Assembly: GCA_018394295.1 (NCBI GenBank)
Contig: CP074573.1
Coordinates: 3,104,543-3,168,542, forward strand
Reading direction: 5' to 3'
Source of the DNA: Mycoplasmatota bacterium
GTDB taxonomy: Bacteria > Bacillota_I > Bacilli_A > Haloplasmatales > Haloplasmataceae
Length of the DNA stretch: 64,000 nucleotides
Position numbers and translations under genes: made by a program. The notes under the pieces were generated by a model. The model was not told the DNA's origin. It ran no database searches and saw only the letters and a list, made by a program, of their open reading frames with translations. How positions within the stretch are numbered: position 1 is the first letter of the stretch; each line of letters begins with the position of its first letter. Of the stretch, positions 1 to 64,000 are shown piece after piece.

Positions 1-62
1 TAAAGGATATTGAAGTACTGATGACCTTTGTAGGTGGAAAGATGGTCTATAAAAATTGTTAA
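1..62 (+). CDS. Amidohydrolase-like protein, last residues only (partial)
   Basis: The frame beginning at base 3 is open to a TAA at 60-62 and ends IEVLMTFVGGKMVYKNC. This resembles the final beta strand of YtcJ-type metal-dependent amidohydrolases, which often end in a similar 'VLMTIVDGKVVY' stretch. Only about 19 residues are present, so the family call is tentative. A strong terminator follows at once, consistent with this being the true end of a gene. Confidence 0.45.
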   Translation, partial: KDIEVLMTFVGGKMVYKNC

Positions 63-74
63 AATATTATAGTT

Positions 75-108
75 AACTGGATAAATTGTCGATTTATCCA
101 GTTTTTTT
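75..108 (+). terminator. Intrinsic terminator after the upstream gene
   Basis: A 12-bp perfect stem (75-86 with 92-103) around a 5-nt loop is followed by a run of T. It isolates the hydrogenase operon from the upstream gene. Confidence 0.85.
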
Positions 109-164
109 GTGAAAAAAATGGTGAAACTTGAAGAATGTTGTCGGAATATGACGCATGAAAAATT

Positions 165-193
165 TTGAAATTATCTATATATAATGATATAAT
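165..193 (+). promoter_or_regulatory. Promoter of the hydrogenase operon
   Basis: TTGAAA (165-170) and TATAAT (188-193) are separated by 17 bp, a near-consensus sigma-A promoter. A second TATAAT overlaps at 180-185. Transcription would start near 200, leaving a leader of about 75 nt that contains the Rex-like site. Confidence 0.65.
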
Positions 194-227
194 TTATGTA
201 TAACTTGGTTATTTTTTTTGATGTCAT

Positions 228-245
228 TTGTGAAACTTATAACAA
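228..245 (+). promoter_or_regulatory. Rex-like operator in the hydrogenase leader
   Basis: TTGTGAA-ACTT-ATAACAA matches the known Rex pattern TTGTGAA-N4-TTCACAA fully in the left half and at 5 of 7 positions in the right half. Rex is the NADH/NAD+ sensing repressor of fermentative genes in Gram-positive bacteria. The site lies about 30 nt after the predicted start, suited to blocking transcription at high NAD+. Rex itself is not in this window. Confidence 0.4.
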
Positions 246-273
246 AGTTAAATGATTTAAGGGGAGGTTGAAT

Positions 274-774
274 ATGTTAGAAGATTCTAAGAAGTGTAGT
301 TGTTGTGAAGAATCAGATGAACAAAAATATGCGAAGATTGAACAAATAATCGAAGAGTACAAAGACAAAGAAGGGTGTCTCATTCAAATTCTTCATTTTG
401 CTCAAGGGATTTTTGGTTATCTACCGCTAGAACTTCAGGAATTTATCGCACAAAGGCTTAACATACCTTTATCTGAAGTTTCTGGGGTAGTATCATTTTA
501 CTCATTCTTTTCTACCCAACCACGTGGGGAAAATACCATACGTGTTTGTCTTGGGACAGCTTGCTACGTAAGAGGTGGTAAAAAAATCGCTGAAAAACTA
601 GGAGAAATTCTAGATATTAATGTAGGTGACACCACAAAAGATGGTAAGTTTACGCTAGAAGTTATGCGCTGTATTGGGGCTTGTGGATTAGCACCAGCTA
701 TAACGATTAATGACAAGGTTTTTAAACAGGTTAATCCTGATAAATTGCATTCAATCCTTGAGAAGTATTACTAA
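274..774 (+). CDS. hydC: NuoE/HydC-like [2Fe-2S] subunit of NAD(P)-linked hydrogenase
   Basis: A thioredoxin-like [2Fe-2S] protein of about 166 residues, matching the NuoE/HydC family in length. The four cluster cysteines appear as CLGTAC (C-x4-C) and CIGAC (C-x3-C) in the C-terminal half; the N-terminal half is the family's helical part, preceded by a short cysteine-rich extension. In soluble hydrogenase complexes this subunit sits next to the NuoF-type flavoprotein and passes electrons between flavin and Fe-S clusters. The start is ATG 274, 6 nt after GGGGAGG; a TTG at 268 abuts the ribosome binding site and is unlikely. First gene of a three-gene operon, 30 nt before the next. Confidence 0.9.
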   Translation: MLEDSKKCSCCEESDEQKYAKIEQIIEEYKDKEGCLIQILHFAQGIFGYLPLELQEFIAQRLNIPLSEVSGVVSFYSFFSTQPRGENTIRVCLGTACYVRGGKKIAEKLGEILDINVGDTTKDGKFTLEVMRCIGACGLAPAITINDKVFKQVNPDKLHSILEKYY

Positions 775-804
775 GTATGAAACGAAAACTAGAAGGATGT
801 GAAA

Positions 805-3800
805 ATGATGAGTAAGAACTTAATTAAAAGTATGGAAGATTTAGAAAATATTAAAAAGAAATTTCAGGAACAATGTGATAAGTACAAATTCAAAGTATTA
901 GTTTGTGGTGGGGCTGGATGTATCTCTTCAAATTGTTATGATGTGAAAGATGCACTCATTAAAGCGGTTGATGAAAATAATTTAACAAATGATGTATTTA
1001 TTACTGAAACAGGATGTATGGGTACATGTGATATAGGACCGGTAATGCTTGTACAACCAGGAGATATTTTTTATACAAAAGTAGAAGTTTCAGATGTACC
1101 AGAAATTGTTGCTTCCCATTTTATTAATGGAGAGATTAAATTAGATAAAACTTATTATGATTCTGTAGAGGAAAGATATATTCCACATTTATACGATATT
1201 AATTACTTTAAACAACAAGTGAAAATAGCACTTAAAAATTGTGGCACGATTGATTATGCTTCGATTGAAGCATATATCGCAAATGATGGATATATGGCGT
1301 TAGCTAAAGTACTTCAGAATATGTCTAGTGAAGCAGTAGTTGAAGAAATGAAACAATCTGGTTTACGTGGTCGTGGAGGTGGAGGCTTCCCAACTGGTAT
1401 TAAATGGCAAGCAGGATTAAACGCACCTGGTAAGGAAAAATATATTGTTTGTAATGCAGATGAAGGAGACCCTGGTGCTTTTATGGACCGAAGTATTCTT
1501 GAAGGAGACCCTCATTGTGTTATTGAAGGAATGATGATTGGTGGATATGCAATAGGTTCTACAAAAGGATATGTTTATGTAAGAGCGGAGTATCCTTTAG
1601 CTGTTGAGAGATTACAAAATGCGATTATACAAGCAAGAGAAAATGGAATTTTAGGAAAGAATATTTTAGGAAGTGAATTCAATTTTGATCTTGAAATAAG
1701 AATTGGTGCAGGGGCATTTGTTTGTGGAGAAGAAACAGCGCTAATGGCATCAATTGAAGGGCGTCGGGGTGAGCCGAGTCAAAAACCACCTTTTCCTTTT
1801 GAAAAGGGCTTGTTTGAAAAACCGACGATTATTAATAATGTGGAAACATTTGCGAATGTTCCTCTTATCATCCAAAAAGGAAGTAAATGGTTTAAATGTT
1901 TCGGTACTGAAGGTAGTAAAGGGACTAAAGTTTTCGCCTTAGCGGGAGATATCAATAATTCTGGTATTGTTGAAGTACCAATGGGGATTACTTTAGGAGA
2001 TATTTTATATGATATAGGTGGTGGAATACCTAAAAATAAAAAGTTTAAGGCTGCTCAAACAGGTGGACCATCTGGTGGATGTATTACAAAAGAATTTTTA
2101 AATACAAAAGTTGATTATGATAATCTGAAAGAACTTGGAGCAATTATGGGTTCTGGTGGACTCATTAGTATGGATGAAGATACTTGTATGGTTGATATGG
2201 CACGATTCTTTATGGAGTTTGTTCAGGAAGAATCTTGTGGAAAATGTGTGCCGTGTCGAGTAGGAACAAAACGAATGTTAGAAATTTTAGAAAGAATTAC
2301 AAAGGGAGAAGGAAAAGAGGGAGACATTGAACTATTAATAGAGCTTGGTGAGACGATTAAAGAGACAGCAATATGTGGTTTAGGTCAAACAGCTCCTAAT
2401 CCTGTGTTGAGTACAATTAAGTATTTCAGACAAGAATATGAGGATCATATTAAATACAAGTATTGTGAAGCAGGCGTATGTAGTGATTTATTCTTATCAC
2501 CATGTCAAAACGCATGTCCAGCTGATATAAATGTACCAGGATATATTGCGCTTATTGCTGAAGGTAGAATTAGAGATGCCTATAATCTCATTAGAAAAGA
2601 AAATCCATTCCCAGCGGTATGTGGTCGAGTTTGTACCCATCCATGTGAAAGTAAATGTAGAAGATCTCAATTAGATGAGTCTATCGCGATATCAGATTTA
2701 AAACGTTATATTGCGGATGAGGTGTTAAAAGATGATACACCTTATATGGATTTAGTTTTCCCTAAAAAGGGTAAATCAGTTGGTATTATAGGAGCAGGAC
2801 CATCAGGTTTAACTTGTGGTTATTATTTAGCTCGATTAGGTTATGATGTAGAAGTTTATGAACAGCAACCGGTTGCTGGTGGGGTACTAGCCTTTGGTAT
2901 TCCGGAATATAGATTACCGAAAGAAATACTTCAAAAAGAAATTAAATTAATAGAACAAGTTGGTGTAAATATTAATTTAAATGTTGAAGTTGGTAAGGAT
3001 ATTACTTTTGATGAATTAAAAGCTAAGCATGATGCAGTTTATATAGCAACAGGAACACAGTTCTCAAGAAAAATTGGTATTCCTGGTGAAGAATTAAAAG
3101 GAGTCTATCATGGATTAGATTTCTTAAAAGATGTTCATTTAGATAAGTGTAAACAAGTAGAGGGAAGAGTTGTTGTTATTGGTGGTGGAAATACAGCGAT
3201 TGATGCAGCGAGAGTAGCCGTTCGTAAAGGTGCTAGTGAAGTTGTTATTTTATACCGTAGAACAATAGGTGACATGCCTGCAGATGAAAGAGAAGTAATA
3301 GATGCACAAGAAGAAAATATTAAAATTATTGAATTAGTATCCCCAGTAAAAATTCATGGAACCAATAAAGTTCAAGAAATTGAATGTTTGAAGATGGAAT
3401 TAGGTGAATTTGATTCTGGTGGAAGACGTAAACCAGTACCTGTTAAGGGAACTGAATTTAGAATTAAGGCGGATATGATTATTCCTGCAGTAAGTCAATA
3501 CTCAGATTTACCATTTATTAAAAAAGATGAAGTAGAAGTAACAAAATGGGGTACTTTTGTCACTGATAAAGACACTTTAATGACACGTTTAGAAGGTGTA
3601 TTTGCAGGTGGAGATGTTGCTAGAGGTTCAGATACTGTCATTACAGCAATCGCTGATGGTAAAAAATGTGCCCGTTCAATTGATGTATTCTTAGGTGGTA
3701 AAGGCGTATTAAATACAGGTGAAGAAATTGAGATTCCAAAAGGATCAGATGAGGGAGAAATTGTTGAACATGAAAGATTCCCAATGAAGTTTCTTGACCC

Positions 3801-3903
3801 TAAAGATAGAACATCAAATTTCAAAGAAGTTACCATTGGTTTCCATAAACTAAATGCGATAGCTGAGTCAATGAGATGTTTAAGATGTGATAGGAGGAGA
3901 TAA
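805..3903 (+). CDS. hydB: NuoF/HydB-like flavoprotein fused to a GltD-like NAD(P)H:FAD module
   Basis: A protein of about 1032 residues. The N-terminus is a [2Fe-2S] thioredoxin-like domain (CGGAGC and GCMGTC motifs, about 30-115). A NuoF FMN/NADH domain follows (GLRGRGGGGFPTG and NADEGDPGAF), then the NuoF [4Fe-4S] motif ESCGKCVPC near 475. The C-terminal half (about 565 onward) is GltD-like: CQNACPADINVPGY and CGRVCTHPCESKC [4Fe-4S] motifs, FAD fold GAGPSGLTCG, nucleotide fold GGGNTAIDAARVA, ending MRCLRCDRRR. Usual HydB proteins end instead in a two-cluster ferredoxin domain. The fusion suggests two nucleotide-binding flavin sites, for instance NADH and NADPH, feeding one hydrogenase. Start ATG 805 lies 7 nt after AGAAGGA; GTG 799 is too close to it. 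Confidence 0.9.
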   Translation: MMSKNLIKSMEDLENIKKKFQEQCDKYKFKVLVCGGAGCISSNCYDVKDALIKAVDENNLTNDVFITETGCMGTCDIGPVMLVQPGDIFYTKVEVSDVPEIVASHFINGEIKLDKTYYDSVEERYIPHLYDINYFKQQVKIALKNCGTIDYASIEAYIANDGYMALAKVLQNMSSEAVVEEMKQSGLRGRGGGGFPTGIKWQAGLNAPGKEKYIVCNADEGDPGAFMDRSILEGDPHCVIEGMMIGGYAIGSTKGYVYVRAEYPLAVERLQNAIIQARENGILGKNILGSEFNFDLEIRIGAGAFVCGEETALMASIEGRRGEPSQKPPFPFEKGLFEKPTIINNVETFANVPLIIQKGSKWFKCFGTEGSKGTKVFALAGDINNSGIVEVPMGITLGDILYDIGGGIPKNKKFKAAQTGGPSGGCITKEFLNTKVDYDNLKELGAIMGSGGLISMDEDTCMVDMARFFMEFVQEESCGKCVPCRVGTKRMLEILERITKGEGKEGDIELLIELGETIKETAICGLGQTAPNPVLSTIKYFRQEYEDHIKYKYCEAGVCSDLFLSPCQNACPADINVPGYIALIAEGRIRDAYNLIRKENPFPAVCGRVCTHPCESKCRRSQLDESIAISDLKRYIADEVLKDDTPYMDLVFPKKGKSVGIIGAGPSGLTCGYYLARLGYDVEVYEQQPVAGGVLAFGIPEYRLPKEILQKEIKLIEQVGVNINLNVEVGKDITFDELKAKHDAVYIATGTQFSRKIGIPGEELKGVYHGLDFLKDVHLDKCKQVEGRVVVIGGGNTAIDAARVAVRKGASEVVILYRRTIGDMPADEREVIDAQEENIKIIELVSPVKIHGTNKVQEIECLKMELGEFDSGGRRKPVPVKGTEFRIKADMIIPAVSQYSDLPFIKKDEVEVTKWGTFVTDKDTLMTRLEGVFAGGDVARGSDTVITAIADGKKCARSIDVFLGGKGVLNTGEEIEIPKGSDEGEIVEHERFPMKFLDPKDRTSNFKEVTIGFHKLNAIAESMRCLRCDRRR

Positions 3904-3905
3904 AA

Positions 3906-5696
3906 TTGATTAACCTAACAATAAATAATAAAAAGGTTAAGGCAAAAGAAGGGATGACCATATTAGAGGCTGCCAAATATAACAATATTTTAATTCCTCA
4001 TTTATGCTATCTTGAGGGGGTTCATCAGATTGGTTCTTGTCGAATATGTGTTGTTGAAGTAGAAGGAGCTAAGACACTTCAAGCATCTTGTATGGTTGAA
4101 GCTAAAGAAGGTATGGTTATTAAAACAAATTCTAAAAAAGTAAGAGATACCAGAAAAGTATTATATGAATTAATGTTATCGGACCATCCTAAAGATTGTC
4201 TTAATTGTTCACGTAATCAAGAATGTGAACTTCAAAAATTAGGAGAGTTGTTACAGGTAGATAATGATCGTTTTGAAGGTGAAAGTTCTAAATCATTTAT
4301 TGATGATTCTTCACCATCAATTGTAAGAGATACAGCGAAATGTATTTTATGTAGACGGTGTGTAACAGTATGTAATGAGATTCAAGGTGTTGGCATTATG
4401 AATGCACAAAACAGAGGATTTAAAACAATTATTGGACCTCCAGAAGAGTTACCGATTAACTCTGTTAACTGTAGTAATTGTGGACAATGTATCGTTGTTT
4501 GTCCAGTTGGTGCATTGTATGAAAAAGATTCAATAGATAATGTATGGGAAGCACTATATGATGATAATAAACGTGTTATGATTCAAACAGCACCAGCGAT
4601 TAGGGCAGCACTTGGTGAGGAATTTGATTATGAACCAGGAACGCTTGTAACTGGTAAAATGGTGTCTGCTTTAAGAGGAATTGGATTTGATGATGTGTTT
4701 GATACAAACTTTGCAGCTGACTTAACCATTATGGAAGAAGGAACAGAATTTTTATCACGCGTTACGAATGCACTTAAAAATGAGGATGCAACACTTCCAA
4801 TGATTACAAGTTGTAGTCCAGGTTGGATTAAGTATGTTGAGCATGCTTTCCCAGAACAATTAGGACATCTTTCTACTTGTAAATCACCACATATGATGTT
4901 AGGTGCGCTAGCTAAATCATTCTATGCAGAAAAGATTGGTGTAGATCCAAAAGATATTTATGTTGTTTCTGTAATGCCATGTACTGCGAAGAAATTTGAA
5001 ATTACACGTCCTGAAATGAATTCAACAGGTTATCCTGATGTTGATGCTGTATTAACTACAAGAGAATTGGCAAAAATGATTAAAGATGCTGGACTAGATT
5101 TTAGATCTTTAGAGGATAGTGAATTTGATAATCCACTAGGTTTATCAACAGGAGCAGCGGATATATTCGCAACTACTGGTGGTGTTATGGAAGCAGCACT
5201 TAGAACAGTATATGAACTAGTGACAGGAAGAGAATTACCATTTAAAAATCTTCATGTTACCCCAATTGTTGGATTTGATCAAATTAAAGTAGCTGATGTA
5301 CTTATTGAAGATGCACTTCCTGAATATGATTTCTTAAATGGTGTAACGGTTAAAGTGGCTGTTACAAGTGGATTAGAAGGCGCTAAGAAATTAATGGAAG
5401 AAATCGCTAATGGTACTTCTCCATATCATTTTATTGAAGTAATGGGTTGTCCTGGTGGCTGTATTAGTGGTGGTGGTCAACCACGTCCAACTAATGATTA
5501 TGTTCGTGAGAAACGTTTAGCAGCGATTTATAAAGAGGATGAAGGAAAAACGATTAGAAAATCACATGAAAATCCATTTATTAAGAAAATTTATGAGGCA
5601 TTTTTAGATCATCCTTTAGGACATAATTCACATAAATATTTACATACTCATTACACAAAACGTGGTATATTTAATGAGCATATAAATAAAAAATAA
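3906..5696 (+). CDS. hydA: [FeFe]-hydrogenase catalytic subunit
   Basis: A 596-residue [FeFe]-hydrogenase that reduces protons to H2 in the cytoplasm. Domain order: N-terminal [2Fe-2S] ferredoxin (CYLEGVHQIGSCRIC), His-Cys cluster (HPKDCLNCSRNQEC), two [4Fe-4S] motifs (CILCRRCVTVC, CSNCGQCIVVCPVG), then the H-cluster domain with TSCSPGW, MPCTAKKFE and EVMGCPGGCISGGGQP. The C-terminal tail (HPLGHNSHKYLHTHY) is the small-subunit segment. All cluster ligands are present, so it should be active. TTG 3906 is the start: AGGAGG lies 7 nt upstream and the upstream stop ends at 3903. No HydEFG maturases are in the window. Together with the two preceding genes it should reoxidise NAD(P)H during fermentation. 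Confidence 0.96.
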   Translation: MINLTINNKKVKAKEGMTILEAAKYNNILIPHLCYLEGVHQIGSCRICVVEVEGAKTLQASCMVEAKEGMVIKTNSKKVRDTRKVLYELMLSDHPKDCLNCSRNQECELQKLGELLQVDNDRFEGESSKSFIDDSSPSIVRDTAKCILCRRCVTVCNEIQGVGIMNAQNRGFKTIIGPPEELPINSVNCSNCGQCIVVCPVGALYEKDSIDNVWEALYDDNKRVMIQTAPAIRAALGEEFDYEPGTLVTGKMVSALRGIGFDDVFDTNFAADLTIMEEGTEFLSRVTNALKNEDATLPMITSCSPGWIKYVEHAFPEQLGHLSTCKSPHMMLGALAKSFYAEKIGVDPKDIYVVSVMPCTAKKFEITRPEMNSTGYPDVDAVLTTRELAKMIKDAGLDFRSLEDSEFDNPLGLSTGAADIFATTGGVMEAALRTVYELVTGRELPFKNLHVTPIVGFDQIKVADVLIEDALPEYDFLNGVTVKVAVTSGLEGAKKLMEEIANGTSPYHFIEVMGCPGGCISGGGQPRPTNDYVREKRLAAIYKEDEGKTIRKSHENPFIKKIYEAFLDHPLGHNSHKYLHTHYTKRGIFNEHINKK

Positions 5697-5710
5697 AAAG
5701 ACAATTAATA

Positions 5711-5748
5711 AAAAATGCATTAAAGCATTGCTTTGATGCATTTTTTTT
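5711..5748 (+). terminator. Terminator of the hydrogenase operon
   Basis: A 14-bp stem (5714-5727 with 5729-5742, one G-T pair) is followed by eight T. Confidence 0.85.
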
Positions 5749-5847
5749 CATTCAAAGAAGAATGAAAAAAAGATAAATAATTTTTATTAATTAAGAGTTG
5801 TGGATAAAATTACTAAAACAATTGTTTGCTTTTTTATACAAAAGGAG

Positions 5848-5900
5848 TTGTTTTTTCATGAAAATATGCATATAATAAAAATAAAGCAAACATATGTTTG
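5848..5900 (+). promoter_or_regulatory. LexA-controlled promoter of the Y-family polymerase
   Basis: TTGTTT (5848-5853), 17 bp, TATAAT (5871-5876), then the perfect palindrome CAAACATATGTTTG (5887-5900). The Gram-positive LexA/DinR box is CGAAC-N4-GTTCG; this matches at all but the second and (Y-tolerant) thirteenth bases. It covers the expected transcription start, so LexA would block initiation and DNA damage would induce the gene. Another palindrome, AAACAATTGTTT, lies at 5816-5827. Confidence 0.7.
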
Positions 5901-5914
5901 AGATGAGTGATAAG

Positions 5915-7192
5915 ATGTTAGAATATCCAAACAATCGAAATATTATGTGCATTGACTTACGTGGGTTTTATGCTAGTTGTGAATGTGTGATGCGTGGACT
6001 TGATCCAATGACGGATAAATTAGCTGTTGTTGGTAATTTAGAGCGTCAAGGAAGTATTGTTTTGGCGATTTCTCCAGGTCTTAAGAAACTAGGATATAAA
6101 AATAGGTGCAGGTTTTACGAGTTACCTAAGGATCAAGGAATTATTATGGCACCAGCACGTATGAAAGCTTATTTAGAGTTTTCACAAAAAATAATTGAAA
6201 TATTTCTAAAATATGTTCCTAGAGAGGATTTGCATATTTATTCAATTGATGAAAGTTTTTTAGATGTCACAGATACAATGCATTTATTTACTAATGAAAT
6301 TAAAGAAATGGCAAGAATTATAATGGCAGATATATTTGATGAAACAGGATTAAAATCTGCTTGTGGGATAGGACCAAATATGTTACTAGCGAAATTATCA
6401 CTTGATTTAGAAGCAAAAAAAAATCCGGACGGAATTGCTTATTGGCTTTATGAAGATGTGGAAAGAAAATTATGGCCAGTTACTCCGCTTTCAGAAATGT
6501 GGGGGATTGGAAGAAATTTAGAAAAGACATTAAATTTAATGGGAATGTATAAAGTAGGTGATATTGCTAAGTATGATGTTAATAAATTGAGTAGAAAATT
6601 AGGGATTATTGGAGAAGAGCTATATTATCATAGTCATGGAATTGATAGAAGTTTAATAAGAAGTCCTCATCATATTCATGATCATAATTATGGAATTGGG
6701 CAAACGTTATTTGAAGATTATTATGAAAATATACGAATTGTAATGTTAGAACAATGTGAAGAGTTAGGCATGCGAATACGTTTGAGAAAGAGGATGGGGA
6801 AAACCATCCATTTAAGTATTGGTTATTCAAAAGATGTGGGTGGTGGTGGATTTTCTCGCCAAATGACACTTGATGAACCAACCAATATTACACATGAAAT
6901 TTATGAGGCATGTGAGTATTTATTTAATAAATTTTATGATGGTAGACCGATTCGAACGATAGCGATTAGTATTGGTAAGTTAAGTGAGGATAGACCAATT
7001 CAATTAGGTCTATTTGAAGATAGAGCACGTCAACAAAGGTTAGCATATGTGATGGATGAAATACGAAATAAGTTTGGTAAAAAAAGTATTTTACGCGGTG
7101 TATCTTATCTAGATAAAGCAACTTCTATTAGAAGAAGTAAATTAATTGGCGGTCATTATGCTGAACTTAAATATCATAAGAAGGAGGAGTGA
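5915..7192 (+). CDS. Y-family translesion DNA polymerase, UvrX/YqjW type
   Basis: About 425 residues of a DinB/UmuC-superfamily polymerase. Catalytic motifs: IMCIDLRGFYASCE (metal-binding Asp and the aromatic steric gate region) and YSIDESFLDV (second Asp-Glu pair). A helix-hairpin-helix follows (WGIGRNLEKTLNLMG) and then the little-finger domain. The closest class is the UvrX/YqjW group of Firmicutes, which works with a YolD partner; a yolD-like gene is 4 nt downstream. It should copy damaged DNA under SOS control, given the LexA box. Start is uncertain: ATG 5915 has GTGAT placed correctly upstream, while ATG 5894 lies inside the LexA box without a ribosome binding site, and 5903 is also possible. 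Confidence 0.9.
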   Translation: MLEYPNNRNIMCIDLRGFYASCECVMRGLDPMTDKLAVVGNLERQGSIVLAISPGLKKLGYKNRCRFYELPKDQGIIMAPARMKAYLEFSQKIIEIFLKYVPREDLHIYSIDESFLDVTDTMHLFTNEIKEMARIIMADIFDETGLKSACGIGPNMLLAKLSLDLEAKKNPDGIAYWLYEDVERKLWPVTPLSEMWGIGRNLEKTLNLMGMYKVGDIAKYDVNKLSRKLGIIGEELYYHSHGIDRSLIRSPHHIHDHNYGIGQTLFEDYYENIRIVMLEQCEELGMRIRLRKRMGKTIHLSIGYSKDVGGGGFSRQMTLDEPTNITHEIYEACEYLFNKFYDGRPIRTIAISIGKLSEDRPIQLGLFEDRARQQRLAYVMDEIRNKFGKKSILRGVSYLDKATSIRRSKLIGGHYAELKYHKKEE

Positions 7193-7196
7193 GACA

Positions 7197-7523
7197 ATGA
7201 AACAAAGAGGAATGGTTAAATGGCAACCTTTTGCATCATTGCCTGAACAAGCAGAATATATTAATAAATTAATTTATGAGATGAATAAGGTTCCACGACC
7301 TATTTTAAGTGATGATCAATTAGATGAGTTAAATGAACGATTATATAGATACTTTGAAAACAAAGAAATGGTTAGTCTTCATTATTATCATGATGGTTAT
7401 ATATATTTAGTTGAAGGTATAATTGATAAAATTGATATTATTAAAAAAACGATTATCATCGATAATAATCATAAAAAAGATAAATTTAGTATCGCTAGTA
7501 TTGTCAATATTGAATTAATTTAA
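7197..7523 (+). CDS. YolD-like protein, partner of the Y-family polymerase
   Basis: A 108-residue protein with the YolD-like opening RGMVKWQPFASLPEQ and the typical closing beta strands. YolD-like proteins are encoded next to UvrX-type polymerases in Firmicutes and have been likened to UmuD; their exact biochemical role is not settled. ATG 7197 has AAGGAGGAG 7 nt upstream, overlapping the end of the polymerase gene, so the two are translated from one message. An in-frame start further upstream lies inside the polymerase gene and lacks a ribosome binding site. Confidence 0.85.
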   Translation: MKQRGMVKWQPFASLPEQAEYINKLIYEMNKVPRPILSDDQLDELNERLYRYFENKEMVSLHYYHDGYIYLVEGIIDKIDIIKKTIIIDNNHKKDKFSIASIVNIELI

Positions 7524-7595
7524 GAAGTATATTCTGAGTATATAATGGGAAAATATGATATAGAATTATTAAAACCTTATATGAGGAGGTAAATA

Positions 7596-8537
7596 ATGAA
7601 ATATCGAAAAGTAGTGTTAGTTGGGACAGGATTTGTTGGGATGAGTTATGCTTTTGCTTTATTAAATCAAGGTGTTTGTGATGAGCTAGTTCTAATTGAT
7701 ATAAATAAGAAAAAAGCTGAAGGTGAAGCGATGGATTTAAATCATGGTCTCGCTTTTGCACCTAAAGATATGAAAATATATGCTGGAGATTATAGTGATT
7801 GTAAAGATGCAGATATTATTGTTATTACTGCAGGGGCAGCACAATTAGAAGGAGAAACACGTCTGGATTTGTTGAATAAAAACTCGAAAATTATTAAAGG
7901 AATAGTCGAAAGGATAAAGGAAAGTAGGTTTGACGGAATATTACTAATTGCGACAAATCCTGTGGATATCCTAACCTATGTCGCATTAAAGCATTCTAAC
8001 TTAAGTAGTCGACAAGTTTTTGGGTCTGGAACGTCACTTGACTCAGCAAGACTACGTTATCTCTTGTCGGATTATCTCAAAATACATAGTAAAAATATTC
8101 ATGCCTATATTGTTGGGGAGCATGGGGATAGCGAATTTCCACTATGGAGTAATGCGAATGTAGGAGTAAAGCCACTTCTGGATGTAGTGAGTGAAGATAA
8201 AACGTATAATTTTGACGATTTAGAGAAGATTTATGTCGATGTACGCGATGCCGCATATAAAATCATAAAACGGAAAAAATCGACATATTACGGAATTGGA
8301 ATGAGTCTTTGTCATATTACGAAAGCTATCTTCAATAATTCTAATAGTATTATTCCGGTGAGTGCTTTTGTCGAAAATTATTATGGTGTCGACAAATTAT
8401 ACATTGGTCTACCAGCTATTATAAATCGACAAGGGATACGTGAAGTGATAAAAATTCATATGAGTAAAGCAGATCAAGATAGATTGATAAACAGTGCAAA
8501 TATATTACAAGATTTAATTAATAAAATGGGTATCTAG
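7596..8537 (+). CDS. ldh: L-lactate dehydrogenase
   Basis: 313 residues, the usual length. It reduces pyruvate to L-lactate with NADH in the cytoplasm. Visible motifs: the NAD-binding GTGFVGMSYAFAL, ITAGAAQ, the NPVDILTY strand, the specificity-helix region SGTSLDSARLRYLL and the active-site VGEHGDSEFPLWS containing the catalytic His. GAGGAGG lies 7 nt before ATG 7596. It has its own terminator downstream. No Rex-like site is evident in the 70-nt leader, unlike the hydrogenase operon. It would compete with the hydrogenase for reducing power. Confidence 0.95.
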   Translation: MKYRKVVLVGTGFVGMSYAFALLNQGVCDELVLIDINKKKAEGEAMDLNHGLAFAPKDMKIYAGDYSDCKDADIIVITAGAAQLEGETRLDLLNKNSKIIKGIVERIKESRFDGILLIATNPVDILTYVALKHSNLSSRQVFGSGTSLDSARLRYLLSDYLKIHSKNIHAYIVGEHGDSEFPLWSNANVGVKPLLDVVSEDKTYNFDDLEKIYVDVRDAAYKIIKRKKSTYYGIGMSLCHITKAIFNNSNSIIPVSAFVENYYGVDKLYIGLPAIINRQGIREVIKIHMSKADQDRLINSANILQDLINKMGI

Positions 8538-8605
8538 ACCATTTTTACTAAAGTAATCGTTATATCTTAACGATGTATAATCAAAAATTAAATTATTTAT
8601 TCTAC

Positions 8606-8633
8606 AAGAAGCTATTTATTGCTTCTTTTTTTT
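8606..8633 (+). terminator. Terminator after ldh
   Basis: AAGAAGC (8606-8612) pairs with GCTTCTT (8621-8627) and is followed by T residues. A weaker 7-bp hairpin (ATCGTTA/TAACGAT) lies near 8555-8575. Confidence 0.75.
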
Positions 8634-8683
8634 ATAACTATAATGTGATAAAATATACTTATGCCTAAAGTGAGGTGATATGT

Positions 8684-11600
8684 ATGGATAAAGTTCTTTT
8701 ATCTAAATTAGTTGATTTAAGAGAAAATATTAAAAATGAAAGTTTTAAAAATAAATTAAAAAAGAAGCAGAATCGGGTAGTTGTTTGTAATGATGATGTA
8801 CTCCATTCTATTGTTAGTTTAATGCCTGAGAAAGTTTCTGATTTTAAGAAGATTAGAGGGATTGGAGAAGCTTTTGTGGGAAAGTATGCGCAAAGGTTTT
8901 TAGATGTTGTAAATGATCATATTAAAACAGTATATTCTTATTCACGGACGAATAATAAAGAACTTGAAATTCTACAAAAGTTAAATAATAAATTAGTGAA
9001 TATTAATCAAAAAAATAGATTGTTGTATGCGAATCGATTGACTAATAAAACAGCGTTTGATTTAACAAGACTAGGGAATGCCAACAAAATACTTGATGCA
9101 TTTATAAATGAAAATGGAAAGAAACAGTTTGTGATTGCGAAAGTAAATTATGATAAAGAGAATAATTTAAAAGCAGTTGAAGAATATCATGCGATAAAGA
9201 CTTTGTATCGTGAAGTGGAAAAAGTTAGGATTGAAAAAGGACAAGAGGTTTTATATTTAGCTTATCCTTATGTAGAAGGGCGTTTATTTAGTGATTTTAA
9301 GATAAAAGCCCCACTTATGCTTTTTCCTGCTCAAATAGAAGTGGTGAATAATGAATACCGATTATCGTTTGATAAAAGTCGAGATATTTTATATAATTCG
9401 ACATTAATTATCGCTAGTAATAAATTTAATAATAAAAATGAAGTAATCGTTGATGATGTAGTTGAAGAAATGTCTAAAGAATATTATATTGATCATGCTG
9501 TTCAATATTTTAAGAAATACAATGTTTCAATAAAAAATAAAAAGTTGAAATCAGTTGAGGAATTTTTTGCGACAACGAATCTTACCTTCCCTACTTATGA
9601 CAATCAAGATGCATTAGAATTAAAACCCTATTGTGTGTTAGGGGCGTATCCTACCTATAGTAATGCTATCCAAAGAGATTATAATGAAATTATTGATAAT
9701 AAAGTAATTAGCCGATTAGTACGTGATCTTTTTGTTGGAATTGATAATCCAACGCCTCAAGTTTCTGAGGTATCTCAACAAGATCCAAATGAAAATAATC
9801 TATTTTATATTAATGAAATGAATTATTCACAAGAAAAAGTATTAGCGAGTATCGACCGTGCGATGGTCATTCAAGGTCCTCCTGGGACTGGTAAATCACA
9901 AACGATTACTTCGCTCATTTCTCAAGCTGTTCTGCAAAATAAAAAGGTGCTAGTCGTATCTGAGAAGAAAACAGCGCTTGATGTAATCTATAATCGATTA
10001 GGAAAAATCAGTGATTTTGTACTCTATGTTGATGACCCAAATAATAAAGATTTATTTTATAAACAACTTAATTCCTTATTAGAACTAGATGATGAGTTTG
10101 TTGTGAATAGAAATAAAATAAATGAAAAATCAGTTGAAATTAATCGTGAATTAGAAAAACTAAGTGACTTAGAGTCATTACTTGATTCAAATACATTGTT
10201 AAAAGCAAGTTTACGCGATTTGTATCAAAATTCGCGTAAGTTAAATTTTAATGATGGTGATATAGAACGTTTATTTAAAGAAGTAAAAGGTAAAAGGATA
10301 AGAAATACTTTTTCCCTGGAACAGTTATTAAAACTTAGACAAATGTTTAAAGAATCTCAAGTTTCAGTAAATTTATTAGCCTATAAAAATTATGTTAAGT
10401 ATGAAAGTGTTTATGCTTATTTTAAGAATGATATTAATGAAACAGATTTACATGTTACCACAAAAGATTTTTATGAAATTCCTTTTTATGTTGAATTATA
10501 TAAAAAATTTGGTTGGTATACGCAACTGCGTTTAAACAATAAGAATAAAGCATTACTTAGTACTATTAAATCTTTAACCGAAAAAATTGGTGGTAAACAA
10601 AAAAAGAAAGTCAAAAAAGTAATGTATGATGATGTTCAATTCTTTATGAATGCGATTGAAGCTTATCCTAAATATGTTTTTAATAAAAATGTATATGATA
10701 GTTTAAATCTAGTTGAGAAAAAATATTTTGAATATTGTTTTTATTTAAGTAAAAAGTTAAAAATTAATTTTAAAAAAGTAAATGAATATTTAATAGATAT
10801 ATTTACTACTGTCGTAATATTAGAATTCGAACAAAAATATGATAATATTTTGATTACAACAGAACGTTATCGTGATATTAGAGATAAAATAACAAGTCTA
10901 TCGATTGAAAAAGAAAAACTTACTTTTGAATGTTTATATAATATTTTACAACAACATATTAGTGAGGTATTTAATGAACAATCGAAACGATTAAATGAAT
11001 TAAAAAGAAAATGTGATAGTAAAAGAAAATGGTCTATTCCAAAGCTTGTTAAAGAGTTTAATTTAGAACTATTCAATAGTATATATGTTTGGTTACTAAC
11101 ACCAGAAGGTATATCAGAAATTATGCCAATGAAAGAATCACTTTTTGATTTAATTATCTTTGATGAAGCATCACAAATGTTTATTGAAAATGCTGTCCCA
11201 ATTTTATATCGTGGTCAAAAAGCAATTGTAGCGGGAGATAGTAAACAATTACGTCCGTCTAAATTTGGTCTTGGAAGAATTGATAGTGAAGATCAGGAAA
11301 ATTATGATGAGTATAGTGGCGTTCTTGAAGAGGAAAGTTTATTGGATTTAGCGAAGCATCGTTATCATGAAGTGATGTTAAATTACCATTATCGTTCAAA
11401 ATATGAAGAATTAATTGCTTTTTCTAATTATGCTTTTTATAATGGTAAGTTACATGTTTGTCCAAATCCTGAGTTATCAACAGAACGTCCGATAGAACGG
11501 ATTAAGGTTAATGGTCATTGGGTTAATAGAAGTAATGAAGTTGAAGCAGATGAAATTATCACTTTACTAAAGAAAATCTTTAGTGAAGGGAAAAATGAAA

Positions 11601-12400
11601 CAGTCGGGATAATAACCTTTAACTCAACGCAAAAAGATTTAATATTAGATAAGATTGAACAAGAATGTTTGTATAATCCTGAATTTTATCAGTTTATCGC
11701 AAGTGAAAAATTAAAACCAGCAAAGGATCAGCTTTTCGTCAAAAATATTGAAAATGTTCAAGGTGATGAACGAGACATTATTATTTTCTCAATTGGGTAT
11801 GCACCAAATGAGCAAAATCGAATTGTTAGACAATTTGGTTGGTTAAATAATGCTGGTGGTGAAAATCGCCTTAATGTTGCAATCAGTCGTGCTAAAAAGA
11901 AAATTTATGTGGTGACTTCTATAGAACCTTTTGAATTACATGTTAATGATTTAAAAAATAGAGGTCCAAAATTATTAAGAGAGTATTTAGAATATGTGAA
12001 AGCCATAAGTGAAAGAGATAATGATACTGCACAAAAAATATTATATCGTTTAAGTGAACACATAGAGATAGATTCAAAAGAGAATACGCAGTTGTTTGAA
12101 CAAAGTGTGTATGATGAATTAGTTAATATTGGTTTTGATATAGAAAGAAATGTTGGAACAGGTGTTCACAAAATAAACTTTGTGATTAAAGATAAAATAT
12201 CAAATCGTTATTTATTAGGTATTGAATTAGATACAAGTAAAATGGCATCTATTAAAGAAAGAGATTATCATCGTCAAAAGTATTTAGAAAGTCATGGTTG
12301 GATTGTCCATCGAATTTGGGCAAGCGATTGGTGGCGAGATAGTGAAGCAGAGATCAATAAGATTTTAGCTTTAATGAATCGTATTGAAAAAGCATTATAG
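8684..12400 (+). CDS. Large superfamily 1 helicase with HRDC and C-terminal nuclease-like domain
   Basis: About 1238 residues. The N-terminus contains an HRDC-like domain (DVLHSIVSLMPEKVSDFKKI and IRGIGEAFVGKYAQRF). The SF1 core has Walker A GPPGTGKSQTITSL near 400, Walker B LIIFDEASQMF near 830, and motifs V/VI (QGDERDIIIFSIGYA, GGENRLNVAISRAKK). The last 100 residues (FEQSVYDELVNIGFDIERNV, GIELDTSKM, HRIWASDWWRD) look like the Vsr/REase-type domain common at the end of DUF4011-class helicases; the PD-(D/E)xK residues are not complete to the eye. Substrate unknown; repair, recombination or phage defence are all possible. ATG 8684 follows GAGGTGAT; GTG 8675 is inside that site. Single gene between two terminators. 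Confidence 0.85.
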   Translation: MDKVLLSKLVDLRENIKNESFKNKLKKKQNRVVVCNDDVLHSIVSLMPEKVSDFKKIRGIGEAFVGKYAQRFLDVVNDHIKTVYSYSRTNNKELEILQKLNNKLVNINQKNRLLYANRLTNKTAFDLTRLGNANKILDAFINENGKKQFVIAKVNYDKENNLKAVEEYHAIKTLYREVEKVRIEKGQEVLYLAYPYVEGRLFSDFKIKAPLMLFPAQIEVVNNEYRLSFDKSRDILYNSTLIIASNKFNNKNEVIVDDVVEEMSKEYYIDHAVQYFKKYNVSIKNKKLKSVEEFFATTNLTFPTYDNQDALELKPYCVLGAYPTYSNAIQRDYNEIIDNKVISRLVRDLFVGIDNPTPQVSEVSQQDPNENNLFYINEMNYSQEKVLASIDRAMVIQGPPGTGKSQTITSLISQAVLQNKKVLVVSEKKTALDVIYNRLGKISDFVLYVDDPNNKDLFYKQLNSLLELDDEFVVNRNKINEKSVEINRELEKLSDLESLLDSNTLLKASLRDLYQNSRKLNFNDGDIERLFKEVKGKRIRNTFSLEQLLKLRQMFKESQVSVNLLAYKNYVKYESVYAYFKNDINETDLHVTTKDFYEIPFYVELYKKFGWYTQLRLNNKNKALLSTIKSLTEKIGGKQKKKVKKVMYDDVQFFMNAIEAYPKYVFNKNVYDSLNLVEKKYFEYCFYLSKKLKINFKKVNEYLIDIFTTVVILEFEQKYDNILITTERYRDIRDKITSLSIEKEKLTFECLYNILQQHISEVFNEQSKRLNELKRKCDSKRKWSIPKLVKEFNLELFNSIYVWLLTPEGISEIMPMKESLFDLIIFDEASQMFIENAVPILYRGQKAIVAGDSKQLRPSKFGLGRIDSEDQENYDEYSGVLEEESLLDLAKHRYHEVMLNYHYRSKYEELIAFSNYAFYNGKLHVCPNPELSTERPIERIKVNGHWVNRSNEVEADEIITLLKKIFSEGKNETVGIITFNSTQKDLILDKIEQECLYNPEFYQFIASEKLKPAKDQLFVKNIENVQGDERDIIIFSIGYAPNEQNRIVRQFGWLNNAGGENRLNVAISRAKKKIYVVTSIEPFELHVNDLKNRGPKLLREYLEYVKAISERDNDTAQKILYRLSEHIEIDSKENTQLFEQSVYDELVNIGFDIERNVGTGVHKINFVIKDKISNRYLLGIELDTSKMASIKERDYHRQKYLESHGWIVHRIWASDWWRDSEAEINKILALMNRIEKAL

Positions 12401-12424
12401 ATTTATACACTATAATGCTTTTTC
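12388..12424 (+). terminator. Terminator overlapping the helicase stop codon
   Basis: A 12-bp stem (12388-12399 with 12411-12422) ends in T residues. The left arm encodes the last codons of the helicase gene. Confidence 0.7.
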
Positions 12425-12499
12425 TTAACGTTAAGACTTTAAAAAATCGTTAATTTATGCGATAATATAAGTTAAGTGTAAATGAAGTGAGGTTAAGAA

Positions 12500-13126
12500 A
12501 TGAAGAGTTTATTTATCACAATAGAAGGTCCTGATGGGTCTGGCAAAACGACCGTCGTTAAAGAAATAGCGAAAAAATTAAATGAAGATCAAATTGATTA
12601 CCTGACAACAAGAGAACCAGGTGGAATAGATATTGCAGAACAGATAAGAAATATTATTTTAAATCCTAAAAATACCTCAATGGATGTGAAAACAGAAGCA
12701 TTATTGTATGCTGCTAGTCGTAGACAACACTTAGTTGAAAAAATCATACCTGCTTTAGAAGCAGGAAAAAACGTGATTTGTGAGCGATTTGTGGAGAGTT
12801 CTCTTGCTTATCAAGGACATGGACGTGAGATTGGTATTGATGAAGTGTTTGCGATTAATCAGTTCGCAATTAATAACATTATGCCTGATGTGACTATCTT
12901 TCTAGATATTTCACCAGATGTTGGGTTATCTAGAATTACCAGTAACCGCAAACAGTTAGATAGATTAGATTTAGAAAGTATTGAGTTTCATAAAAGAGTT
13001 TATCAGGGTTATGAAATAGTTAAAAATATGTTTAAAGAACGTATTATCGTGGTTGATGCCAATCGTGATCTTGATTTAGTCGTAGATGAGGTCTATCAGA
13101 TTATATATCATAAAATTAAAGGATGA
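12500..13126 (+). CDS. tmk: Thymidylate kinase
   Basis: 208 residues, typical. It phosphorylates dTMP to dTDP with ATP. Motifs: P-loop EGPDGSGKTT, the DR/TREPGG segment, and the LID region near SNRKQLDRLD. First gene of the tmk-holB-ricT-trmN6 run, the same order as in Bacillus but without yaaQ, yaaR and yabA between. Its TGA stop overlaps the ribosome binding site of holB, so translation is probably coupled. Confidence 0.95.
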   Translation: MKSLFITIEGPDGSGKTTVVKEIAKKLNEDQIDYLTTREPGGIDIAEQIRNIILNPKNTSMDVKTEALLYAASRRQHLVEKIIPALEAGKNVICERFVESSLAYQGHGREIGIDEVFAINQFAINNIMPDVTIFLDISPDVGLSRITSNRKQLDRLDLESIEFHKRVYQGYEIVKNMFKERIIVVDANRDLDLVVDEVYQIIYHKIKG

Positions 13127-13131
13127 TTTTC

Positions 13132-14103
13132 ATGTCTTTAGAAGCGTGTATTAATATTCAACCAAAAGTAATTAAAATGTTAATGAATAGTTACAAGAAA
13201 AATCGTCTTTCACATGCTTATTTATTTGAAGGAGAAAAAGGGACCAAGAAAAAAGAAATTGCATTGGAATTTGCGAAATTATTATATTGTGAGGAAACAG
13301 GAAACGTTTGTGATAGATGTATTAATTGTCTAAGGATTGAACATAATAATCATCCTAATGTTTTAATTATTGAGCCTGAAAATAATACGATAAAAAAAGA
13401 ACAAGTATTATATCTTCAACAAGAATATTCAAAGACAAATTTAGAACCAGGTCCTAAAATATATATAATTGTTAATATAGATAAAATGTCAAACAATGCA
13501 GCTAATAGTATATTAAAATTTATTGAAGAACCACAAGAAGAAACGTATACGATATTAATTACAGATAATATACATCAAATATTACCGACGATTATTTCTA
13601 GATGTCAAGTGATTAATTTTCAACCCATCCCTAAAAAAGAAATTATCAATTATTTGATACAGCATAAAATTGATCCTTATATCGCTTCGATTTGTGCACA
13701 TCTAACAAATGATTTAGAAGAAGCTTTAATAATAGCGAGTGATGATAATATTAATCATGTGATTGATTTAGTTAAAACAATTGGACAAGCGATTTTAACT
13801 AAAAAAGAAAACTTAATTGTGATTGCTGAGAATAGTCAAATTGATTTAAGTAAAAATAAAAAGAGTTTAGAATATTTCTTGGATATATTGCTAATGTATA
13901 TGCGTGATATAAAAAATGTCGATAATGATAATGATAATGTCATATTTATTCATGAATTAGACTTTATGAAAAACCATATAAACCGTTTAACATCAGATAA
14001 GATAATTTATAATATAAATGAAATATTAAAATCGAAAATAAGTTTAGAATATAATGCCAATACTGTTTTACTTATAGATCATTTATTAATTAACCTTATG
14101 TAA
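13132..14103 (+). CDS. holB: DNA polymerase III delta-prime subunit
   Basis: About 323 residues. Clamp-loader subunit that holds the stator position. The AAA+ fold is visible with a degenerate P-loop (EGEKGTKKKE, lacking the usual GK[ST]), normal for delta-prime, which does not hydrolyse ATP. The zinc module CEETGNVCDRCINC is intact, and the SRC motif appears in TIISRCQVINF. Start ATG 13132 has AAAGGATGA 5-6 nt upstream; the alternative ATG 13123 is part of that ribosome binding site. It overlaps the translation signals of tmk and precedes ricT by 13 nt. Confidence 0.93.
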   Translation: MSLEACINIQPKVIKMLMNSYKKNRLSHAYLFEGEKGTKKKEIALEFAKLLYCEETGNVCDRCINCLRIEHNNHPNVLIIEPENNTIKKEQVLYLQQEYSKTNLEPGPKIYIIVNIDKMSNNAANSILKFIEEPQEETYTILITDNIHQILPTIISRCQVINFQPIPKKEIINYLIQHKIDPYIASICAHLTNDLEEALIIASDDNINHVIDLVKTIGQAILTKKENLIVIAENSQIDLSKNKKSLEYFLDILLMYMRDIKNVDNDNDNVIFIHELDFMKNHINRLTSDKIIYNINEILKSKISLEYNANTVLLIDHLLINLM

Positions 14104-14116
14104 AGGAGGAATATCG

Positions 14117-15136
14117 TTGAGTAAGAATAAAAATAAAAAGAAAAATTATTATAAAAATCATAAAAAAATAAAAGAGGAAAAAGAAGTTAATAATGTTGAT
14201 TCATCAGAAAGTATAAATGATGAAGTAGAAAATAAACCAATAAACGAAGATTTGTTTATTTATGAAGAAAAAGAAGAATATAAAGTAATCGCTGTTAGAT
14301 TTAAAAATGTTGGTAAGAAATATTTCTTTGATCCACGAGATATTGATTTAAAAGTAAATGATAAAGTATTAGTTGAAACAATAAGAGGAATTGAGTTTGG
14401 CGAAGTTGTTTCAGATATTAAACTAGTAACTAAAGATGAAGTGTTTTTACCGATAAAACCAATTATAAGAAAAGCAACTGATGAAGATTTAAAAAAATAT
14501 TATCAAAATAAAGAAGAAGAGAGTCATATACTAGATAAATGTCAACAGTTAATTATTAAAAATGAATTATCTATGAGACTATTAGGGTGTGAATATACGT
14601 TTGATAGAACTAAATTAATCATTTACTTCAGTGCTGAAAATAGAATTGATTTTCGTCAATTAGTTAAAGATTTAGCATCTATTTTTAGAACACGGATTGA
14701 GTTGAGACAAGTAGGCGTACGAGATGCAGCGAAATATATTGGTGGATTAGGTCCTTGTGGTCGTGTTTTATGTTGTAATACTTTTTTAGGAAATTTTGAT
14801 ACAGTTTCTATTAAAATGGCGAAAAATCAAAATTTATCACTTAATCCACAGAAAATATCGGGTGCCTGTGGAAAACTATTATGTTGTTTACGGTATGAAT
14901 CGGAATTTTATGATGAAATGTCAAAACTAATGCCTCGTGTAGGTGAAATTGTCACAACACCAGATGGTGAAGGTAAAGTGTTTGGTATAAATGCACTATT
15001 AGATACTGTAAAAGTTATCATAACAGAATCAAGTGCAGTTAAATCATATCAACTTAAAGATATCAACAGAACTTCAGTTAGTAAAGATGAAGATGAAGCT
15101 GTAGATGAAGAATTATTAGTTTTAGAAAAAGAATAA
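14117..15136 (+). CDS. ricT: PSP1-domain protein RicT (YaaT)
   Basis: 339 residues from a TTG start with AAAGGAGG 8 nt upstream. The N-terminal 50 residues are lysine- and glutamate-rich and probably disordered. The PSP1 domain follows and carries the paired cysteine motifs GPCGRVLCCNTF and GACGKLLCCLRYE. In Bacillus, RicT with RicA and RicF forms the Y-complex, which binds [4Fe-4S] clusters and directs RNase Y in mRNA maturation; it also affects sporulation and competence. RicA and RicF are not in this window. Placement after holB is the conserved Bacillota order. Confidence 0.93.
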   Translation: MSKNKNKKKNYYKNHKKIKEEKEVNNVDSSESINDEVENKPINEDLFIYEEKEEYKVIAVRFKNVGKKYFFDPRDIDLKVNDKVLVETIRGIEFGEVVSDIKLVTKDEVFLPIKPIIRKATDEDLKKYYQNKEEESHILDKCQQLIIKNELSMRLLGCEYTFDRTKLIIYFSAENRIDFRQLVKDLASIFRTRIELRQVGVRDAAKYIGGLGPCGRVLCCNTFLGNFDTVSIKMAKNQNLSLNPQKISGACGKLLCCLRYESEFYDEMSKLMPRVGEIVTTPDGEGKVFGINALLDTVKVIITESSAVKSYQLKDINRTSVSKDEDEAVDEELLVLEKE

Positions 15137-15175
15137 GGCTAGTAATCCATCAGTAAATAAAGAAGTGTGAAAATA

Positions 15176-15913
15176 ATGTTAAAAGAAAATGAAGTTTTAA
15201 ATGATTTATTAGGTTATGATCATTTAAAGATTATTCAAAGACCAGATATGTTCAATTTTTCGCTAGATTCAACACTGTTAGCTAATTTTGTGACAATTAA
15301 TAAAAATGTCAAAAAGATTGTTGATTTAGGAACAGGAAATGGTCCTATTCCGTTGTTTTTGAGTTTGAAAACAAAAGCTAAAATTATCGGTGTTGAAATT
15401 CAGGAACAGTCGTATGATTTAGCTAAACGAAATATTGAAATCAATCAATTATCGAATCAAATCGAGATAATTCACGATGATTTAAAAGGAATTTATAAAA
15501 AAATAGGTCATCATACATGTGATATTGTGACCTGTAATCCACCTTATTTTAAAGTAACGAATGCTTCGAATGTAAATAAAAATGATTACTTAACGATAGC
15601 ACGTCATGAGGTTTTAGCGACTTTAGAAGATGTTGTGAAAGAGGCAAGTCTATTGTTAAAACATGGGGGTTATTTCTCTTTAGTCCATAGACCAGATCGT
15701 CTATTAGATATTTTTGAAATAATGAGACAATATAAAATTGAACCCAAAAGATTACGGCTTGTATATCCTAAACCTCATAAAGAATGTAATACTGTTTTAA
15801 TTGAAGGACGAAAAAGTAATCAAGGCGGGTTAAGAATATTACCTCCACTTTATGTGTATCATGACAATAATGAATATACAGAAGAAATTAAGAAGATGTT
15901 TATGATGAAATAA
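15176..15913 (+). CDS. trmN6: tRNA1(Val) adenine-37 N6-methyltransferase
   Basis: About 245 residues. S-adenosylmethionine-binding Rossmann motif VDLGTGNGPIPLFL and the N6-adenine methyltransferase catalytic motif CNPPYF are clear. The YabB/TrmN6 family methylates A37 of a valine tRNA. Start ATG 15176 is preferred over GTG 15167. It ends the tmk-holB-ricT run; the usual next genes (yazA, rsmI) are missing here. Confidence 0.88.
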   Translation: MLKENEVLNDLLGYDHLKIIQRPDMFNFSLDSTLLANFVTINKNVKKIVDLGTGNGPIPLFLSLKTKAKIIGVEIQEQSYDLAKRNIEINQLSNQIEIIHDDLKGIYKKIGHHTCDIVTCNPPYFKVTNASNVNKNDYLTIARHEVLATLEDVVKEASLLLKHGGYFSLVHRPDRLLDIFEIMRQYKIEPKRLRLVYPKPHKECNTVLIEGRKSNQGGLRILPPLYVYHDNNEYTEEIKKMFMMK

Positions 15914-15973
15914 TAAGCATGATGTTTATTATATTTCACTTAACAAATAATAAAATTAAAAAGGAGTGATTTT

Positions 15974-16351
15974 ATGGAGTTTAAAACAGAAAAATTAATG
16001 ATAAGAATTGGAGCAATATTAGGTGCAGTTGGAATTTTTTTAGTTGCAGTTATTAATTTGTTATGGAGTGCATTAAAAGAAATGTCAGAAGTAAAAGAAG
16101 CATTTGAAAATGCAGGACAAGAAATGCCTGATATCCATCTTACTGCAACTTATTTTGTTTCAACTGTATTATCTATACTTGTTGTGGTTGCTTTATTTAT
16201 TATTGCTAATAAATTAAATTCAGAAAATAGTAAAATAATGGGAATTGCATTGTTAGTACTTACAGTTGCTTCATATTGGTTATTATGGTTTGTTCCAATT
16301 ATATTAATCGCAATAGCTGGTATAATGGTTTTAATTAAAGGTAATAAATAA
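15974..16351 (+). CDS. DUF4064-like small membrane protein
   Basis: 125 residues, mostly hydrophobic: a transmembrane segment near 12-35, a polar stretch of about 25 residues (MSEVKEAFENAGQEMPDIH), then two or three more segments. The pattern matches DUF4064 proteins, whose role is unknown. AAAGGAGTGA lies before ATG 15974. It stands between trmN6 and a strong terminator. Confidence 0.7.
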   Translation: MEFKTEKLMIRIGAILGAVGIFLVAVINLLWSALKEMSEVKEAFENAGQEMPDIHLTATYFVSTVLSILVVVALFIIANKLNSENSKIMGIALLVLTVASYWLLWFVPIILIAIAGIMVLIKGNK

Positions 16352-16385
16352 ATACAGAAGGTGTAGAATGATTGCTTAATATTTA

Positions 16386-16427
16386 AAAAATATCTTAAAT
16401 TCTTTAAAAAGTATTTAAGATATTTTT
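16386..16427 (+). terminator. Terminator after the DUF4064 gene
   Basis: A 15-bp stem (16386-16400 with 16413-16427) with a 12-nt loop and T tail. Confidence 0.85.
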
Positions 16428-16466
16428 TTGAAATGATATAATTAATTCTAACAGGGAGGTATCTCA

Positions 16467-17351
16467 ATGGAATATAATCAATTATTAGAACAATTAGAAA
16501 GTCAAAGACAAGTTATCAAAAAAAGAATGTTATATAGTATTGGAATTATAATTGTAACCTTATTGTTAGGTCTTTTAATAGGAAATAGTCAAGGTATCGT
16601 ATTTGGTGGTATTATTGGTTTAGTTTTTTCAGTAGCTTATGTGGGTAGTAGTGCTTCTAAATATAAACAAGCGTTTAAAAATCAATTAATGCCATTAATT
16701 ATTGCCAAGACAGGTATGGATTTAAAATATGACTACAAAGATGGTGTTGGGAAAAACACGGTAATGGGTAGTAAGTTGTTTAAAAAGCCAGATCGTTATC
16801 ACTGTGAAGATTTAATGTATGGTACTTTTGATGATGTTCAATTTATGGCAAGTGACGTTCATATGGAAGAAAAGCATGTAACGACTGATAAAGATGGACA
16901 TCGCCGTGTAGAATACATAACTTATTTTAAGGGTCGTTGGTTTGTTTATGATTTCAATAAAGAATTTAATGGAATCATACAAGTTCGAGAAGATGGCTTT
17001 TTTGGAGGTGCTCAATGGGGATTAAATGTTGAGAAAATTTCATTAGAAGATGTGGAATTTAACAAAAAATTCAAAACATATGCTTCAAATCAACATGATG
17101 CTTTTTATGTATTAACGCCAACTTTAATGGTTAATATGAAAAATTTAGAAAAACGATTTCCAGGAAGAATATATTTTTCTTTTATTGGTAGTCAATTACA
17201 TATTGCGATTTATAGTTCAGCGGATTCATTTGAACCGCCTATCTTTAAACCAATAGATGATGCCTTTGTTAGTTCTCAAGTAGAGGACATTTTAATACTA
17301 AAACAAATAGTAGAAGAGTTAAGATTAAATAGAAAAATATTTAAGCAATAA
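16467..17351 (+). CDS. DUF3137-domain membrane protein
   Basis: 294 residues. Two transmembrane helices near the N-terminus (about 22-60) separated by a tight turn, then a soluble beta-rich domain with the DUF3137 pattern (YGTFDDVQFMASDVHMEE, TYFKGRWFVYDFNK). DUF3137 proteins are of unknown function and are often next to lemA, as here (100 nt downstream). A joint role at the membrane is inferred only from that pairing. GGGAGGT lies 8 nt before ATG 16467. Confidence 0.8.
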   Translation: MEYNQLLEQLESQRQVIKKRMLYSIGIIIVTLLLGLLIGNSQGIVFGGIIGLVFSVAYVGSSASKYKQAFKNQLMPLIIAKTGMDLKYDYKDGVGKNTVMGSKLFKKPDRYHCEDLMYGTFDDVQFMASDVHMEEKHVTTDKDGHRRVEYITYFKGRWFVYDFNKEFNGIIQVREDGFFGGAQWGLNVEKISLEDVEFNKKFKTYASNQHDAFYVLTPTLMVNMKNLEKRFPGRIYFSFIGSQLHIAIYSSADSFEPPIFKPIDDAFVSSQVEDILILKQIVEELRLNRKIFKQ

Positions 17352-17375
17352 TAGATTAAATCCAATAAAAAACAA

Positions 17376-17404
17376 TTAATTTTTATATAAAAATATGGTA
17401 TAAT
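17376..17404 (+). promoter_or_regulatory. Possible promoter of lemA
   Basis: TTAATT (17376-17381), 17 bp, TATAAT (17399-17404). The -35 box is weak. Confidence 0.4.
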
Positions 17405-17450
17405 TTGATTGGATTAATAAATTTTAACAGATTAAGAGGAGGAAACAAAA

Positions 17451-18014
17451 ATGCCAGGTACAACGATTTTAATTATTATAGCTGTTATAGTTATCTTTAT
17501 TATATTATGGATTGCCGGAGGATATAATAGTTTACAAGCCGGTAAAATTAAGGTTGATGAAGCAGAATCAGGAATTGATGTTGCTTTAACAAAACGTTTT
17601 GATGTTTTAACTAAAATGGTTGAAGTTGTAAAAGGTTACGCTAAACATGAGCGAGAAACATTAGAAAAAGTAATCGCTATGCGTAATTCAGTTAACTTAG
17701 GAAATTCATCAATTGAAGAAAAACAAAAAATGGTTACTCAAATGGATGCAGCGATGCGTGCTATTAATGTAGTTGTTGAACAATATCCAGATTTAAAAGC
17801 AAATGACAATTTCAAACAACTACAAATGACTATATCTGATGTTGAAGAACATTTACAAGCTGCTCGTAGAGTTTATAATGCAAATGTATCAGCATATAAT
17901 CAAAAAGTACAATTATTCCCATCAAATATAATTGCGGGAATGTTCCACTTTACAACAAGAGAATTCTTCGAGGCAGAAGAATTTAAACGTAAAGACGTAG
18001 AAATTAAATTTTAG
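17451..18014 (+). CDS. lemA: LemA family protein
   Basis: 187 residues: one N-terminal transmembrane helix (about 4-26) followed by an all-helical domain, the LemA architecture. The family hallmarks are visible: YNSLQAGKIKVDEAES, the helix with VEVVKGYAKHERETLEKV, and the C-terminal FPSNIIAGMFHFTTREFFE. Function is not established in bacteria; the protein is usually anchored with its helical domain outside the membrane. AGAGGAGG precedes the ATG. Single gene with its own terminator. Confidence 0.93.
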   Translation: MPGTTILIIIAVIVIFIILWIAGGYNSLQAGKIKVDEAESGIDVALTKRFDVLTKMVEVVKGYAKHERETLEKVIAMRNSVNLGNSSIEEKQKMVTQMDAAMRAINVVVEQYPDLKANDNFKQLQMTISDVEEHLQAARRVYNANVSAYNQKVQLFPSNIIAGMFHFTTREFFEAEEFKRKDVEIKF

Positions 18015-18034
18015 TTTTAGGACTTATTGAAATT

Positions 18035-18088
18035 ATACCTATAAAGAAGACATGACATTAAAAGGTGGATACTTTATAGGTATTTTTA
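18035..18088 (+). terminator. Terminator after lemA
   Basis: A 12-bp perfect stem (18035-18046 with 18072-18083) and T-rich tail. The loop of 25 nt is unusually long. Confidence 0.6.
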
Positions 18089-18150
18089 TTTATAATAAAA
18101 GAAATTAAAAATGATAAAATCATTTATAAAATGATAGAGGGAGATATTAA

Positions 18151-18711
18151 ATGAGTATTTGTATATTTTATTATGATGGATTTTGTGAGTTTGAAGTGGT
18201 ACTTAGTGCTTTACAATTTAAAGGAAATTATTTTACTGCTGCATTAGAAAATCGAATTTATATTAGTGAAGAGAAACAAAAATTTATACCGGATAAAACA
18301 ATTGATGAATTAAATACTGATGATATAGATTTATTTATTATCCCAGGTGGTAATCCAGCTTACTTATATAACAATATACAGTTAAAAGATTTTATAAAAG
18401 AACTAAATAGAACAAATAAATTGATAGCGGGTATTTGTGCAGGAACATATCTAATGGCAAGTTATGGATTACTTGAAAACAAACGATGCACAGGAGCATC
18501 ATCTGGTATTGATGAAAATGGTGAATATTTTGATTTATTTAAGAATTCGATTATTGTTAAGGAGGATGTTGTTGTTGATGGCAATGCAATCACTTCAACT
18601 GGTCAAGGTTTTATTGAACTTGCTTTACAACTTTGTATAATGATGAAAGTATATTCTAATGATGATGAGGCTGTAAAAGCTTATAACTGGTTCAAAAACT
18701 TCAAGTATTAA
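18151..18711 (+). CDS. DJ-1/PfpI family protein
   Basis: 186 residues with a class I glutamine amidotransferase-like fold. The nucleophile elbow is AGICAGTYLMASYG with the expected Cys; IIPGGNPAYL supplies the acidic partner region. Members act as glyoxalases, chaperones or proteases, and the sequence alone does not decide among these. GAGGGAG precedes ATG 18151. Single gene with a terminator downstream. Confidence 0.85.
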   Translation: MSICIFYYDGFCEFEVVLSALQFKGNYFTAALENRIYISEEKQKFIPDKTIDELNTDDIDLFIIPGGNPAYLYNNIQLKDFIKELNRTNKLIAGICAGTYLMASYGLLENKRCTGASSGIDENGEYFDLFKNSIIVKEDVVVDGNAITSTGQGFIELALQLCIMMKVYSNDDEAVKAYNWFKNFKY

Positions 18712-18733
18712 CTGTATTAAAATAATTATAAAT

Positions 18734-18774
18734 GAAGCAGACATGTGTAAGATAAATAGGCTGCTTCTTTATTT
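18734..18774 (+). terminator. Terminator after the PfpI-like gene
   Basis: GAAGCAG (18734-18740) pairs with CTGCTTC (18761-18767), followed by T-rich sequence; 20-nt loop. Confidence 0.6.
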
Positions 18775-18789
18775 ATCTATAAAAAAGTT

Positions 18790-18818
18790 TTGAATATAAT
18801 TTTTTAATGATATATAAT
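18790..18818 (+). promoter_or_regulatory. Promoter of the Spo0A-like gene
   Basis: TTGAAT (18790-18795), 17 bp, TATAAT (18813-18818): a good sigma-A promoter 30 nt before the start codon. Confidence 0.6.
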
Positions 18819-18848
18819 AAAATTAGATAAATATAAATGGGTGATTGT

Positions 18849-19628
18849 ATGAGGAAAAAAAGAGTTTTAGTGGCTCACAATAATATTGAGTTTATTGAAC
18901 TACTAAGGCAGTGCTTTTTAGAGAATGACTTATACACATTAAGTGATATTGCTTTGAACGGACAGGAATTACTAAACAAAGTCTCTTTAGATAATTATGA
19001 TATTGTTATTTGTAAAAATGCATTAACGCAAGTGACGGGTTTATATGCCTTGGAAGGTTTGTTTTCTAAAACAAAAAATAAACCAGAGATAATCATTTTA
19101 ATAACCCCATTTATTAATGACTTTATAAGGAATAAGTGTCAGAAATTAAATATTGATTATATTCAAGGTTTAGATGTTAATATAAGTGAAATTCATCAAT
19201 TATTATGTCATCTTGGAATAAAGAAAACGGTAGAAGGAAAGAAATATTTTGAATCTCAAATTGAAGTCATAAATATATTAAAAAAAATAGGTTTACTAAA
19301 AACATATATTGGATATGCTTACTTTGAGTATGTTTTGAATATCATGTTAGAAAAGAGTGAGAATATAAATAAGTACATGAAAACTATTTATCATATGGTT
19401 GGGCAACATTTTAATGTTAGTGCAACAAGTGTTGAGAAGGCAATGAGAACTTGTATAAAATCATCATTATCAAAAAGTGATGGGTTTTATGCGAAAATGT
19501 TGTTTGGATATTATGAAGATAAATATCCATCAACATCCATATTTTTACAAGTGTGTATAAAAACCTTGAAAGAACAAAAAAATATGATTATTTCTAATAA
19601 TATTGGTAGATCAACACGAAAAATATGA
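18849..19628 (+). CDS. Spo0A-like regulator with a degenerate receiver domain
   Basis: About 259 residues, close to Spo0A (267), and alignable by eye along its length. The receiver domain begins KRVLVAHNN where Bacillus Spo0A has IKVCVADDN, so the acidic pocket Asp10 and Asp11 are His10 and Asn11. The phospho-acceptor Asp56 is Lys56 (IVICKNAL), and the Lys at 108 is also lost. The C-terminal domain keeps the Spo0A DNA-binding pattern: [15 protein letters not shown], then the recognition helix region [15 protein letters not shown], then [13 protein letters not shown]. It should bind DNA but cannot be phosphorylated in the normal way. ATG 18849 follows GGGTGAT; a single gene with its own promoter. 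Whether a normal Spo0A exists elsewhere cannot be seen. Confidence 0.8.
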
Positions 19629-19713
19629 GGTTAGTTTGACAAAAAACTTTTTAATTCGTGCCAATTGGTGTATAATAGCAAGGGTAATAAATTACATAAA
19701 GGAGAGAAGTTCA

Positions 19714-20466
19714 ATGAGAAAACCTATTATCGCAGGAAACTGGAAAATGAATAAAACACGTGATGAGGCACTTCAATTTATTTATGCTGTAAATCAAGCA
19801 GTTCCTTCAATTGAAGAGGTGGATACTGTTGTATGTGCCCCAGCAGTTTTATTACGTTGCTTAGTAAAAAGACAAGGAGATAATTTAAAAATTGGTGCTC
19901 AAAACATGCATTATGAAGCAAGTGGTGCCTTTACAGGTGAAATATCTCCAGTAATTTTAAATGATACAGGTGTTAGTTACGTAATTATTGGTCATAGTGA
20001 AAGACGTCTTTATTTTAATGAAACTGATGAAGCAGTAAATAAAAAAACACACGCTGCTTTTAAATATGATTTAACACCGATTGTATGTGTAGGTGAGCAA
20101 TTAGAACAACGTGAGAATAATATGACAAATCAAGTAGTTGAAGCTCAAACTAAAAAAGCATTAGAAGGCTTAAGCGCTGAAGAAGCTAAACAAGTAGTTA
20201 TTGCTTATGAACCAATTTGGGCTATTGGGACAGGTAAAACAGCAACGCCAGAGATGGCTAATGAAACTTGTGGATATATTCGCTCTGTTGTTGAGAGCAT
20301 TTATGGAAAAGCTGTTAGTGATGCGATTCGTATTCAATATGGTGGTTCAGTAAAACCAGCAAATATTAAAGAATTAATGTCACAAGAACATATTGATGGA
20401 GCATTAATTGGTGGTGCTTCATTAAATGCAGATTCATTTAATGAAATGGCAAATTATCAAAAATAA
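19714..20466 (+). CDS. tpiA: Triosephosphate isomerase
   Basis: 250 residues, standard length. It interconverts dihydroxyacetone phosphate and glyceraldehyde 3-phosphate. Motifs: AGNWKMNKT with the active-site Lys, IGHSERR with the catalytic His, and [14 protein letters not shown] with the catalytic Glu. The true start is ATG 19714, 9 nt after AAAGGAGA; longer readings run into the upstream gene. A TATAAT at 19671-19676 may be its -10; the TTGACA at 19636 is too far from it. An IS1595-type element lies 17 nt after the stop. Confidence 0.96.
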
Positions 20467-20483
20467 ATTTTTTAAAAATCTAT

Positions 20484-21655
20484 CGTTCTTTTCAATTTAA
20501 GTGTTGATGATTATGCAAAAATCCCATATCGATATTCATAATAAGCATCTTTTAAAGATATTGGATAATCAAAATTTAACGTATCCTTATTAGATAAATG
20601 ATGATTGTATTTTAATAAGTTATACATTATATTTGCATGATCTTTTCGATTAGTTCTATAATGTAATTGTTTTTTATATAGGTAAAATGATAAGTAATCT
20701 TGTAAATGTCTTATAGATACACCATGACTATTTTTTATAATCTTAGTAATCCCGGTAGCCAATTGATTAATATCACCTAAACTATTACCTAGATTAGTAG
20801 TATAACGTTTTTTATTAGCTATCACAGGAACTTTATCATTCTTAACACCTAAATTATTCGCAAATTGTTGAATACATGGTTTACTGTCAGAAATAATTAA
20901 AGTTGTATCCATAAATTTATCGGTATATTTAGTGTATTTTTCCATTGATTCCGATCCAACTCCAGCTATCTCAAGCAACATATTATCATTTTCATCGATT
21001 GCAGCGACAATACATACTTTGTGATGAGATATACCTGAATATGCAGATGTATTACCTCTCTTTTTACTATGTCTAGGCATATTTGATGGTTTGGTTCCTT
21101 TAAGATTTATCTTTGTATAAATACAATCTAATTCAACTTTACTAGATAAAGTTTCTTTCATCTTTAAGTTTCTGATTGCTTTATAAAGCTTATGTCGCAT
21201 ATAAAAACAAGTTGTGACACTTAAATTATTATAATAAGCAGTTTCTTTTAAAGATAATCCTGATATTTCACAATCAATAAATTTTAACCATATATCTTCA
21301 GTACATCTACTTCTATAAAGAAGAGTATTAGATGTATCACAAAATGATTTATTACACTCGCGACAAATGTATCTTTGAATTCCTTTGTTTGTTTTTCCAT
21401 TTTTAACAAACTCAACTGAACCACAATGTGGACAATTCAAACAAATATCGCTTTTAGATTCTATAGGGTTATTGAAAGACATAATGAAACTAAAAACATC
21501 TTCATAATTCTTTATAGATAGTTTATTTAATTCATTAATTAAATCTATTTTATTTATCATTCTAATTACCTCTCTTTATAATTTCATTATAAAGTGACTT
21601 ATTACATCATAGATGTAACAATAAAAAAATATCAACACTTAAATTGAATTTAGCG
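20484..21655. mobile_element. IS1595-type insertion sequence, complete
   Basis: The ends are 25-bp imperfect inverted repeats (20484-20508 and 21631-21655, 21 of 25 matching; the inner 18 bases are identical). The element, 1172 bp, is flanked by the 8-bp direct repeat AAATCTAT (20476-20483 and 21656-21663), the duplication length known for the IS1595 family. It holds one intact transposase gene on the minus strand and so may be active. Confidence 0.85.
20511..21560 (-). CDS. IS1595/ISXO2-type transposase
   Basis: 349 residues. An N-terminal zinc ribbon (CPHCGSVEFVKNG, CRECNKSF) is followed by a helix-turn-helix-like stretch (GLSLKETAYYNNLSVTT) and a DDE-type domain with ELDCIYTKI and LIISDSKPCIQ acidic positions. 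This order is that of the IS1595 (ISXO2-like) family. It has a GAGAGG site before ATG 21560. No frameshift or internal stop is seen. Confidence 0.85.
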   Translation of the reverse strand: MINKIDLINELNKLSIKNYEDVFSFIMSFNNPIESKSDICLNCPHCGSVEFVKNGKTNKGIQRYICRECNKSFCDTSNTLLYRSRCTEDIWLKFIDCEISGLSLKETAYYNNLSVTTCFYMRHKLYKAIRNLKMKETLSSKVELDCIYTKINLKGTKPSNMPRHSKKRGNTSAYSGISHHKVCIVAAIDENDNMLLEIAGVGSESMEKYTKYTDKFMDTTLIISDSKPCIQQFANNLGVKNDKVPVIANKKRYTTNLGNSLGDINQLATGITKIIKNSHGVSIRHLQDYLSFYLYKKQLHYRTNRKDHANIMYNLLKYNHHLSNKDTLNFDYPISLKDAYYEYRYGIFA

Positions 21656-21772
21656 AAATCTATTAAAAAATTATAATTTTTTTTGCATAATATTAACATA
21701 TTTGACTCACAATATTAATGCACGAAATGTGCAAACCTACCCTTTATAATTTAATATATCCCCCCAAAACTC

Positions 21773-21814
21773 ACATAACATATTTACCCCCCTAATCAAC
21801 TATTTATTTATACA
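21773..21814. repeat. Attachment-site core, left copy (42 bp)
   Basis: These 42 bases recur perfectly at 31025-31056 plus 35043-35052, where the copy is split by an insertion. The repeat lies just outside the integrase gene and is taken as attL of the integrated element. It contains the conspicuous run TTTACCCCCC. It is not part of a tRNA gene. Confidence 0.75.
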
Positions 21815-21815
21815 G

Positions 21816-21850
21816 AAAGTGTTCGTTAGAAATAGCGAACACTTTTTGTT
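21816..21850. terminator. Terminator-like hairpin between att core and integrase
   Basis: A perfect 10-bp stem (21816-21825 with 21836-21845) followed by TTGTTTT on the plus strand. A hairpin of different sequence occupies the same position after the second att core (35059-35076). Confidence 0.7.
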
Positions 21851-21855
21851 TTGTT

Positions 21856-21915
21856 TGTACAACAAACTATATAAAATTGTACTAAAATTGAGAGATGTAC
21901 AACAATTGTACAACA
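21856..21915. promoter_or_regulatory. Integrase arm-type sites, left group
   Basis: TGTACAACA occurs in the same orientation at 21856-21864, 21896-21904 and 21907-21915, between the att core and the integrase gene. Three similar sites lie at 30835-30894 near the other att core. Such arrays are typical arm-binding sites of lambda-type integrases. Confidence 0.6.
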
Positions 21916-21918
21916 TGT

Positions 21919-23055
21919 TTAACTTAAGTATTTTGATGGATCAATGGTTGTATTTAATAGATTAACTGTTTTTTTATCTAATTCAATAAAATCTTGATAC
22001 GTATTAACAGTCATATCTGCTTTAGCATGTCCTAGTAAATTTTGTACATCTTTTACATTTGCTGTTTTAAGATGAGTACCAAATGTGTGTCTCAGCTTAT
22101 GCATTGTAAAATGCACTCCATAAGTTATTGATTTTTCATACATTGTTTTGGATACTTGGCCTGTTTTTAATGGTTTATCATCATACTTACATATAACTAG
22201 ATTATGATTTTGATAGGTATTTCCTAATTTTTCTTTACATGTTTCAATATGTGATTGTATTCTAAACATCAAGAATAATAGATTATCATACATATAAATA
22301 TCTCTCATTCCTGAATTTGTTTTAGTTGGGCCTAACCTGCCTTTTGTATCAACACTAGTTCTAACTTCGATGATTTTTTTATTAAAATCAACTCTGTCCC
22401 ATGTGAGTGAGCATAATTCACCCAGCCTCATTCCGGTCATTATTCCTAATAATAATAAATGAATATAATAATCCATTTGAAATGAATTCAATATAGTTCT
22501 GAGTGTATCTTCATCAACAGATTTAACTTCTTTTTTTCTTGTATCCTTAAAATCAAAATCTAATTCAAGCATTGGGTTATATTTTATTAAATGCTTTTTC
22601 TTAGCTGATTTAAGTACTAGATTTAAAATATCTCTATATAGTTTTAGGGATGATATTTTTAAACCTCTCTTTTTTAATGATAGAAAATAATTGTCCAGTT
22701 CTGTTGCAGTTATTTCAGGTAGTTTCTTAGTTCCAAACTTTTGGTTAATATAGCCTAAATATTTTGTATAGTTATCAACCGTGTTAGGTCTTTTATTGTG
22801 TAAGTGAATTTCCATAAACTGCTCTGAGTATTCTTTAAAGGTTTGATTCGTTTCAATCTCAAGAATACCTAGGGCTTTTTCTGCTTCTATTTTAGCTGCA
22901 AATTTTTCTGCAGCTTTATTTGCATCACGAATTGCAGATTTAGTAGAATTTTTTGATGTGAAAGCTTTAATGTGTTGGTCTCCTTCTTGATCTCTATAAT
23001 AGACTAAAAAAGATATTTTACCTTTTGCACGTTCCCTTGTTTTGATTGTTGCCAC
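21919..23055 (-). CDS. int: Tyrosine recombinase (prophage/ICE integrase)
   Basis: 378 residues. An N-terminal arm-binding segment (SFLVYYRDQEGDQHIKAFT) and a SAM-like core-binding domain (HNKRPNTVDNYTKYL) precede the catalytic domain. Catalytic residues: Arg in TGMRLGELCSLTWD, HKLRHTFGTHL, His in LLGHAKADMTVN and Tyr in VNTYQDF. It should integrate and excise the element at the 42-bp att core. The start is GTG 23055, 5 nt after GGAGGTG. Its start overlaps the end of the ImmA-like gene, so the two form one operon. Confidence 0.93.
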   Translation of the reverse strand: MATIKTRERAKGKISFLVYYRDQEGDQHIKAFTSKNSTKSAIRDANKAAEKFAAKIEAEKALGILEIETNQTFKEYSEQFMEIHLHNKRPNTVDNYTKYLGYINQKFGTKKLPEITATELDNYFLSLKKRGLKISSLKLYRDILNLVLKSAKKKHLIKYNPMLELDFDFKDTRKKEVKSVDEDTLRTILNSFQMDYYIHLLLLGIMTGMRLGELCSLTWDRVDFNKKIIEVRTSVDTKGRLGPTKTNSGMRDIYMYDNLLFLMFRIQSHIETCKEKLGNTYQNHNLVICKYDDKPLKTGQVSKTMYEKSITYGVHFTMHKLRHTFGTHLKTANVKDVQNLLGHAKADMTVNTYQDFIELDKKTVNLLNTTIDPSKYLS

Positions 23056-23516
23056 AAAAGCACCTCCGTTTTGCTTTTTATCCCCTCAAGCCTCTTTTGT
23101 GCTAATTCTTCTGTTACATAAAAATAATTAACTACAGCATCAACTGTATTCAAATCCATTATTCTATCCATCAAAAAATATGGCATCGCCAAGTACTGCA
23201 TTAGTCCATTTGCTTTTAGCTCAAAGTATTTCCATTGATGTTCATTTAAATACTGATAAGATACATGCTCCTGGATGTAATGACTTAGTTCGTGCAAAAA
23301 ACTAAGGTATTGTTCTTTACCAGATTTGTGTTTATTCAATATTATGGCTGCTTTATTTTTGTTAGTTAATAAAATATTACCTGCATCACAATATCTAACT
23401 ATGATGTTGAATGCATTTGATAAATCATAGATGTTTAACTTGAATACTGATTTAATCCCTTTATCAATCAAGATGTTTGATATTAATATTTCCCAGTTCG
23501 TTGGTACATAACACAT
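23004..23516 (-). CDS. ImmA/IrrE-type metalloprotease
   Basis: 170 residues with the zinc-binding HELSH (HExxH) and a following helix containing ELKAN, the ImmA/IrrE (peptidase M78) pattern. In ICEBs1, ImmA cleaves the element's repressor after DNA damage. GGGGAGAG precedes ATG 23516. No Xre-type repressor gene is adjacent, where one would be expected; that region (23517-23986) is a deletion scar, so the protease may have lost its substrate. Overlap of 52 bp with int. Confidence 0.85.
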   Translation of the reverse strand: MCYVPTNWEILISNILIDKGIKSVFKLNIYDLSNAFNIIVRYCDAGNILLTNKNKAAIILNKHKSGKEQYLSFLHELSHYIQEHVSYQYLNEHQWKYFELKANGLMQYLAMPYFLMDRIMDLNTVDAVVNYFYVTEELAQKRLEGIKSKTEVLLWQQSKQGNVQKVKYLF

Positions 23517-23730
23517 ATAATCTCTCCCCTATAGTTCTTAATTTAATAGTACGTTTATTTATTACGCGTTATTTGTAACAAATCAAAATTTACCACGATA
23601 ATTTAATTAAAATGTCTCGTGTTGTCCCTTATTAAATTGTATAACTCTTGTTGAATAGTAGGGTTGTAATATATGTGCTGTTTGAAAATATCGTGGGTTG
23701 AACTTAATGGTTGTCTTGTTTCATTAAATT

Positions 23731-23884
23731 TTAATCTTCATCATCCATAGCTTGTAATACTGCTTTAATTACTTTTAATTGTTCAGGGGTAACATTTGTA
23801 GCATCTTCAAAGTGGATAGAAACACCAGGTCCAAGTTCTTCTATGATCATTTGTTTTGTTTTTTCGTGATCATAAGTATCCGGA
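23731..23884 (-). pseudogene. 3' fragment of an unidentified minus-strand gene
   Basis: The minus frame ending at 23731 reads about 48 residues (with EELGPGVSIHFEDATNVTP and ending QAMDDED) and has no start codon with a ribosome binding site. Its 5' part is missing at about 23885. Between here and the ImmA gene (23517-23730) nothing else coding is visible. Confidence 0.45.
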
Positions 23885-23987
23885 TATCATCCAGTACTTG
23901 TTTAATGAAATTAAAGACTTAAAACGAGTTAATGTTCTGTTAAATGACAGAATTGAACGATTAGAGAAGAAAGGCGTGATAGAATAA
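23880..23987 (+). pseudogene. 3' fragment of a coiled-coil phage-like gene
   Basis: The plus frame ending TAA at 23985-23987 reads NEIKDLKRVNVLLNDRIERL and ends EKKGVIE; its 5' end is missing. It abuts the minus-strand fragment at about 23885, suggesting a deletion that fused the insides of two divergent genes. The stop overlaps the next ATG (TAATG), showing it was the first of an operon. Confidence 0.5.
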
Positions 23988-24466
23988 TGGATGTATTACA
24001 CGAATTTCAAAAGTGGTATAACAATAGTGATGCAGTGTCTAACACTGTTCAAATATTAAATCTGTTAATTATTATTATCTTCATTTGGGTAATATCCTGG
24101 TTAAAGAAAAAAGCAAGAAAATTACTTGCAAATGATAAACAAAAAGTACCTGAAGAGAAAATGGATATGTTAATTGAAAACCAGGTTAAAAACAATCGAG
24201 CTTTGCAGAACGTCAATCAAATGATAATGTTATTCTCATTGAACACAAATATCAAAGATGGTACAAAGACTGATATCATTAATTTGTATAATGACATAAA
24301 GAACAATGCAATTGACTTAACAAACAAATCAAAACAACTTATTGAAAGTACTGTTGATCAAGCTAAAGAAATTGTTGATACAGCTGTAGAGAATGTGGAA
24401 GAAGTTAAAATAGAAACCAAAAGCATAATGGATAAATATAGAAAAGAACTTAAAGAGGATGAGTAG
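23987..24466 (+). CDS. Membrane-anchored coiled-coil protein of the prophage-like cassette
   Basis: 159 residues. One transmembrane helix (LNLLIIIIFIWVISWLKK, about 25-42) followed by charged helical sequence with long coiled-coil or amphipathic stretches (KSKQLIESTVDQAKEIVDTA). I do not recognise a family. Translation is coupled to the truncated gene before it and the gene lies 8 nt before the next, so these form one operon of four intact genes. Proteins with one helix and a coiled coil occur in the late or lysis modules of phages, but that role is only inferred from position. Confidence 0.65.
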   Translation: MDVLHEFQKWYNNSDAVSNTVQILNLLIIIIFIWVISWLKKKARKLLANDKQKVPEEKMDMLIENQVKNNRALQNVNQMIMLFSLNTNIKDGTKTDIINLYNDIKNNAIDLTNKSKQLIESTVDQAKEIVDTAVENVEEVKIETKSIMDKYRKELKEDE

Positions 24467-24474
24467 GTGATTGT

Positions 24475-24894
24475 ATGAAAAAATATAACACCTTGAGGTT
24501 CATATTCTATTGGATATACACGTGTTTCGCAATCGGTATACCAATTATATTAGTCTCTGAAAAGTATGCCCTAGTGGTTGCAAAAAGCCAGTACAAAACT
24601 ACCGGAATGGGAATCATTATGGCCATAGTTATACTATTTTATTTTCGTGGCCAATTAAAAGACATGATTGAAAACATGGATGATGGGAACGCTAAAGTAT
24701 TCGCTAGAGAGTCTATGAGAGTGTTCCCTATTCTTCTCTTATTTTTTGCATTGCAGTTTGCTGAAGTACAGATGCAAAACTTTCAATTTATAGTATTATG
24801 GTCTTTTGTATCAAATCTAGTTGCGGTTGTATTCCAGGTGCAACATTATAAGTATTTACGATTAGCAAAAGAACAAAGGAAGGTGAATAGTTAA
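24475..24894 (+). CDS. Four-helix membrane protein of the prophage-like cassette
   Basis: 139 residues with about four hydrophobic segments: FIFYWIYTCFAIGIPIILV, GMGIIMAIVILFYF, FPILLLFFALQFAEV and FIVLWSFVSNLVAVVF. No family recognised. Size and topology are compatible with a holin-like or channel-like protein, without any diagnostic motif. AGGTGAT lies before ATG 24475, and the stop overlaps the next start (TAATG). Confidence 0.65.
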   Translation: MKKYNTLRFIFYWIYTCFAIGIPIILVSEKYALVVAKSQYKTTGMGIIMAIVILFYFRGQLKDMIENMDDGNAKVFARESMRVFPILLLFFALQFAEVQMQNFQFIVLWSFVSNLVAVVFQVQHYKYLRLAKEQRKVNS

Positions 24895-25727
24895 TGAATA
24901 AATGGAAATGCCTTCCTTTCTTCTTCATGTATTTTATTTCATTATCAATGGTTGTGTTAATAGATTTAGTTACAGCTCAATTTTCATTAGATAGGATTGG
25001 TTCTTCAGAATACTGGTCAAACATTTTAACAGTAGCGATAGCAAATCTTTTAGTTTTATTATCATCCACTTTTTATGATGTAGATAAATTAAAGGAAACA
25101 GATAGACGTATATTAGATGACAGAAAAGAAATTAGACAGGCAATTGCTAATGATATTGATGTTGATTTTAAAGATTTTATTGTTCAAGATAACTTGAGCA
25201 GAAAAATAACATCCTGGAAGAACTACATCAATCGAAAACTTAGAAAACTAGAAAATAAAAAAGCATCTCAAAAACGAGATGCAGCAATCCAAAAGTTACA
25301 ATCTATGATAACAAAAGAGTATATAGATAAATACATTGATTCTATTAAAATCAAATACTATTATATTAAAATGTCTCAGATTATATCTGGATTCCGTTCA
25401 GGAGACGAAGTAGAACGTTTAGAATCAGGATTTAATAAAGTATCTAAAGATATATTACCTAAGTTTCTATTGTCTATATCGCTTCCTATTTTCATATCCT
25501 CTTTTGTTATGGATGTTAAGGATTTTAGCCCGGTGTTATTATTGACGATAGCGTCTAAATTGGTCTCATTAATTTCTAATTTTATGAATGGGAAATCATA
25601 TGCTAAAGTATATGTCAATGAAGTTGTTCTGTATAATCTAGATTACCGGATTAAATATATTGAGCGATATGTTTCTTGGAAAGCTAAAAAGAAAGCTGGT
25701 GATACAAATGAAACAACTATTATATAA
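24894..25727 (+). CDS. Membrane protein of the prophage-like cassette, unknown function
   Basis: 277 residues. Two transmembrane segments near the N-terminus (FFFMYFISLSMVVLIDLV and ILTVAIANLLVLLSSTF), a highly charged central helical region of about 110 residues (lysine, arginine and aspartate rich), then two further hydrophobic segments (FLLSISLPIFISSFVM, LLLTIASKLVSLISNFM) and a basic tail. No family recognised. It overlaps both neighbours, so all four proteins are probably made together. Confidence 0.65.
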   Translation: MNKWKCLPFFFMYFISLSMVVLIDLVTAQFSLDRIGSSEYWSNILTVAIANLLVLLSSTFYDVDKLKETDRRILDDRKEIRQAIANDIDVDFKDFIVQDNLSRKITSWKNYINRKLRKLENKKASQKRDAAIQKLQSMITKEYIDKYIDSIKIKYYYIKMSQIISGFRSGDEVERLESGFNKVSKDILPKFLLSISLPIFISSFVMDVKDFSPVLLLTIASKLVSLISNFMNGKSYAKVYVNEVVLYNLDYRIKYIERYVSWKAKKKAGDTNETTII

Positions 25728-26157
25728 AGTTATTACTAAAAAAGGAACATTGACTTTGGATCCATCAACTAAGGAAACTATATTAAATGAGTTGGAAAAT
25801 ATGTCTACCTCAATGACATTTATATTTGATAGAATAATTCCTGCAGATAACAAGCTGCTGATTTTGTTTGTTAATGGAGATACTGTTAAACCTTATAAAT
25901 TAGATCGCATTAATAATAATAGATATAGTATTGCAATACCTCGTGAAGTGATGAAGAAAGGTCGTTTATACTTTACTGTTCATCATTATGATAAAGACTT
26001 GGTAGAACTTGCAAAGTACTCACCAGCTGGTTATCTATACATAAACAAGTCATTAGATATATCAGCTGATATGATGGAGATTAGACCTGATCTGTTTGCA
26101 GAACTATACTATAAGATACAGAAGTTAGAAGAGATTGTATATAAAGATAATACCTAG
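25708..26157 (+). CDS. Beta-rich protein ending the prophage-like cassette
   Basis: 149 residues, soluble. The N-terminal half is rich in beta strands (LLYKVITKKGTLTLDP, FDRIIPADNKLLILFVNGD, RLYFTVHHYD), the last 25 residues are helical (FAELYYKIQKLEEIVYK). This shape resembles small phage structural proteins such as baseplate or fibre-tip modules, but I cannot assign it. ATG 25708 follows GGTGAT and overlaps the preceding gene by 20 bp; a longer in-frame start at 25660 lacks a ribosome binding site. Confidence 0.6.
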   Translation: MKQLLYKVITKKGTLTLDPSTKETILNELENMSTSMTFIFDRIIPADNKLLILFVNGDTVKPYKLDRINNNRYSIAIPREVMKKGRLYFTVHHYDKDLVELAKYSPAGYLYINKSLDISADMMEIRPDLFAELYYKIQKLEEIVYKDNT

Positions 26158-26181
26158 GGTTAATTCCCTGGGTATTTTTTT
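26151..26181 (+). terminator. Terminator of the four-gene cassette
   Basis: TACCTAGGG (26151-26159) pairs with CCCTGGGTA (26166-26174), one G-T pair, with eight T following. It overlaps the stop codon. Confidence 0.85.
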
Positions 26182-26255
26182 ATTGGGTAACAGGCTAATT
26201 TAGAAAAGTAGTAGTGTTATGGTATGTTTACAAAAAAAATTAGTTCTGTTTGGTG

Positions 26256-26284
26256 TTGTTTTCAGATAATATTTAGTATATAAT
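26256..26284 (+). promoter_or_regulatory. Promoter of the small toxin-like gene
   Basis: TTGTTT (26256-26261), 17 bp, TATAAT (26279-26284). The transcript would start near 26291 and open with GTACAGATACTTGTGG. Confidence 0.6.
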
Positions 26285-26320
26285 AAAAAACGTACAGATA
26301 CTTGTGGTTTTAGTATTAGG

Positions 26321-26361
26321 CTTCCCCTATTGGATATATTAAATTTTTCAACGAGGGGAGG
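26321..26361 (+). promoter_or_regulatory. Leader hairpin that hides the toxin ribosome binding site
   Basis: CTTCCCCT (26321-26328) is complementary to the ribosome binding site AGGGGAGG (26354-26361), with one G-U pair. Folding of the leader would block translation, a common feature of type I toxin messages. Confidence 0.55.
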
Positions 26362-26370
26362 TAATATTTA

Positions 26371-26472
26371 ATGTATAAAAACTTCATTGAAAACATTAGA
26401 GTGACGGTACAGATAATTTATTATTTGGCGTTGATAGTATTAATATTAAAAAAGAAAAAAAGTAACCATTAA
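26371..26472 (+). CDS. Small hydrophobic peptide, probable type I toxin
   Basis: 33 residues: a polar N-terminus (MYKNFIENIR), one hydrophobic helix (VTVQIIYYLALIVLIL) and a basic tail (KKKKSNH). This is the build of membrane-damaging type I toxins such as Fst, TxpA and the holin-like toxins; I see no clear match to one family. It has a very strong ribosome binding site (GAGGGGAGG, 9 nt spacing) that the leader can hide. A convergent RNA on the other strand overlaps its 3' end (see the antitoxin entry). It lies inside the prophage-like element just after the terminator of the membrane cassette. Function is inferred from the arrangement. Confidence 0.6.
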   Translation: MYKNFIENIRVTVQIIYYLALIVLILKKKKSNH

Positions 26473-26545
26473 GCTTGCAGGCGAATGGTTACAGTAAATA
26501 AATGCGTGAAATATAGGGGGAACCTATATCCACAAGTATTTGTAC
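26449..26545 (-). ncRNA. Probable antisense antitoxin RNA of the type I locus
   Basis: On the minus strand a TATAAT (plus-strand ATTATA, 26551-26556) precedes a start near 26543. The RNA would run leftward to a strong terminator: stem 26484-26492 with 26462-26470, then TTTTTTTC. Predicted length is about 95 nt. It is complementary to the toxin's last codons. Its 5' end (GTACAAATACTTGTGG, then TTCCCCCT) mirrors the toxin leader, so its CCCC run could also pair with the toxin ribosome binding site. No convincing -35 box is visible. Confidence 0.5.
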
Positions 26546-26628
26546 AATACATTATATGAAGTTATTATCATATGTAGTACAAAAATGTTTTACAATACAC
26601 TTTAATGTACCAAAATGTACTACAATAC
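26543..26628. repeat. Short repeats TACAATAC
   Basis: TACAATAC occurs at 26543-26550, 26591-26598 and 26621-26628 among GTAC motifs. The following 26630-26780 is almost pure A+T with no coding potential that I can support. The repeats might be protein-binding sites; no partner is known. Confidence 0.35.
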
Positions 26629-26831
26629 TATATTAATATTATTTTGAAACTTTTTCAAGTATTTTATTATCTTTTTAGATAATTTTTTTATATTTTTATA
26701 TAAATATATTTACCATTTTAATTAGATTTTTATCTAGAGTTTTTATTTTTTTATATATATTTAAATAAATTATGACTTTTCTCCTGAGGAGAGGGGGCGA
26801 AAAAATACAAAGAGTAAGTCGATAATAAAAT

Positions 26832-26889
26832 ATACCCTATAGTGTGGACACTTTGAAAAAGAAAGTGTTCCCTCTATAGGGTATTTTTG
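26832..26889 (+). terminator. Hairpin in the left end of the IS3 element
   Basis: ATACCCTATA (26832-26841) pairs with TATAGGGTAT (26875-26884), followed by TTTTTG; an inner hairpin pairs ACACTTT with AAAGTGT. It may block transcription entering the transposase genes from outside. Confidence 0.5.
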
Positions 26890-26930
26890 TATGTTATAAT
26901 AATTTTAGTGTGTATTAAGGAGAAGAGGAT

Positions 26931-27494
26931 ATGAGCATTAATGTATTTAATGAAACAGAAATTGAACTAATAAAAAATAATCCAAATGTTAAGCGTGTGT
27001 CAAGTAAATCTATTACTTATACCCTTGAATTCAAGATTGACTTTATGCATGAATATAGAGGCGGAAAATTACCACGTCAAATATTTATTGAACATGGTTT
27101 TGATGTTGATATTATAGGGATGAAACGAATAGAACAATGTGCAACTAGATGGAAGAGACTTTATAATGACGGAGGCGTTGTTTCACTTGATGATTCCCGT
27201 AAAGATAATCGAGGAAGATATAAGCATGAAATTCAAACCGAAGAACAAGAGATTGAGAAATTAAAGGCTAAAATTGCTTTAATAGAAATGGAAAATGATA
27301 TGTTAAAAAAGCTCGACGAAAGCGAAAGGAGGAATGGGAAAGAAATAAGAAAAAGTGATAAATTTGAGATGATCAAAAAGTCATCCATAAATCTAGAAGA
27401 CCAGGAATACAAGATTATTTATGTAGTGTGGCAGAAGTATCAAGAAGTGGTTACTATAACTACCATTCAGAAAAATCAAAGAAGAATAGAATGA
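26931..27494 (+). CDS. IS3-family OrfA (copy 1)
   Basis: 187 residues. The N-terminal half is a helix-turn-helix DNA-binding region (TLEFKIDFMHEYRGGKLPRQ; the second helix near RIEQCATRWKRLYNDGG); the second half ends with a leucine-zipper-like helix (EIEKLKAKIALIEMENDMLK). It overlaps orfB by 67 bp in the -1 frame. A likely slippery site, C AAA AAG (27374-27380), lies in the OrfA frame just after the last -1-frame stop (27365-27367), so a fused OrfAB can be made, as is known for this family. AAGGAGAAG precedes ATG 26931. Confidence 0.88.
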   Translation: MSINVFNETEIELIKNNPNVKRVSSKSITYTLEFKIDFMHEYRGGKLPRQIFIEHGFDVDIIGMKRIEQCATRWKRLYNDGGVVSLDDSRKDNRGRYKHEIQTEEQEIEKLKAKIALIEMENDMLKKLDESERRNGKEIRKSDKFEMIKKSSINLEDQEYKIIYVVWQKYQEVVTITTIQKNQRRIE

Positions 27495-28231
27495 AAAAGG
27501 AACAAAATGATAAGAAAAGATTTAAACTCATCAAGGAAGTATTTGAGGTTGGAAAGAAAAAGTATGGTGCTAAACAAATTAAGATGCATTTAAAGGAAAA
27601 CATGAATTTGAAGTCCATTAGAAGAATTATGAGTAAATATGGTCTAGTATGTAAAATACGTAGACAGGATCCTTATAAGCAGATGTTAAAAGCAGATCAA
27701 AACCATAGAGTACACAAGAATCATTTAAATAGAAACTTTGATCAGCAGTCTCCATATAAGGTGTTACTGACTGATATTACGTATATAAGGTATAATAATA
27801 GATTCGCATATTTATCTACCATATTAGATGGTAGTACGAAAGAATTAGTTGCTTATAAGGTATCAAATAATCTTAAAATTGACTTTGTATTGGATACAGT
27901 TAAAGAATTAGACAATATAAACTTACCTGAAAATGCCATTATACATTCGGACCAAGGAAGTCATTATACAAGTCCTAAATTCTCAAAAGAAGTGAGGTCA
28001 AGAAACTTACTTCAATCAATGTCTCGTAGAGGTAACTGTTGGGATAATGCACCTATAGAATCGTTCTTTGGCCATATGAAAGACTATATAGACTTTTCAG
28101 AATGTAAAACATTAAAAGATGTAGAACTAAAAATAGATGATTATATGTACTATTACAATCACCAAAGATATCAGTGGAAACTAAATAAGCTGACTCCTAT
28201 TGAATTCAGGAATCAGCTTAAAGCAGCATAA
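27428..28231 (+). CDS. IS3-family OrfB, DDE integrase domain (copy 1)
   Basis: 267 residues counted from the first ATG, but probably translated as the C-terminal part of OrfAB after a -1 frameshift near 27380. The rve-type DDE domain is intact: first Asp in LLTDITYIRYNN, second Asp in IIHSDQGSHYTS, Glu in NAPIESFFGHMK. The opening VAEVSRSGYYNYH is the usual linker of OrfB proteins. It differs from copy 2 only by one silent T/C change near 27940, showing that the two copies arose recently. Confidence 0.9.
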   Translation: MAEVSRSGYYNYHSEKSKKNRMKKEQNDKKRFKLIKEVFEVGKKKYGAKQIKMHLKENMNLKSIRRIMSKYGLVCKIRRQDPYKQMLKADQNHRVHKNHLNRNFDQQSPYKVLLTDITYIRYNNRFAYLSTILDGSTKELVAYKVSNNLKIDFVLDTVKELDNINLPENAIIHSDQGSHYTSPKFSKEVRSRNLLQSMSRRGNCWDNAPIESFFGHMKDYIDFSECKTLKDVELKIDDYMYYYNHQRYQWKLNKLTPIEFRNQLKAA

Positions 28232-28288
28232 TATAATATATTCTTTTTTTCAATATGTCCTTGACATAGGGTACAGTTTAATAAAGAC

Positions 28289-28486
28289 TTACTCTTTTTT
28301 ATATTTTAAATATAACTTTCTTAAATCTAAATTCAAAGTATGGATTAAATGATATCCATAATCTATCGTCAAATCACCAATTGTAATGTCATTATCTATA
28401 ACTTTCTTCCAGTCTAAACCAGTTGTTTTTTTTAGTTTATCAACTGAAATATTCTTCTCTTTTAGTATTTTTTGTAACCAGTTCAT
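28289..28486 (-). CDS. Small HTH-like protein
   Basis: 65 residues. The pattern LQKILKEKNISVDKLKKTTG followed by WKKVIDND resembles a short Xre-type helix-turn-helix, but the match is weak. AAAGGAGAAT lies before ATG 28486. The stop codon falls in the right arm of the terminator that IS3 copy 1 has split, so that terminator originally ended this gene (and any plus-strand gene on the other side). It may regulate the element; no target is visible. Confidence 0.6.
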   Translation of the reverse strand: MNWLQKILKEKNISVDKLKKTTGLDWKKVIDNDITIGDLTIDYGYHLIHTLNLDLRKLYLKYKKE

Positions 28487-28548
28487 TTTATTCTCCTTTC
28501 TATAATTATATAATGAGTAGTATGAGCAAATTTATAAATATAATAAAA

Positions 28549-28577
28549 AGCGAGAAATAGTAGTCTCGCTCTTTTTC
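28549..28577. terminator. Bidirectional terminator-like hairpin
   Basis: AGCGAGA (28549-28555) pairs with TCTCGCT (28564-28570), with T runs on both strands. It lies between two divergent genes, where a terminator is not expected. The rest of 28487-28814 is A+T-rich leader sequence without other features I can support. Confidence 0.6.
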
Positions 28578-28814
28578 TGTTATTAATTTCTTCTTCAATT
28601 ATTAACTTAAAGATAACTGCTAGAGGAAAAGAATAAGTTTTCTTGTAGTTAATAAAAATACATTACAAAGTTAAAAACAAATAACCCCTATCATATTTTC
28701 ATATAAATCTTTTGTTAACTTATATGAATATTTATTAAAAACTCTATAAAACAATGGTTAATTATGGTAAAATTAAAATTGCATAAAATTTTTAAGAAAA
28801 AGGAGAAGTTTTTA

Positions 28815-30155
28815 ATGAAATATTTTAAGAAGATTATATTTTTATGCATTTTTTCCATTTCTTTATCAATTTTTATTAATGAAAAAGTACATGCGAATGA
28901 AATTAATAACGATCCACTAAATGTTGATATGCCAAACGGCAGTATTGGGGATATTGGTAATGATAATGGCGGAGGTGGAGGAACTAGTGACGAAAATAAT
29001 TATTTTAATTCTGCAGTAACTATACCTACACATTTTGATTTTAAAGAATCATATAGTAGATCAGATATTATAGATTATAAAGATGATTTTGATTATTTTA
29101 AGTTTTCTTCTAATGTAAGTGGATATATGAATTTTCATTTTTCATCATCCAATAATAAATATTCAATAGTTGCAAGAATATATAATGAAAACAAGGAAGA
29201 ATTAATATCGAATCATGATACAACTCCTTGTGAATCATGTTCTTTTGATATTAATAATTTTAGAATTGAAAAAAATAAACTATATTATATACAAATAAAC
29301 AATGGAGATTATAATACACCATACAATACATACAATTTCTCAATGACGCTTGTTGATGATTTAAATAATGAAAACCATCCTGAACCAATTAATTCAAATG
29401 TTAATATATCATCATCTATCGATTATGTTGGAGATGTTGATTATTATACATTTACAGCGAATGAAAGTGGAGTATGGGGATATAAGGTAACTGGTATTTT
29501 AAATGCTGATATATCAATAATATGTAATGATAAAGATATAAAGTATAGTAATTCGTTATATACTTATTATGGTAGTGCTAATTATCAATTAACTAATTCG
29601 GCTTTTTTTGCCTTTAAAGAAGGAGGACATTATACTATTAAAATTAAAGGTTCAACTATAGGAACCTATAGTATTACTAAAGACTATGATATTGGTATGC
29701 AAACTATCGAACTTAATAGCAAATCTTTTTCTAATAGTGTTGTATATTCTTATCCCGGATATATTGATGGATATCAGGGATATAAAATAGGTTATTTTAC
29801 CACGAAGGATAAAGCCAAACTGTTTATTAACTCATTATCTTCTAGCAACCAAACTGAAATTTATGCTATTGGTTTTTTTACATTTATTGCGGGTATAAAA
29901 TATCCGGTATTAGGTCCGGCAGGTTTTCTTATAGATACCTATAATTACGTCGATAATGAAACAATAGAAATAGCTATCAACTATGCAAATCAACAAATAG
30001 ATGAAGTGGATAGTGAAGGTATATATATAGCCTTAAGATTAAAAAATGGTTCAGTAAGTAATTATCAAATGACTATTGGCCCATGGGACCAAAAAACATA
30101 TTATTATAGCGATATCTATTATTATGATTATGGAACAATAATAGATGAATATTAG
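28815..30155 (+). CDS. Secreted protein with two PPC-like domains
   Basis: About 446 residues. A Sec signal peptide is clear: MKYFKKIIFLCIFSISLSIF with a cleavage-like HAN-E site near 27. A linker rich in Gly, Asp and Asn follows, then two repeats of the bacterial pre-peptidase C-terminal type, each centred on a YDDFDYFKF / YVGDVDYYTF strand. The C-terminal 150 residues (with FFTFIAGIKYPVLGPAGFLI) are unassigned. No peptidase domain is present, so a binding or surface role is more likely. ATG 28815 follows AAAAAGGAGAAG; an upstream in-frame ATG (28764) would bury the signal peptide. It is probably cargo of the element and resembles the protein at 35837-36931. Confidence 0.75.
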   Translation: MKYFKKIIFLCIFSISLSIFINEKVHANEINNDPLNVDMPNGSIGDIGNDNGGGGGTSDENNYFNSAVTIPTHFDFKESYSRSDIIDYKDDFDYFKFSSNVSGYMNFHFSSSNNKYSIVARIYNENKEELISNHDTTPCESCSFDINNFRIEKNKLYYIQINNGDYNTPYNTYNFSMTLVDDLNNENHPEPINSNVNISSSIDYVGDVDYYTFTANESGVWGYKVTGILNADISIICNDKDIKYSNSLYTYYGSANYQLTNSAFFAFKEGGHYTIKIKGSTIGTYSITKDYDIGMQTIELNSKSFSNSVVYSYPGYIDGYQGYKIGYFTTKDKAKLFINSLSSSNQTEIYAIGFFTFIAGIKYPVLGPAGFLIDTYNYVDNETIEIAINYANQQIDEVDSEGIYIALRLKNGSVSNYQMTIGPWDQKTYYYSDIYYYDYGTIIDEY

Positions 30156-30167
30156 GAGGGAGAAATT

Positions 30168-30488
30168 ATGCAATTAATACCTATCTTTAGTCTAATTTTA
30201 TTTATGCTCTTATTTATTACTACAATGATTAAGAAAGAAATTAGCCAAAATAAATTTATAATTATTAATGCATTCATTATTTTTTTAACAATATGTTTAA
30301 TGATTTATAATATATTTAATGAATATTCTGACAGACTTAATAATGCCTTATTTATGGGATGTACTTTAAATATTAGTGTCGTTAATTTAATTACAGTGTG
30401 GTTTAAGAAAATAAAAATACTTTACTTAATACCTTTTATAATATTTGGAATATTTGTTTTCGTCGTTATTAATATTATTTATTCCTGA
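30168..30488 (+). CDS. Small three-helix membrane protein
   Basis: 106 residues: hydrophobic segments at about 2-21 (LIPIFSLILFMLLFITTM), 30-48 (IIINAFIIFLTICLMIYNIF) and 80-104 (ILYLIPFIIFGIFVFVVI), plus a short one near 65. No family recognised. It lies 12 nt after the PPC protein gene with AGGAGGGAG before the ATG, so the two are co-expressed; an accessory role for the secreted protein is a guess. Confidence 0.65.
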   Translation: MQLIPIFSLILFMLLFITTMIKKEISQNKFIIINAFIIFLTICLMIYNIFNEYSDRLNNALFMGCTLNISVVNLITVWFKKIKILYLIPFIIFGIFVFVVINIIYS

Positions 30489-30586
30489 TAAATGGAATGA
30501 AATGCTAAAGTAATATAATAGGCTAGATGATTCTTGGAGTAATCTGTTTCTTTTCGGAGTTGTTATTATAATTTATTGTCATTAGA

Positions 30587-30620
30587 AAAAAGGAAGTTAA
30601 ATTCTGCTCACGTCCTTTTT
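30587..30620 (+). terminator. Possible terminator after the PPC protein operon
   Basis: AAAAAGGA (30587-30594) pairs with TCCTTTTT (30613-30620). The sequence from 30489 to 30586 has no gene that I can support. Confidence 0.45.
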
Positions 30621-30688
30621 CCATACACCTATTGTCACCCTCGTCTATACCATAGAAGTATTCAAAGAAGCATTTTAACAAAAATAAT

Positions 30689-30720
30689 AAAGAGTGAGAA
30701 AAAGTTATCTCACTCTTTTT
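30689..30720 (+). terminator. Strong terminator-like hairpin
   Basis: An 11-bp perfect stem (30689-30699 with 30708-30718), 8-nt loop, T tail. Confidence 0.75.
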
Positions 30721-30723
30721 AAG

Positions 30724-30798
30724 TTTTCATTCTTGGCGACGTGTGGTGCAGGAAAAACAGAGATTGTTTATGAAGTAATATTAACACCAATGAAATAA
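30724..30798 (+). pseudogene. Fragment with a ComFA-like Walker A motif
   Basis: The frame from 30724 to a TAA at 30796-30798 reads FSFLATCGAGKTEIVYEVI. The motif CGAGKTE with a following hydrophobic stretch is characteristic of the competence helicase ComFA. Only about 24 residues remain and there is no start, so this is at most a scrap picked up by the element. A hairpin at 30807-30829 follows. Confidence 0.35.
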
Positions 30799-30806
30799 CA
30801 CTGAAG

Positions 30807-30829
30807 AGCAAGAAATAACTTGCTTTTTT
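30807..30829 (+). terminator. Short terminator
   Basis: AGCAAG (30807-30812) pairs with CTTGCT (30819-30824), followed by T residues. Confidence 0.55.
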
Positions 30830-30834
30830 CATTT

Positions 30835-30894
30835 TGTACAACATCATGGATAAAAATAGCCTAAAAATTAATTTGGTACAACATTTGTACAACA
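30835..30894. promoter_or_regulatory. Integrase arm-type sites, right group
   Basis: TGTACAACA at 30835-30843 and 30886-30894, and GGTACAACA at 30875-30883, in the same orientation as the three sites beside the integrase gene. The next 130 bp to the att core are A+T-rich without a gene. Confidence 0.6.
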
Positions 30895-31024
30895 TCTTTA
30901 ATATCATATTTGAAAATATTGAGTAATACTAAAGGATACTATTTTACCCAACAATTCTAATTATCTTATATATATCAATACAATATTATATATGGAAAAT
31001 TATGGATATACTCAACATAAATAA

Positions 31025-31056
31025 ACATAACATATTTACCCCCCTAATCAACTATT
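31025..31056. repeat. Attachment-site core, second copy, left part
   Basis: 32 bases identical to 21773-21804. The remaining 10 bases of the 42-bp core are at 35043-35052, beyond an inserted element. It is the junction between the first and second integrated elements. Confidence 0.75.
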
Positions 31057-32198
31057 GGTAGTGTAAAAGTTTTTCTTAAAACCAATACAAAACCTTATAT
31101 ATATTTTGTTTTTATTCTATAATGAGAATCCCCCCCTGTATTTTGGAGGTTGCTCGTTATATTTTTTTATCATATAAATACAAAAAGATAGATACCCCTG
31201 ATATAATTAAGTCACCACAACCAACCATACAGGGGGTATCTATCATGGTTAAAATTATATCAGTTCTTTCAGTATTTTTAAAGTATTTAAACAAACTACT
31301 TTATAAATTTATTCTTTTTCTAGATTCGCACATTATTTCTACACATAGTTCTAAGTCATCTGGCACTTATTATGAACCTTTTAGGAAGTTCACTGTTGAT
31401 GGTGAACCTATTATTCAGAAGGTTGAAAAGCTAGATTATCAAGAATTGTTTAATGTGTATTTTTTAAAGTACAATAAGCAATTAAAACCTGTTTCTAGAA
31501 GAAATCCATCAAAACTTGATTTCAAAGGAAATTGCCCTATTTGTGGTGCTCCTCATGATTACATATATGAAAATAATATTAAATCAAAACAGTTACTTTG
31601 TAAGGTATGTAGTCATACATTTACCTTGAATAATGATTTTCTTGAAAAGATTATTTTAAAATGTCCTCATTGTTCAAAGAACCTTGAAAGAATTAAAGAC
31701 CGTAATAGTTATATTATTTATAAATGTAGACATAAGAATTGTTCCTTCTATTTAGATAAATTAAAGAAATTAACACCAGATCAATTAAAACAATTCAAAA
31801 AGAAACCAGGTAAATTTAAACTTCATTATATTTATCGTGCTTTCGATATTTACTTTGATTCCCTAGAACGTGACTCTATATCAAATTTAAATATGAAGGT
31901 TGATTTAGCCAATATCAGACATTCTAAGCATACTCTAGGCTTAATCTTAACGTATTACGTTAACTACGGTTTGTCGAGTAGGAAAACTGCAGCTATCATG
32001 TATGATATTCACCAAGTTAAGATTTCCCATCAAACCGTGATGAATTATGCAAAGAGTGTTTCTACAATGATTCGTCCCTTACTTGAAAATTACCCATATG
32101 ATTTATCATCTGACCTTTGTGGGGATGAAACATATGTTAGGGTTATATAAATGTCAAGATAATAATGTACATTTTTGATCATTTAATAATGTACATTT

Positions 32199-32948
32199 TT
32201 AATTTTCTTCGATAAAGTAATTTTTAAGTCGATAAGATTTACCTGTAATGTTAACTACATGAGCATGATGAAGAACTCGATCAAGGATAGCGTTAGCTAT
32301 TACAGGGTCTTTAAAAATATCATCCCAATTAGAAAAGTTAATGTTGGTTGTAATTATCGTACTTCGTTTTTCATATCGTCTATCTATTAGCTGAAAGAAC
32401 AATTTAGAATCTTCTTTGTCGATAGGTAAATAGCCTAGTTCATCAATAATCAATAATTTGTACTTGGTAAAATGCTTGAGTCTATCGTTTAAGCGATTTT
32501 CTAACTTAGCTTTCTTTAACTGGGCTATCAAATCATGACATTTTATAAAGTAAGTTGATATACGCTTCTTCGCAGCGGATATACCTATTGATGTAGATAA
32601 GTGGGTTTTACCAACACCACTCGTTCCCATAAAAACGATGTTCTCGCATTGATGGATGAATCGATGACTCTCAAAATCTAATATTTGTTCTTTGTTTATA
32701 TTTTCTTGGAAAGAGAAGTCAAAATCCTTCAATTCTTTGTAATGGGGGAATGCCCCTACTTTAACCATAGCTTTGATCATACTAGCCTCTTTATAATCAA
32801 TTTCATATGTTGTTAATTTAATAAGCCCATCAACGAAAGATAGATTATTTTTATTAATAAAGTTAATAGTATCGTCTAAATGATTTTTCATTTCTTTTAA
32901 TTTTAAATATTCTAAATTTGCGATTAATTGCTCGTGTGCTGTTGTCAT
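32199..32948 (-). CDS. istB: IS21-family helper ATPase IstB
   Basis: 249 residues. An AAA+ ATPase related to DnaC with Walker A GTSGVGKTHLSTSI and Walker B LLIIDELGYLPI, plus the IstB N-terminal helical region. IstB helps IstA choose targets and transpose. The start overlaps the istA stop (TAATG), the usual coupling. It is intact, while its partner istA is frameshifted. Confidence 0.92.
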   Translation of the reverse strand: MTTAHEQLIANLEYLKLKEMKNHLDDTINFINKNNLSFVDGLIKLTTYEIDYKEASMIKAMVKVGAFPHYKELKDFDFSFQENINKEQILDFESHRFIHQCENIVFMGTSGVGKTHLSTSIGISAAKKRISTYFIKCHDLIAQLKKAKLENRLNDRLKHFTKYKLLIIDELGYLPIDKEDSKLFFQLIDRRYEKRSTIITTNINFSNWDDIFKDPVIANAILDRVLHHAHVVNITGKSYRLKNYFIEEN

Positions 32949-34233
32949 TATTTATAACGTTCTCCTATCTTATTAAGATTTTCTTTTGCGAATTTTTGAA
33001 TATCTTCATCATCAAAAGATAGAGTCATTCTGGCAATCTGTATATAGTGCTCCTCTAAATAATTCAACTTTTTACTACTTAACGAGTGTATTGTCACCAA
33101 ATTTGTGTTAGAATATATGTGAATTTGATTATCATATACCTGCAGTTGAAGTGTACGGTTCATATATTTAGGTGGTACTGAATATTGATTACCCTTATAA
33201 CTAATCATTGATGATGAGTTTACTTTCGCTGTTATGGTTTTAATCAAGTATAGATTTCTTATCGTGTCTCGTGGAGGGGACTGTAAGAAATCTTTTTCAT
33301 TTTGTAGGCCAAATAGTGGAATCATATCATAAGCTCTATGTAACCTACTGTTTTCTCTGTTGTTTATTTCTTGTACCTTTTTCACTAATTGTTCATAATT
33401 TAAATCACCACTATATGCTTTTAATTCATCTAAAATTTTCATAGGGGATTCAACCTTTGCTTTTGTATTTGGTCTGCCTGCGATACAGGGTTTAACTTCA
33501 AATCCATAATCATTAGCGAATTGTTGAAATTTATTATTTACTTTTCCTTTTGAATATTCAGTTCTTGGTACATCCATTACTGTTTTCATATTATCAGTTA
33601 GTATTTCATGAGGTACACCACCAAATGCTTGAAATGCTTCGTCTATGAAGTTAAACAGTATGTCTTGAGATTTAGTTAATGATAATCTATAAACTCTAAA
33701 CCTTGAGTAACTCAGTAATAAAACGAATATATTGATTGTGATGACTTCTCCTGTATCAAGCACGAAATTCATTGATTCTTTCCAATCTAGCTGTGCTTGT
33801 TGACCTTTATCTGTTTCATAACGTATAACTGAAGGTGCTTTGATAGCACTTTTTTCTTTTGATCAAAGTACTCTTGAAATTCTGGTGTTTTACTTATATA
33901 TCGCCTAAATGATGATTCAGCACATTTTAGTCCATAATTATCACTAAGATACTGCCAAAGCACTTTTTTATATTCAAAAACTTTTATTTTATCATTGAGT
34001 AAATCTTTAATTAAGTAGTAATAATCATCTACTATACTTGATCGTTTTCTATTTTTAGACTTCTCATAACCATTAATGTACTTACTTATCGTTCTTCTAT
34101 CAACATTTAACTCTCTTGCTAATCGACTTTTATTTACCTTTAAGTTTGTTGTTTCCATTAAATTCTTTAATACCTTCAAATCATTTAATTTCTGTATTTC
34201 TATATTAGTATCTATTTCATAGTTTAGTATCAT
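32948..34233 (-). pseudogene. istA: IS21-family transposase IstA, frameshifted
   Basis: Two frames make up one IstA: the N-terminal 148 residues (from ATG 34233 with GGGAGG upstream) hold the helix-turn-helix SRLARELNVDRRTISKYING; the other frame continues KKSAIKAPSVIRYETDKGQQ and AQLDWKE, then the DDE integrase domain to 32948 (LTDNMKTVM with an Asp, and PNTKAKVES). The change of frame falls at a run of six A on the minus strand (about 33852-33857), consistent with loss of one A. A programmed -1 shift at the A run is possible but not usual in this family. Confidence 0.85.
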
Positions 34234-35042
34234 AAGTTGTCCTCCCATTGATTAACTATGAAATTATACTATATTAACTGTACATTTTAAAGTGATCACT
34301 TCTGTACATATCTATCTTATCATTTATAGGTTAAGGGGAAGAAGCATTATATCTTCTTCTTCTCAGATAAAATTAAAAAGATTATTACTTCTTATCAAGT
34401 TTTTAGTAAACGTGATACTTTTTCAGCAGTCGTTTCACTATATCAAACATTCAAAAAATACACTGAACTACCTAAGAATTTGAAAGTAGTTGTGGATGGT
34501 AATCCTATTTACAACGTTGCATGGTCATACTTTAAAAGCATGAACATAAATTTCGATTTATTTCAAGTTATAGGACTCACTAATAACACGGAAACAGACA
34601 AGGATTATCGTCCATTTAAACAAGTAACTGAGCGGTTAAATAGAACTTTCAAAGACGATTATATCCAAATGAACGGATTTGGTAATATCAAGAGCGCTAA
34701 TGCTTATATGGTCTTGTTTACAACGTTTTTTAACTTTCTAAGACCACATAAATCGTTAGGTTATAATCCGCCTGTTAAGTTAGAAGAATTTGATGATTTA
34801 CCTCATATGCCAAGCAAATGGCTTTCTCTAATAGATATGAGTTACTCTTATATAAACTAATTCTTAACTAAGGAGTATCTCTATTTAAGCGTATTTGAAT
34901 ATGCTTTTTTTTATTTACATAAAATGCATAGTACGATTAAACTGAGTATTGTAGTCCAACACACTACAAATTCAGTTCTTTTTATTTTTGATTATAGAGT
35001 TTTTATGTGTTTTCATAATTTATTTGACACTACCCAACTATT

Positions 35043-35052
35043 TATTTATACA
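35043..35052. repeat. Attachment-site core, second copy, right part
   Basis: TATTTATACA completes the 42-bp core begun at 31025-31056. The flanking duplication of the inserted IS6-like element precedes it. Confidence 0.7.
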
Positions 35053-35058
35053 AAGAGA

Positions 35059-35084
35059 ACTCGGAATTTTCCGAGTCCTTTTTG
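35059..35084. terminator. Terminator-like hairpin after the second att core
   Basis: ACTCGGAA (35059-35066) pairs with TTCCGAGT (35069-35076), then CCTTTTTG. It holds the same position relative to the core as the hairpin at 21816. Confidence 0.7.
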
Positions 35085-35094
35085 TGTTTAGGCA

Positions 35095-35222
35095 CTATTT
35101 AGACACTACAAATATTTTATCCATTTTTTCTTTTGTATTTTCTTTATATTCATTTAAACCTATTAGAACCAAATGTGTGTATTACCTTATGCATCGTAAA
35201 ATTAGTGGTACAAATGAAAGTA
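35095..35222 (-). pseudogene. Remnant of a second tyrosine integrase
   Basis: The minus strand reads NFTMHKVIHTFGSNRFK, matching FTMHKLRHTFGTH of the intact integrase, and then, after a frame change, EYKENTKEKMDKIFVVSK to a TAG at 35095-35097, a typical integrase C-terminus. Most of the gene is deleted. It stands beside the second att core exactly as the intact int stands beside the first, pointing to a second element integrated in tandem. Confidence 0.7.
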
Positions 35223-35261
35223 AATATTTATTTCCATAATGTACGATTAAAGCTATATTTA

Positions 35262-35308
35262 TTATCCCTCAGGAACTAATCGAAGAGTGGAACAAATTTC
35301 AAAAGTAA
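35262..35308 (+). pseudogene. C-terminal scrap of an unidentified gene
   Basis: The plus frame ends IIPQELIEEWNKFQK with a TAA, but has no start. The hairpin after it (35310-35333) may have been its terminator too. The rest of 34861-35342 holds the end of the IS6-like element, the att core and the integrase remnant. Confidence 0.3.
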
Positions 35309-35309
35309 A

Positions 35310-35333
35310 ACAGTCCAGGTTTTACTGGACTGT
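35310..35333 (-). terminator. Terminator of the small minus-strand gene
   Basis: ACAGTCCAG (35310-35318) pairs with CTGGACTGT (35325-35333); on the minus strand TTTTAC follows. Confidence 0.65.
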
Positions 35334-35342
35334 TAATGTTGA

Positions 35343-35540
35343 CTACTTTTTAGGAATATAATTACCCTTAATATGGTTATATTCTAATTCAACTATTTTT
35401 TTGAAAATAACTTCTGTAAAATCAGCAAGTTTTTGAGGAGTTTCTAAATAAATTCTTCCTGCTCCATCACTAATAGAAGACAAATGTGCCTTTACAATTT
35501 CAACTGTCGCTTCTAATTTGGTCATTTCCTTTTCACTCAT
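35343..35540 (-). CDS. Small protein of the second element, unknown function
   Basis: About 65 residues, start ATG 35540 after TGGAGTGA. The sequence MSEKEMTKLEATVEIVKAHL, then ETPQKLADFTEVIFKKIVEL, is predicted helical and acidic to neutral. I do not recognise it. It has a good ribosome binding site and its own terminator and lies in the position of an early or accessory gene of a mobile element. Confidence 0.6.
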   Translation of the reverse strand: MSEKEMTKLEATVEIVKAHLSSISDGAGRIYLETPQKLADFTEVIFKKIVELEYNHIKGNYIPKK

Positions 35541-35760
35541 CGTTCTCACTCCACTTTCTTAAATATATTTGATAATTTCATTATACTATTTATTTGTCGC
35601 AAAAAAAAGAAGTATGTCTATAAAATTATAAAGGAGTTGGTATTATGCCAACTGTCATTTCTGAACATCAAGATGAGTATAACTCTTTACACCACACGTG
35701 ACCTATACAGGTGTAGTAGCAAGGTGGTGTATTATTGTTGACATAATAATGAAAATACAT

Positions 35761-35780
35761 TTGTCGACAATATTCGACAA
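35761..35780. promoter_or_regulatory. Operator-like inverted repeat upstream of the second PPC protein
   Basis: TTGTCGACAATATTCGACAA: the arms TTGTCGA and TCGACAA are perfect inverted copies. A TTGACA lies at 35738-35743. It is a candidate binding site for a dimeric regulator; no clear -10 box was found with correct spacing. Elsewhere in 35550-35836 only an 18-codon frame (35645-35701) with AAAGGAG is seen. Confidence 0.4.
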
Positions 35781-35836
35781 GGGTAAATTATGGTAAGTGA
35801 TACAATCAATTTGTAAACGAATAGGAGGATTTTATT

Positions 35837-36931
35837 ATGAAAAAAATGCTAATGTTTCTATTTAGTGCTTTTATTTTGTTTTTCACATTACAATCAAAAG
35901 ATCAAGAATACACCATTACAAGGGGAAGTAGTGAGAGTATTGGTGATGCGGATATAATTGGGGAAAATGAAAATGATACATCTACTAAGGATCATCCAGG
36001 AACTATAGATTACAATGAATTTGAAGAAGAAACATATCAACAAGTTCATTTTAGAAAAAATGATGGTGTAAAATACTACACAAATCATAGTTATAAAGAT
36101 TATTCACTTTCTGGAACAATAGATTATCCTGGAGATGTGGATTACTATAAAATTAGTATACCAACAAGCAAGTTATTAAAATTTGTTCATACTCCTAAAT
36201 ATGATATAAGATTACTTGATAGTCTATTTAGACCAGTTTCTTTTTCATATGATATAGAAAAGAAAGATGAAAATGGGAAGAATATCAGCATTGAAGATAT
36301 CTTTGGTTTATTGAGTAATCAGGAGCATTTGAGTAATGTGGAATATATACTAGAAGTAAAACATCATGATAAAACAATTAGATCAGCTAATTACAACATA
36401 TTGATTACTGACTTAATATATGAACCAGAGATAGCATTAAATTATGATGACAGCCAAATAATTCATAAAGATGAATTGGCATATAAACCAAAGAATAAGA
36501 TGATATCATATAAATTTGAAGATAATCATTGGAAGCATCATGATACTGGAGAATCTGTTACGACTGGAATAGTTGAAGATTTTTATTTTGATGATTATAG
36601 AAGTGCAATAAACTTTGCCAGAGATTTACAAGTAACAATGCTTGCAACTATCCAAAATCTTTTTAGAATGGATGGAAGCAGGCATACTTCAATAATAGAT
36701 CAAGTCCATTATTTTGCTAGAGAAAATAATGATGGGAAAGTACATATTAGAATATATACTTACAACAATTATGAACATGATGAAGATGGTCATTTATATA
36801 AACAGGGTTCAAGAACCGATATAGAAATAACAAAATGGGATGGAGTAATTATTGATTATCCTATCTATTCTGATTGGTTGAGAAATGATCATTTCGAATA
36901 CACTGATCACACAATGTTACCATATGAATAA
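35837..36931 (+). CDS. Secreted protein with a PPC-like domain
   Basis: 364 residues. Signal peptide MKKMLMFLFSAFILFFTLQS, then an acidic linker (SIGDADIIGENENDTSTKD), then a PPC-type strand pattern SGTIDYPGDVDYYKISIP. The rest, about 200 residues, is unassigned and contains many aromatic and acidic residues. The signal peptide, an acidic linker opening SIGD, and IDYPGDVDYYK match the plan of the protein at 28815-30155 (SIGD and IDYVGDVDYYT), so the two are distant paralogues carried by the two elements. AGGAGG precedes the ATG. Its terminator, 18 nt after the stop, was split by IS3 copy 2. Confidence 0.72.
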   Translation: MKKMLMFLFSAFILFFTLQSKDQEYTITRGSSESIGDADIIGENENDTSTKDHPGTIDYNEFEEETYQQVHFRKNDGVKYYTNHSYKDYSLSGTIDYPGDVDYYKISIPTSKLLKFVHTPKYDIRLLDSLFRPVSFSYDIEKKDENGKNISIEDIFGLLSNQEHLSNVEYILEVKHHDKTIRSANYNILITDLIYEPEIALNYDDSQIIHKDELAYKPKNKMISYKFEDNHWKHHDTGESVTTGIVEDFYFDDYRSAINFARDLQVTMLATIQNLFRMDGSRHTSIIDQVHYFARENNDGKVHIRIYTYNNYEHDEDGHLYKQGSRTDIEITKWDGVIIDYPIYSDWLRNDHFEYTDHTMLPYE

Positions 36932-37011
36932 ATAAATAATTAAATATTTAAAAAAGTATCTGTATTTTTGTATGTTATAATAATTTTAGTGTGTATTAAG
37001 GAGAAGAGGAT

Positions 37012-37575
37012 ATGAGCATTAATGTATTTAATGAAACAGAAATTGAACTAATAAAAAATAATCCAAATGTTAAGCGTGTGTCAAGTAAATCTATTACTTA
37101 TACCCTTGAATTCAAGATTGACTTTATGCATGAATATAGAGGCGGAAAATTACCACGTCAAATATTTATTGAACATGGTTTTGATGTTGATATTATAGGG
37201 ATGAAACGAATAGAACAATGTGCAACTAGATGGAAGAGACTTTATAATGACGGAGGCGTTGTTTCACTTGATGATTCCCGTAAAGATAATCGAGGAAGAT
37301 ATAAGCATGAAATTCAAACCGAAGAACAAGAGATTGAGAAATTAAAGGCTAAAATTGCTTTAATAGAAATGGAAAATGATATGTTAAAAAAGCTCGACGA
37401 AAGCGAAAGGAGGAATGGGAAAGAAATAAGAAAAAGTGATAAATTTGAGATGATCAAAAAGTCATCCATAAATCTAGAAGACCAGGAATACAAGATTATT
37501 TATGTAGTGTGGCAGAAGTATCAAGAAGTGGTTACTATAACTACCATTCAGAAAAATCAAAGAAGAATAGAATGA
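37012..37575 (+). CDS. IS3-family OrfA (copy 2)
   Basis: 187 residues, identical in sequence to the copy 1 protein. See 26931-27494 for domains and the C AAA AAG frameshift site, here at 37455-37461. It could still supply OrfA or OrfAB in trans for copy 1, although its own element lacks the left end. Confidence 0.88.
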   Translation: MSINVFNETEIELIKNNPNVKRVSSKSITYTLEFKIDFMHEYRGGKLPRQIFIEHGFDVDIIGMKRIEQCATRWKRLYNDGGVVSLDDSRKDNRGRYKHEIQTEEQEIEKLKAKIALIEMENDMLKKLDESERRNGKEIRKSDKFEMIKKSSINLEDQEYKIIYVVWQKYQEVVTITTIQKNQRRIE

Positions 37576-38312
37576 AAAAGGAACAAAATGATAAGAAAAG
37601 ATTTAAACTCATCAAGGAAGTATTTGAGGTTGGAAAGAAAAAGTATGGTGCTAAACAAATTAAGATGCATTTAAAGGAAAACATGAATTTGAAGTCCATT
37701 AGAAGAATTATGAGTAAATATGGTCTAGTATGTAAAATACGTAGACAGGATCCTTATAAGCAGATGTTAAAAGCAGATCAAAACCATAGAGTACACAAGA
37801 ATCATTTAAATAGAAACTTTGATCAGCAGTCTCCATATAAGGTGTTACTGACTGATATTACGTATATAAGGTATAATAATAGATTCGCATATTTATCTAC
37901 CATATTAGATGGTAGTACGAAAGAATTAGTTGCTTATAAGGTATCAAATAATCTTAAAATTGACTTTGTATTGGATACAGTTAAAGAATTAGACAATATA
38001 AACTTACCCGAAAATGCCATTATACATTCGGACCAAGGAAGTCATTATACAAGTCCTAAATTCTCAAAAGAAGTGAGGTCAAGAAACTTACTTCAATCAA
38101 TGTCTCGTAGAGGTAACTGTTGGGATAATGCACCTATAGAATCGTTCTTTGGCCATATGAAAGACTATATAGACTTTTCAGAATGTAAAACATTAAAAGA
38201 TGTAGAACTAAAAATAGATGATTATATGTACTATTACAATCACCAAAGATATCAGTGGAAACTAAATAAGCTGACTCCTATTGAATTCAGGAATCAGCTT
38301 AAAGCAGCATAA
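37509..38312 (+). CDS. IS3-family OrfB, DDE integrase domain (copy 2)
   Basis: 267 residues, identical in sequence to the copy 1 protein; the only nucleotide difference (CCC instead of CCT for a proline in INLPENAII) is silent. All three DDE residues are present. Confidence 0.9.
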   Translation: MAEVSRSGYYNYHSEKSKKNRMKKEQNDKKRFKLIKEVFEVGKKKYGAKQIKMHLKENMNLKSIRRIMSKYGLVCKIRRQDPYKQMLKADQNHRVHKNHLNRNFDQQSPYKVLLTDITYIRYNNRFAYLSTILDGSTKELVAYKVSNNLKIDFVLDTVKELDNINLPENAIIHSDQGSHYTSPKFSKEVRSRNLLQSMSRRGNCWDNAPIESFFGHMKDYIDFSECKTLKDVELKIDDYMYYYNHQRYQWKLNKLTPIEFRNQLKAA

Positions 38313-38394
38313 TATAATATATTCTTTTTTTCAATATGTCCTTGACATAGGGTACAGTTTATTATATGGATACTTTTTTCATTATAGGAGCTGA

Positions 38395-38461
38395 ATGCTA
38401 GGGCTAAACTAAACAAGAAATGTTTGTGAAGGAATACTTAATAGATTTAAATGCAACTTAG
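38395..38461 (+). pseudogene. Remnant of phage terminase small subunit
   Basis: AKLNKK in one frame and MFVKEYLIDLNAT in another (38420-38458) fit the opening of terminase small subunits, which typically continue with 'QAAIRAGY'. A frameshift and an early stop have inactivated it. It confirms a phage origin for the second element. From 38462 to 38740 the DNA is A+T-rich with no gene I can support. Confidence 0.5.
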
Positions 38462-38744
38462 GCGTCTTAAATAATCATTATCTATAGAATAATTAAAAAT
38501 AAAAATTATTAGTAATAGGGTTAATATGATAAATATCAAATATTTAATTACTACTAATATATTAGTAATTATGAGTACTTTTCTTGATATAAGCCATAGA
38601 TTATTAATAATAAATCCTGAAATATAAAGAATAATTTAATAATATGAATTTATATTTATTAATACCATAGATAGGCATAATATAATAGATATTAAAAGCA
38701 TAAATATTATATCTGAATTTTATCCTAGCATGTGTTTATATTTA

Positions 38745-38845
38745 TAATAGTGCTGATGGTACTTCACCATGGTAAGATAAAACTCATCAAGAATTGGAAG
38801 ACAAGAAACGACATAATCATGAAATGTTTTATGAGAAAATAAATA
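38745..38845 (+). pseudogene. Phage-like gene remnant
   Basis: A frame reading ADGTSPW, a stop, then DKTHQELEDKKRHNHEMFYE is the decayed end of a charged helical protein. It runs directly into the next small gene. Confidence 0.35.
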
Positions 38846-38846
38846 T

Positions 38847-38967
38847 ATGAAGTATTTAATAATTGTCATTTATATACATGATTTTTTTTGCGTTAATGGT
38901 ATTGATAGTAATTTACACAAACTTAGGTGCTATTGATACTTCTTATTCTGATTGGTTTAGAAAGTGA
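38847..38967 (+). pseudogene. Frameshifted small membrane protein
   Basis: MKYLIIVIYI in the first frame and FFALMVLIVIYTNLGAIDTS in the second join at a run of eight T (38882-38889). The intact protein would be about 40 residues with one hydrophobic helix and the tail YSDWFRK. Confidence 0.45.
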
Positions 38968-38973
38968 GATGAT

Positions 38974-39045
38974 ATGAAAATGATACAACAACATACTGAT
39001 GTAATTCTAAAATTAAAATCATATCTAGGTGAGATTGATGGATAG
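38974..39045 (+). CDS. Very small phage-like ORF
   Basis: 23 residues (MKMIQQHTDVILKLKSYLGE, then IDG), starting 6 nt after the previous stop with GATGAT upstream and overlapping the next start. It may be a real small gene of a phage operon or only a leader for the next gene. Confidence 0.3.
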   Translation: MKMIQQHTDVILKLKSYLGEIDG

Positions 39046-39226
39046 ATTAATCATTATCGTTGTTGCTGTATTGTCGTTTTGTTTAGGAATGTTATGGAAT
39101 TATACACGTTGGCGTATATCAGGGAAAATTTACGAACGAGCAAAGGTAATTTATACTGAAAATATCGAGTTGAGATTTGAAAATGCATTTCTTAAACATG
39201 AATTGGAAGAAAAAAATGAAATTTGA
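39038..39226 (+). CDS. Small single-helix membrane protein, phage-like
   Basis: 62 residues: a transmembrane helix (LIIIVVAVLSFCLGMLWNY) followed by a charged helix likely to form a coiled coil (ELRFENAFLKHELEEK). ATG 39038 has AGGTGA 5 nt upstream. Such proteins are common among small phage genes; no family is recognised. Confidence 0.5.
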   Translation: MDRLIIIVVAVLSFCLGMLWNYTRWRISGKIYERAKVIYTENIELRFENAFLKHELEEKNEI

Positions 39227-39299
39227 AGTAGAAAAGAAAGGGTTTAATAATGATAGTGGAATTTTAGTTTATAATGAAGAACTAAATGAGTTAATGTAA
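39216..39299 (+). CDS. Very small ORF at the end of the second element
   Basis: 27 residues (MKFEVEKKGFNNDSGILVYN, then EELNELM), overlapping the previous gene by 11 bp. No ribosome binding site beyond GGAAGA is seen. From 39300 to the next gene only A+T-rich sequence is present, and no third att core. Confidence 0.3.
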   Translation: MKFEVEKKGFNNDSGILVYNEELNELM

Positions 39300-39423
39300 A
39301 TACTCATACAAATAAATCAATTATAATCAGAAATTAAATGCAATAAAAATTTTATTATTAAATTATAGTCTATCCCAGTTTTATATAGTTTTGTATTAAA
39401 AACAAAGTGAGCTTTTCTAATAT

Positions 39424-41568
39424 CTATATTTTAATAATTTTAACTTCTGATGGTTTTAAGTATAGGTTTAAGTTTAAATTATAATCAAAATCATATAAAT
39501 CTCTTGCCGGTTCATATTGGGAATAGAGTTGGTTTGCTTTTCTGGTATAATTTTTTGCTGCTTCTCTTATTTGATACAGGTTTGCCTGGCAATAGGTATC
39601 ATGGTAAGGGTCAGTATTAGCGAAAATAAGTAGGATGTTATTGTTTTGTTGATCTATTTTATGTGGTTCTACATAACCAAAACCAATACAATTGATGCTC
39701 ATATGTTCAAAACCAATCGGATAATAATTGTTTAAATCGACCATTGTATCAATATATTGTTTCCTAATCCTTGAAACAATATCTAAGTTATCAGCGATAT
39801 CCCAACGCATATGATTTAAGTAATGAAAAGCATATTTATCAAATAAAGCTAGTTTACCATAAAAAGGATCATTTTGATCTAAAAGATATCTTTCATTAGG
39901 TCTAGCATCTAGACCAATATTCATTGGTTGTAGTTCATATACTTCTTGTCCAGAATTAATAAATGGAATAGCATTAGGGACAAACATATTTAATATGGTT
40001 AACATTTTCGCTGCATTACGTCCTCCTTTGCGAGCTGCTAGGCGTGGTGTATCATGTGTCTCACCACAAGCAAAAAGAGGGCATGATAGATGGTGTACAT
40101 CGTATAAAAAAGCATGTAATCGACGATCCTGAAATCTTGGTTCCTCTGTAAAACCAGGTCCAATAATCATATTATAACCTGATTCACGTGCTTTTTGGGC
40201 GTTAGATGATTCTAGTTCTTCTGCGATAAAACAAAAATTAGGATCAATTTGACGTGCTTTAGATAGAATCATATCTAATAAGTCATTTGACAAGGCATGT
40301 CCCATATCAATTCTAGCGCCATCAATTCCAAATTTGCTTTGATAATAAGGAATCACATTTGACAGAGTTTCCCAAAGTTCTATATTAGGCTGATTACCCT
40401 GATAATAGTTATTTTTTATGGTATCAAACAATATATAAGGTGGAATAACTTCATCACCAACATGTTTTTTTAACTCTTTATGGGTTAATACTGGATGATC
40501 TAAATACATTCTAAAGAAAGTCACATCCGTCCAAGGTGGTTGTGGGTCATTAATGTGATCAGAAAAAGCTGGTGCAATTTGAATTCCATATGACTTTTTA
40601 ATTAACTCTAGAAATGATTGATTTGGGTTATGTCTGTATTCCTCTACAATTAGTTCATATTTTTCAGAGTCTAGTGTTTTTGGATCAAAACTAAATTTTC
40701 GAATGTGTTTCCATACATGGTGTGATTGATAAACTTGTTCTAAAAATTGTGGTTTTGGAGATAAAATAGGTCCTAATGAAGGGACCGAAGGTGGAAAATA
40801 GTCATTGTATTCTTCACATTTAATCCAATAAAACCATTCTGGGTGATCTAAAATTAAATCATTTTCAACCGCATTTGTACGGGGGATGATATCAATCATT
40901 ACTTTCATGTCTAGTATATGACAGGCTTCGACAAATGCTTGAAATTCATCATCAACAGTAAAGTTATCTCCACTAATTGGGTCTTTTAAATTAGGATCTA
41001 ACTCAAATAGATTAGAAACACCATAAGGAGAACCGAGTTCTCCCTTTTTATCTTTTAAGGAAAATTTAGAGATTGGTAACATGTAAACTACATCAACCCC
41101 CATTTTTTTTAGTAATGGAAGTAATACTAATGTTTTAATAAATGTTCCAGTTTCTTTTAATTGATAGAGATTACTATGATCTAATTGACCACTTCTGTCA
41201 TGATCCCAAGAAGTAGATGCACGAATCATCATAGAATAAACAACACTTTTTTTTATCCAATCTCCCCCAAGATAGGAATAATCCTTGGAATGTTCAATTG
41301 GAAATATTTGATGAATTGGTTGACTGTAATCAATATTTTTTTTAGCTTTAGGTAAAATATAAGATTTAATGACTTCATGATAAAAGTGATAAGGATTGAC
41401 AATTAGTTCACCCCAAGGTGTTTTGGTTATTTTCTTTTCATCATAATCCCATGCATTCCATAAGTCAGGAACGGTATAATTATAAACTTGCTTCGTTTTA
41501 ATTTTTGGTTTTAAAATATTTAATAATTGATTTAATTTACTAGTTTGATTTCTATTGGTTTTATTCAT
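39424..41568 (-). CDS. GH13-family glycosidase (alpha-amylase superfamily)
   Basis: 714 residues without a signal peptide, so cytoplasmic. The (beta/alpha)8 barrel has the family motifs: VVYMLPIS, DIIPRTNAVEND (in place of the usual region I), nucleophile Asp in GARIDMGHAL, acid Glu in FIAEELE, and ETHDTPR (transition-state Asp). The unusual features are the PPWTDVTFFRMYLDHP segment and a 120-residue N-terminal extension. It probably acts on an internal alpha-glucan or maltosaccharide; the linkage and whether it is a hydrolase or a transferase cannot be told. It is transcribed away from gpmI, with no neighbours in an operon. Confidence 0.85.
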   Translation of the reverse strand: MNKTNRNQTSKLNQLLNILKPKIKTKQVYNYTVPDLWNAWDYDEKKITKTPWGELIVNPYHFYHEVIKSYILPKAKKNIDYSQPIHQIFPIEHSKDYSYLGGDWIKKSVVYSMMIRASTSWDHDRSGQLDHSNLYQLKETGTFIKTLVLLPLLKKMGVDVVYMLPISKFSLKDKKGELGSPYGVSNLFELDPNLKDPISGDNFTVDDEFQAFVEACHILDMKVMIDIIPRTNAVENDLILDHPEWFYWIKCEEYNDYFPPSVPSLGPILSPKPQFLEQVYQSHHVWKHIRKFSFDPKTLDSEKYELIVEEYRHNPNQSFLELIKKSYGIQIAPAFSDHINDPQPPWTDVTFFRMYLDHPVLTHKELKKHVGDEVIPPYILFDTIKNNYYQGNQPNIELWETLSNVIPYYQSKFGIDGARIDMGHALSNDLLDMILSKARQIDPNFCFIAEELESSNAQKARESGYNMIIGPGFTEEPRFQDRRLHAFLYDVHHLSCPLFACGETHDTPRLAARKGGRNAAKMLTILNMFVPNAIPFINSGQEVYELQPMNIGLDARPNERYLLDQNDPFYGKLALFDKYAFHYLNHMRWDIADNLDIVSRIRKQYIDTMVDLNNYYPIGFEHMSINCIGFGYVEPHKIDQQNNNILLIFANTDPYHDTYCQANLYQIREAAKNYTRKANQLYSQYEPARDLYDFDYNLNLNLYLKPSEVKIIKI

Positions 41569-41745
41569 GATTTTAAAGGTAACTCCCTTCGTGTATAATC
41601 TATTTATGATTAAGAAATATTTTAAATGTTTTATAAGATTGATTCTTGTATAAACATTATATAGTGTATGTAAATTAAAAAAAAATAAACAATATAACTA
41701 TACGAGAAATATAACGTTTACATAATGATAAAATAGGCTTTTATC

Positions 41746-41774
41746 TTGTAAAAAGCAAGTTATAAATGTATACT
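41746..41774 (+). promoter_or_regulatory. Promoter of gpmI
   Basis: TTGTAA (41746-41751), 17 bp, TATACT (41769-41774), 29 nt before the start codon. Confidence 0.65.
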
Positions 41775-41803
41775 ATTAACTGTAATAAGGAGGTTTGTTT
41801 AAA

Positions 41804-43348
41804 ATGAATAATAATTTAGTAGCACTCATTATTTTAGATGGATTTGCATATGGACCTAAATATGAAGGAAACGCGATAGATTTAGCGAAAAAACCTAATT
41901 TTGATCGACTAATTGCTGACTATCCTCATTCAACTTTAAATGCTAGTGGTGAGGCAGTTGGATTACCAGAAGGACAAATGGGAAATAGTGAAGTTGGTCA
42001 CTTAAATATTGGTGCAGGAAGAATCGTGTATCAATCATTAACAAGAATAAATAAGTCAATAAAAGAGAAAAGTTTCTTTAATAATAAAGAATTTTTAAAA
42101 GCCACTGATTATGTAAAAGAACATCAATCAAAATTACATATTTTTGGTTTATTATCAGATGGTGGAGTACATTCACATATTAATCATATAATTGCTTTAA
42201 TTGAAATGGCAAAGCAACAAAATATAGAAAAAGTTTATGTTCATGCATTTTTGGATGGTAGAGATGTACCACCTAAATCAGCAATTGGATATGTTGAATC
42301 ATTAGAAAAGGCAATGAAAGAAATTGGTTTAGGTGAAATCGCAACGGTTTCAGGTCGTTATTACGCGATGGACCGTGATAAAGACTATGAAAGAACACAA
42401 CTTGCCTATGATGCGATGACTTTAGCTCAAGGACTTAAATTTAATAGCGCCAAAGAAGGAATTGAAACTTCTTATGAAAAAGGTATTGTGGATGAATTTG
42501 TTGTTCCTTTTGTGGTTAAAGAAGAAGGAATGATTAATGAACATGATGCGGTTATTTTTGCTAATTTCCGCCCAGACCGTGCAATTCAAATCGCAACTGC
42601 TGTTTCTAATCCAGATAATGTAGCGAAATATGCCAAAGCTGGTAAAGCAGTGCTTGATGCTTCAAAAGGTCCTCGTAATGTATGTTTTGTTTGTATGATG
42701 CATTATGCTGAAAGTGTAAAAGGTGAAGTTGCATTTGGACTACAAGATTTACATAACACATTAGGAGATTATGTATCTCATATAGGATTAAAACAATTAA
42801 GAATCGCAGAAACTCAAAAATATGCACACGTTACATTCTTTTTTGATGGAGGTATCGATAAAGAAATTCCAGGATCTAAAAGAGTCCTAATTGATTCTCC
42901 TGCAGTAGCGACTTTTGATTTAAAACCAGAGATGAGTGCATTTGAAGTGACAGATGCGGTATTAAAAGAATTAGATAGAGATGACTTAAATATGGTCATT
43001 TTAAATTATGCTAACTGTGATATGGTTGGTCATACAGGAGTTATTCCTGCAGCGGTCAAAGCAGTTGAAGCTGTTGATACCTGTTTAGGTAAAGTTGTTA
43101 ATAAAATTGTTGAAAAAAGTGGCGTAGCGATTGTTACTGCTGACCATGGAAATGCTGAAAAACTAATTGCTGAAGATGGTAAAGCTTTCACTGCTCATAC
43201 AACAAACCCAGTACCTTTAATTATTACTGAAAAGGGAATAGAAATTCGTGAAGGTGGTAATTTAGGAGATATCGCACCTACGATGTTAGAAGTGTTAGGT
43301 GTAGGTCAACCAAAAGAGATGACTGGTAAATCTTTAATAAAAAAATAA
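41804..43348 (+). CDS. gpmI: 2,3-bisphosphoglycerate-independent phosphoglycerate mutase
   Basis: About 514 residues, the normal length. It interconverts 3- and 2-phosphoglycerate with two Mn2+. Motifs: ILDGFAYGP (metal-binding Asp), [16 protein letters not shown] with the phosphorylated Ser, [34 protein letters not shown] and [11 protein letters not shown] 41804 follows AAGGAGG; an in-frame TTG at 41795 lies too close. It has its own promoter. In many Bacillota it is in one operon with gap, pgk and tpiA, but here these genes are dispersed. Confidence 0.96.
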
Positions 43349-43364
43349 CTTATAAGGTGATTTT

Positions 43365-43976
43365 ATGGCTAAAGTATATCAAACTAATATACTTAAAGAG
43401 GCATTATTAAATTATAAAAATACTGATATTATTGCGTTTCCAACGGATACAGTCTATGGAATAGGTGCTAATTTATTTAGCATCGAAGCAATTAATAAAA
43501 TATATCAAACAAAACACAGACCAGGCCATAAGCCCTTAGCTGTTTTATGTGCAAATAAACAACAGATTTTACAAGTGGTAAAAGAAATCCCTCCGCAAAT
43601 GGAGTTATTAATTAATCATTTTATGCCCGGTGCTTTAACGGTGATACTACCAAAAAAAGAGGAAGTACCTGATTTTGTAACAAGTAACCTTCCAACAATT
43701 GGTGTTAGAATACCTAATCATAAGATTGCATTAGAAATCCTTGAAAAAGTTGGACCCTTGGCAACAACAAGTGCTAATCTATCTGGTAATAAGAGTCTAA
43801 ATGATGCTAGTGATGTCATTAAGCGACTAGGCGATAATATAGATATTATTATTGATGGGGGGAAAACGGATATTCAGATACCTTCAACTGTTGTCACGAT
43901 TTTAAATGATGAAATAAAAATTATACGTGAAGGATCAATAGAAAAGGAAATGATTCAACAAGTATTAAATAAATAG
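43365..43976 (+). CDS. tsaC: Threonylcarbamoyl-AMP synthase (YrdC/Sua5 domain)
   Basis: 203 residues, a YrdC-domain protein without the longer Sua5 tail. It makes threonylcarbamoyl-AMP from threonine, bicarbonate and ATP for the t6A modification of tRNA. Motifs: FPTDTVYGIGANL, KHRPGHKPLAVLC, PGALTVILP and TTSANLSGN. It starts 16 nt after gpmI with AAGGTGA, so it is co-transcribed with gpmI. Confidence 0.92.
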   Translation: MAKVYQTNILKEALLNYKNTDIIAFPTDTVYGIGANLFSIEAINKIYQTKHRPGHKPLAVLCANKQQILQVVKEIPPQMELLINHFMPGALTVILPKKEEVPDFVTSNLPTIGVRIPNHKIALEILEKVGPLATTSANLSGNKSLNDASDVIKRLGDNIDIIIDGGKTDIQIPSTVVTILNDEIKIIREGSIEKEMIQQVLNK

Positions 43977-43985
43977 ATGTTAAAA

Positions 43986-44017
43986 AAACAAATATCACTA
44001 AGGTATTTGTTTTTTTT
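43986..44017 (+). terminator. Terminator of the gpmI operon
   Basis: AAACAAATATC pairs with GGTATTTGTTT (one G-T type pair) around a 5-nt loop, followed by T residues. Confidence 0.8.
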
Positions 44018-44089
44018 TCTGTTTATTAATTTGAATCAGGTGATGTTTGTATGCTAAAATAGGAATAATAAATAAAAAGGAGAGATAGT

Positions 44090-44992
44090 ATGAGTTTTAA
44101 GTTGATAGGTGCGGATGATCTTCAACTATATGTGAATGATTATGTAATTGATAAAATGAAAGGAATCGTATTGTGTATCCATGGGATGTGTGAACATAGT
44201 AATCGATATGAAGATTTTGCTTTATTTTTAAATAAAAACGGATATTCTGTATACACTTATGATCATCGTGGTCATGGTCAATCTATTTTAATGAATGAAA
44301 ATAAAGGTTATTTAGGAATTGATGGTTTTAATAAGATGGTTTATGATATGAATGTCGTTGTTTCTTATATTAAAGAGAAATACCCTAATGAAAAAATATA
44401 TTTACTTGGACATAGTATGGGTTCTTTTGTGACACAGCGATACATTCAATTATATGATAAAGCAGATGGTGTTGTCTTAAGTGGTAGTAACTATGGTACC
44501 AAGTCCTTAAAAGCAGGTCGTTTGATGAGTAAATTAGCTTGTATATTTAAAGGGGAAAGAAAAGAGGCTAAGTTTCTAGAAAAATTATCATTTGGTAGTT
44601 TTAATAAACATTTTGTTCCTAATCGTACTGCTTATGATTGGTTAAGTCGTGATGAAAAGATGGTAGATCTTTACGTTTCCGATGAAAATTGTGGATATAC
44701 TTGTACATCTCGATTTTATTATGACTTCTTTGGAGGGTTACTACAATTAAGTAAAACCAAAAATATGGAAAAAATAAATCCTCAATTACCTATCTTAATC
44801 GTTTCAGGAGATCAAGATCCCGTGGGAAATTATGGTGAAGGGATCAAAGCATTATATCGTGTTTTAAGAAATCATCTATCTCGTGTAGAATTTAAATTAT
44901 ATAGTGGCGCTCGCCATGAAATACTAAATGAAACAAATAAGAATGAAGTTTATCATGATATTTTAAATTGGTTAACAATGATTGAAGAATAA
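44090..44992 (+). CDS. Alpha/beta hydrolase, lysophospholipase/monoglyceride lipase type
   Basis: 300 residues of the hydrolase-4 (serine aminopeptidase S33-like) group. The nucleophile elbow is GHSMGSF, the acid is probably in SGDQDPV, and the His in GARHEILNE. The N-terminal CIHGMCEHSNRYEDFA and YDHRGHGQS are typical of PldB-like lysophospholipases and monoglyceride lipases. Cytoplasmic; substrate not known. AGGAGAG precedes the ATG; a single gene by spacing. Confidence 0.88.
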   Translation: MSFKLIGADDLQLYVNDYVIDKMKGIVLCIHGMCEHSNRYEDFALFLNKNGYSVYTYDHRGHGQSILMNENKGYLGIDGFNKMVYDMNVVVSYIKEKYPNEKIYLLGHSMGSFVTQRYIQLYDKADGVVLSGSNYGTKSLKAGRLMSKLACIFKGERKEAKFLEKLSFGSFNKHFVPNRTAYDWLSRDEKMVDLYVSDENCGYTCTSRFYYDFFGGLLQLSKTKNMEKINPQLPILIVSGDQDPVGNYGEGIKALYRVLRNHLSRVEFKLYSGARHEILNETNKNEVYHDILNWLTMIEE

Positions 44993-45046
44993 TTGAATAT
45001 TTTCACCTACTTTATTTCATAATGAGTATGAAAGGTAGGTGACTAT

Positions 45047-45616
45047 ATGCGTCGCGGAATCACATTGTTAGTTTTATTGTTTGGGATAATTATTAGCATG
45101 AACGATAAAATTAATTTTGCTCAATCTAAAAGTTCAAATATACCAGAGGAAGCTATTCGGTTACGCATAATTGCTAATAGTAATGATTCATTTGATCAAG
45201 AAATTAAATTAAAGGTTAGAGATGAAGTTATTCAGACGATTTCTCCTTTAGTCAAAGATATTAATGACCCATATGAAGCGCGTCTTGTTATCTATGACAA
45301 TTTAGAAGAAATTAAGTCTACAGTTGCAAACGTCCTTAGTGAGAATGAAGTGGATACTAATTACTATGTTGATTATGGAGTAACTTATTTTCCAAAGAAA
45401 GTTTATAATAATAAACTATATCCTGCTGGAAAATATGAAGCTGTGTATATTGTTTTAGGTGAAGGGGAAGGCGACAATTGGTGGTGTGTCTTATTTCCGC
45501 CATTATGTCTTGTAGATTTAGCTACAAATAATGGGGACTATCCTACAGAAGACACAAATATATCATATTCTTTTTTGATAGTTGAAAAAATAAAAGAATT
45601 ATTAGGTTATAAATAG
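45047..45616 (+). CDS. spoIIR: Stage II sporulation protein R
   Basis: 189 residues. An N-terminal hydrophobic segment (RGITLLVLLFGIIISM) for export, then the SpoIIR domain: IRLRIIANSNDSFDQEIKLK, KVRDEV, YPAGKYEAVYIVLGEGEGDN and WWCVLFPPLCLVD. In sporulating bacteria SpoIIR is secreted by the forespore and triggers SpoIIGA to cut pro-sigma-E in the mother cell. Its presence means the lineage has, or recently had, sporulation genes. AGGTAGGTGA precedes the ATG. Confidence 0.93.
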   Translation: MRRGITLLVLLFGIIISMNDKINFAQSKSSNIPEEAIRLRIIANSNDSFDQEIKLKVRDEVIQTISPLVKDINDPYEARLVIYDNLEEIKSTVANVLSENEVDTNYYVDYGVTYFPKKVYNNKLYPAGKYEAVYIVLGEGEGDNWWCVLFPPLCLVDLATNNGDYPTEDTNISYSFLIVEKIKELLGYK

Positions 45617-45653
45617 GAAGTGCTTCTCATATTCTTTAGGGGGAGGGATTTTC

Positions 45654-46094
45654 ATGGAACAGAAAAAAGTAGTAAAAATATATGAACCAAATGATTATGA
45701 ACAAGTAATGGATTTTCTTCAAGGTGTACATACACTAGGAGAGATTGAAGAAGATTTATTTGAAAACGCGGTTATCATTGTTAGTGATGAAGAAATTGTT
45801 GGGATGATTACTTTTGAAATGTTTAGAAACAAAGCTTTAATTCGTTATTTTATTTTTGATAGAGATGTAGAAGAAATATATCTAGTTGAAATGTATGAAA
45901 AGTTTTTTGAAAATTTGAAACAGAAAAATATGAATAAAGTTTTTGTGATAATTAATAATGATAATATTATGCAGATGTTTATTAATCTTGGTTTTAATGA
46001 ATTCCCTAAAGAATCTTTCTTTTTAACTGAAGAAAGCATCTTAAATACAAAATATAAAGATGCTACAGTTATGTTTTATGAAATTGAATATTAA
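45654..46094 (+). CDS. GNAT-like acetyltransferase, divergent
   Basis: 146 residues with a GNAT-like order of strands and helices (VIIVSDEEIVGMITFEMF, then MNKVFVIINNDNIMQMFINL and GFNEF), but without a clear acetyl-CoA loop (R/Q-x-x-G-x-G/A). It may be a non-catalytic or divergent member. It lies 37 nt after spoIIR with GGGGGAGGG upstream and ends at a terminator, so it is probably co-transcribed with spoIIR. Confidence 0.55.
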   Translation: MEQKKVVKIYEPNDYEQVMDFLQGVHTLGEIEEDLFENAVIIVSDEEIVGMITFEMFRNKALIRYFIFDRDVEEIYLVEMYEKFFENLKQKNMNKVFVIINNDNIMQMFINLGFNEFPKESFFLTEESILNTKYKDATVMFYEIEY

Positions 46095-46102
46095 TAATTA
46101 TT

Positions 46103-46143
46103 AAGAATGATTATAAACTATATATGTAATCATTCTTTTTTTT
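46103..46143 (+). terminator. Terminator after the spoIIR pair
   Basis: An 11-bp perfect stem (46103-46113 with 46127-46137) and a T tail. Confidence 0.85.
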
Positions 46144-46251
46144 ATTTGTAGCTATTTAAAAATAATAATTATATCTTCTAATTTAATGGTATAAGTAATA
46201 AAACAACATATTTTTAACTAGACAAGAAGTTTTGCACGAAGGAGAAATAAA

Positions 46252-47703
46252 ATGAAATTAGACCAAAATAAAGCGCCTATCTATCTAGCTTTAAAAAAAT
46301 TAATTGAAGATGACACAATTCCTTTTGATGTACCTGGTCATAAAAGAGGTAGAGGAAATGCTCTACTACAAGAGTTTATTGGGTCTAGAACATGTGAGTA
46401 TGATGTGAATTCTTCAAAAACAATTGATTATGCAATGCATCCAACAGGTGTTATAAGAGAAGCAGAAAAATTAATGGCAGAAGCTTTTGGGGCAGATGAT
46501 GCTTTTTTAATGGTTAATGGGACAACTTCGGCTGTACAAGCCATGGTAATGGCTGCTTGTATGGAAGGAGAAAAAATTATTTTACCTCGTAATGTACATA
46601 AATCAGCCATTAATGCCTTAATTCTTAGTGGTGCTATACCCGTATATATTAATCCTGGGGTTAATCATAAATTTGGTATTTCTTTAGGAATATCTGTTTT
46701 AGATGTTAAACAAACGATAGAGGAAAATCCAGATGCTAAAGCAATTTTCATCATTAATCCAACTTATTATGGAATTTGTTCGAATATAAAAGAAATTGTA
46801 AAAATAGCTCATGAATATGAAATGCTTGTTTTAGTTGATGAAGCACATGGAACCCATCTTTACTTTGGTGAAAATTCTCCTTGTGGTGGAATGCAATTAG
46901 GTGCTGATATGTGTGCCTTAAGTTTACATAAAACAGGTGGTTCTTTAACACAAAGTTCCGTTTTACTTGTTCGCAATGAAAAAATAAATCCACATTATGT
47001 TCGAAATATAATAAATATTACACTAACAACTAGTTCATCTTATTTATTACTGACAAGCCTTGATTTAGCGAGAAAACAATTAGTGGAAAAAGGAAAAGAA
47101 ATGGTTAATAGAGCAACTGAATTAGCGAATTATGCTAGGAATGAAATAGAGAAAATTGGTGGTTATATTGTATTCTCAAGAGAATTAATTAATGGTGATA
47201 CTATTTTCGATTATGATGTCACTAAACTAAGTATTAATGTTTCTAATATCGGTTTATCAGGATTTGAGATGGGGAGTATTTTACGTGATGAATATCATAT
47301 ATTAATTGAGTATGGTGATGCTAACAATTTCATGTGTATAATAAGCTTAGGAGATACAATTGAAAATATAGATAAATTAGTCGCTGCTTTAAAGGATATT
47401 AAAGGAAAATACCAATCTGATAAGAAAAAAGGTGCTAAAGCAGAGTTTATACTTCCTGAAGTTTCAATTTCTCCAAGAGAAGCCTTCTATGCTCGTAAAA
47501 TGCCTGTTTTATTTACGGAAAGTGAAGGATTTGTAAGTGGAGAGTTTGTTATGTGTTATCCTCCTGGTATTCCTGTGATAGCTCCAGGTGAGGTAATTAG
47601 TAAAGACGCTATTGAGTATATTATCTATTCAAAGGAAAAAGGAAGTTTAATTACAGGTCCAGAAGATTTAACAAATGAGTTTATTAATATATTAGTATAT
47701 TAG
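46252..47703 (+). CDS. speA: Arginine decarboxylase (Orn/Lys/Arg decarboxylase, short class)
   Basis: 483 residues of the PLP fold-type I Orn/Lys/Arg decarboxylases. FDVPGHKRGRGN opens the domain, LVDEAHGTHLYF holds the PLP-binding Asp, and SLHKTGGSLTQSS has the Schiff-base Lys. The C-terminal domain (YPPGIPVIAPGE) is complete. Substrate choice among lysine, ornithine and arginine cannot be read from the motifs, but the agmatinase gene 21 nt downstream argues strongly for arginine. AAGGAGA precedes the ATG. Confidence 0.9.
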   Translation: MKLDQNKAPIYLALKKLIEDDTIPFDVPGHKRGRGNALLQEFIGSRTCEYDVNSSKTIDYAMHPTGVIREAEKLMAEAFGADDAFLMVNGTTSAVQAMVMAACMEGEKIILPRNVHKSAINALILSGAIPVYINPGVNHKFGISLGISVLDVKQTIEENPDAKAIFIINPTYYGICSNIKEIVKIAHEYEMLVLVDEAHGTHLYFGENSPCGGMQLGADMCALSLHKTGGSLTQSSVLLVRNEKINPHYVRNIINITLTTSSSYLLLTSLDLARKQLVEKGKEMVNRATELANYARNEIEKIGGYIVFSRELINGDTIFDYDVTKLSINVSNIGLSGFEMGSILRDEYHILIEYGDANNFMCIISLGDTIENIDKLVAALKDIKGKYQSDKKKGAKAEFILPEVSISPREAFYARKMPVLFTESEGFVSGEFVMCYPPGIPVIAPGEVISKDAIEYIIYSKEKGSLITGPEDLTNEFINILVY

Positions 47704-47724
47704 TTATAAATACGGAGGAAAAGA

Positions 47725-48573
47725 ATGGAAAAAAGTACGTTAACATTTTTATTTTGTAATGCAGAGTATAATGATGCCAAAACAGTTTTGTTTGGGGCGC
47801 CATTTGATGGAACCACTTCATTCCGTCCTGGTACTCGATTTGCCCCAATGGTCATCCGCAATGAATCGTATGGCTTAGAAATCTATAGTCCTTATCAAGA
47901 TAAAGAGATAACGGATTTCAACATTTTTGATTCAGGTGATTTAGTGCCAGATATAGGAAATGTGAAAGCAATGATAGACAAAATTTCTGATTTTACTAAC
48001 CAGGTATTAGATGATGGTAAATTACCTGTGATGATTGGTGGAGAACATTCTTTATCAATTGGAACAATTAAAGCAGTTGCACAGAAATATCCTGATTTAC
48101 ATATTCTTCATTTTGATGCTCATACTGATTTAAGAGATACATATTATGATCATAAATTATCACATGCAAATGTATTATATCGTGCATGGGAAATGCTTGG
48201 AGATAATAGAATATATCAATTTGGAATACGTTCAGGTGCTAAAGATGAATTTGAATGGGCAAAAAAACATGTCATTCAAACCAAATATAATACACAAGGA
48301 TTAGATGAGACCATAGCGAAATTAAAAGGTAAACCTGTGTATATCACGATTGATTATGATGTTATGGACCCATCAGTATTTCCAGGCACTGGTACACCAG
48401 AACCAGGTGGTATAAGTTTTCATGAATTACTAACAGCTATTTTAAAATTTAGAGAGTTAAATGTAGTCGGTGCTGATGTGATGGAATTATCTCCTCATTA
48501 TGATCAAACGGGTGCTTCTACTGCAGTTGCTTGTAAAGTGTTGAGAGAATTATTAATATCCATTTGTAAATAA
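47725..48573 (+). CDS. speB: Agmatinase
   Basis: 282 residues of the ureohydrolase family. The two-Mn centre ligands are in GGEHSLSIG, HFDAHTDLRD and TIDYDVMDPS, and the closing motif GADVMELSPHYD is present. It converts agmatine to putrescine and urea. With the decarboxylase before it, it gives a two-step route from arginine to putrescine. ACGGAGGA precedes ATG 47725; a terminator follows. Confidence 0.93.
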   Translation: MEKSTLTFLFCNAEYNDAKTVLFGAPFDGTTSFRPGTRFAPMVIRNESYGLEIYSPYQDKEITDFNIFDSGDLVPDIGNVKAMIDKISDFTNQVLDDGKLPVMIGGEHSLSIGTIKAVAQKYPDLHILHFDAHTDLRDTYYDHKLSHANVLYRAWEMLGDNRIYQFGIRSGAKDEFEWAKKHVIQTKYNTQGLDETIAKLKGKPVYITIDYDVMDPSVFPGTGTPEPGGISFHELLTAILKFRELNVVGADVMELSPHYDQTGASTAVACKVLRELLISICK

Positions 48574-48598
48574 ACTTAATTAAATTACCTATTAAAAG

Positions 48599-48634
48599 AC
48601 TTAGTTAAGTATGTATTTTTAACTAAGTTTTTTA
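48599..48634 (+). terminator. Terminator of the speAB operon
   Basis: ACTTAGTTA (48599-48607) pairs with TAACTAAGT (48620-48628), then T residues. Confidence 0.75.
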
Positions 48635-48730
48635 ATGTTTGTTGTGGATAAAACAAAAAAAGAGTTTTATATTATTAGTCAGTTTAATATAATTATAATA
48701 ATATATTTATTATTTTGAGGGGGAATTGGT

Positions 48731-49606
48731 ATGAGTAAAAATGAGGATTTTCTATTTTTAAAAGAGTTAAATCAAGATCTATTTAAAAGATACTTAATGA
48801 TAGAAGATGCTTTGAAAAATACACATGGTAATGTTTTTGTTGAAATGCAGGCATTTTTAGAACATTTATTTAGATATATTAGTAAAAGGGAGAATTTTTG
48901 TTTACATCAGACAACTTTAGGAGATTGTTTGAAAAACAATCAGATTATTAAATTTTGTTTAGTACGTATAGAGTATGAAAACCTAGAACAATTAAAGTTA
49001 ATTAATACCTGTGGAAATCATTATAAACATGAGAATGTGCTTGATTTTAATTTTGATGAATTCATTAAATGTATGAAAGAAGTGTATTTAATATCTCGAA
49101 AGGTTTATAATTATTATAAAAAAGATTTTATTAATCAAATAAAAATGTTTGATAAGAATTATTTTTATGAATTACTTCAAGAAGAACAAAAAAAGCAAGA
49201 AAAACATGATTTATATCATATGAAGATGCTTCGTTTAAGTGAAGTAATTATTCAAAAAAAAGAGGAGATATTAGAACTAAAGAAAAATCTAGAAGATTAT
49301 AAACTGAAGTTAAAGGTGTTTGAAAGGAGTAATAATAATTTAACAAAAGTAAGTGATTTATTAAAAAAAGATAATGGGAACTTAAAGAATAAATTAGATA
49401 AAATACAAAAAGATTATAAAGCAATAAAAAAAGAATTAAAGGAGATTCAGGAAATTAATAAATGCTTAGATAAAGAAAATAAAGGATTAAAAAATTATCA
49501 ATTAGCAACTAAAGGAATTCTATCTAGTATGTTAAAACGAAAAGAAAAACCAATGATTAATGATGCGATAATTGAAAAAATAAAATCACAATTTATAGAA
49601 AATTAA
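48731..49606 (+). CDS. DUF4145/HEPN-like protein with a long coiled coil
   Basis: 291 residues. The N-terminal 130 residues are helical and include LINTCGNHYKHENVLDF, like the 'RxxGNxxxH' end of DUF4145 (HEPN-related) domains; the Arg is not retained, so RNase activity is doubtful. Residues 150-270 form a charged coiled coil with Lys/Glu heptads (KKEEILELKKNLEDYKLKLK). Two cysteine pairs (CLHQTTLGDC) are notable. DUF4145 domains often occur in defence and nuclease proteins. No partner gene is adjacent. AGGGGGA precedes the ATG; a single gene. Confidence 0.6.
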   Translation: MSKNEDFLFLKELNQDLFKRYLMIEDALKNTHGNVFVEMQAFLEHLFRYISKRENFCLHQTTLGDCLKNNQIIKFCLVRIEYENLEQLKLINTCGNHYKHENVLDFNFDEFIKCMKEVYLISRKVYNYYKKDFINQIKMFDKNYFYELLQEEQKKQEKHDLYHMKMLRLSEVIIQKKEEILELKKNLEDYKLKLKVFERSNNNLTKVSDLLKKDNGNLKNKLDKIQKDYKAIKKELKEIQEINKCLDKENKGLKNYQLATKGILSSMLKRKEKPMINDAIIEKIKSQFIEN

Positions 49607-49611
49607 ACAAT

Positions 49612-49648
49612 AAAAAACACATATGAAAAATTTTCATATGTGTTTTTT
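49612..49648. terminator. Bidirectional terminator between convergent genes
   Basis: A perfect 18-bp stem (49612-49629 with 49631-49648) with T runs on both strands serves the genes on both sides. Confidence 0.9.
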
Positions 49649-49651
49649 ACA

Positions 49652-50038
49652 TTATTCAATCCAAATTCGAACTCTTGCTGTATTTGATTCGATATTAACT
49701 AATTCACCATCAACATCATTTTCTAATAAACTAATGATTTCATCAAAATCGATTGTAATATCGTCAGCGTTCAAGCTAATTTGATTTTTAATAGAATTCA
49801 TTCGTAGCATCGTTTTAGCTAGATTTAATGGAATATTAATTTTCACTTTTGTTTCTTCTTCGTTAATATCATCATCTTTATTATAGACTTCTACTTTAAT
49901 AAACTTTTTTGTACTTGGTGAATAGTTTTTTACTGCAGTTGTTTCGTTTCCTAAACTAGAAATGAGTTTTTCACCATCTTCAACTGAAATTTTACCACTT
50001 TCTACCATATTCAAGATTTTTTTTACTTCATCATTCAT
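49652..50038 (-). CDS. Short protein with a SHOCT-like N-terminus, DUF2089 operon
   Basis: About 128 residues from ATG 50038 (AAGGAGGAATCATTT upstream). The first 35 residues (VKKILNMVESGKISVEDGEK) match the short helical SHOCT/YvlB-type motif that starts several membrane-stress proteins; the rest (VKINIPLNLAKTMLRMNSIK) resembles the adhesin-like domain linker of the same group. Third gene of a three-gene minus-strand operon. Function unknown; the family setting suggests a regulator or envelope-stress sensor. Confidence 0.65.
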   Translation of the reverse strand: MNDEVKKILNMVESGKISVEDGEKLISSLGNETTAVKNYSPSTKKFIKVEVYNKDDDINEEETKVKINIPLNLAKTMLRMNSIKNQISLNADDITIDFDEIISLLENDVDGELVNIESNTARVRIWIE

Positions 50039-50051
50039 AAATGATTCCTCC

Positions 50052-50417
50052 TTATTTATTAAGTAATTCAGTTGCACTATCAACTGTAATTTCACCTCGC
50101 TCAAGTTGAGCTAATACTTCCATGCGATTCACATCATTAACTGTTTTAGATGTTTTATAACCTAAAGCAACAATGACTTCATCTAATAAGCGTCTTACCG
50201 TGGGATATGAAATATTTAAGTCTTTTTCAACATCTTTTATACTCCCACGATTTTTGACAAATATTTCTACAAAAGATAATTGTTCTTTTGTTAAATAGTT
50301 GAACTTGTTAAGAGTGAAAGCACCATTGATTTCAGTATTACAATTTGTACAATATAATGACTTTACACTTAATTGCCCTTCACATACAGGACATTTACTT
50401 AACACATATTTCTTCAT
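50052..50417 (-). CDS. DUF2089-domain zinc-ribbon/HTH protein
   Basis: 121 residues. The N-terminal zinc ribbon (CPVCEGQL, CTNCNTE) is followed by a helix-turn-helix (FVKNRGSIKDVEKDLNISYP, then TVRRLLDEVI), the DUF2089 plan, and a C-terminal LAQLERGEITVDSATELL motif similar to the start of the next gene. It is probably a DNA-binding regulator of this operon. The end is 14 nt before the downstream gene. Confidence 0.85.
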   Translation of the reverse strand: MKKYVLSKCPVCEGQLSVKSLYCTNCNTEINGAFTLNKFNYLTKEQLSFVEIFVKNRGSIKDVEKDLNISYPTVRRLLDEVIVALGYKTSKTVNDVNRMEVLAQLERGEITVDSATELLNK

Positions 50418-50429
50418 GATTTGACTCCT

Positions 50430-50750
50430 TTATTTTGTTCTGATAGAGATTTTCGTATCACCGGTTTCGATTTCCACAATACTAAATGGTGGATATCGTC
50501 TAATTTCTTTGATAATAGATTTGACTCCGGTTAATACTTCATTGATATCACTTGTTGAAAAACTATCAAACTCTTTTTTACTCAATCGCATAAATAATTT
50601 TATAGTACGTAAAATGAAAGATATCGTTCCTTTTGCAAGCCATAATGGGATAGGAATGATATTTAATTTTATATCATCTGTCTTGATGTATATTTTTAAG
50701 AATGTACCATGTCGTTTTCGACTTTTGCGAACTGGTTCTATTTCGTTCAT
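50430..50750 (-). CDS. Unknown protein, first gene of the DUF2089 operon
   Basis: 106 residues. The sequence has a beta-rich start (FLKIYIKTDDIKLNIIPIPL), a hydrophobic helix (LAKGTISFILRTIKLFMRL) and an acidic-to-basic tail ending IVEIETGDTKISIRTK. No family recognised, although the IPIPLWLAK pattern resembles the linker in the third gene (INIPLNLAK). GGAGGTGT precedes ATG 50750. The three genes probably function together. Confidence 0.65.
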   Translation of the reverse strand: MNEIEPVRKSRKRHGTFLKIYIKTDDIKLNIIPIPLWLAKGTISFILRTIKLFMRLSKKEFDSFSTSDINEVLTGVKSIIKEIRRYPPFSIVEIETGDTKISIRTK

Positions 50751-50994
50751 ACAGACACCTCCAAAACTCTTTACAATTCTATTATATGCAATGATTTTAA
50801 AAAAATCAATATAAATATTAAAAAAATTAATAAATTTAATAAAAAATATTAAAAATATTAATTAAATTATAAATTTTATATAAAAATTATGAATAAGGAG
50901 ATTAAAAATATTAATTTTTGATTAATTTTATGTTAAAATTGTGTTAATTTTGTGTTAAAATATGATGTATAGAAAGTAAAAAGGGGTGATTTTT

Positions 50995-51471
50995 ATGTCA
51001 GGAGCTACAGAATTAGAATATGCATTGAGGATGTTACTAGCTTTTATTGCTGGTGGTATTATTGGTTTTGAAAGAGAAAGACATAAAAAGCCTGTTGGTT
51101 TTAGAACTTATGTTTTAGTATGTCTTGGGTCTGCTGTTGTGACAATGGTTGGTGTTGAGACGGTTCAAAGAGCAATAGAGATGGCAGAGGGAAAAGCAAT
51201 TATTAGGACCGATCCAGTACGATTGAGTGCACAAGTTGTATCAGGTATTGGTTTTTTAGGAGCGGGTACGATCCTTCATGAGAAAAAGACAATCAGTGGA
51301 TTAACTTCAGCGGCGAGTTTGTGGGCAGCGTCTATGATTGGGATAGCGATTGGATATGGTTATTATTTTATTGGAATCATGGCGACATTCCTGGTAGAAC
51401 TTACCTTAATATTAAGTAGTTTAAGAAATTATTTTAATAAACCATATGATCCTAGGGATAAAGATGATTAA
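50995..51471 (+). CDS. MgtC/SapB family membrane protein
   Basis: 158 residues with the hallmarks of the MgtC N-terminal domain: LLAFIAGGIIGFERERHKKP, VGFRTYVLVCLGSAVVTM, and SAQVVSGIGFLGAGTI. About five transmembrane helices. MgtC proteins affect Mg2+ homeostasis, membrane potential and, in pathogens, survival in macrophages; the short form here lacks the C-terminal ACT-like domain. ATG 50995 follows AAAGGGGTGA. Upstream (50760-50960) is extremely A+T-rich, with TTAAAAT-type -10 candidates. Confidence 0.9.
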   Translation: MSGATELEYALRMLLAFIAGGIIGFERERHKKPVGFRTYVLVCLGSAVVTMVGVETVQRAIEMAEGKAIIRTDPVRLSAQVVSGIGFLGAGTILHEKKTISGLTSAASLWAASMIGIAIGYGYYFIGIMATFLVELTLILSSLRNYFNKPYDPRDKDD

Positions 51472-51485
51472 ATCTAGAAAGAAAT

Positions 51486-51513
51486 AAAGAGATAAGTGTT
51501 CGCTTATCTCTTT
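51486..51513. terminator. Terminator between convergent mgtC and GNAT genes
   Basis: AAAGAGATAAG (51486-51496) pairs with CTTATCTCTTT (51503-51513), usable in both directions. Confidence 0.8.
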
Positions 51514-51519
51514 CGTAAT

Positions 51520-51942
51520 TTATAGGGCTTTATGCATTGCTTTATGTTCAATGTTTGCATCTAAAAAGATTTCACCATGGTCGGTATAACCGAATTGTTT
51601 ATAAAAAGGGATTGCGGTTAATTGGGCATTTAAAATCATTTGATGTATTCTTTGCTTTCTAGCATAATCTTCAATTGTATTCATGATTAATTTACCGACA
51701 CCTTTTTTGCGATAAGACTTTAATACACAAACACGTTCAATCTTACCTAATCCATCTACTATTCTGAATCTAGCAGCACCGACGGGTTTTTCTTCATCAT
51801 ATACGATAAATTGAAGAGCTATAGCATCAAGGTTATCGATTTCTTCATCAATTGGTACTTTTTGCTCAATTACAAAAACTTCACTTCTTACAATGACTTG
51901 GTCATAAAAATGTTTTTGATTTTGTGCGATTATACATTTCAT
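51520..51942 (-). CDS. GNAT family N-acetyltransferase
   Basis: 140 residues of the YjcF-like GNAT group: VRSEVFVIEQKVP, GAARFRIVDGLGKIERVCVL and the acetyl-CoA loop YRKKGVGKLIM, then AQLTAIPFYKQFGY. It probably acetylates a small amine; the substrate cannot be predicted. CGAGAGGTGA lies before ATG 51942. Single gene. Confidence 0.85.
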   Translation of the reverse strand: MKCIIAQNQKHFYDQVIVRSEVFVIEQKVPIDEEIDNLDAIALQFIVYDEEKPVGAARFRIVDGLGKIERVCVLKSYRKKGVGKLIMNTIEDYARKQRIHQMILNAQLTAIPFYKQFGYTDHGEIFLDANIEHKAMHKAL

Positions 51943-52164
51943 ACTTTCACCTCTCGTATTAACTATATTTTATATGAATATCGATATAATTTCAATCATA
52001 TCTATTTAAAAGGTTAAAATATGATATAATATAAATACAAAAATATGGAATATATAGAGAAATTTAAATACTTATTTGAGATTTTTACAAAAATATTCCA
52101 TTCTGTTGCATTATAGAATTACTTATTTTATACTTATGAAGTGATTATAAAAAGAGGTGATATT

Positions 52165-52956
52165 ATGCTTAAAGTAGAAAACTTAACAAAAACTTACCGA
52201 TTAAGTAAAAAACAAATGAAATTAGAAAATACTAAAGAATCTAAAAAAATCGCCGCAAATGGTGTTAGTTTTGAAGTGATGCCTGGTGAGATATTTGGTT
52301 TATTGGGTCCAAATGGTGCCGGTAAAACAACGACATTACGCTGTGTATCAACCCTCATTAAGCCTGATAGCGGAGATGTTTTCATAGGGGATGAAAAAGT
52401 TAGTGTCGTGACTGAAGATGATAGAGCTAGAGGTTATTTATCATTTTTAACGAGTGAATTAAAACTAGAAGATCATTTCACGCCAAATTATTTATTTAAT
52501 TTCTTTGGTCGTTTACATGGGTTAGATGAGGAAACGATTGAAAGAAATAAAGAAAGATTGTTTTCGAAATTTGGGATTGAAGAATTTGCGGAAATAAAGG
52601 TAAGTCAATTATCAACAGGGATGAAACAAAAAACATCGATTGCTGTTTCACTTGTTCATGACCCTGATATTATTATTTTTGATGAGCCAACCAATGGTCT
52701 TGATATTTTAACAGCTCGAACAGTAACAGATTATTTACTTGAATTACGTAATGAAGGTAAAACGATTATTGTATCAACGCATATTATGACATTAGCAGCT
52801 AAATTATGTGATCGTATTGGAATTATTATAGATGGTAAAATTAGAAAAGTTGGATCTTTAAAAGATATAATAGCTGATACAAATTCAACAGATTTAGAAG
52901 ATGCATTCTTTAAAATATATAAGAAAGCAAAAGAAGAAGATGGAGGTGCATTATAA
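52165..52956 (+). CDS. natA: ABC transporter ATP-binding protein, NatA type
   Basis: About 263 residues. Walker A GPNGAGKTTTL, Q-loop region, signature LSTGMKQK, Walker B IIIFDEPTNGLD and switch STHIM are complete. With the downstream permease it forms an exporter related to NatAB (Na+ extrusion) of Bacillus; the substrate is inferred only from similarity of plan. ATG 52165 follows AGAGGTGAT. Its stop overlaps the permease start (TAATG). Confidence 0.88.
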   Translation: MLKVENLTKTYRLSKKQMKLENTKESKKIAANGVSFEVMPGEIFGLLGPNGAGKTTTLRCVSTLIKPDSGDVFIGDEKVSVVTEDDRARGYLSFLTSELKLEDHFTPNYLFNFFGRLHGLDEETIERNKERLFSKFGIEEFAEIKVSQLSTGMKQKTSIAVSLVHDPDIIIFDEPTNGLDILTARTVTDYLLELRNEGKTIIVSTHIMTLAAKLCDRIGIIIDGKIRKVGSLKDIIADTNSTDLEDAFFKIYKKAKEEDGGAL

Positions 52957-54185
52957 TGAATAATATATGGACTATTGTTAAAAAAGAATTAAAGAGAGTA
53001 TTTACAGATAAACGTATTATTTTTTCATTATTCTTATTACCCCCATTATCAATTTATTTAATATATGGATTAATGGGAATGTCAGCAGAGAATGAAACTA
53101 AAAAAGAAGAAGAATACACAGCGATTGTTTATGTTGTTAATTCACCAGAAAAGATTGTGAATGAAGAAAAGGAAGCAAAAGCTTTTCTTGAATTTTTAAA
53201 TGCTGATTTACCTATGAAATCAAATATTAATCCTGTTAGTTCTAATGATTTAGAAGATTTAATCGAACGATTAAAAAATCAAGAAATTGATTTAATAATA
53301 GAGTTTCCAGAGAATTTTGTTAATCAAGTAGAGGAAAATACAACAGACACCCTTCCAAAAATCAATATGTACTATAATATCAATCGTACCTATTCACAAA
53401 GTACTTATTTAAAATACACGATGACCTTATCTGAATATGAAACAAAGATTGCAGGAACTCGAGTTGATTTGGATTTATTGGATGTATTTGAAGCAGTAGG
53501 AGCACCTCAAGGTGATGTTGAAAAAGCAAAAGGTTCAATTTTAGGAATGATTCTACCACTTCTTCTTGTAATCTATTTAATGGCAGGCGCTATGGGAATT
53601 GGTATTGAATCTGTTGCTGGTGAAAAAGAACGTGGTACCATAGCGACTTTATTAGTAACTCCAATTAAGAGAAGCCAACTAGCTATTGGTAAAATTATTA
53701 GTATTGCGATTATTGCCGTGTTAAGTTCTTTAACCTCTTTCCTAGGATTATTAGCAGTTTTACCACAATTTGCGAAACTAAATGAGGGAAGCGAATCACT
53801 TGAGACTGTAAGTTATGCTATTTCTGATTATGGGATGATATTAACGATCATGCTTGCAACAGTATTGTTCTTTGTTGCCCTTATTGTAATCGTATCAACT
53901 TACTCAAAATCAATAAAAGAAGCGGGAACATTAGTTATGCCTCTATATTTAGTGGTTATGGGTGCAGCGTTCTTCAATATGTTTAATCAAAATATATCAA
54001 AAGATTATACTAATTATCTTATCCCAATATATAATGTAGTGGTTGCTTTAAAAGCTGCTTTCCAATTTGATTTAACAGTAACTAATTGGTTAATAACGAT
54101 TGGGTCTACAATTGGTTATACAGTAGTATTGATATTCTTAATTCAAAAAATGTTTAGAAATGAAAAAATAATGTTTAATAAATAA
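52956..54185 (+). CDS. natB: ABC transporter permease, NatB type
   Basis: 409 residues of the ABC-2 permease class. One N-terminal helix (IIFSLFLLPPLSIYLIYGLM), a large external domain of about 170 residues, then five helices (from LGMILPLLLVIYLMAGAMGI), with the characteristic AGEKERGTIATLLVTP loop after the second helix. Translationally coupled with natA. The gene ends in a 29-bp tandem repeat that includes its stop codon. Confidence 0.88.
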   Translation: MNNIWTIVKKELKRVFTDKRIIFSLFLLPPLSIYLIYGLMGMSAENETKKEEEYTAIVYVVNSPEKIVNEEKEAKAFLEFLNADLPMKSNINPVSSNDLEDLIERLKNQEIDLIIEFPENFVNQVEENTTDTLPKINMYYNINRTYSQSTYLKYTMTLSEYETKIAGTRVDLDLLDVFEAVGAPQGDVEKAKGSILGMILPLLLVIYLMAGAMGIGIESVAGEKERGTIATLLVTPIKRSQLAIGKIISIAIIAVLSSLTSFLGLLAVLPQFAKLNEGSESLETVSYAISDYGMILTIMLATVLFFVALIVIVSTYSKSIKEAGTLVMPLYLVVMGAAFFNMFNQNISKDYTNYLIPIYNVVVALKAAFQFDLTVTNWLITIGSTIGYTVVLIFLIQKMFRNEKIMFNK

Positions 54186-54274
54186 TTTGTTTTCAAAATT
54201 ATTTTAATAAATAATTTGTTTTCAAAATTATTTTAATAAATAATTTGTTTTCAAAATTATTTTAATAAATAATT
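54174..54274 (+). repeat. Tandem 29-bp hairpin repeat after natB (about 3.5 copies)
   Basis: The unit TTTAATAAATAATTTGTTTTC continuing AAAATTAT repeats at 54174, 54203 and 54232, with a 14-bp partial copy at 54261. Each unit holds the inverted arms AAATAATTT and AAATTATTT, so each can form a weak terminator-like hairpin. Three hairpins in series follow the natB stop. Confidence 0.85.
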
Positions 54275-54339
54275 GTATTTTATTAATAATATTAATAGTT
54301 TCTAAATTGTAATAAATTAAAAGAGATGGTGAAATAATA

Positions 54340-54786
54340 ATGTTGTTAGATAAAATTAATCTCGATCTTAAAGAAGCCATGAAAAATAAAAATAAGACGA
54401 AACTAGAGACAATACGATTAATTAAAACAACACTGATGAATGAGAAAATAAAATTAATGGTTGATAAGTTATCAGAAGAACAAGAAATTGCTGTTGTTGC
54501 TAGAGAAGTCAAGCAAAGAAAAGATTCAATTATTGAGTATGAAAAGGCTGAACGGGCTGATTTAGTAGAAAAAGAAAAGGTACAATTAGATATTTTACAA
54601 ACCTATCTTCCAAAACAATTAGAAGAAAAAGAAATTATAGATTTAATTGAAAAAATAGTTGTTGATAGTAATTTCACAAGTATAAAAGATATGGGAAAAG
54701 TGATGAGTACCTTATCGCCTCTAGTAAAAGGAAGAGCTGATATGGCTAAGGTGAGTCAATTAGTTAAAAATTATCTAAATAAATAA
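54340..54786 (+). CDS. yqeY: GatB/YqeY-domain protein
   Basis: 148 residues, the usual YqeY length. A helical amino-terminal half (LDLKEAMKNKNKTKLETIRL) and the GatB-tail-like half (LVKGRADMAKVSQLVKNYL) are both present. The tail domain resembles the tRNA-binding part of the Asp/Glu-tRNA amidotransferase GatB; the cellular role of free YqeY is uncertain. GAGATGGTGA precedes ATG 54340. A single gene. Confidence 0.9.
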   Translation: MLLDKINLDLKEAMKNKNKTKLETIRLIKTTLMNEKIKLMVDKLSEEQEIAVVAREVKQRKDSIIEYEKAERADLVEKEKVQLDILQTYLPKQLEEKEIIDLIEKIVVDSNFTSIKDMGKVMSTLSPLVKGRADMAKVSQLVKNYLNK

Positions 54787-54816
54787 AAATGACTACGCTT
54801 TCATTTTACTATCTAC

Positions 54817-54881
54817 TTGAAAAAACAAATCAATAGTAGTAAAATAAAATAGGAATTAGAAATATGTGAAGTAATTCACAG
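54817..54881 (+). promoter_or_regulatory. gap promoter with Rex-like operator
   Basis: TTGAAA (54817-54822), 17 bp, TAAAAT (54840-54845). Downstream, ATGTGAA-GTAA-TTCACAG (54864-54881) is a perfect inner palindrome matching Rex (TTGTGAA-N4-TTCACAA) at 12 of 14 specified bases. It lies about 12 nt after the predicted start, suited to repression. It also reads TGTGA-N6-TCACA, so a CRP/FNR-type protein is an alternative. Confidence 0.6.
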
Positions 54882-54895
54882 ATTCAATAATTTAA

Positions 54896-55918
<1,023 letters not shown>

Positions 55919-55927
55919 TATTTATGA

Positions 55928-55957
55928 ATCAGCCACACTGTGGCTGATTTTTTTTAT
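55928..55957 (+). terminator. Terminator of gap
   Basis: A 9-bp stem (ATCAGCCAC with GTGGCTGAT), 3-nt loop, eight T. Confidence 0.9.
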
Positions 55958-56010
55958 AGACATATAATTCTAAATGATATGAAGTTAAATGAAAAGGTTG
56001 AGGTGATAAG

Positions 56011-56934
56011 ATGTTAAAAGGAAAAGCATTAAAAAAGGGAGATACTTTAGGGATTATTAATATTTCATCAGTAGGATCATTAAATGAAGATAGGGTAGAT
56101 GGAATTATTAAAAAATTAAAGGACATGGGATTTAATGTTGTTGTAGGTAAGTCCTGTTATGAACGATATGGTTATTTAGCAGGGAGTGATGAAACAAGAG
56201 TCAATGATTTAAACAACATGTTTGCTAATGATCAAGTAGATGGGATTGTCTGTATAAAAGGTGGATATGGAGCGATTCGAGTTCTTGATAAAATTGATTA
56301 CGATTTAATAAAAAAACATCCTAAGTTTTTTATTGGTTATAGTGATGTAACAGCTGCCCATATCGCATTGAATCAAAAAGCAAATCTTGTTACATTTCAT
56401 GGTCCAATGCTAATTGGTGAGTTTGAGAGAGGAATAAGTAAAGATTCTTATCAATATGCTAAAGCATTATTAACAGGAAAAGAAAAAGTTTCTTATATCA
56501 ATCCTGATAATGAAGAATTGGTATGTGTTGTAGAAGGAGAGATTAAAGCGCCTATTATTGGAGGGAATCTTTCGGTTTTAGTTTCTACATTAGGTACGGA
56601 TTATGAAATAGATACAAAAGGAAAAATTCTATTTTTTGAAGAAATCAATGAAGAAGTTTATCGTATAGACTCAATGCTTGCTCACCTTAGATTAATGCAT
56701 AAATTAGAGGAATGTAGCGGGTTCATTATAGGGAAATTTACAAAGTGTCTTGAAGAAGAAAATGGATTTACAATAGAAGACTTAATTAAACAATATATTA
56801 AACCTTTAAATAAACCAACGATCGCTAATTTTCAAGCAGGACACGTTTCTCCAAATTATATGATTCCTTTTGGAGTAGAGGCTTATTTGAATGCAACTGA
56901 AAAAGAATTAGTCGTTGAACCAGCAGTCCTTTAG
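56011..56934 (+). CDS. LD-carboxypeptidase (peptidase S66)
   Basis: 307 residues of the S66 family. KKGDTLGIINISS opens the protein, the nucleophile Ser is in FIGYSDVTAAHI, the Glu is in LFFEEINEEVYRIDS and the His in FQAGHVSPN. LdcA-type enzymes cleave L,D bonds in peptidoglycan tetrapeptides during recycling; MccF-type relatives inactivate the nucleotide antibiotic microcin C7. The sequence cannot separate these. No signal peptide, so cytoplasmic. GGTGAT precedes the ATG. Confidence 0.9.
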   Translation: MLKGKALKKGDTLGIINISSVGSLNEDRVDGIIKKLKDMGFNVVVGKSCYERYGYLAGSDETRVNDLNNMFANDQVDGIVCIKGGYGAIRVLDKIDYDLIKKHPKFFIGYSDVTAAHIALNQKANLVTFHGPMLIGEFERGISKDSYQYAKALLTGKEKVSYINPDNEELVCVVEGEIKAPIIGGNLSVLVSTLGTDYEIDTKGKILFFEEINEEVYRIDSMLAHLRLMHKLEECSGFIIGKFTKCLEEENGFTIEDLIKQYIKPLNKPTIANFQAGHVSPNYMIPFGVEAYLNATEKELVVEPAVL

Positions 56935-56946
56935 TATATTAGGTCG

Positions 56947-56977
56947 AAAAATCAGTTATTTATATAGCTGATTTTTT
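56947..56977 (+). terminator. Terminator after the LD-carboxypeptidase gene
   Basis: AAATCAG pairs with CTGATTT around a loop, followed by T residues. Confidence 0.75.
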
Positions 56978-57054
56978 TATCTAGAGAAAATAACATAATT
57001 TAACTACCTTCATGAATAAGATAGTGATAGTTAAGGTATTTATGGAGGTTTTAT

Positions 57055-58452
57055 ATGGACTACATTGTGAATAAAATTATCTGGGGTTGGCCACTTATCA
57101 TTTTATTATTAGTAGCTAGTGTTTACTATGGAATTCGAACAAGGTTTGTACAATTACGATTTTTAAAATTAATGCCTAAGTTATTGTTTGAAAAGAATGA
57201 AGACAAAGAAAAGATTTCTTCTTTTCAATCAATTTCTTTGGTTCTTGCTAATCATGTAGGAACAGGGAATATTGTTGGGGTTTCAATTGCGATAATGTAT
57301 GGAGGTCCTGGCGCTATATTTTGGATGTGGATAACAGCTGTTCTATGTTCTGTATTAGCGTTTGTTGAAAATACCTTAGGACAAATGTATAAAATTGAAG
57401 TGAATGGTGAATATCGCGGAGGTCCCGCTTATTATATACTAAAAGGTATAGGCTCTCCATTGTGGGCGCATATTATTTCCTTTGTTTTTTTTATTTGTCT
57501 AGGTTTATTTATGCCAACCATACAATCAGCAACAATTTCTTCCACTATCCATACAACATTCACCTTTCCAAAGTTAATCATTGGTTTGTTTGTTACTCTT
57601 ACAATCGGTTTTATTATTTTTGGTAACTCCAAAAGGATTGTCCATGTTGCTGAAGTGGTTGTTCCATTTATGGCTGTTTTTTACATTATCGTTGCTACTG
57701 TTATTATTTTAGTTCATTTCACACAAATAGATAATGTCTTTTTATTGATTATAAACAATGCGTTAAAAAAAGATGCGATATATGGAAGCATTTTAGGGAG
57801 TGCGATTAGTTATGGGATGCGTAGAGGTTTATTTTCTAATGAAGCGGGAGTTGGTTCATCATCGAATATTTCAGCATCAAGTAATGTAACCCATCCAGCA
57901 AAACAAGGACTAATATCAACTTTTTGTGTGTTTATAGACACAATTATCATTTGTAGTGCGACTGCTTTTATGATTCTTGTCACAAACTGTTATAACATTA
58001 TTGATGAAGGAAAAACTCTCTATGTTGGTGTTGAAGGACTTCATTATGGTGAATATGTGGGAGAAGCCATTAATACAGTCTTTAACAATTGGGGAACTTT
58101 TTTTGTTACAATTGCATTATTCTTTTTTGCGTATACATCATTATTTAGTGGTTTTTATAATGCACAATCAAATTTAATATTTATATTCAAATCAAAAAAG
58201 ACATATAAAATTGCAAATTTTATATATAAATGTGTCTTTTTGTCAATAATATTTTTGAGTTCAATTTTTAACACTGACTTTGCATGGAGTTTAGCTGATA
58301 TGGGTATTGGGATAGCTGCGTTAGTTAATATTATTGTTATTGTGCTACTAAGTGGTAAAGTTCTTGAAGTATTACATGACTTTGAGTTAAAATATAAAAA
58401 GAAAGATCAAAGCAGATATTTTAATAAAGAATTAGAATGTTGGCGAAAATAA
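57055..58452 (+). CDS. Alanine/glycine:cation symporter (AGCS family)
   Basis: 465 residues, about 10-11 transmembrane helices. The AGCS signatures are ANHVGTGNIVGVSIAIMYGG, GPGAIFWMW, GEYRGGPAYYI and RRGLFSNEAGVGSS. It imports alanine or glycine with Na+ or H+. TGGAGG lies before the ATG 57055. The gene ends 9 nt before cinA, so the two are co-transcribed. Confidence 0.95.
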   Translation: MDYIVNKIIWGWPLIILLLVASVYYGIRTRFVQLRFLKLMPKLLFEKNEDKEKISSFQSISLVLANHVGTGNIVGVSIAIMYGGPGAIFWMWITAVLCSVLAFVENTLGQMYKIEVNGEYRGGPAYYILKGIGSPLWAHIISFVFFICLGLFMPTIQSATISSTIHTTFTFPKLIIGLFVTLTIGFIIFGNSKRIVHVAEVVVPFMAVFYIIVATVIILVHFTQIDNVFLLIINNALKKDAIYGSILGSAISYGMRRGLFSNEAGVGSSSNISASSNVTHPAKQGLISTFCVFIDTIIICSATAFMILVTNCYNIIDEGKTLYVGVEGLHYGEYVGEAINTVFNNWGTFFVTIALFFFAYTSLFSGFYNAQSNLIFIFKSKKTYKIANFIYKCVFLSIIFLSSIFNTDFAWSLADMGIGIAALVNIIVIVLLSGKVLEVLHDFELKYKKKDQSRYFNKELECWRK

Positions 58453-58461
58453 GGAGAAATT

Positions 58462-59691
58462 ATGAAAGTAGCAATTTTAACGATTGGTGATGAAGTAGTT
58501 AGTGGTAAAATAGTAAATACGAATGCATCGTATTTGGCAAAAATTTTGGAAACGAATCAGTTAATTGTTTCTAGACACTTAGCGGTAAGAGATGAAACTG
58601 AAGAGATTTTAAATGGTTTATCTTATCTTTATCAAAATGCTAATGTTGTTATAACAACAGGCGGTTTAGGTCCAACAGTTGATGATTTAACAAAAGAAGT
58701 ATGTGCCACCTATTTTCATGAAGAAATGGTGCTATATCCTCATGAATTAGATCATTTAAAAAGTATCTACGAAAAAATGAATCGAAAAATGCCAGATATT
58801 AATATTAAACAAGCTCACTTCATTAAAAATTCAACAGTGATAAGAAATAACAATGGTACAGCACCAGGAATGATTTATGAAAATAAAGAAAAAGTTATCA
58901 TTAATTTACCCGGACCACCAAAAGAATTAGAACCTATGTTAATAGATGAAGTTATCCCATATTTAAAAAATAAAATCAATGGGGAAGTATTGAAGAAACA
59001 GTATCGTTTAATGCATATTGGTGAATCAAATGCTGAAACAATGATTAAACCCTTATATCAAAAATATCCAAATATTAAGATTGCTCCATATGCTTCTGTT
59101 GGAACAATTGATTATATGCTATCAGTTTCTAAAGAAGGCAATGAAGATAGTTTTAATCATTGTTGTCAATCTTTTGAAAGTTATTTAAAGGATTATATCA
59201 TTGGAGATTGGTCAAATAGTCTTCAAGAAATAATTGTCAAAATACTAACAGAAAAATCACTTACTCTGGCAATCGCTGAAAGTTGTACAGGTGGGATGGT
59301 GACTTCATCAATTGTTGATGTTTCAGGAAGTTCTGCCGTCTTAAAAGAGGCGATGGTGACTTATAGTAATGTAGCAAAGGAAAAGAGATTGGGTGTTAAA
59401 AAAGAAACCTTGTTGCGTTGTGGGGCTGTTTCTTCAGAAACAGCGCGAGAAATGGCAATAGGTGTAAAAGAAACAAGTCACGCTGATATCGGACTTAGCG
59501 TCACAGGAATAGCGGGACCTACAGGTGGTACTAAAGAAAAACCAGTTGGATTAGTCTATACAGCGGTTCATTGGAACGGTCAAACGTATGTTTTTAAAAA
59601 CAACTTTAATGGTGATCGTTATAAAGTTAGATTGCGTTCAACGATGGAAATATTATATTCATTGTATCAATTGTTAATAAAAACGCTTTAG
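58462..59691 (+). CDS. cinA: CinA-like protein with nicotinamide-nucleotide amidase domain
   Basis: 409 residues. The N-terminal molybdopterin-binding-like domain (LTIGDEVVSGKIVNTNASYL; TTGGLGPTVDDLTKE) is a COG1058 pyrophosphatase fold; the C-terminal domain (AIAESCTGGMVTSSIVD, SVTGIAGPTGG) is the PncC amidase that turns NMN into nicotinate mononucleotide. CinA links NAD recycling with competence in some Gram-positive bacteria. GGAGAAATT precedes ATG 58462. Second gene after the symporter. Confidence 0.95.
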   Translation: MKVAILTIGDEVVSGKIVNTNASYLAKILETNQLIVSRHLAVRDETEEILNGLSYLYQNANVVITTGGLGPTVDDLTKEVCATYFHEEMVLYPHELDHLKSIYEKMNRKMPDINIKQAHFIKNSTVIRNNNGTAPGMIYENKEKVIINLPGPPKELEPMLIDEVIPYLKNKINGEVLKKQYRLMHIGESNAETMIKPLYQKYPNIKIAPYASVGTIDYMLSVSKEGNEDSFNHCCQSFESYLKDYIIGDWSNSLQEIIVKILTEKSLTLAIAESCTGGMVTSSIVDVSGSSAVLKEAMVTYSNVAKEKRLGVKKETLLRCGAVSSETAREMAIGVKETSHADIGLSVTGIAGPTGGTKEKPVGLVYTAVHWNGQTYVFKNNFNGDRYKVRLRSTMEILYSLYQLLIKTL

Positions 59692-59743
59692 TTGTGATTT
59701 TTTTCTCAATATAATTGAAATAGCAATCAACTAGATTTATAAT
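59692..59743 (+). promoter_or_regulatory. pgk promoter with a weak Rex-like site
   Basis: TTGTGAT-TTTT-TTCTCAA (59692-59709) matches Rex at 12 of 14 specified bases, directly before the promoter TTGAAA (59715-59720), 17 bp, TATAAT (59738-59743). The promoter is near consensus. The site may also act as a weak terminator for cinA. Confidence 0.5.
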
Positions 59744-59780
59744 AGGAATGGAAATGAAAAATGACAAGGAGGAATATAAA

Positions 59781-60977
59781 ATGGCTAAAAAAACAGTGAG
59801 AGATGTTGAATTAAAAGGACGTAAGGTATTAGTTCGTGTTGATTTCAATGTACCGATGGATAAAAATACAGGTGATATAACTGATGATAATCGTATTGTT
59901 CAAGCATTACCTACCATTCAGTATATTATCGATCAAGGTGGGAAAGTAATTTTATTTTCACATTTAGGAAAAGTGAAAACAGAAGAGGATAAAGCAAAAA
60001 AATCTTTAGCACCTGTTGCGAAGAGATTAAGTGAAAAATTAAATAAAGAGGTGCAATTTATACCAGCTACACGTGGACCTATTTTGGAAAAAGCAATTGA
60101 TGAACTACAAGATGGGAATGTACTATTATTTGAAAATACACGTTTTGAAGATATTGAAGGTAAAAAAGAATCAAAAAATGATCCTGAATTAGGAAAATAT
60201 TGGGCTAGCTTAGGTGAAATATTTGTTAATGATGCATTTGGTACAGCACATCGTAATCATGCTTCTAATGTTGGAATTGCTTCTAATGTTGAATGTGTTT
60301 CAGGATTCTTAATGGAAAAAGAAATTAAATTTATCGGTGGTGCAGTAGATAATCCAGCGCATCCGTATGTTGCGATTCTTGGTGGAGCTAAAGTATCTGA
60401 CAAAATCGCTGTTATTGAAAATTTATTAGATAAAGCTGATAAGGTTTTAGTTGGTGGCGGAATGATGTTTACCTTCTTAAAAGCTAAAGGATATAGTATT
60501 GGAAAATCTTTATGCGAAGATGATCGTATTGAATTTGCGAAATCATTATTAGAGAAAGCTGGTAATAAACTAGTTTTACCAATTGATACACTTGCTGCTA
60601 AGTCATTTAGTAATGATACAGAGTATAGAACATGTTCAGTAGAAGATGTAAAAGCTGATGAAATGGGCTTAGATATTGGACCTAAAACAGTTGAGTTATT
60701 CGCTAAGGAATTAGAAGGGGCTAAGACAGTTGTATGGAATGGTCCTATGGGTGTATTTGAAATGGAGAATTTCGCTAAGGGAACAATTGGTGTTTGTGAA
60801 TCAATTGCTAATTTAGAAGATGCAACAACAATCATTGGTGGTGGCGATAGTGCTGCAGCAGCAATACAATTGGGGTATGCAGACCGCTTTACGCATATTT
60901 CAACTGGTGGAGGCGCATCACTTGAATATTTAGAAGGTAAAACCTTAACTGGTGTTGCTGCAATTAGTAATAAGTAA
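59781..60977 (+). CDS. pgk: Phosphoglycerate kinase
   Basis: 398 residues. Transfers phosphate from 1,3-bisphosphoglycerate to ADP. Motifs: [56 protein letters not shown] and [13 protein letters not shown] 59781 has AAGGAGG 9 nt upstream; a longer reading from 59748 lacks one. Own promoter and terminator. Confidence 0.97.
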
Positions 60978-60984
60978 AAATACT

Positions 60985-61019
60985 AGGGAGAAATATTAGA
61001 AATTTCTCCCTTTTTTTTA
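60985..61019 (+). terminator. Terminator of pgk
   Basis: AGGGAGAAAT (60985-60994) pairs with ATTTCTCCCT (61002-61011), followed by T residues. Confidence 0.9.
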
Positions 61020-61098
61020 TGTAAGGGTTTTTATATATTCCTAAAGATAATAATTAGTGTTACAATAATATTATCGTGAATCATTTGGAGTGGTTATT

Positions 61099-62811
61099 AT
61101 GATCATAAAAGGAACAAAAGTCTCAAATGGGTATGCAATTGGCAAAGTAAAAATCATTCACACGCAAGAAATATTAGTTAATCAAAAAAAAGTGGATGAT
61201 GTAATCGTTGAATTCAACCGTGTTAAAAAAGCTGTGGAAAACGTTGTGGAAAAAATTGAAGCAGAGAAAATATTAGTAGAAGATCGTTTAAATATTAGTG
61301 AATTATATATTTTTGATGCGCACATTACAATGGCACAAGACCCTGAAGTTTTATCTATGATAAAATTAGAGATTGAAAAGAATCATGAATCTGCAGAATT
61401 TTCAGTTAATAAAGTATTTGATGAAGTAATTAAAACGTTTGAATCAATGGATAATGAATACTTTAGTCAAAGAGCTGAAGATGTTCTTGCGATTAAACGC
61501 AAAATATTATGTGAGTTATTAAAAATTGAAGAAATAAATATTGAACAAATAACAGATAAAGTTATTATTGCTTCCTATGATTTAACTCCATCACAAACTG
61601 CAAGACTTAATCCAGAAAATACTTTAGGATTTATCACAGAAACAGGTGGGTTAACCTCTCATAGTGCGATTATGGCTAAATCATTAGAAATTCCTGCTGT
61701 TTTAGGTGTTAGAGGAATATTAGATCATATAAAAGATGGAGACATTATTATTATTGATGGTGAAGAAGGATATGTTATCATCAATCCTACACCTAAAGAA
61801 ATAAAATTGTATGAAAAAAAGAAACAATTAAATCAGATTTATAAAGAGAAATTGAACCTAACAAAATCATTACCAACGACAACTCTAGACGATAGAAAAG
61901 TTGAACTAGCAGCTAATATTGCTGATTTAAATGATTTTTCTAAAGCCCTTGAAGTTAATGCTGATGGAATCGGATTATTTAGAACTGAATTTATCTATAT
62001 GGATAGACCTAATCTTCCTAGTGAAGAAGAACAGTTTTTAATATATAAAAAGGTCCTAGAAAAGATGAGGGATAAAAAAGTGGTGATAAGAACAGTCGAT
62101 ATTGGTGGGGATAAAACGTTAGATTATTTACGTTTACCGAAAGAAATGAATCCTTTTTTAGGATTAAGAGCGATTAGACTTTGTTTAAATCAACCAGAAA
62201 TTTTTAAAAAACAGATTAGAGCATTACTAAGGGCATCTATTTATGGGAAATTGTGTATTATGTTTCCGATGATTTCAACTGTTCAAGAATTGATCGATGC
62301 GAAAGAAATTGTAAATCAAACTAAAACTGAGTTACAAAATGAAAATTGTGAGGTTTCTGACAATATTGAAATTGGTATGATGATTGAAACACCAGCTGCA
62401 GCAATCTTAAGTGAGAAATTTGCGAAACACATAGATTTTTTTTCCATAGGAACAAATGACTTAATACAATATACATTAGCTGCAGATAGAATGAATGAAC
62501 AGGTATCTTATTTATACCAGCCATTAAATCCAGCGATATTAAAATTGATTAAGATGACAATAGATTCAGCCCATAAATATAATAAATGGGTGGGTATTTG
62601 TGGAGAAATGGCAAGTGAAAAATATGGAGCATTATTACTTGTTGGAATGGGTGCTGATGAATTATCTATGACTGCTTCTAACTTACTTTATATTAAAGAT
62701 ATTCTATTAGGATCTAACTATATAGATTTAAAACATATTACTAGTCGTTGTTTAATGTTTGAAACTGATGTTGAAGTAATTAACTATTTAAAAGAACAAT
62801 GTGATTTATAA
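61099..62811 (+). CDS. ptsI: Phosphotransferase system enzyme I
   Basis: About 570 residues. It takes phosphate from PEP to HPr for sugar uptake. The phosphohistidine is in GGLTSHSAIMAKSLEIPAVL; PEP-binding motifs LFRTEFIYMDR, TVDIGGDKTLDYL, MIETPAA, IGTNDLIQYTLAADR and GICGEMASE are all present. Start ATG 61099 with GGAGTGG upstream; a GTG at 61090 falls within that site. HPr (ptsH) is not adjacent, whereas ptsHI is usual in Bacillota. Confidence 0.96.
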   Translation: MIIKGTKVSNGYAIGKVKIIHTQEILVNQKKVDDVIVEFNRVKKAVENVVEKIEAEKILVEDRLNISELYIFDAHITMAQDPEVLSMIKLEIEKNHESAEFSVNKVFDEVIKTFESMDNEYFSQRAEDVLAIKRKILCELLKIEEINIEQITDKVIIASYDLTPSQTARLNPENTLGFITETGGLTSHSAIMAKSLEIPAVLGVRGILDHIKDGDIIIIDGEEGYVIINPTPKEIKLYEKKKQLNQIYKEKLNLTKSLPTTTLDDRKVELAANIADLNDFSKALEVNADGIGLFRTEFIYMDRPNLPSEEEQFLIYKKVLEKMRDKKVVIRTVDIGGDKTLDYLRLPKEMNPFLGLRAIRLCLNQPEIFKKQIRALLRASIYGKLCIMFPMISTVQELIDAKEIVNQTKTELQNENCEVSDNIEIGMMIETPAAAILSEKFAKHIDFFSIGTNDLIQYTLAADRMNEQVSYLYQPLNPAILKLIKMTIDSAHKYNKWVGICGEMASEKYGALLLVGMGADELSMTASNLLYIKDILLGSNYIDLKHITSRCLMFETDVEVINYLKEQCDL

Positions 62812-62836
62812 ATTTCTAGTAAATATAAAAAAAATA

Positions 62837-63107
62837 TTGACATATACTAAAATATAGTATAAATTATTAGATATATAATAGATAAACTGTGATGGAAAGA
62901 GTAAATAATTGATTTTTTCATAGAGAGCCTCGTTTGGTGGAAAGAGGTAAGAATAGATTATTGAAGATGGCTCCTGAGTTTGTTATCTGAATAGTTAAGA
63001 TAACACGTTAATCGCGTTAAGATTTTGAGAGTGCCTTTTAAAGACAAATTAGGGTGGTACCGCGGTTATTTCGTCCCTAGCTATTTTATAGCTAGGGCTT
63101 TTTTTAT
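62837..63107 (+). promoter_or_regulatory. T-box leader of metG
   Basis: A promoter-like TTGACA (62837-62842) with TATAAA (62858-62863) precedes a T-box riboswitch. Stem I has AGAGAGCC, GGTGGAAAGAGG, and the specifier ATG at 62967-62969 (Met), followed by CTCCTGAG. The T-box AGGGTGGTACCGCG is at 63051-63064. The terminator is 63075-63082 with 63090-63097, then T residues. Uncharged tRNA-Met should pair with ATG and open the antiterminator, turning on metG when methionine is short. Confidence 0.9.
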
Positions 63108-63116
63108 ATAAATTAA

Positions 63117-64000
<884 letters not shown>

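Follow-up and report, generated by a model that had tools for sequence, protein, structure and literature searches.

A Spo0A Look-Alike with a Replaced Phosphorylation Pocket in the Family Haloplasmataceae

Introduction

Spo0A is regarded as the only gateway to sporulation, and one that is opened by phosphorylation. Regulators without phosphorylation control are already known, namely the aspartate-less response regulators and the receiverless Spo0A homologs of phages (PMC4395418, PMC12632262, PMC10294663). The former, which include RitR, ChxR, CmrT, and WhiI, combine a receiver fold devoid of working phosphorylation chemistry with a DNA-binding domain of the OmpR or LuxR type (PMC4395418, PMC12632262); about 65% of their receivers have an acid at the first position, and about 70% have a base at the position of the pocket lysine (PMC4395418). 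The phage homologs are truncated, with the receiver missing (PMC10294663). A partial literature search turned up no full-length Spo0A paralog with a dead receiver, so that a full-length aspartate-less regulator of the Spo0A type is apparently undescribed, although such a search is weak evidence of novelty.

The window analysed here, a stretch of 64,000 nucleotides from a Mycoplasmatota bacterium of the family Haloplasmataceae, carries a gene encoding a Spo0A look-alike. This protein shares with Spo0A of the Bacillus subtilis type (TIGR02875) the two-domain layout, both folds, and the Spo0A_C profile, but differs in lacking Asp10, Asp11, Asp56, and the lysine of the KPF motif, in bearing serine in place of Arg211, and in having an altered, shorter sigma-A loop. 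Like the aspartate-less response regulators, it joins a receiver fold without working phosphorylation chemistry to a DNA-binding domain, although its effector is Spo0A_C. As in the phage-carried homologs, its Spo0A_C is without signal control by phosphorylation; unlike them, the look-alike is full-length, chromosomal, and found at a fixed locus. A selected, family-wide paralog of this kind offers a natural test of the role of a receiver without phosphate and of a shift in Spo0A_C specificity, and the Haloplasmataceae, on which little work exists and which keep spore genes, gain in it a candidate regulator (SpoIVA, SASPs, SpoIIR).

Results and Discussion

Architecture of the Look-Alike

The open reading frame encoding the Spo0A-like pseudo-response regulator occupies positions 18849–19628 of the forward strand (259 aa). 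An alternative in-frame ATG at 18837 would yield a protein of 263 aa; the start at 18849, from which all residues are numbered, was preferred because GGTGAT lies just 5′ of it and the same methionine is invariant across the orthologs. The protein has the architecture of Spo0A, that is, a receiver followed by Spo0A_C. The receiver-fold domain, without phosphorylation chemistry (18855–19241, forward strand), has a structural match in 1qmp, and the DNA-binding domain (PF08769; 19266–19565, forward strand) a fold match in 1lq1. The Pfam Spo0A_C profile matched with 66.8 bits (E = 2e-18) against a cut-off of 25 bits, and the receiver profile with 23.9 bits, which is under the cut-off of that profile. 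Compared with Spo0A, the look-alike has a shorter interdomain linker and falls far below the cut-off of 200 bits of the equivalog TIGR02875, with 69.5 bits for the window protein and 54.7–57 bits for three of its orthologs. Both Spo0A domains were recognised in the AlphaFold model (pLDDT 88.7), the receiver aligning with that of Spo0A (1qmp) at Z 17.3 and an rmsd of 2.4 over 124 residues, and the C-terminal domain with its DNA-bound counterpart in Spo0A (1lq1) at Z 16.2 and an rmsd of 1.9 over 109. The relation of the C-terminus to Spo0A, on which the original prediction depended, was thus borne out by profile as well as by fold.

Phosphorylation Pocket

Alignment to B. subtilis Spo0A placed His10, Asn11, and Lys56 of the look-alike opposite Asp10, Asp11, and Asp56, exactly the replacements that had been proposed from the window protein. 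The pair His10-Asn11 (18876–18881, forward strand; codons at 18876–18878 and 18879–18881) stands in place of the metal-binding Asp-Asp pair, and Lys56 (19014–19016, forward strand) in place of the phospho-acceptor, which is Asp in all 29 canonical Spo0A proteins compared. All three residues are invariant in the eight orthologs, though these are only 31–67% identical to the window protein. Assuming that invariant receiver columns are scattered at random, the probability that all three columns of the acidic triad are invariant is about P = 0.0005, a value that ignores the relatedness of the eight proteins and serves as a guide only. A further loss, which the original prediction did not include, concerns the pocket lysine of the KPF motif, absent from every ortholog.

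Since the receiver has lost the acceptor, the metal-binding acids, and the pocket lysine, with fixed replacements at the acidic triad, it would be unable to use the phosphotransfer chemistry of Spo0A; from established receiver chemistry, phosphotransfer of this type is very unlikely. The earlier claim that the protein cannot be phosphorylated is therefore well supported for the way in which Spo0A is phosphorylated. No conserved aspartate takes over elsewhere in the receiver. A shifted acceptor at residue 57 was considered and rejected, this position being Asp in four orthologs and Asn in the other four, with no conserved acid in the pocket. Judged by the aligned residues, the pocket is replaced, not merely broken. 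With its receiver fold (Z 17.3 to 1qmp) and a lysine at the acceptor position throughout the eight orthologs, the look-alike is an aspartate-less receiver, and it differs from most of these in having lost both the first acid and the pocket lysine (PMC4395418). We infer, from the pocket only, that its activity is independent of phosphorylation.

The reading that we favour, and hold to be somewhat better than evenly probable, is that the look-alike is a family-specific Spo0A paralog turned phosphorylation-independent, one-component-like DNA-binding regulator, with its own site distinct from the canonical 0A box, where it would chiefly repress or serve as an accessory regulator. The receiver may be locked in one state or respond to a partner or ligand, and repression by the protein would be likelier than activation from sigma-A promoters. 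Expression, driven by the promoter of the gene itself or by that of lemA, would determine its output. The gene coexists with an intact canonical circuit of Spo0A and 0A boxes.

DNA-Reading Residues and Canonical Spo0A

Among the orthologs, no part of the DNA-binding domain is better conserved than the recognition helix (19422–19475, forward strand; 0.70). From the 1LQ1 work, Arg211 and Arg214 are taken to be among the residues contacting bases in Spo0A. This role is backed only indirectly, by their conservation in 29 of 29 canonical proteins, by the published contacts of Spo0A with G2, C4, and G5 of TGTCGAA (PMC3485338), and by the lack of spores in Paenibacillus polymyxa with a spontaneous R211H change (PMC9195935, PMC10782996). 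In the look-alikes, Arg211 is replaced by serine in all eight proteins (Ser194 of the window protein, 19428–19430) and Arg214 by lysine in seven. Compared with the 29 canonical proteins, the position of His162 is never histidine and that of Glu221 is always basic. Val212, Glu213, Ala215, and Arg217 are kept, and since Glu213 and Arg217 are present in all eight, some 0A-like recognition could remain. The counterpart of the sigma-A-activating region, at 19476–19526 (forward strand), is rewritten and one to three residues shorter in the orthologs (three in the window protein); in Clostridium pasteurianum, an eight-residue deletion in this region results in an asporogenous phenotype (PMC4690370). 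The notion that the DNA-binding domain is retained was thus correct for the fold but not for the 0A-box-reading residues, and given the substitutions at Arg211 and Arg214, binding of the look-alike to TGTCGAA boxes is doubtful.

In the 3.29-Mb source genome, PF08769 matches two places, the look-alike and a canonical Spo0A, so that a search for the latter, suggested along with the original prediction, had a positive outcome. The canonical protein has the Asp-Asp pair, Asp56, and KPF, and it scores 332.8 bits against TIGR02875. Its gene is situated directly downstream of a spoIVB-like gene, whereas the look-alike lacks the spoIVB-spo0A synteny and lies between lemA and tpiA instead. Upstream of canonical spo0A, each of the eight Haloplasmataceae genomes has a pair of perfect TGTCGAA boxes of opposite orientation with a constant separation of 55 bp (about 130 and 184 bp before the gene in L001; likewise in L019, L017, L018, L010, L014, L013, and L016), and this pair is a candidate autoregulatory site. 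In the eight genomes, the 250 bp preceding the look-alike contain no 0A box, and no target site of the look-alike emerged from the analysis. A TGTAGAA with one mismatch, which recurs some 19 bp ahead of the lemA stop, was discarded as a site, being part of the lemA coding sequence.

Because canonical spo0A and its boxes are present in all eight genomes, the look-alike is not the organism's only Spo0A, and families that lack it, such as f11, still have canonical Spo0A, which marks the look-alike as an addition and not a requirement. The suggestion of a phosphorylation-independent master regulator is not upheld, as every genome of the family has a complete canonical Spo0A whose gene is preceded by two perfect boxes. 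The other role first proposed, that of an antagonist, would have the unphosphorylated look-alike occupy canonical 0A boxes and block Spo0A~P, thereby raising the sporulation threshold. Such competition would profit from the retained Spo0A_C fold, from the unchanged Val212, Glu213, Ala215, and Arg217, from the perfect boxes at canonical spo0A in all eight genomes, and from the altered sigma-A-activating loop, with which a bound protein probably would not activate. The proposal is nevertheless weakened by the serine at Arg211 in all look-alikes, the lysine at Arg214 in most of them, the loss of His162, the link between R211H and lost sporulation in P. polymyxa (PMC9195935, PMC10782996), and the lack of 0A boxes at the look-alike's own gene, and we consider it unlikely. 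Owing to the substitutions R211S and R214K, the change in the sigma-A loop, and the restriction of 0A boxes to canonical spo0A, a separate phosphorylation-independent regulator with its own site would be likelier than either a competitor for 0A boxes or an alternative master regulator of sporulation.

With regard to the sporulation setting, the presence of SpoIIR in the window was confirmed at 45047–45616 (TIGR02837, 165 bits). SpoIVA and 4–7 SASP genes per genome were identified in all eight Haloplasmataceae (G000–G007), and by gene content the family would seem to have the genetic equipment for endospore formation. A classical phosphorelay Spo0B was not seen with the SPOB_a profile among the eight family genomes; six of them had no match at all, and the matches in the source genome are kinase-like frames of 395–519 aa adjoining response regulators.

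Conservation along the Receiver

Conservation of the receiver as a whole among the look-alike orthologs was 0.43, with the lowest values in alpha1 (0.23), beta5 (0.25), and alpha5 (0.22), with 0.40 for alpha4, and with a conserved side formed by beta3-alpha3-beta4 (0.64–0.81). By analogy with WhiI, which acts with BldM in Streptomyces, the look-alike might pair with canonical Spo0A as a heterodimer partner that tunes or redirects it. Pseudo-receivers acting through heterodimers are known (PMC4125116, PMC12632262), the modelled receiver fold is intact, and the conserved beta3-alpha3-beta4 side may be an interface; the usual dimer face, alpha4-beta5-alpha5, is nevertheless poorly conserved despite a canonical Spo0A that is 84–95% identical across the family, and we rate such pairing as likewise unlikely. 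Far less probable is a decoy role, in which the receiver, having the fold and being unable to accept phosphate in the Spo0A way, would soak up sporulation kinases or phosphotransfer proteins, since alpha1, the usual contact for kinases and Spo0B, is among the least conserved parts, against 0.70 for the recognition helix.

Family Distribution, Selection, and Origin

One low-scoring Spo0A_C protein, the look-alike, was identified in each of the eight genomes of the GTDB family Haloplasmataceae. A profile built from the eight look-alikes was searched against 296 genomes of the class; the eight orthologs scored 347–433 bits and the next matches in the class at most 103 bits, the high-scoring ones among these being canonical Spo0As, and no ortholog was found in the 288 other genomes. 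For the closer pairs, dN/dS of the look-alike was about 0.12–0.17, compared with 0.03–0.06 for canonical Spo0A, so the look-alike protein changes clearly faster. By this measure, purifying selection keeps the look-alike, which is not, as far as substitution patterns tell, a decaying copy of Spo0A. A relic losing its function, for which the long stem branch and the faster protein change could be quoted, is largely refuted by this selection, by the intact gene at one locus in all eight genomes, and by the fixed residues of the pocket and the recognition helix, and is the least probable explanation of all.

The eight look-alikes group in a single clade (100/100) whose outermost member is G006, just as in the tree of canonical Spo0A, and this agreement suggests vertical inheritance. 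The stem branch is very long, at 4.5–5.5 changes per site, so that the tree puts the divergence from canonical Spo0A neither within the family nor ahead of it. An origin from a phage or plasmid was rejected: there was no plasmid match, and the only two matches among phage records, at 22–23% identity, are too distant to be the source.

Locus and Promoter

In all eight genomes the look-alike lies between lemA (17451–18014 in the window, forward strand) and tpiA (19714–20466, forward strand), and in the source genome only, a gene of the DJ-1/PfpI family (18151–18711, forward strand) separates the look-alike from lemA. The neighbour of tpiA in most of the outgroup families examined is pgk. Where contigs reach that far, the locus is downstream of a tmk-holB-ricT-trmN6 block. 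The RicT/YaaT gene of this block is located at 14117–15136 of the window (NF041131, 300 bits), a few genes upstream of the look-alike. RicT/YaaT affects Spo0A phosphorylation in B. subtilis, and its proximity here may be coincidental.

In two genomes, the gaps to lemA and tpiA are only 10–22 bp and about 20 bp, respectively, and at these distances the look-alike is probably co-transcribed with its neighbours. A sigma-A-type promoter-like site, TTGAAT-17-TATAAT, was found at 18790–18818 (forward strand), and it recurs in three other orthologs, the equivalent site with a 17-bp spacer lying 30–32 bp before the start in four of eight, the window protein included. Recurrence thus speaks for the promoter of its own that had been ascribed to the gene, but such sites are not enriched over shuffled sequences in this AT-rich stretch. 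Elsewhere in the window, two copies of one two-ORF transposase element, IS3-like by appearance, are located at 26931–28231 and 37012–38312.

Other Spo0A Paralogs and Variants

Fast-evolving Spo0A_C proteins with a degenerate receiver are also present in five genomes of family f19 (L082:2385-3092, L083:2588-3307, L084:3076-3888, L085:3011-3703, and L092:2066-2728). Their genes immediately precede hemW, and most of them follow lepA and an unknown gene with a product of about 300 aa. Like the look-alike, each is a second Spo0A_C gene beside the canonical one, with a degenerate receiver and a fixed housekeeping locus; unlike it, the f19 paralogs occupy another locus, carry other pocket residues, and form a separate group in the tree, and on account of this separate group they are probably of independent origin. 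The f19 set suggests that receiver-degenerate Spo0A paralogs arise repeatedly. More speculatively, and as a prospect that we put forward only tentatively, the Haloplasmataceae could possess a second Spo0A that needs no phosphorylation and reads a DNA site of its own, dedicated to development or an unusual cell form, with f19 having independently reached a similar state, so that receiver-dead paralogs would be a recurrent regulatory solution next to the canonical switch.

Other variants of Spo0A were encountered as well. Further paralogs over the equivalog cut-off are present in G006 and G004 (L040:4966-5757, L041:4780-5562, and L038:525-1286), the one in G004 having Asn at the acceptor position. 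G001 encodes a receiverless Spo0A_C protein of 129 aa (L039:4771-5160) that resembles the truncated phage-type Spo0A. Finally, Spo0A proteins of families f5 and f13 (L011 and L012) keep Asp56, but their Asp-Asp pair is replaced by Glu-Glu.
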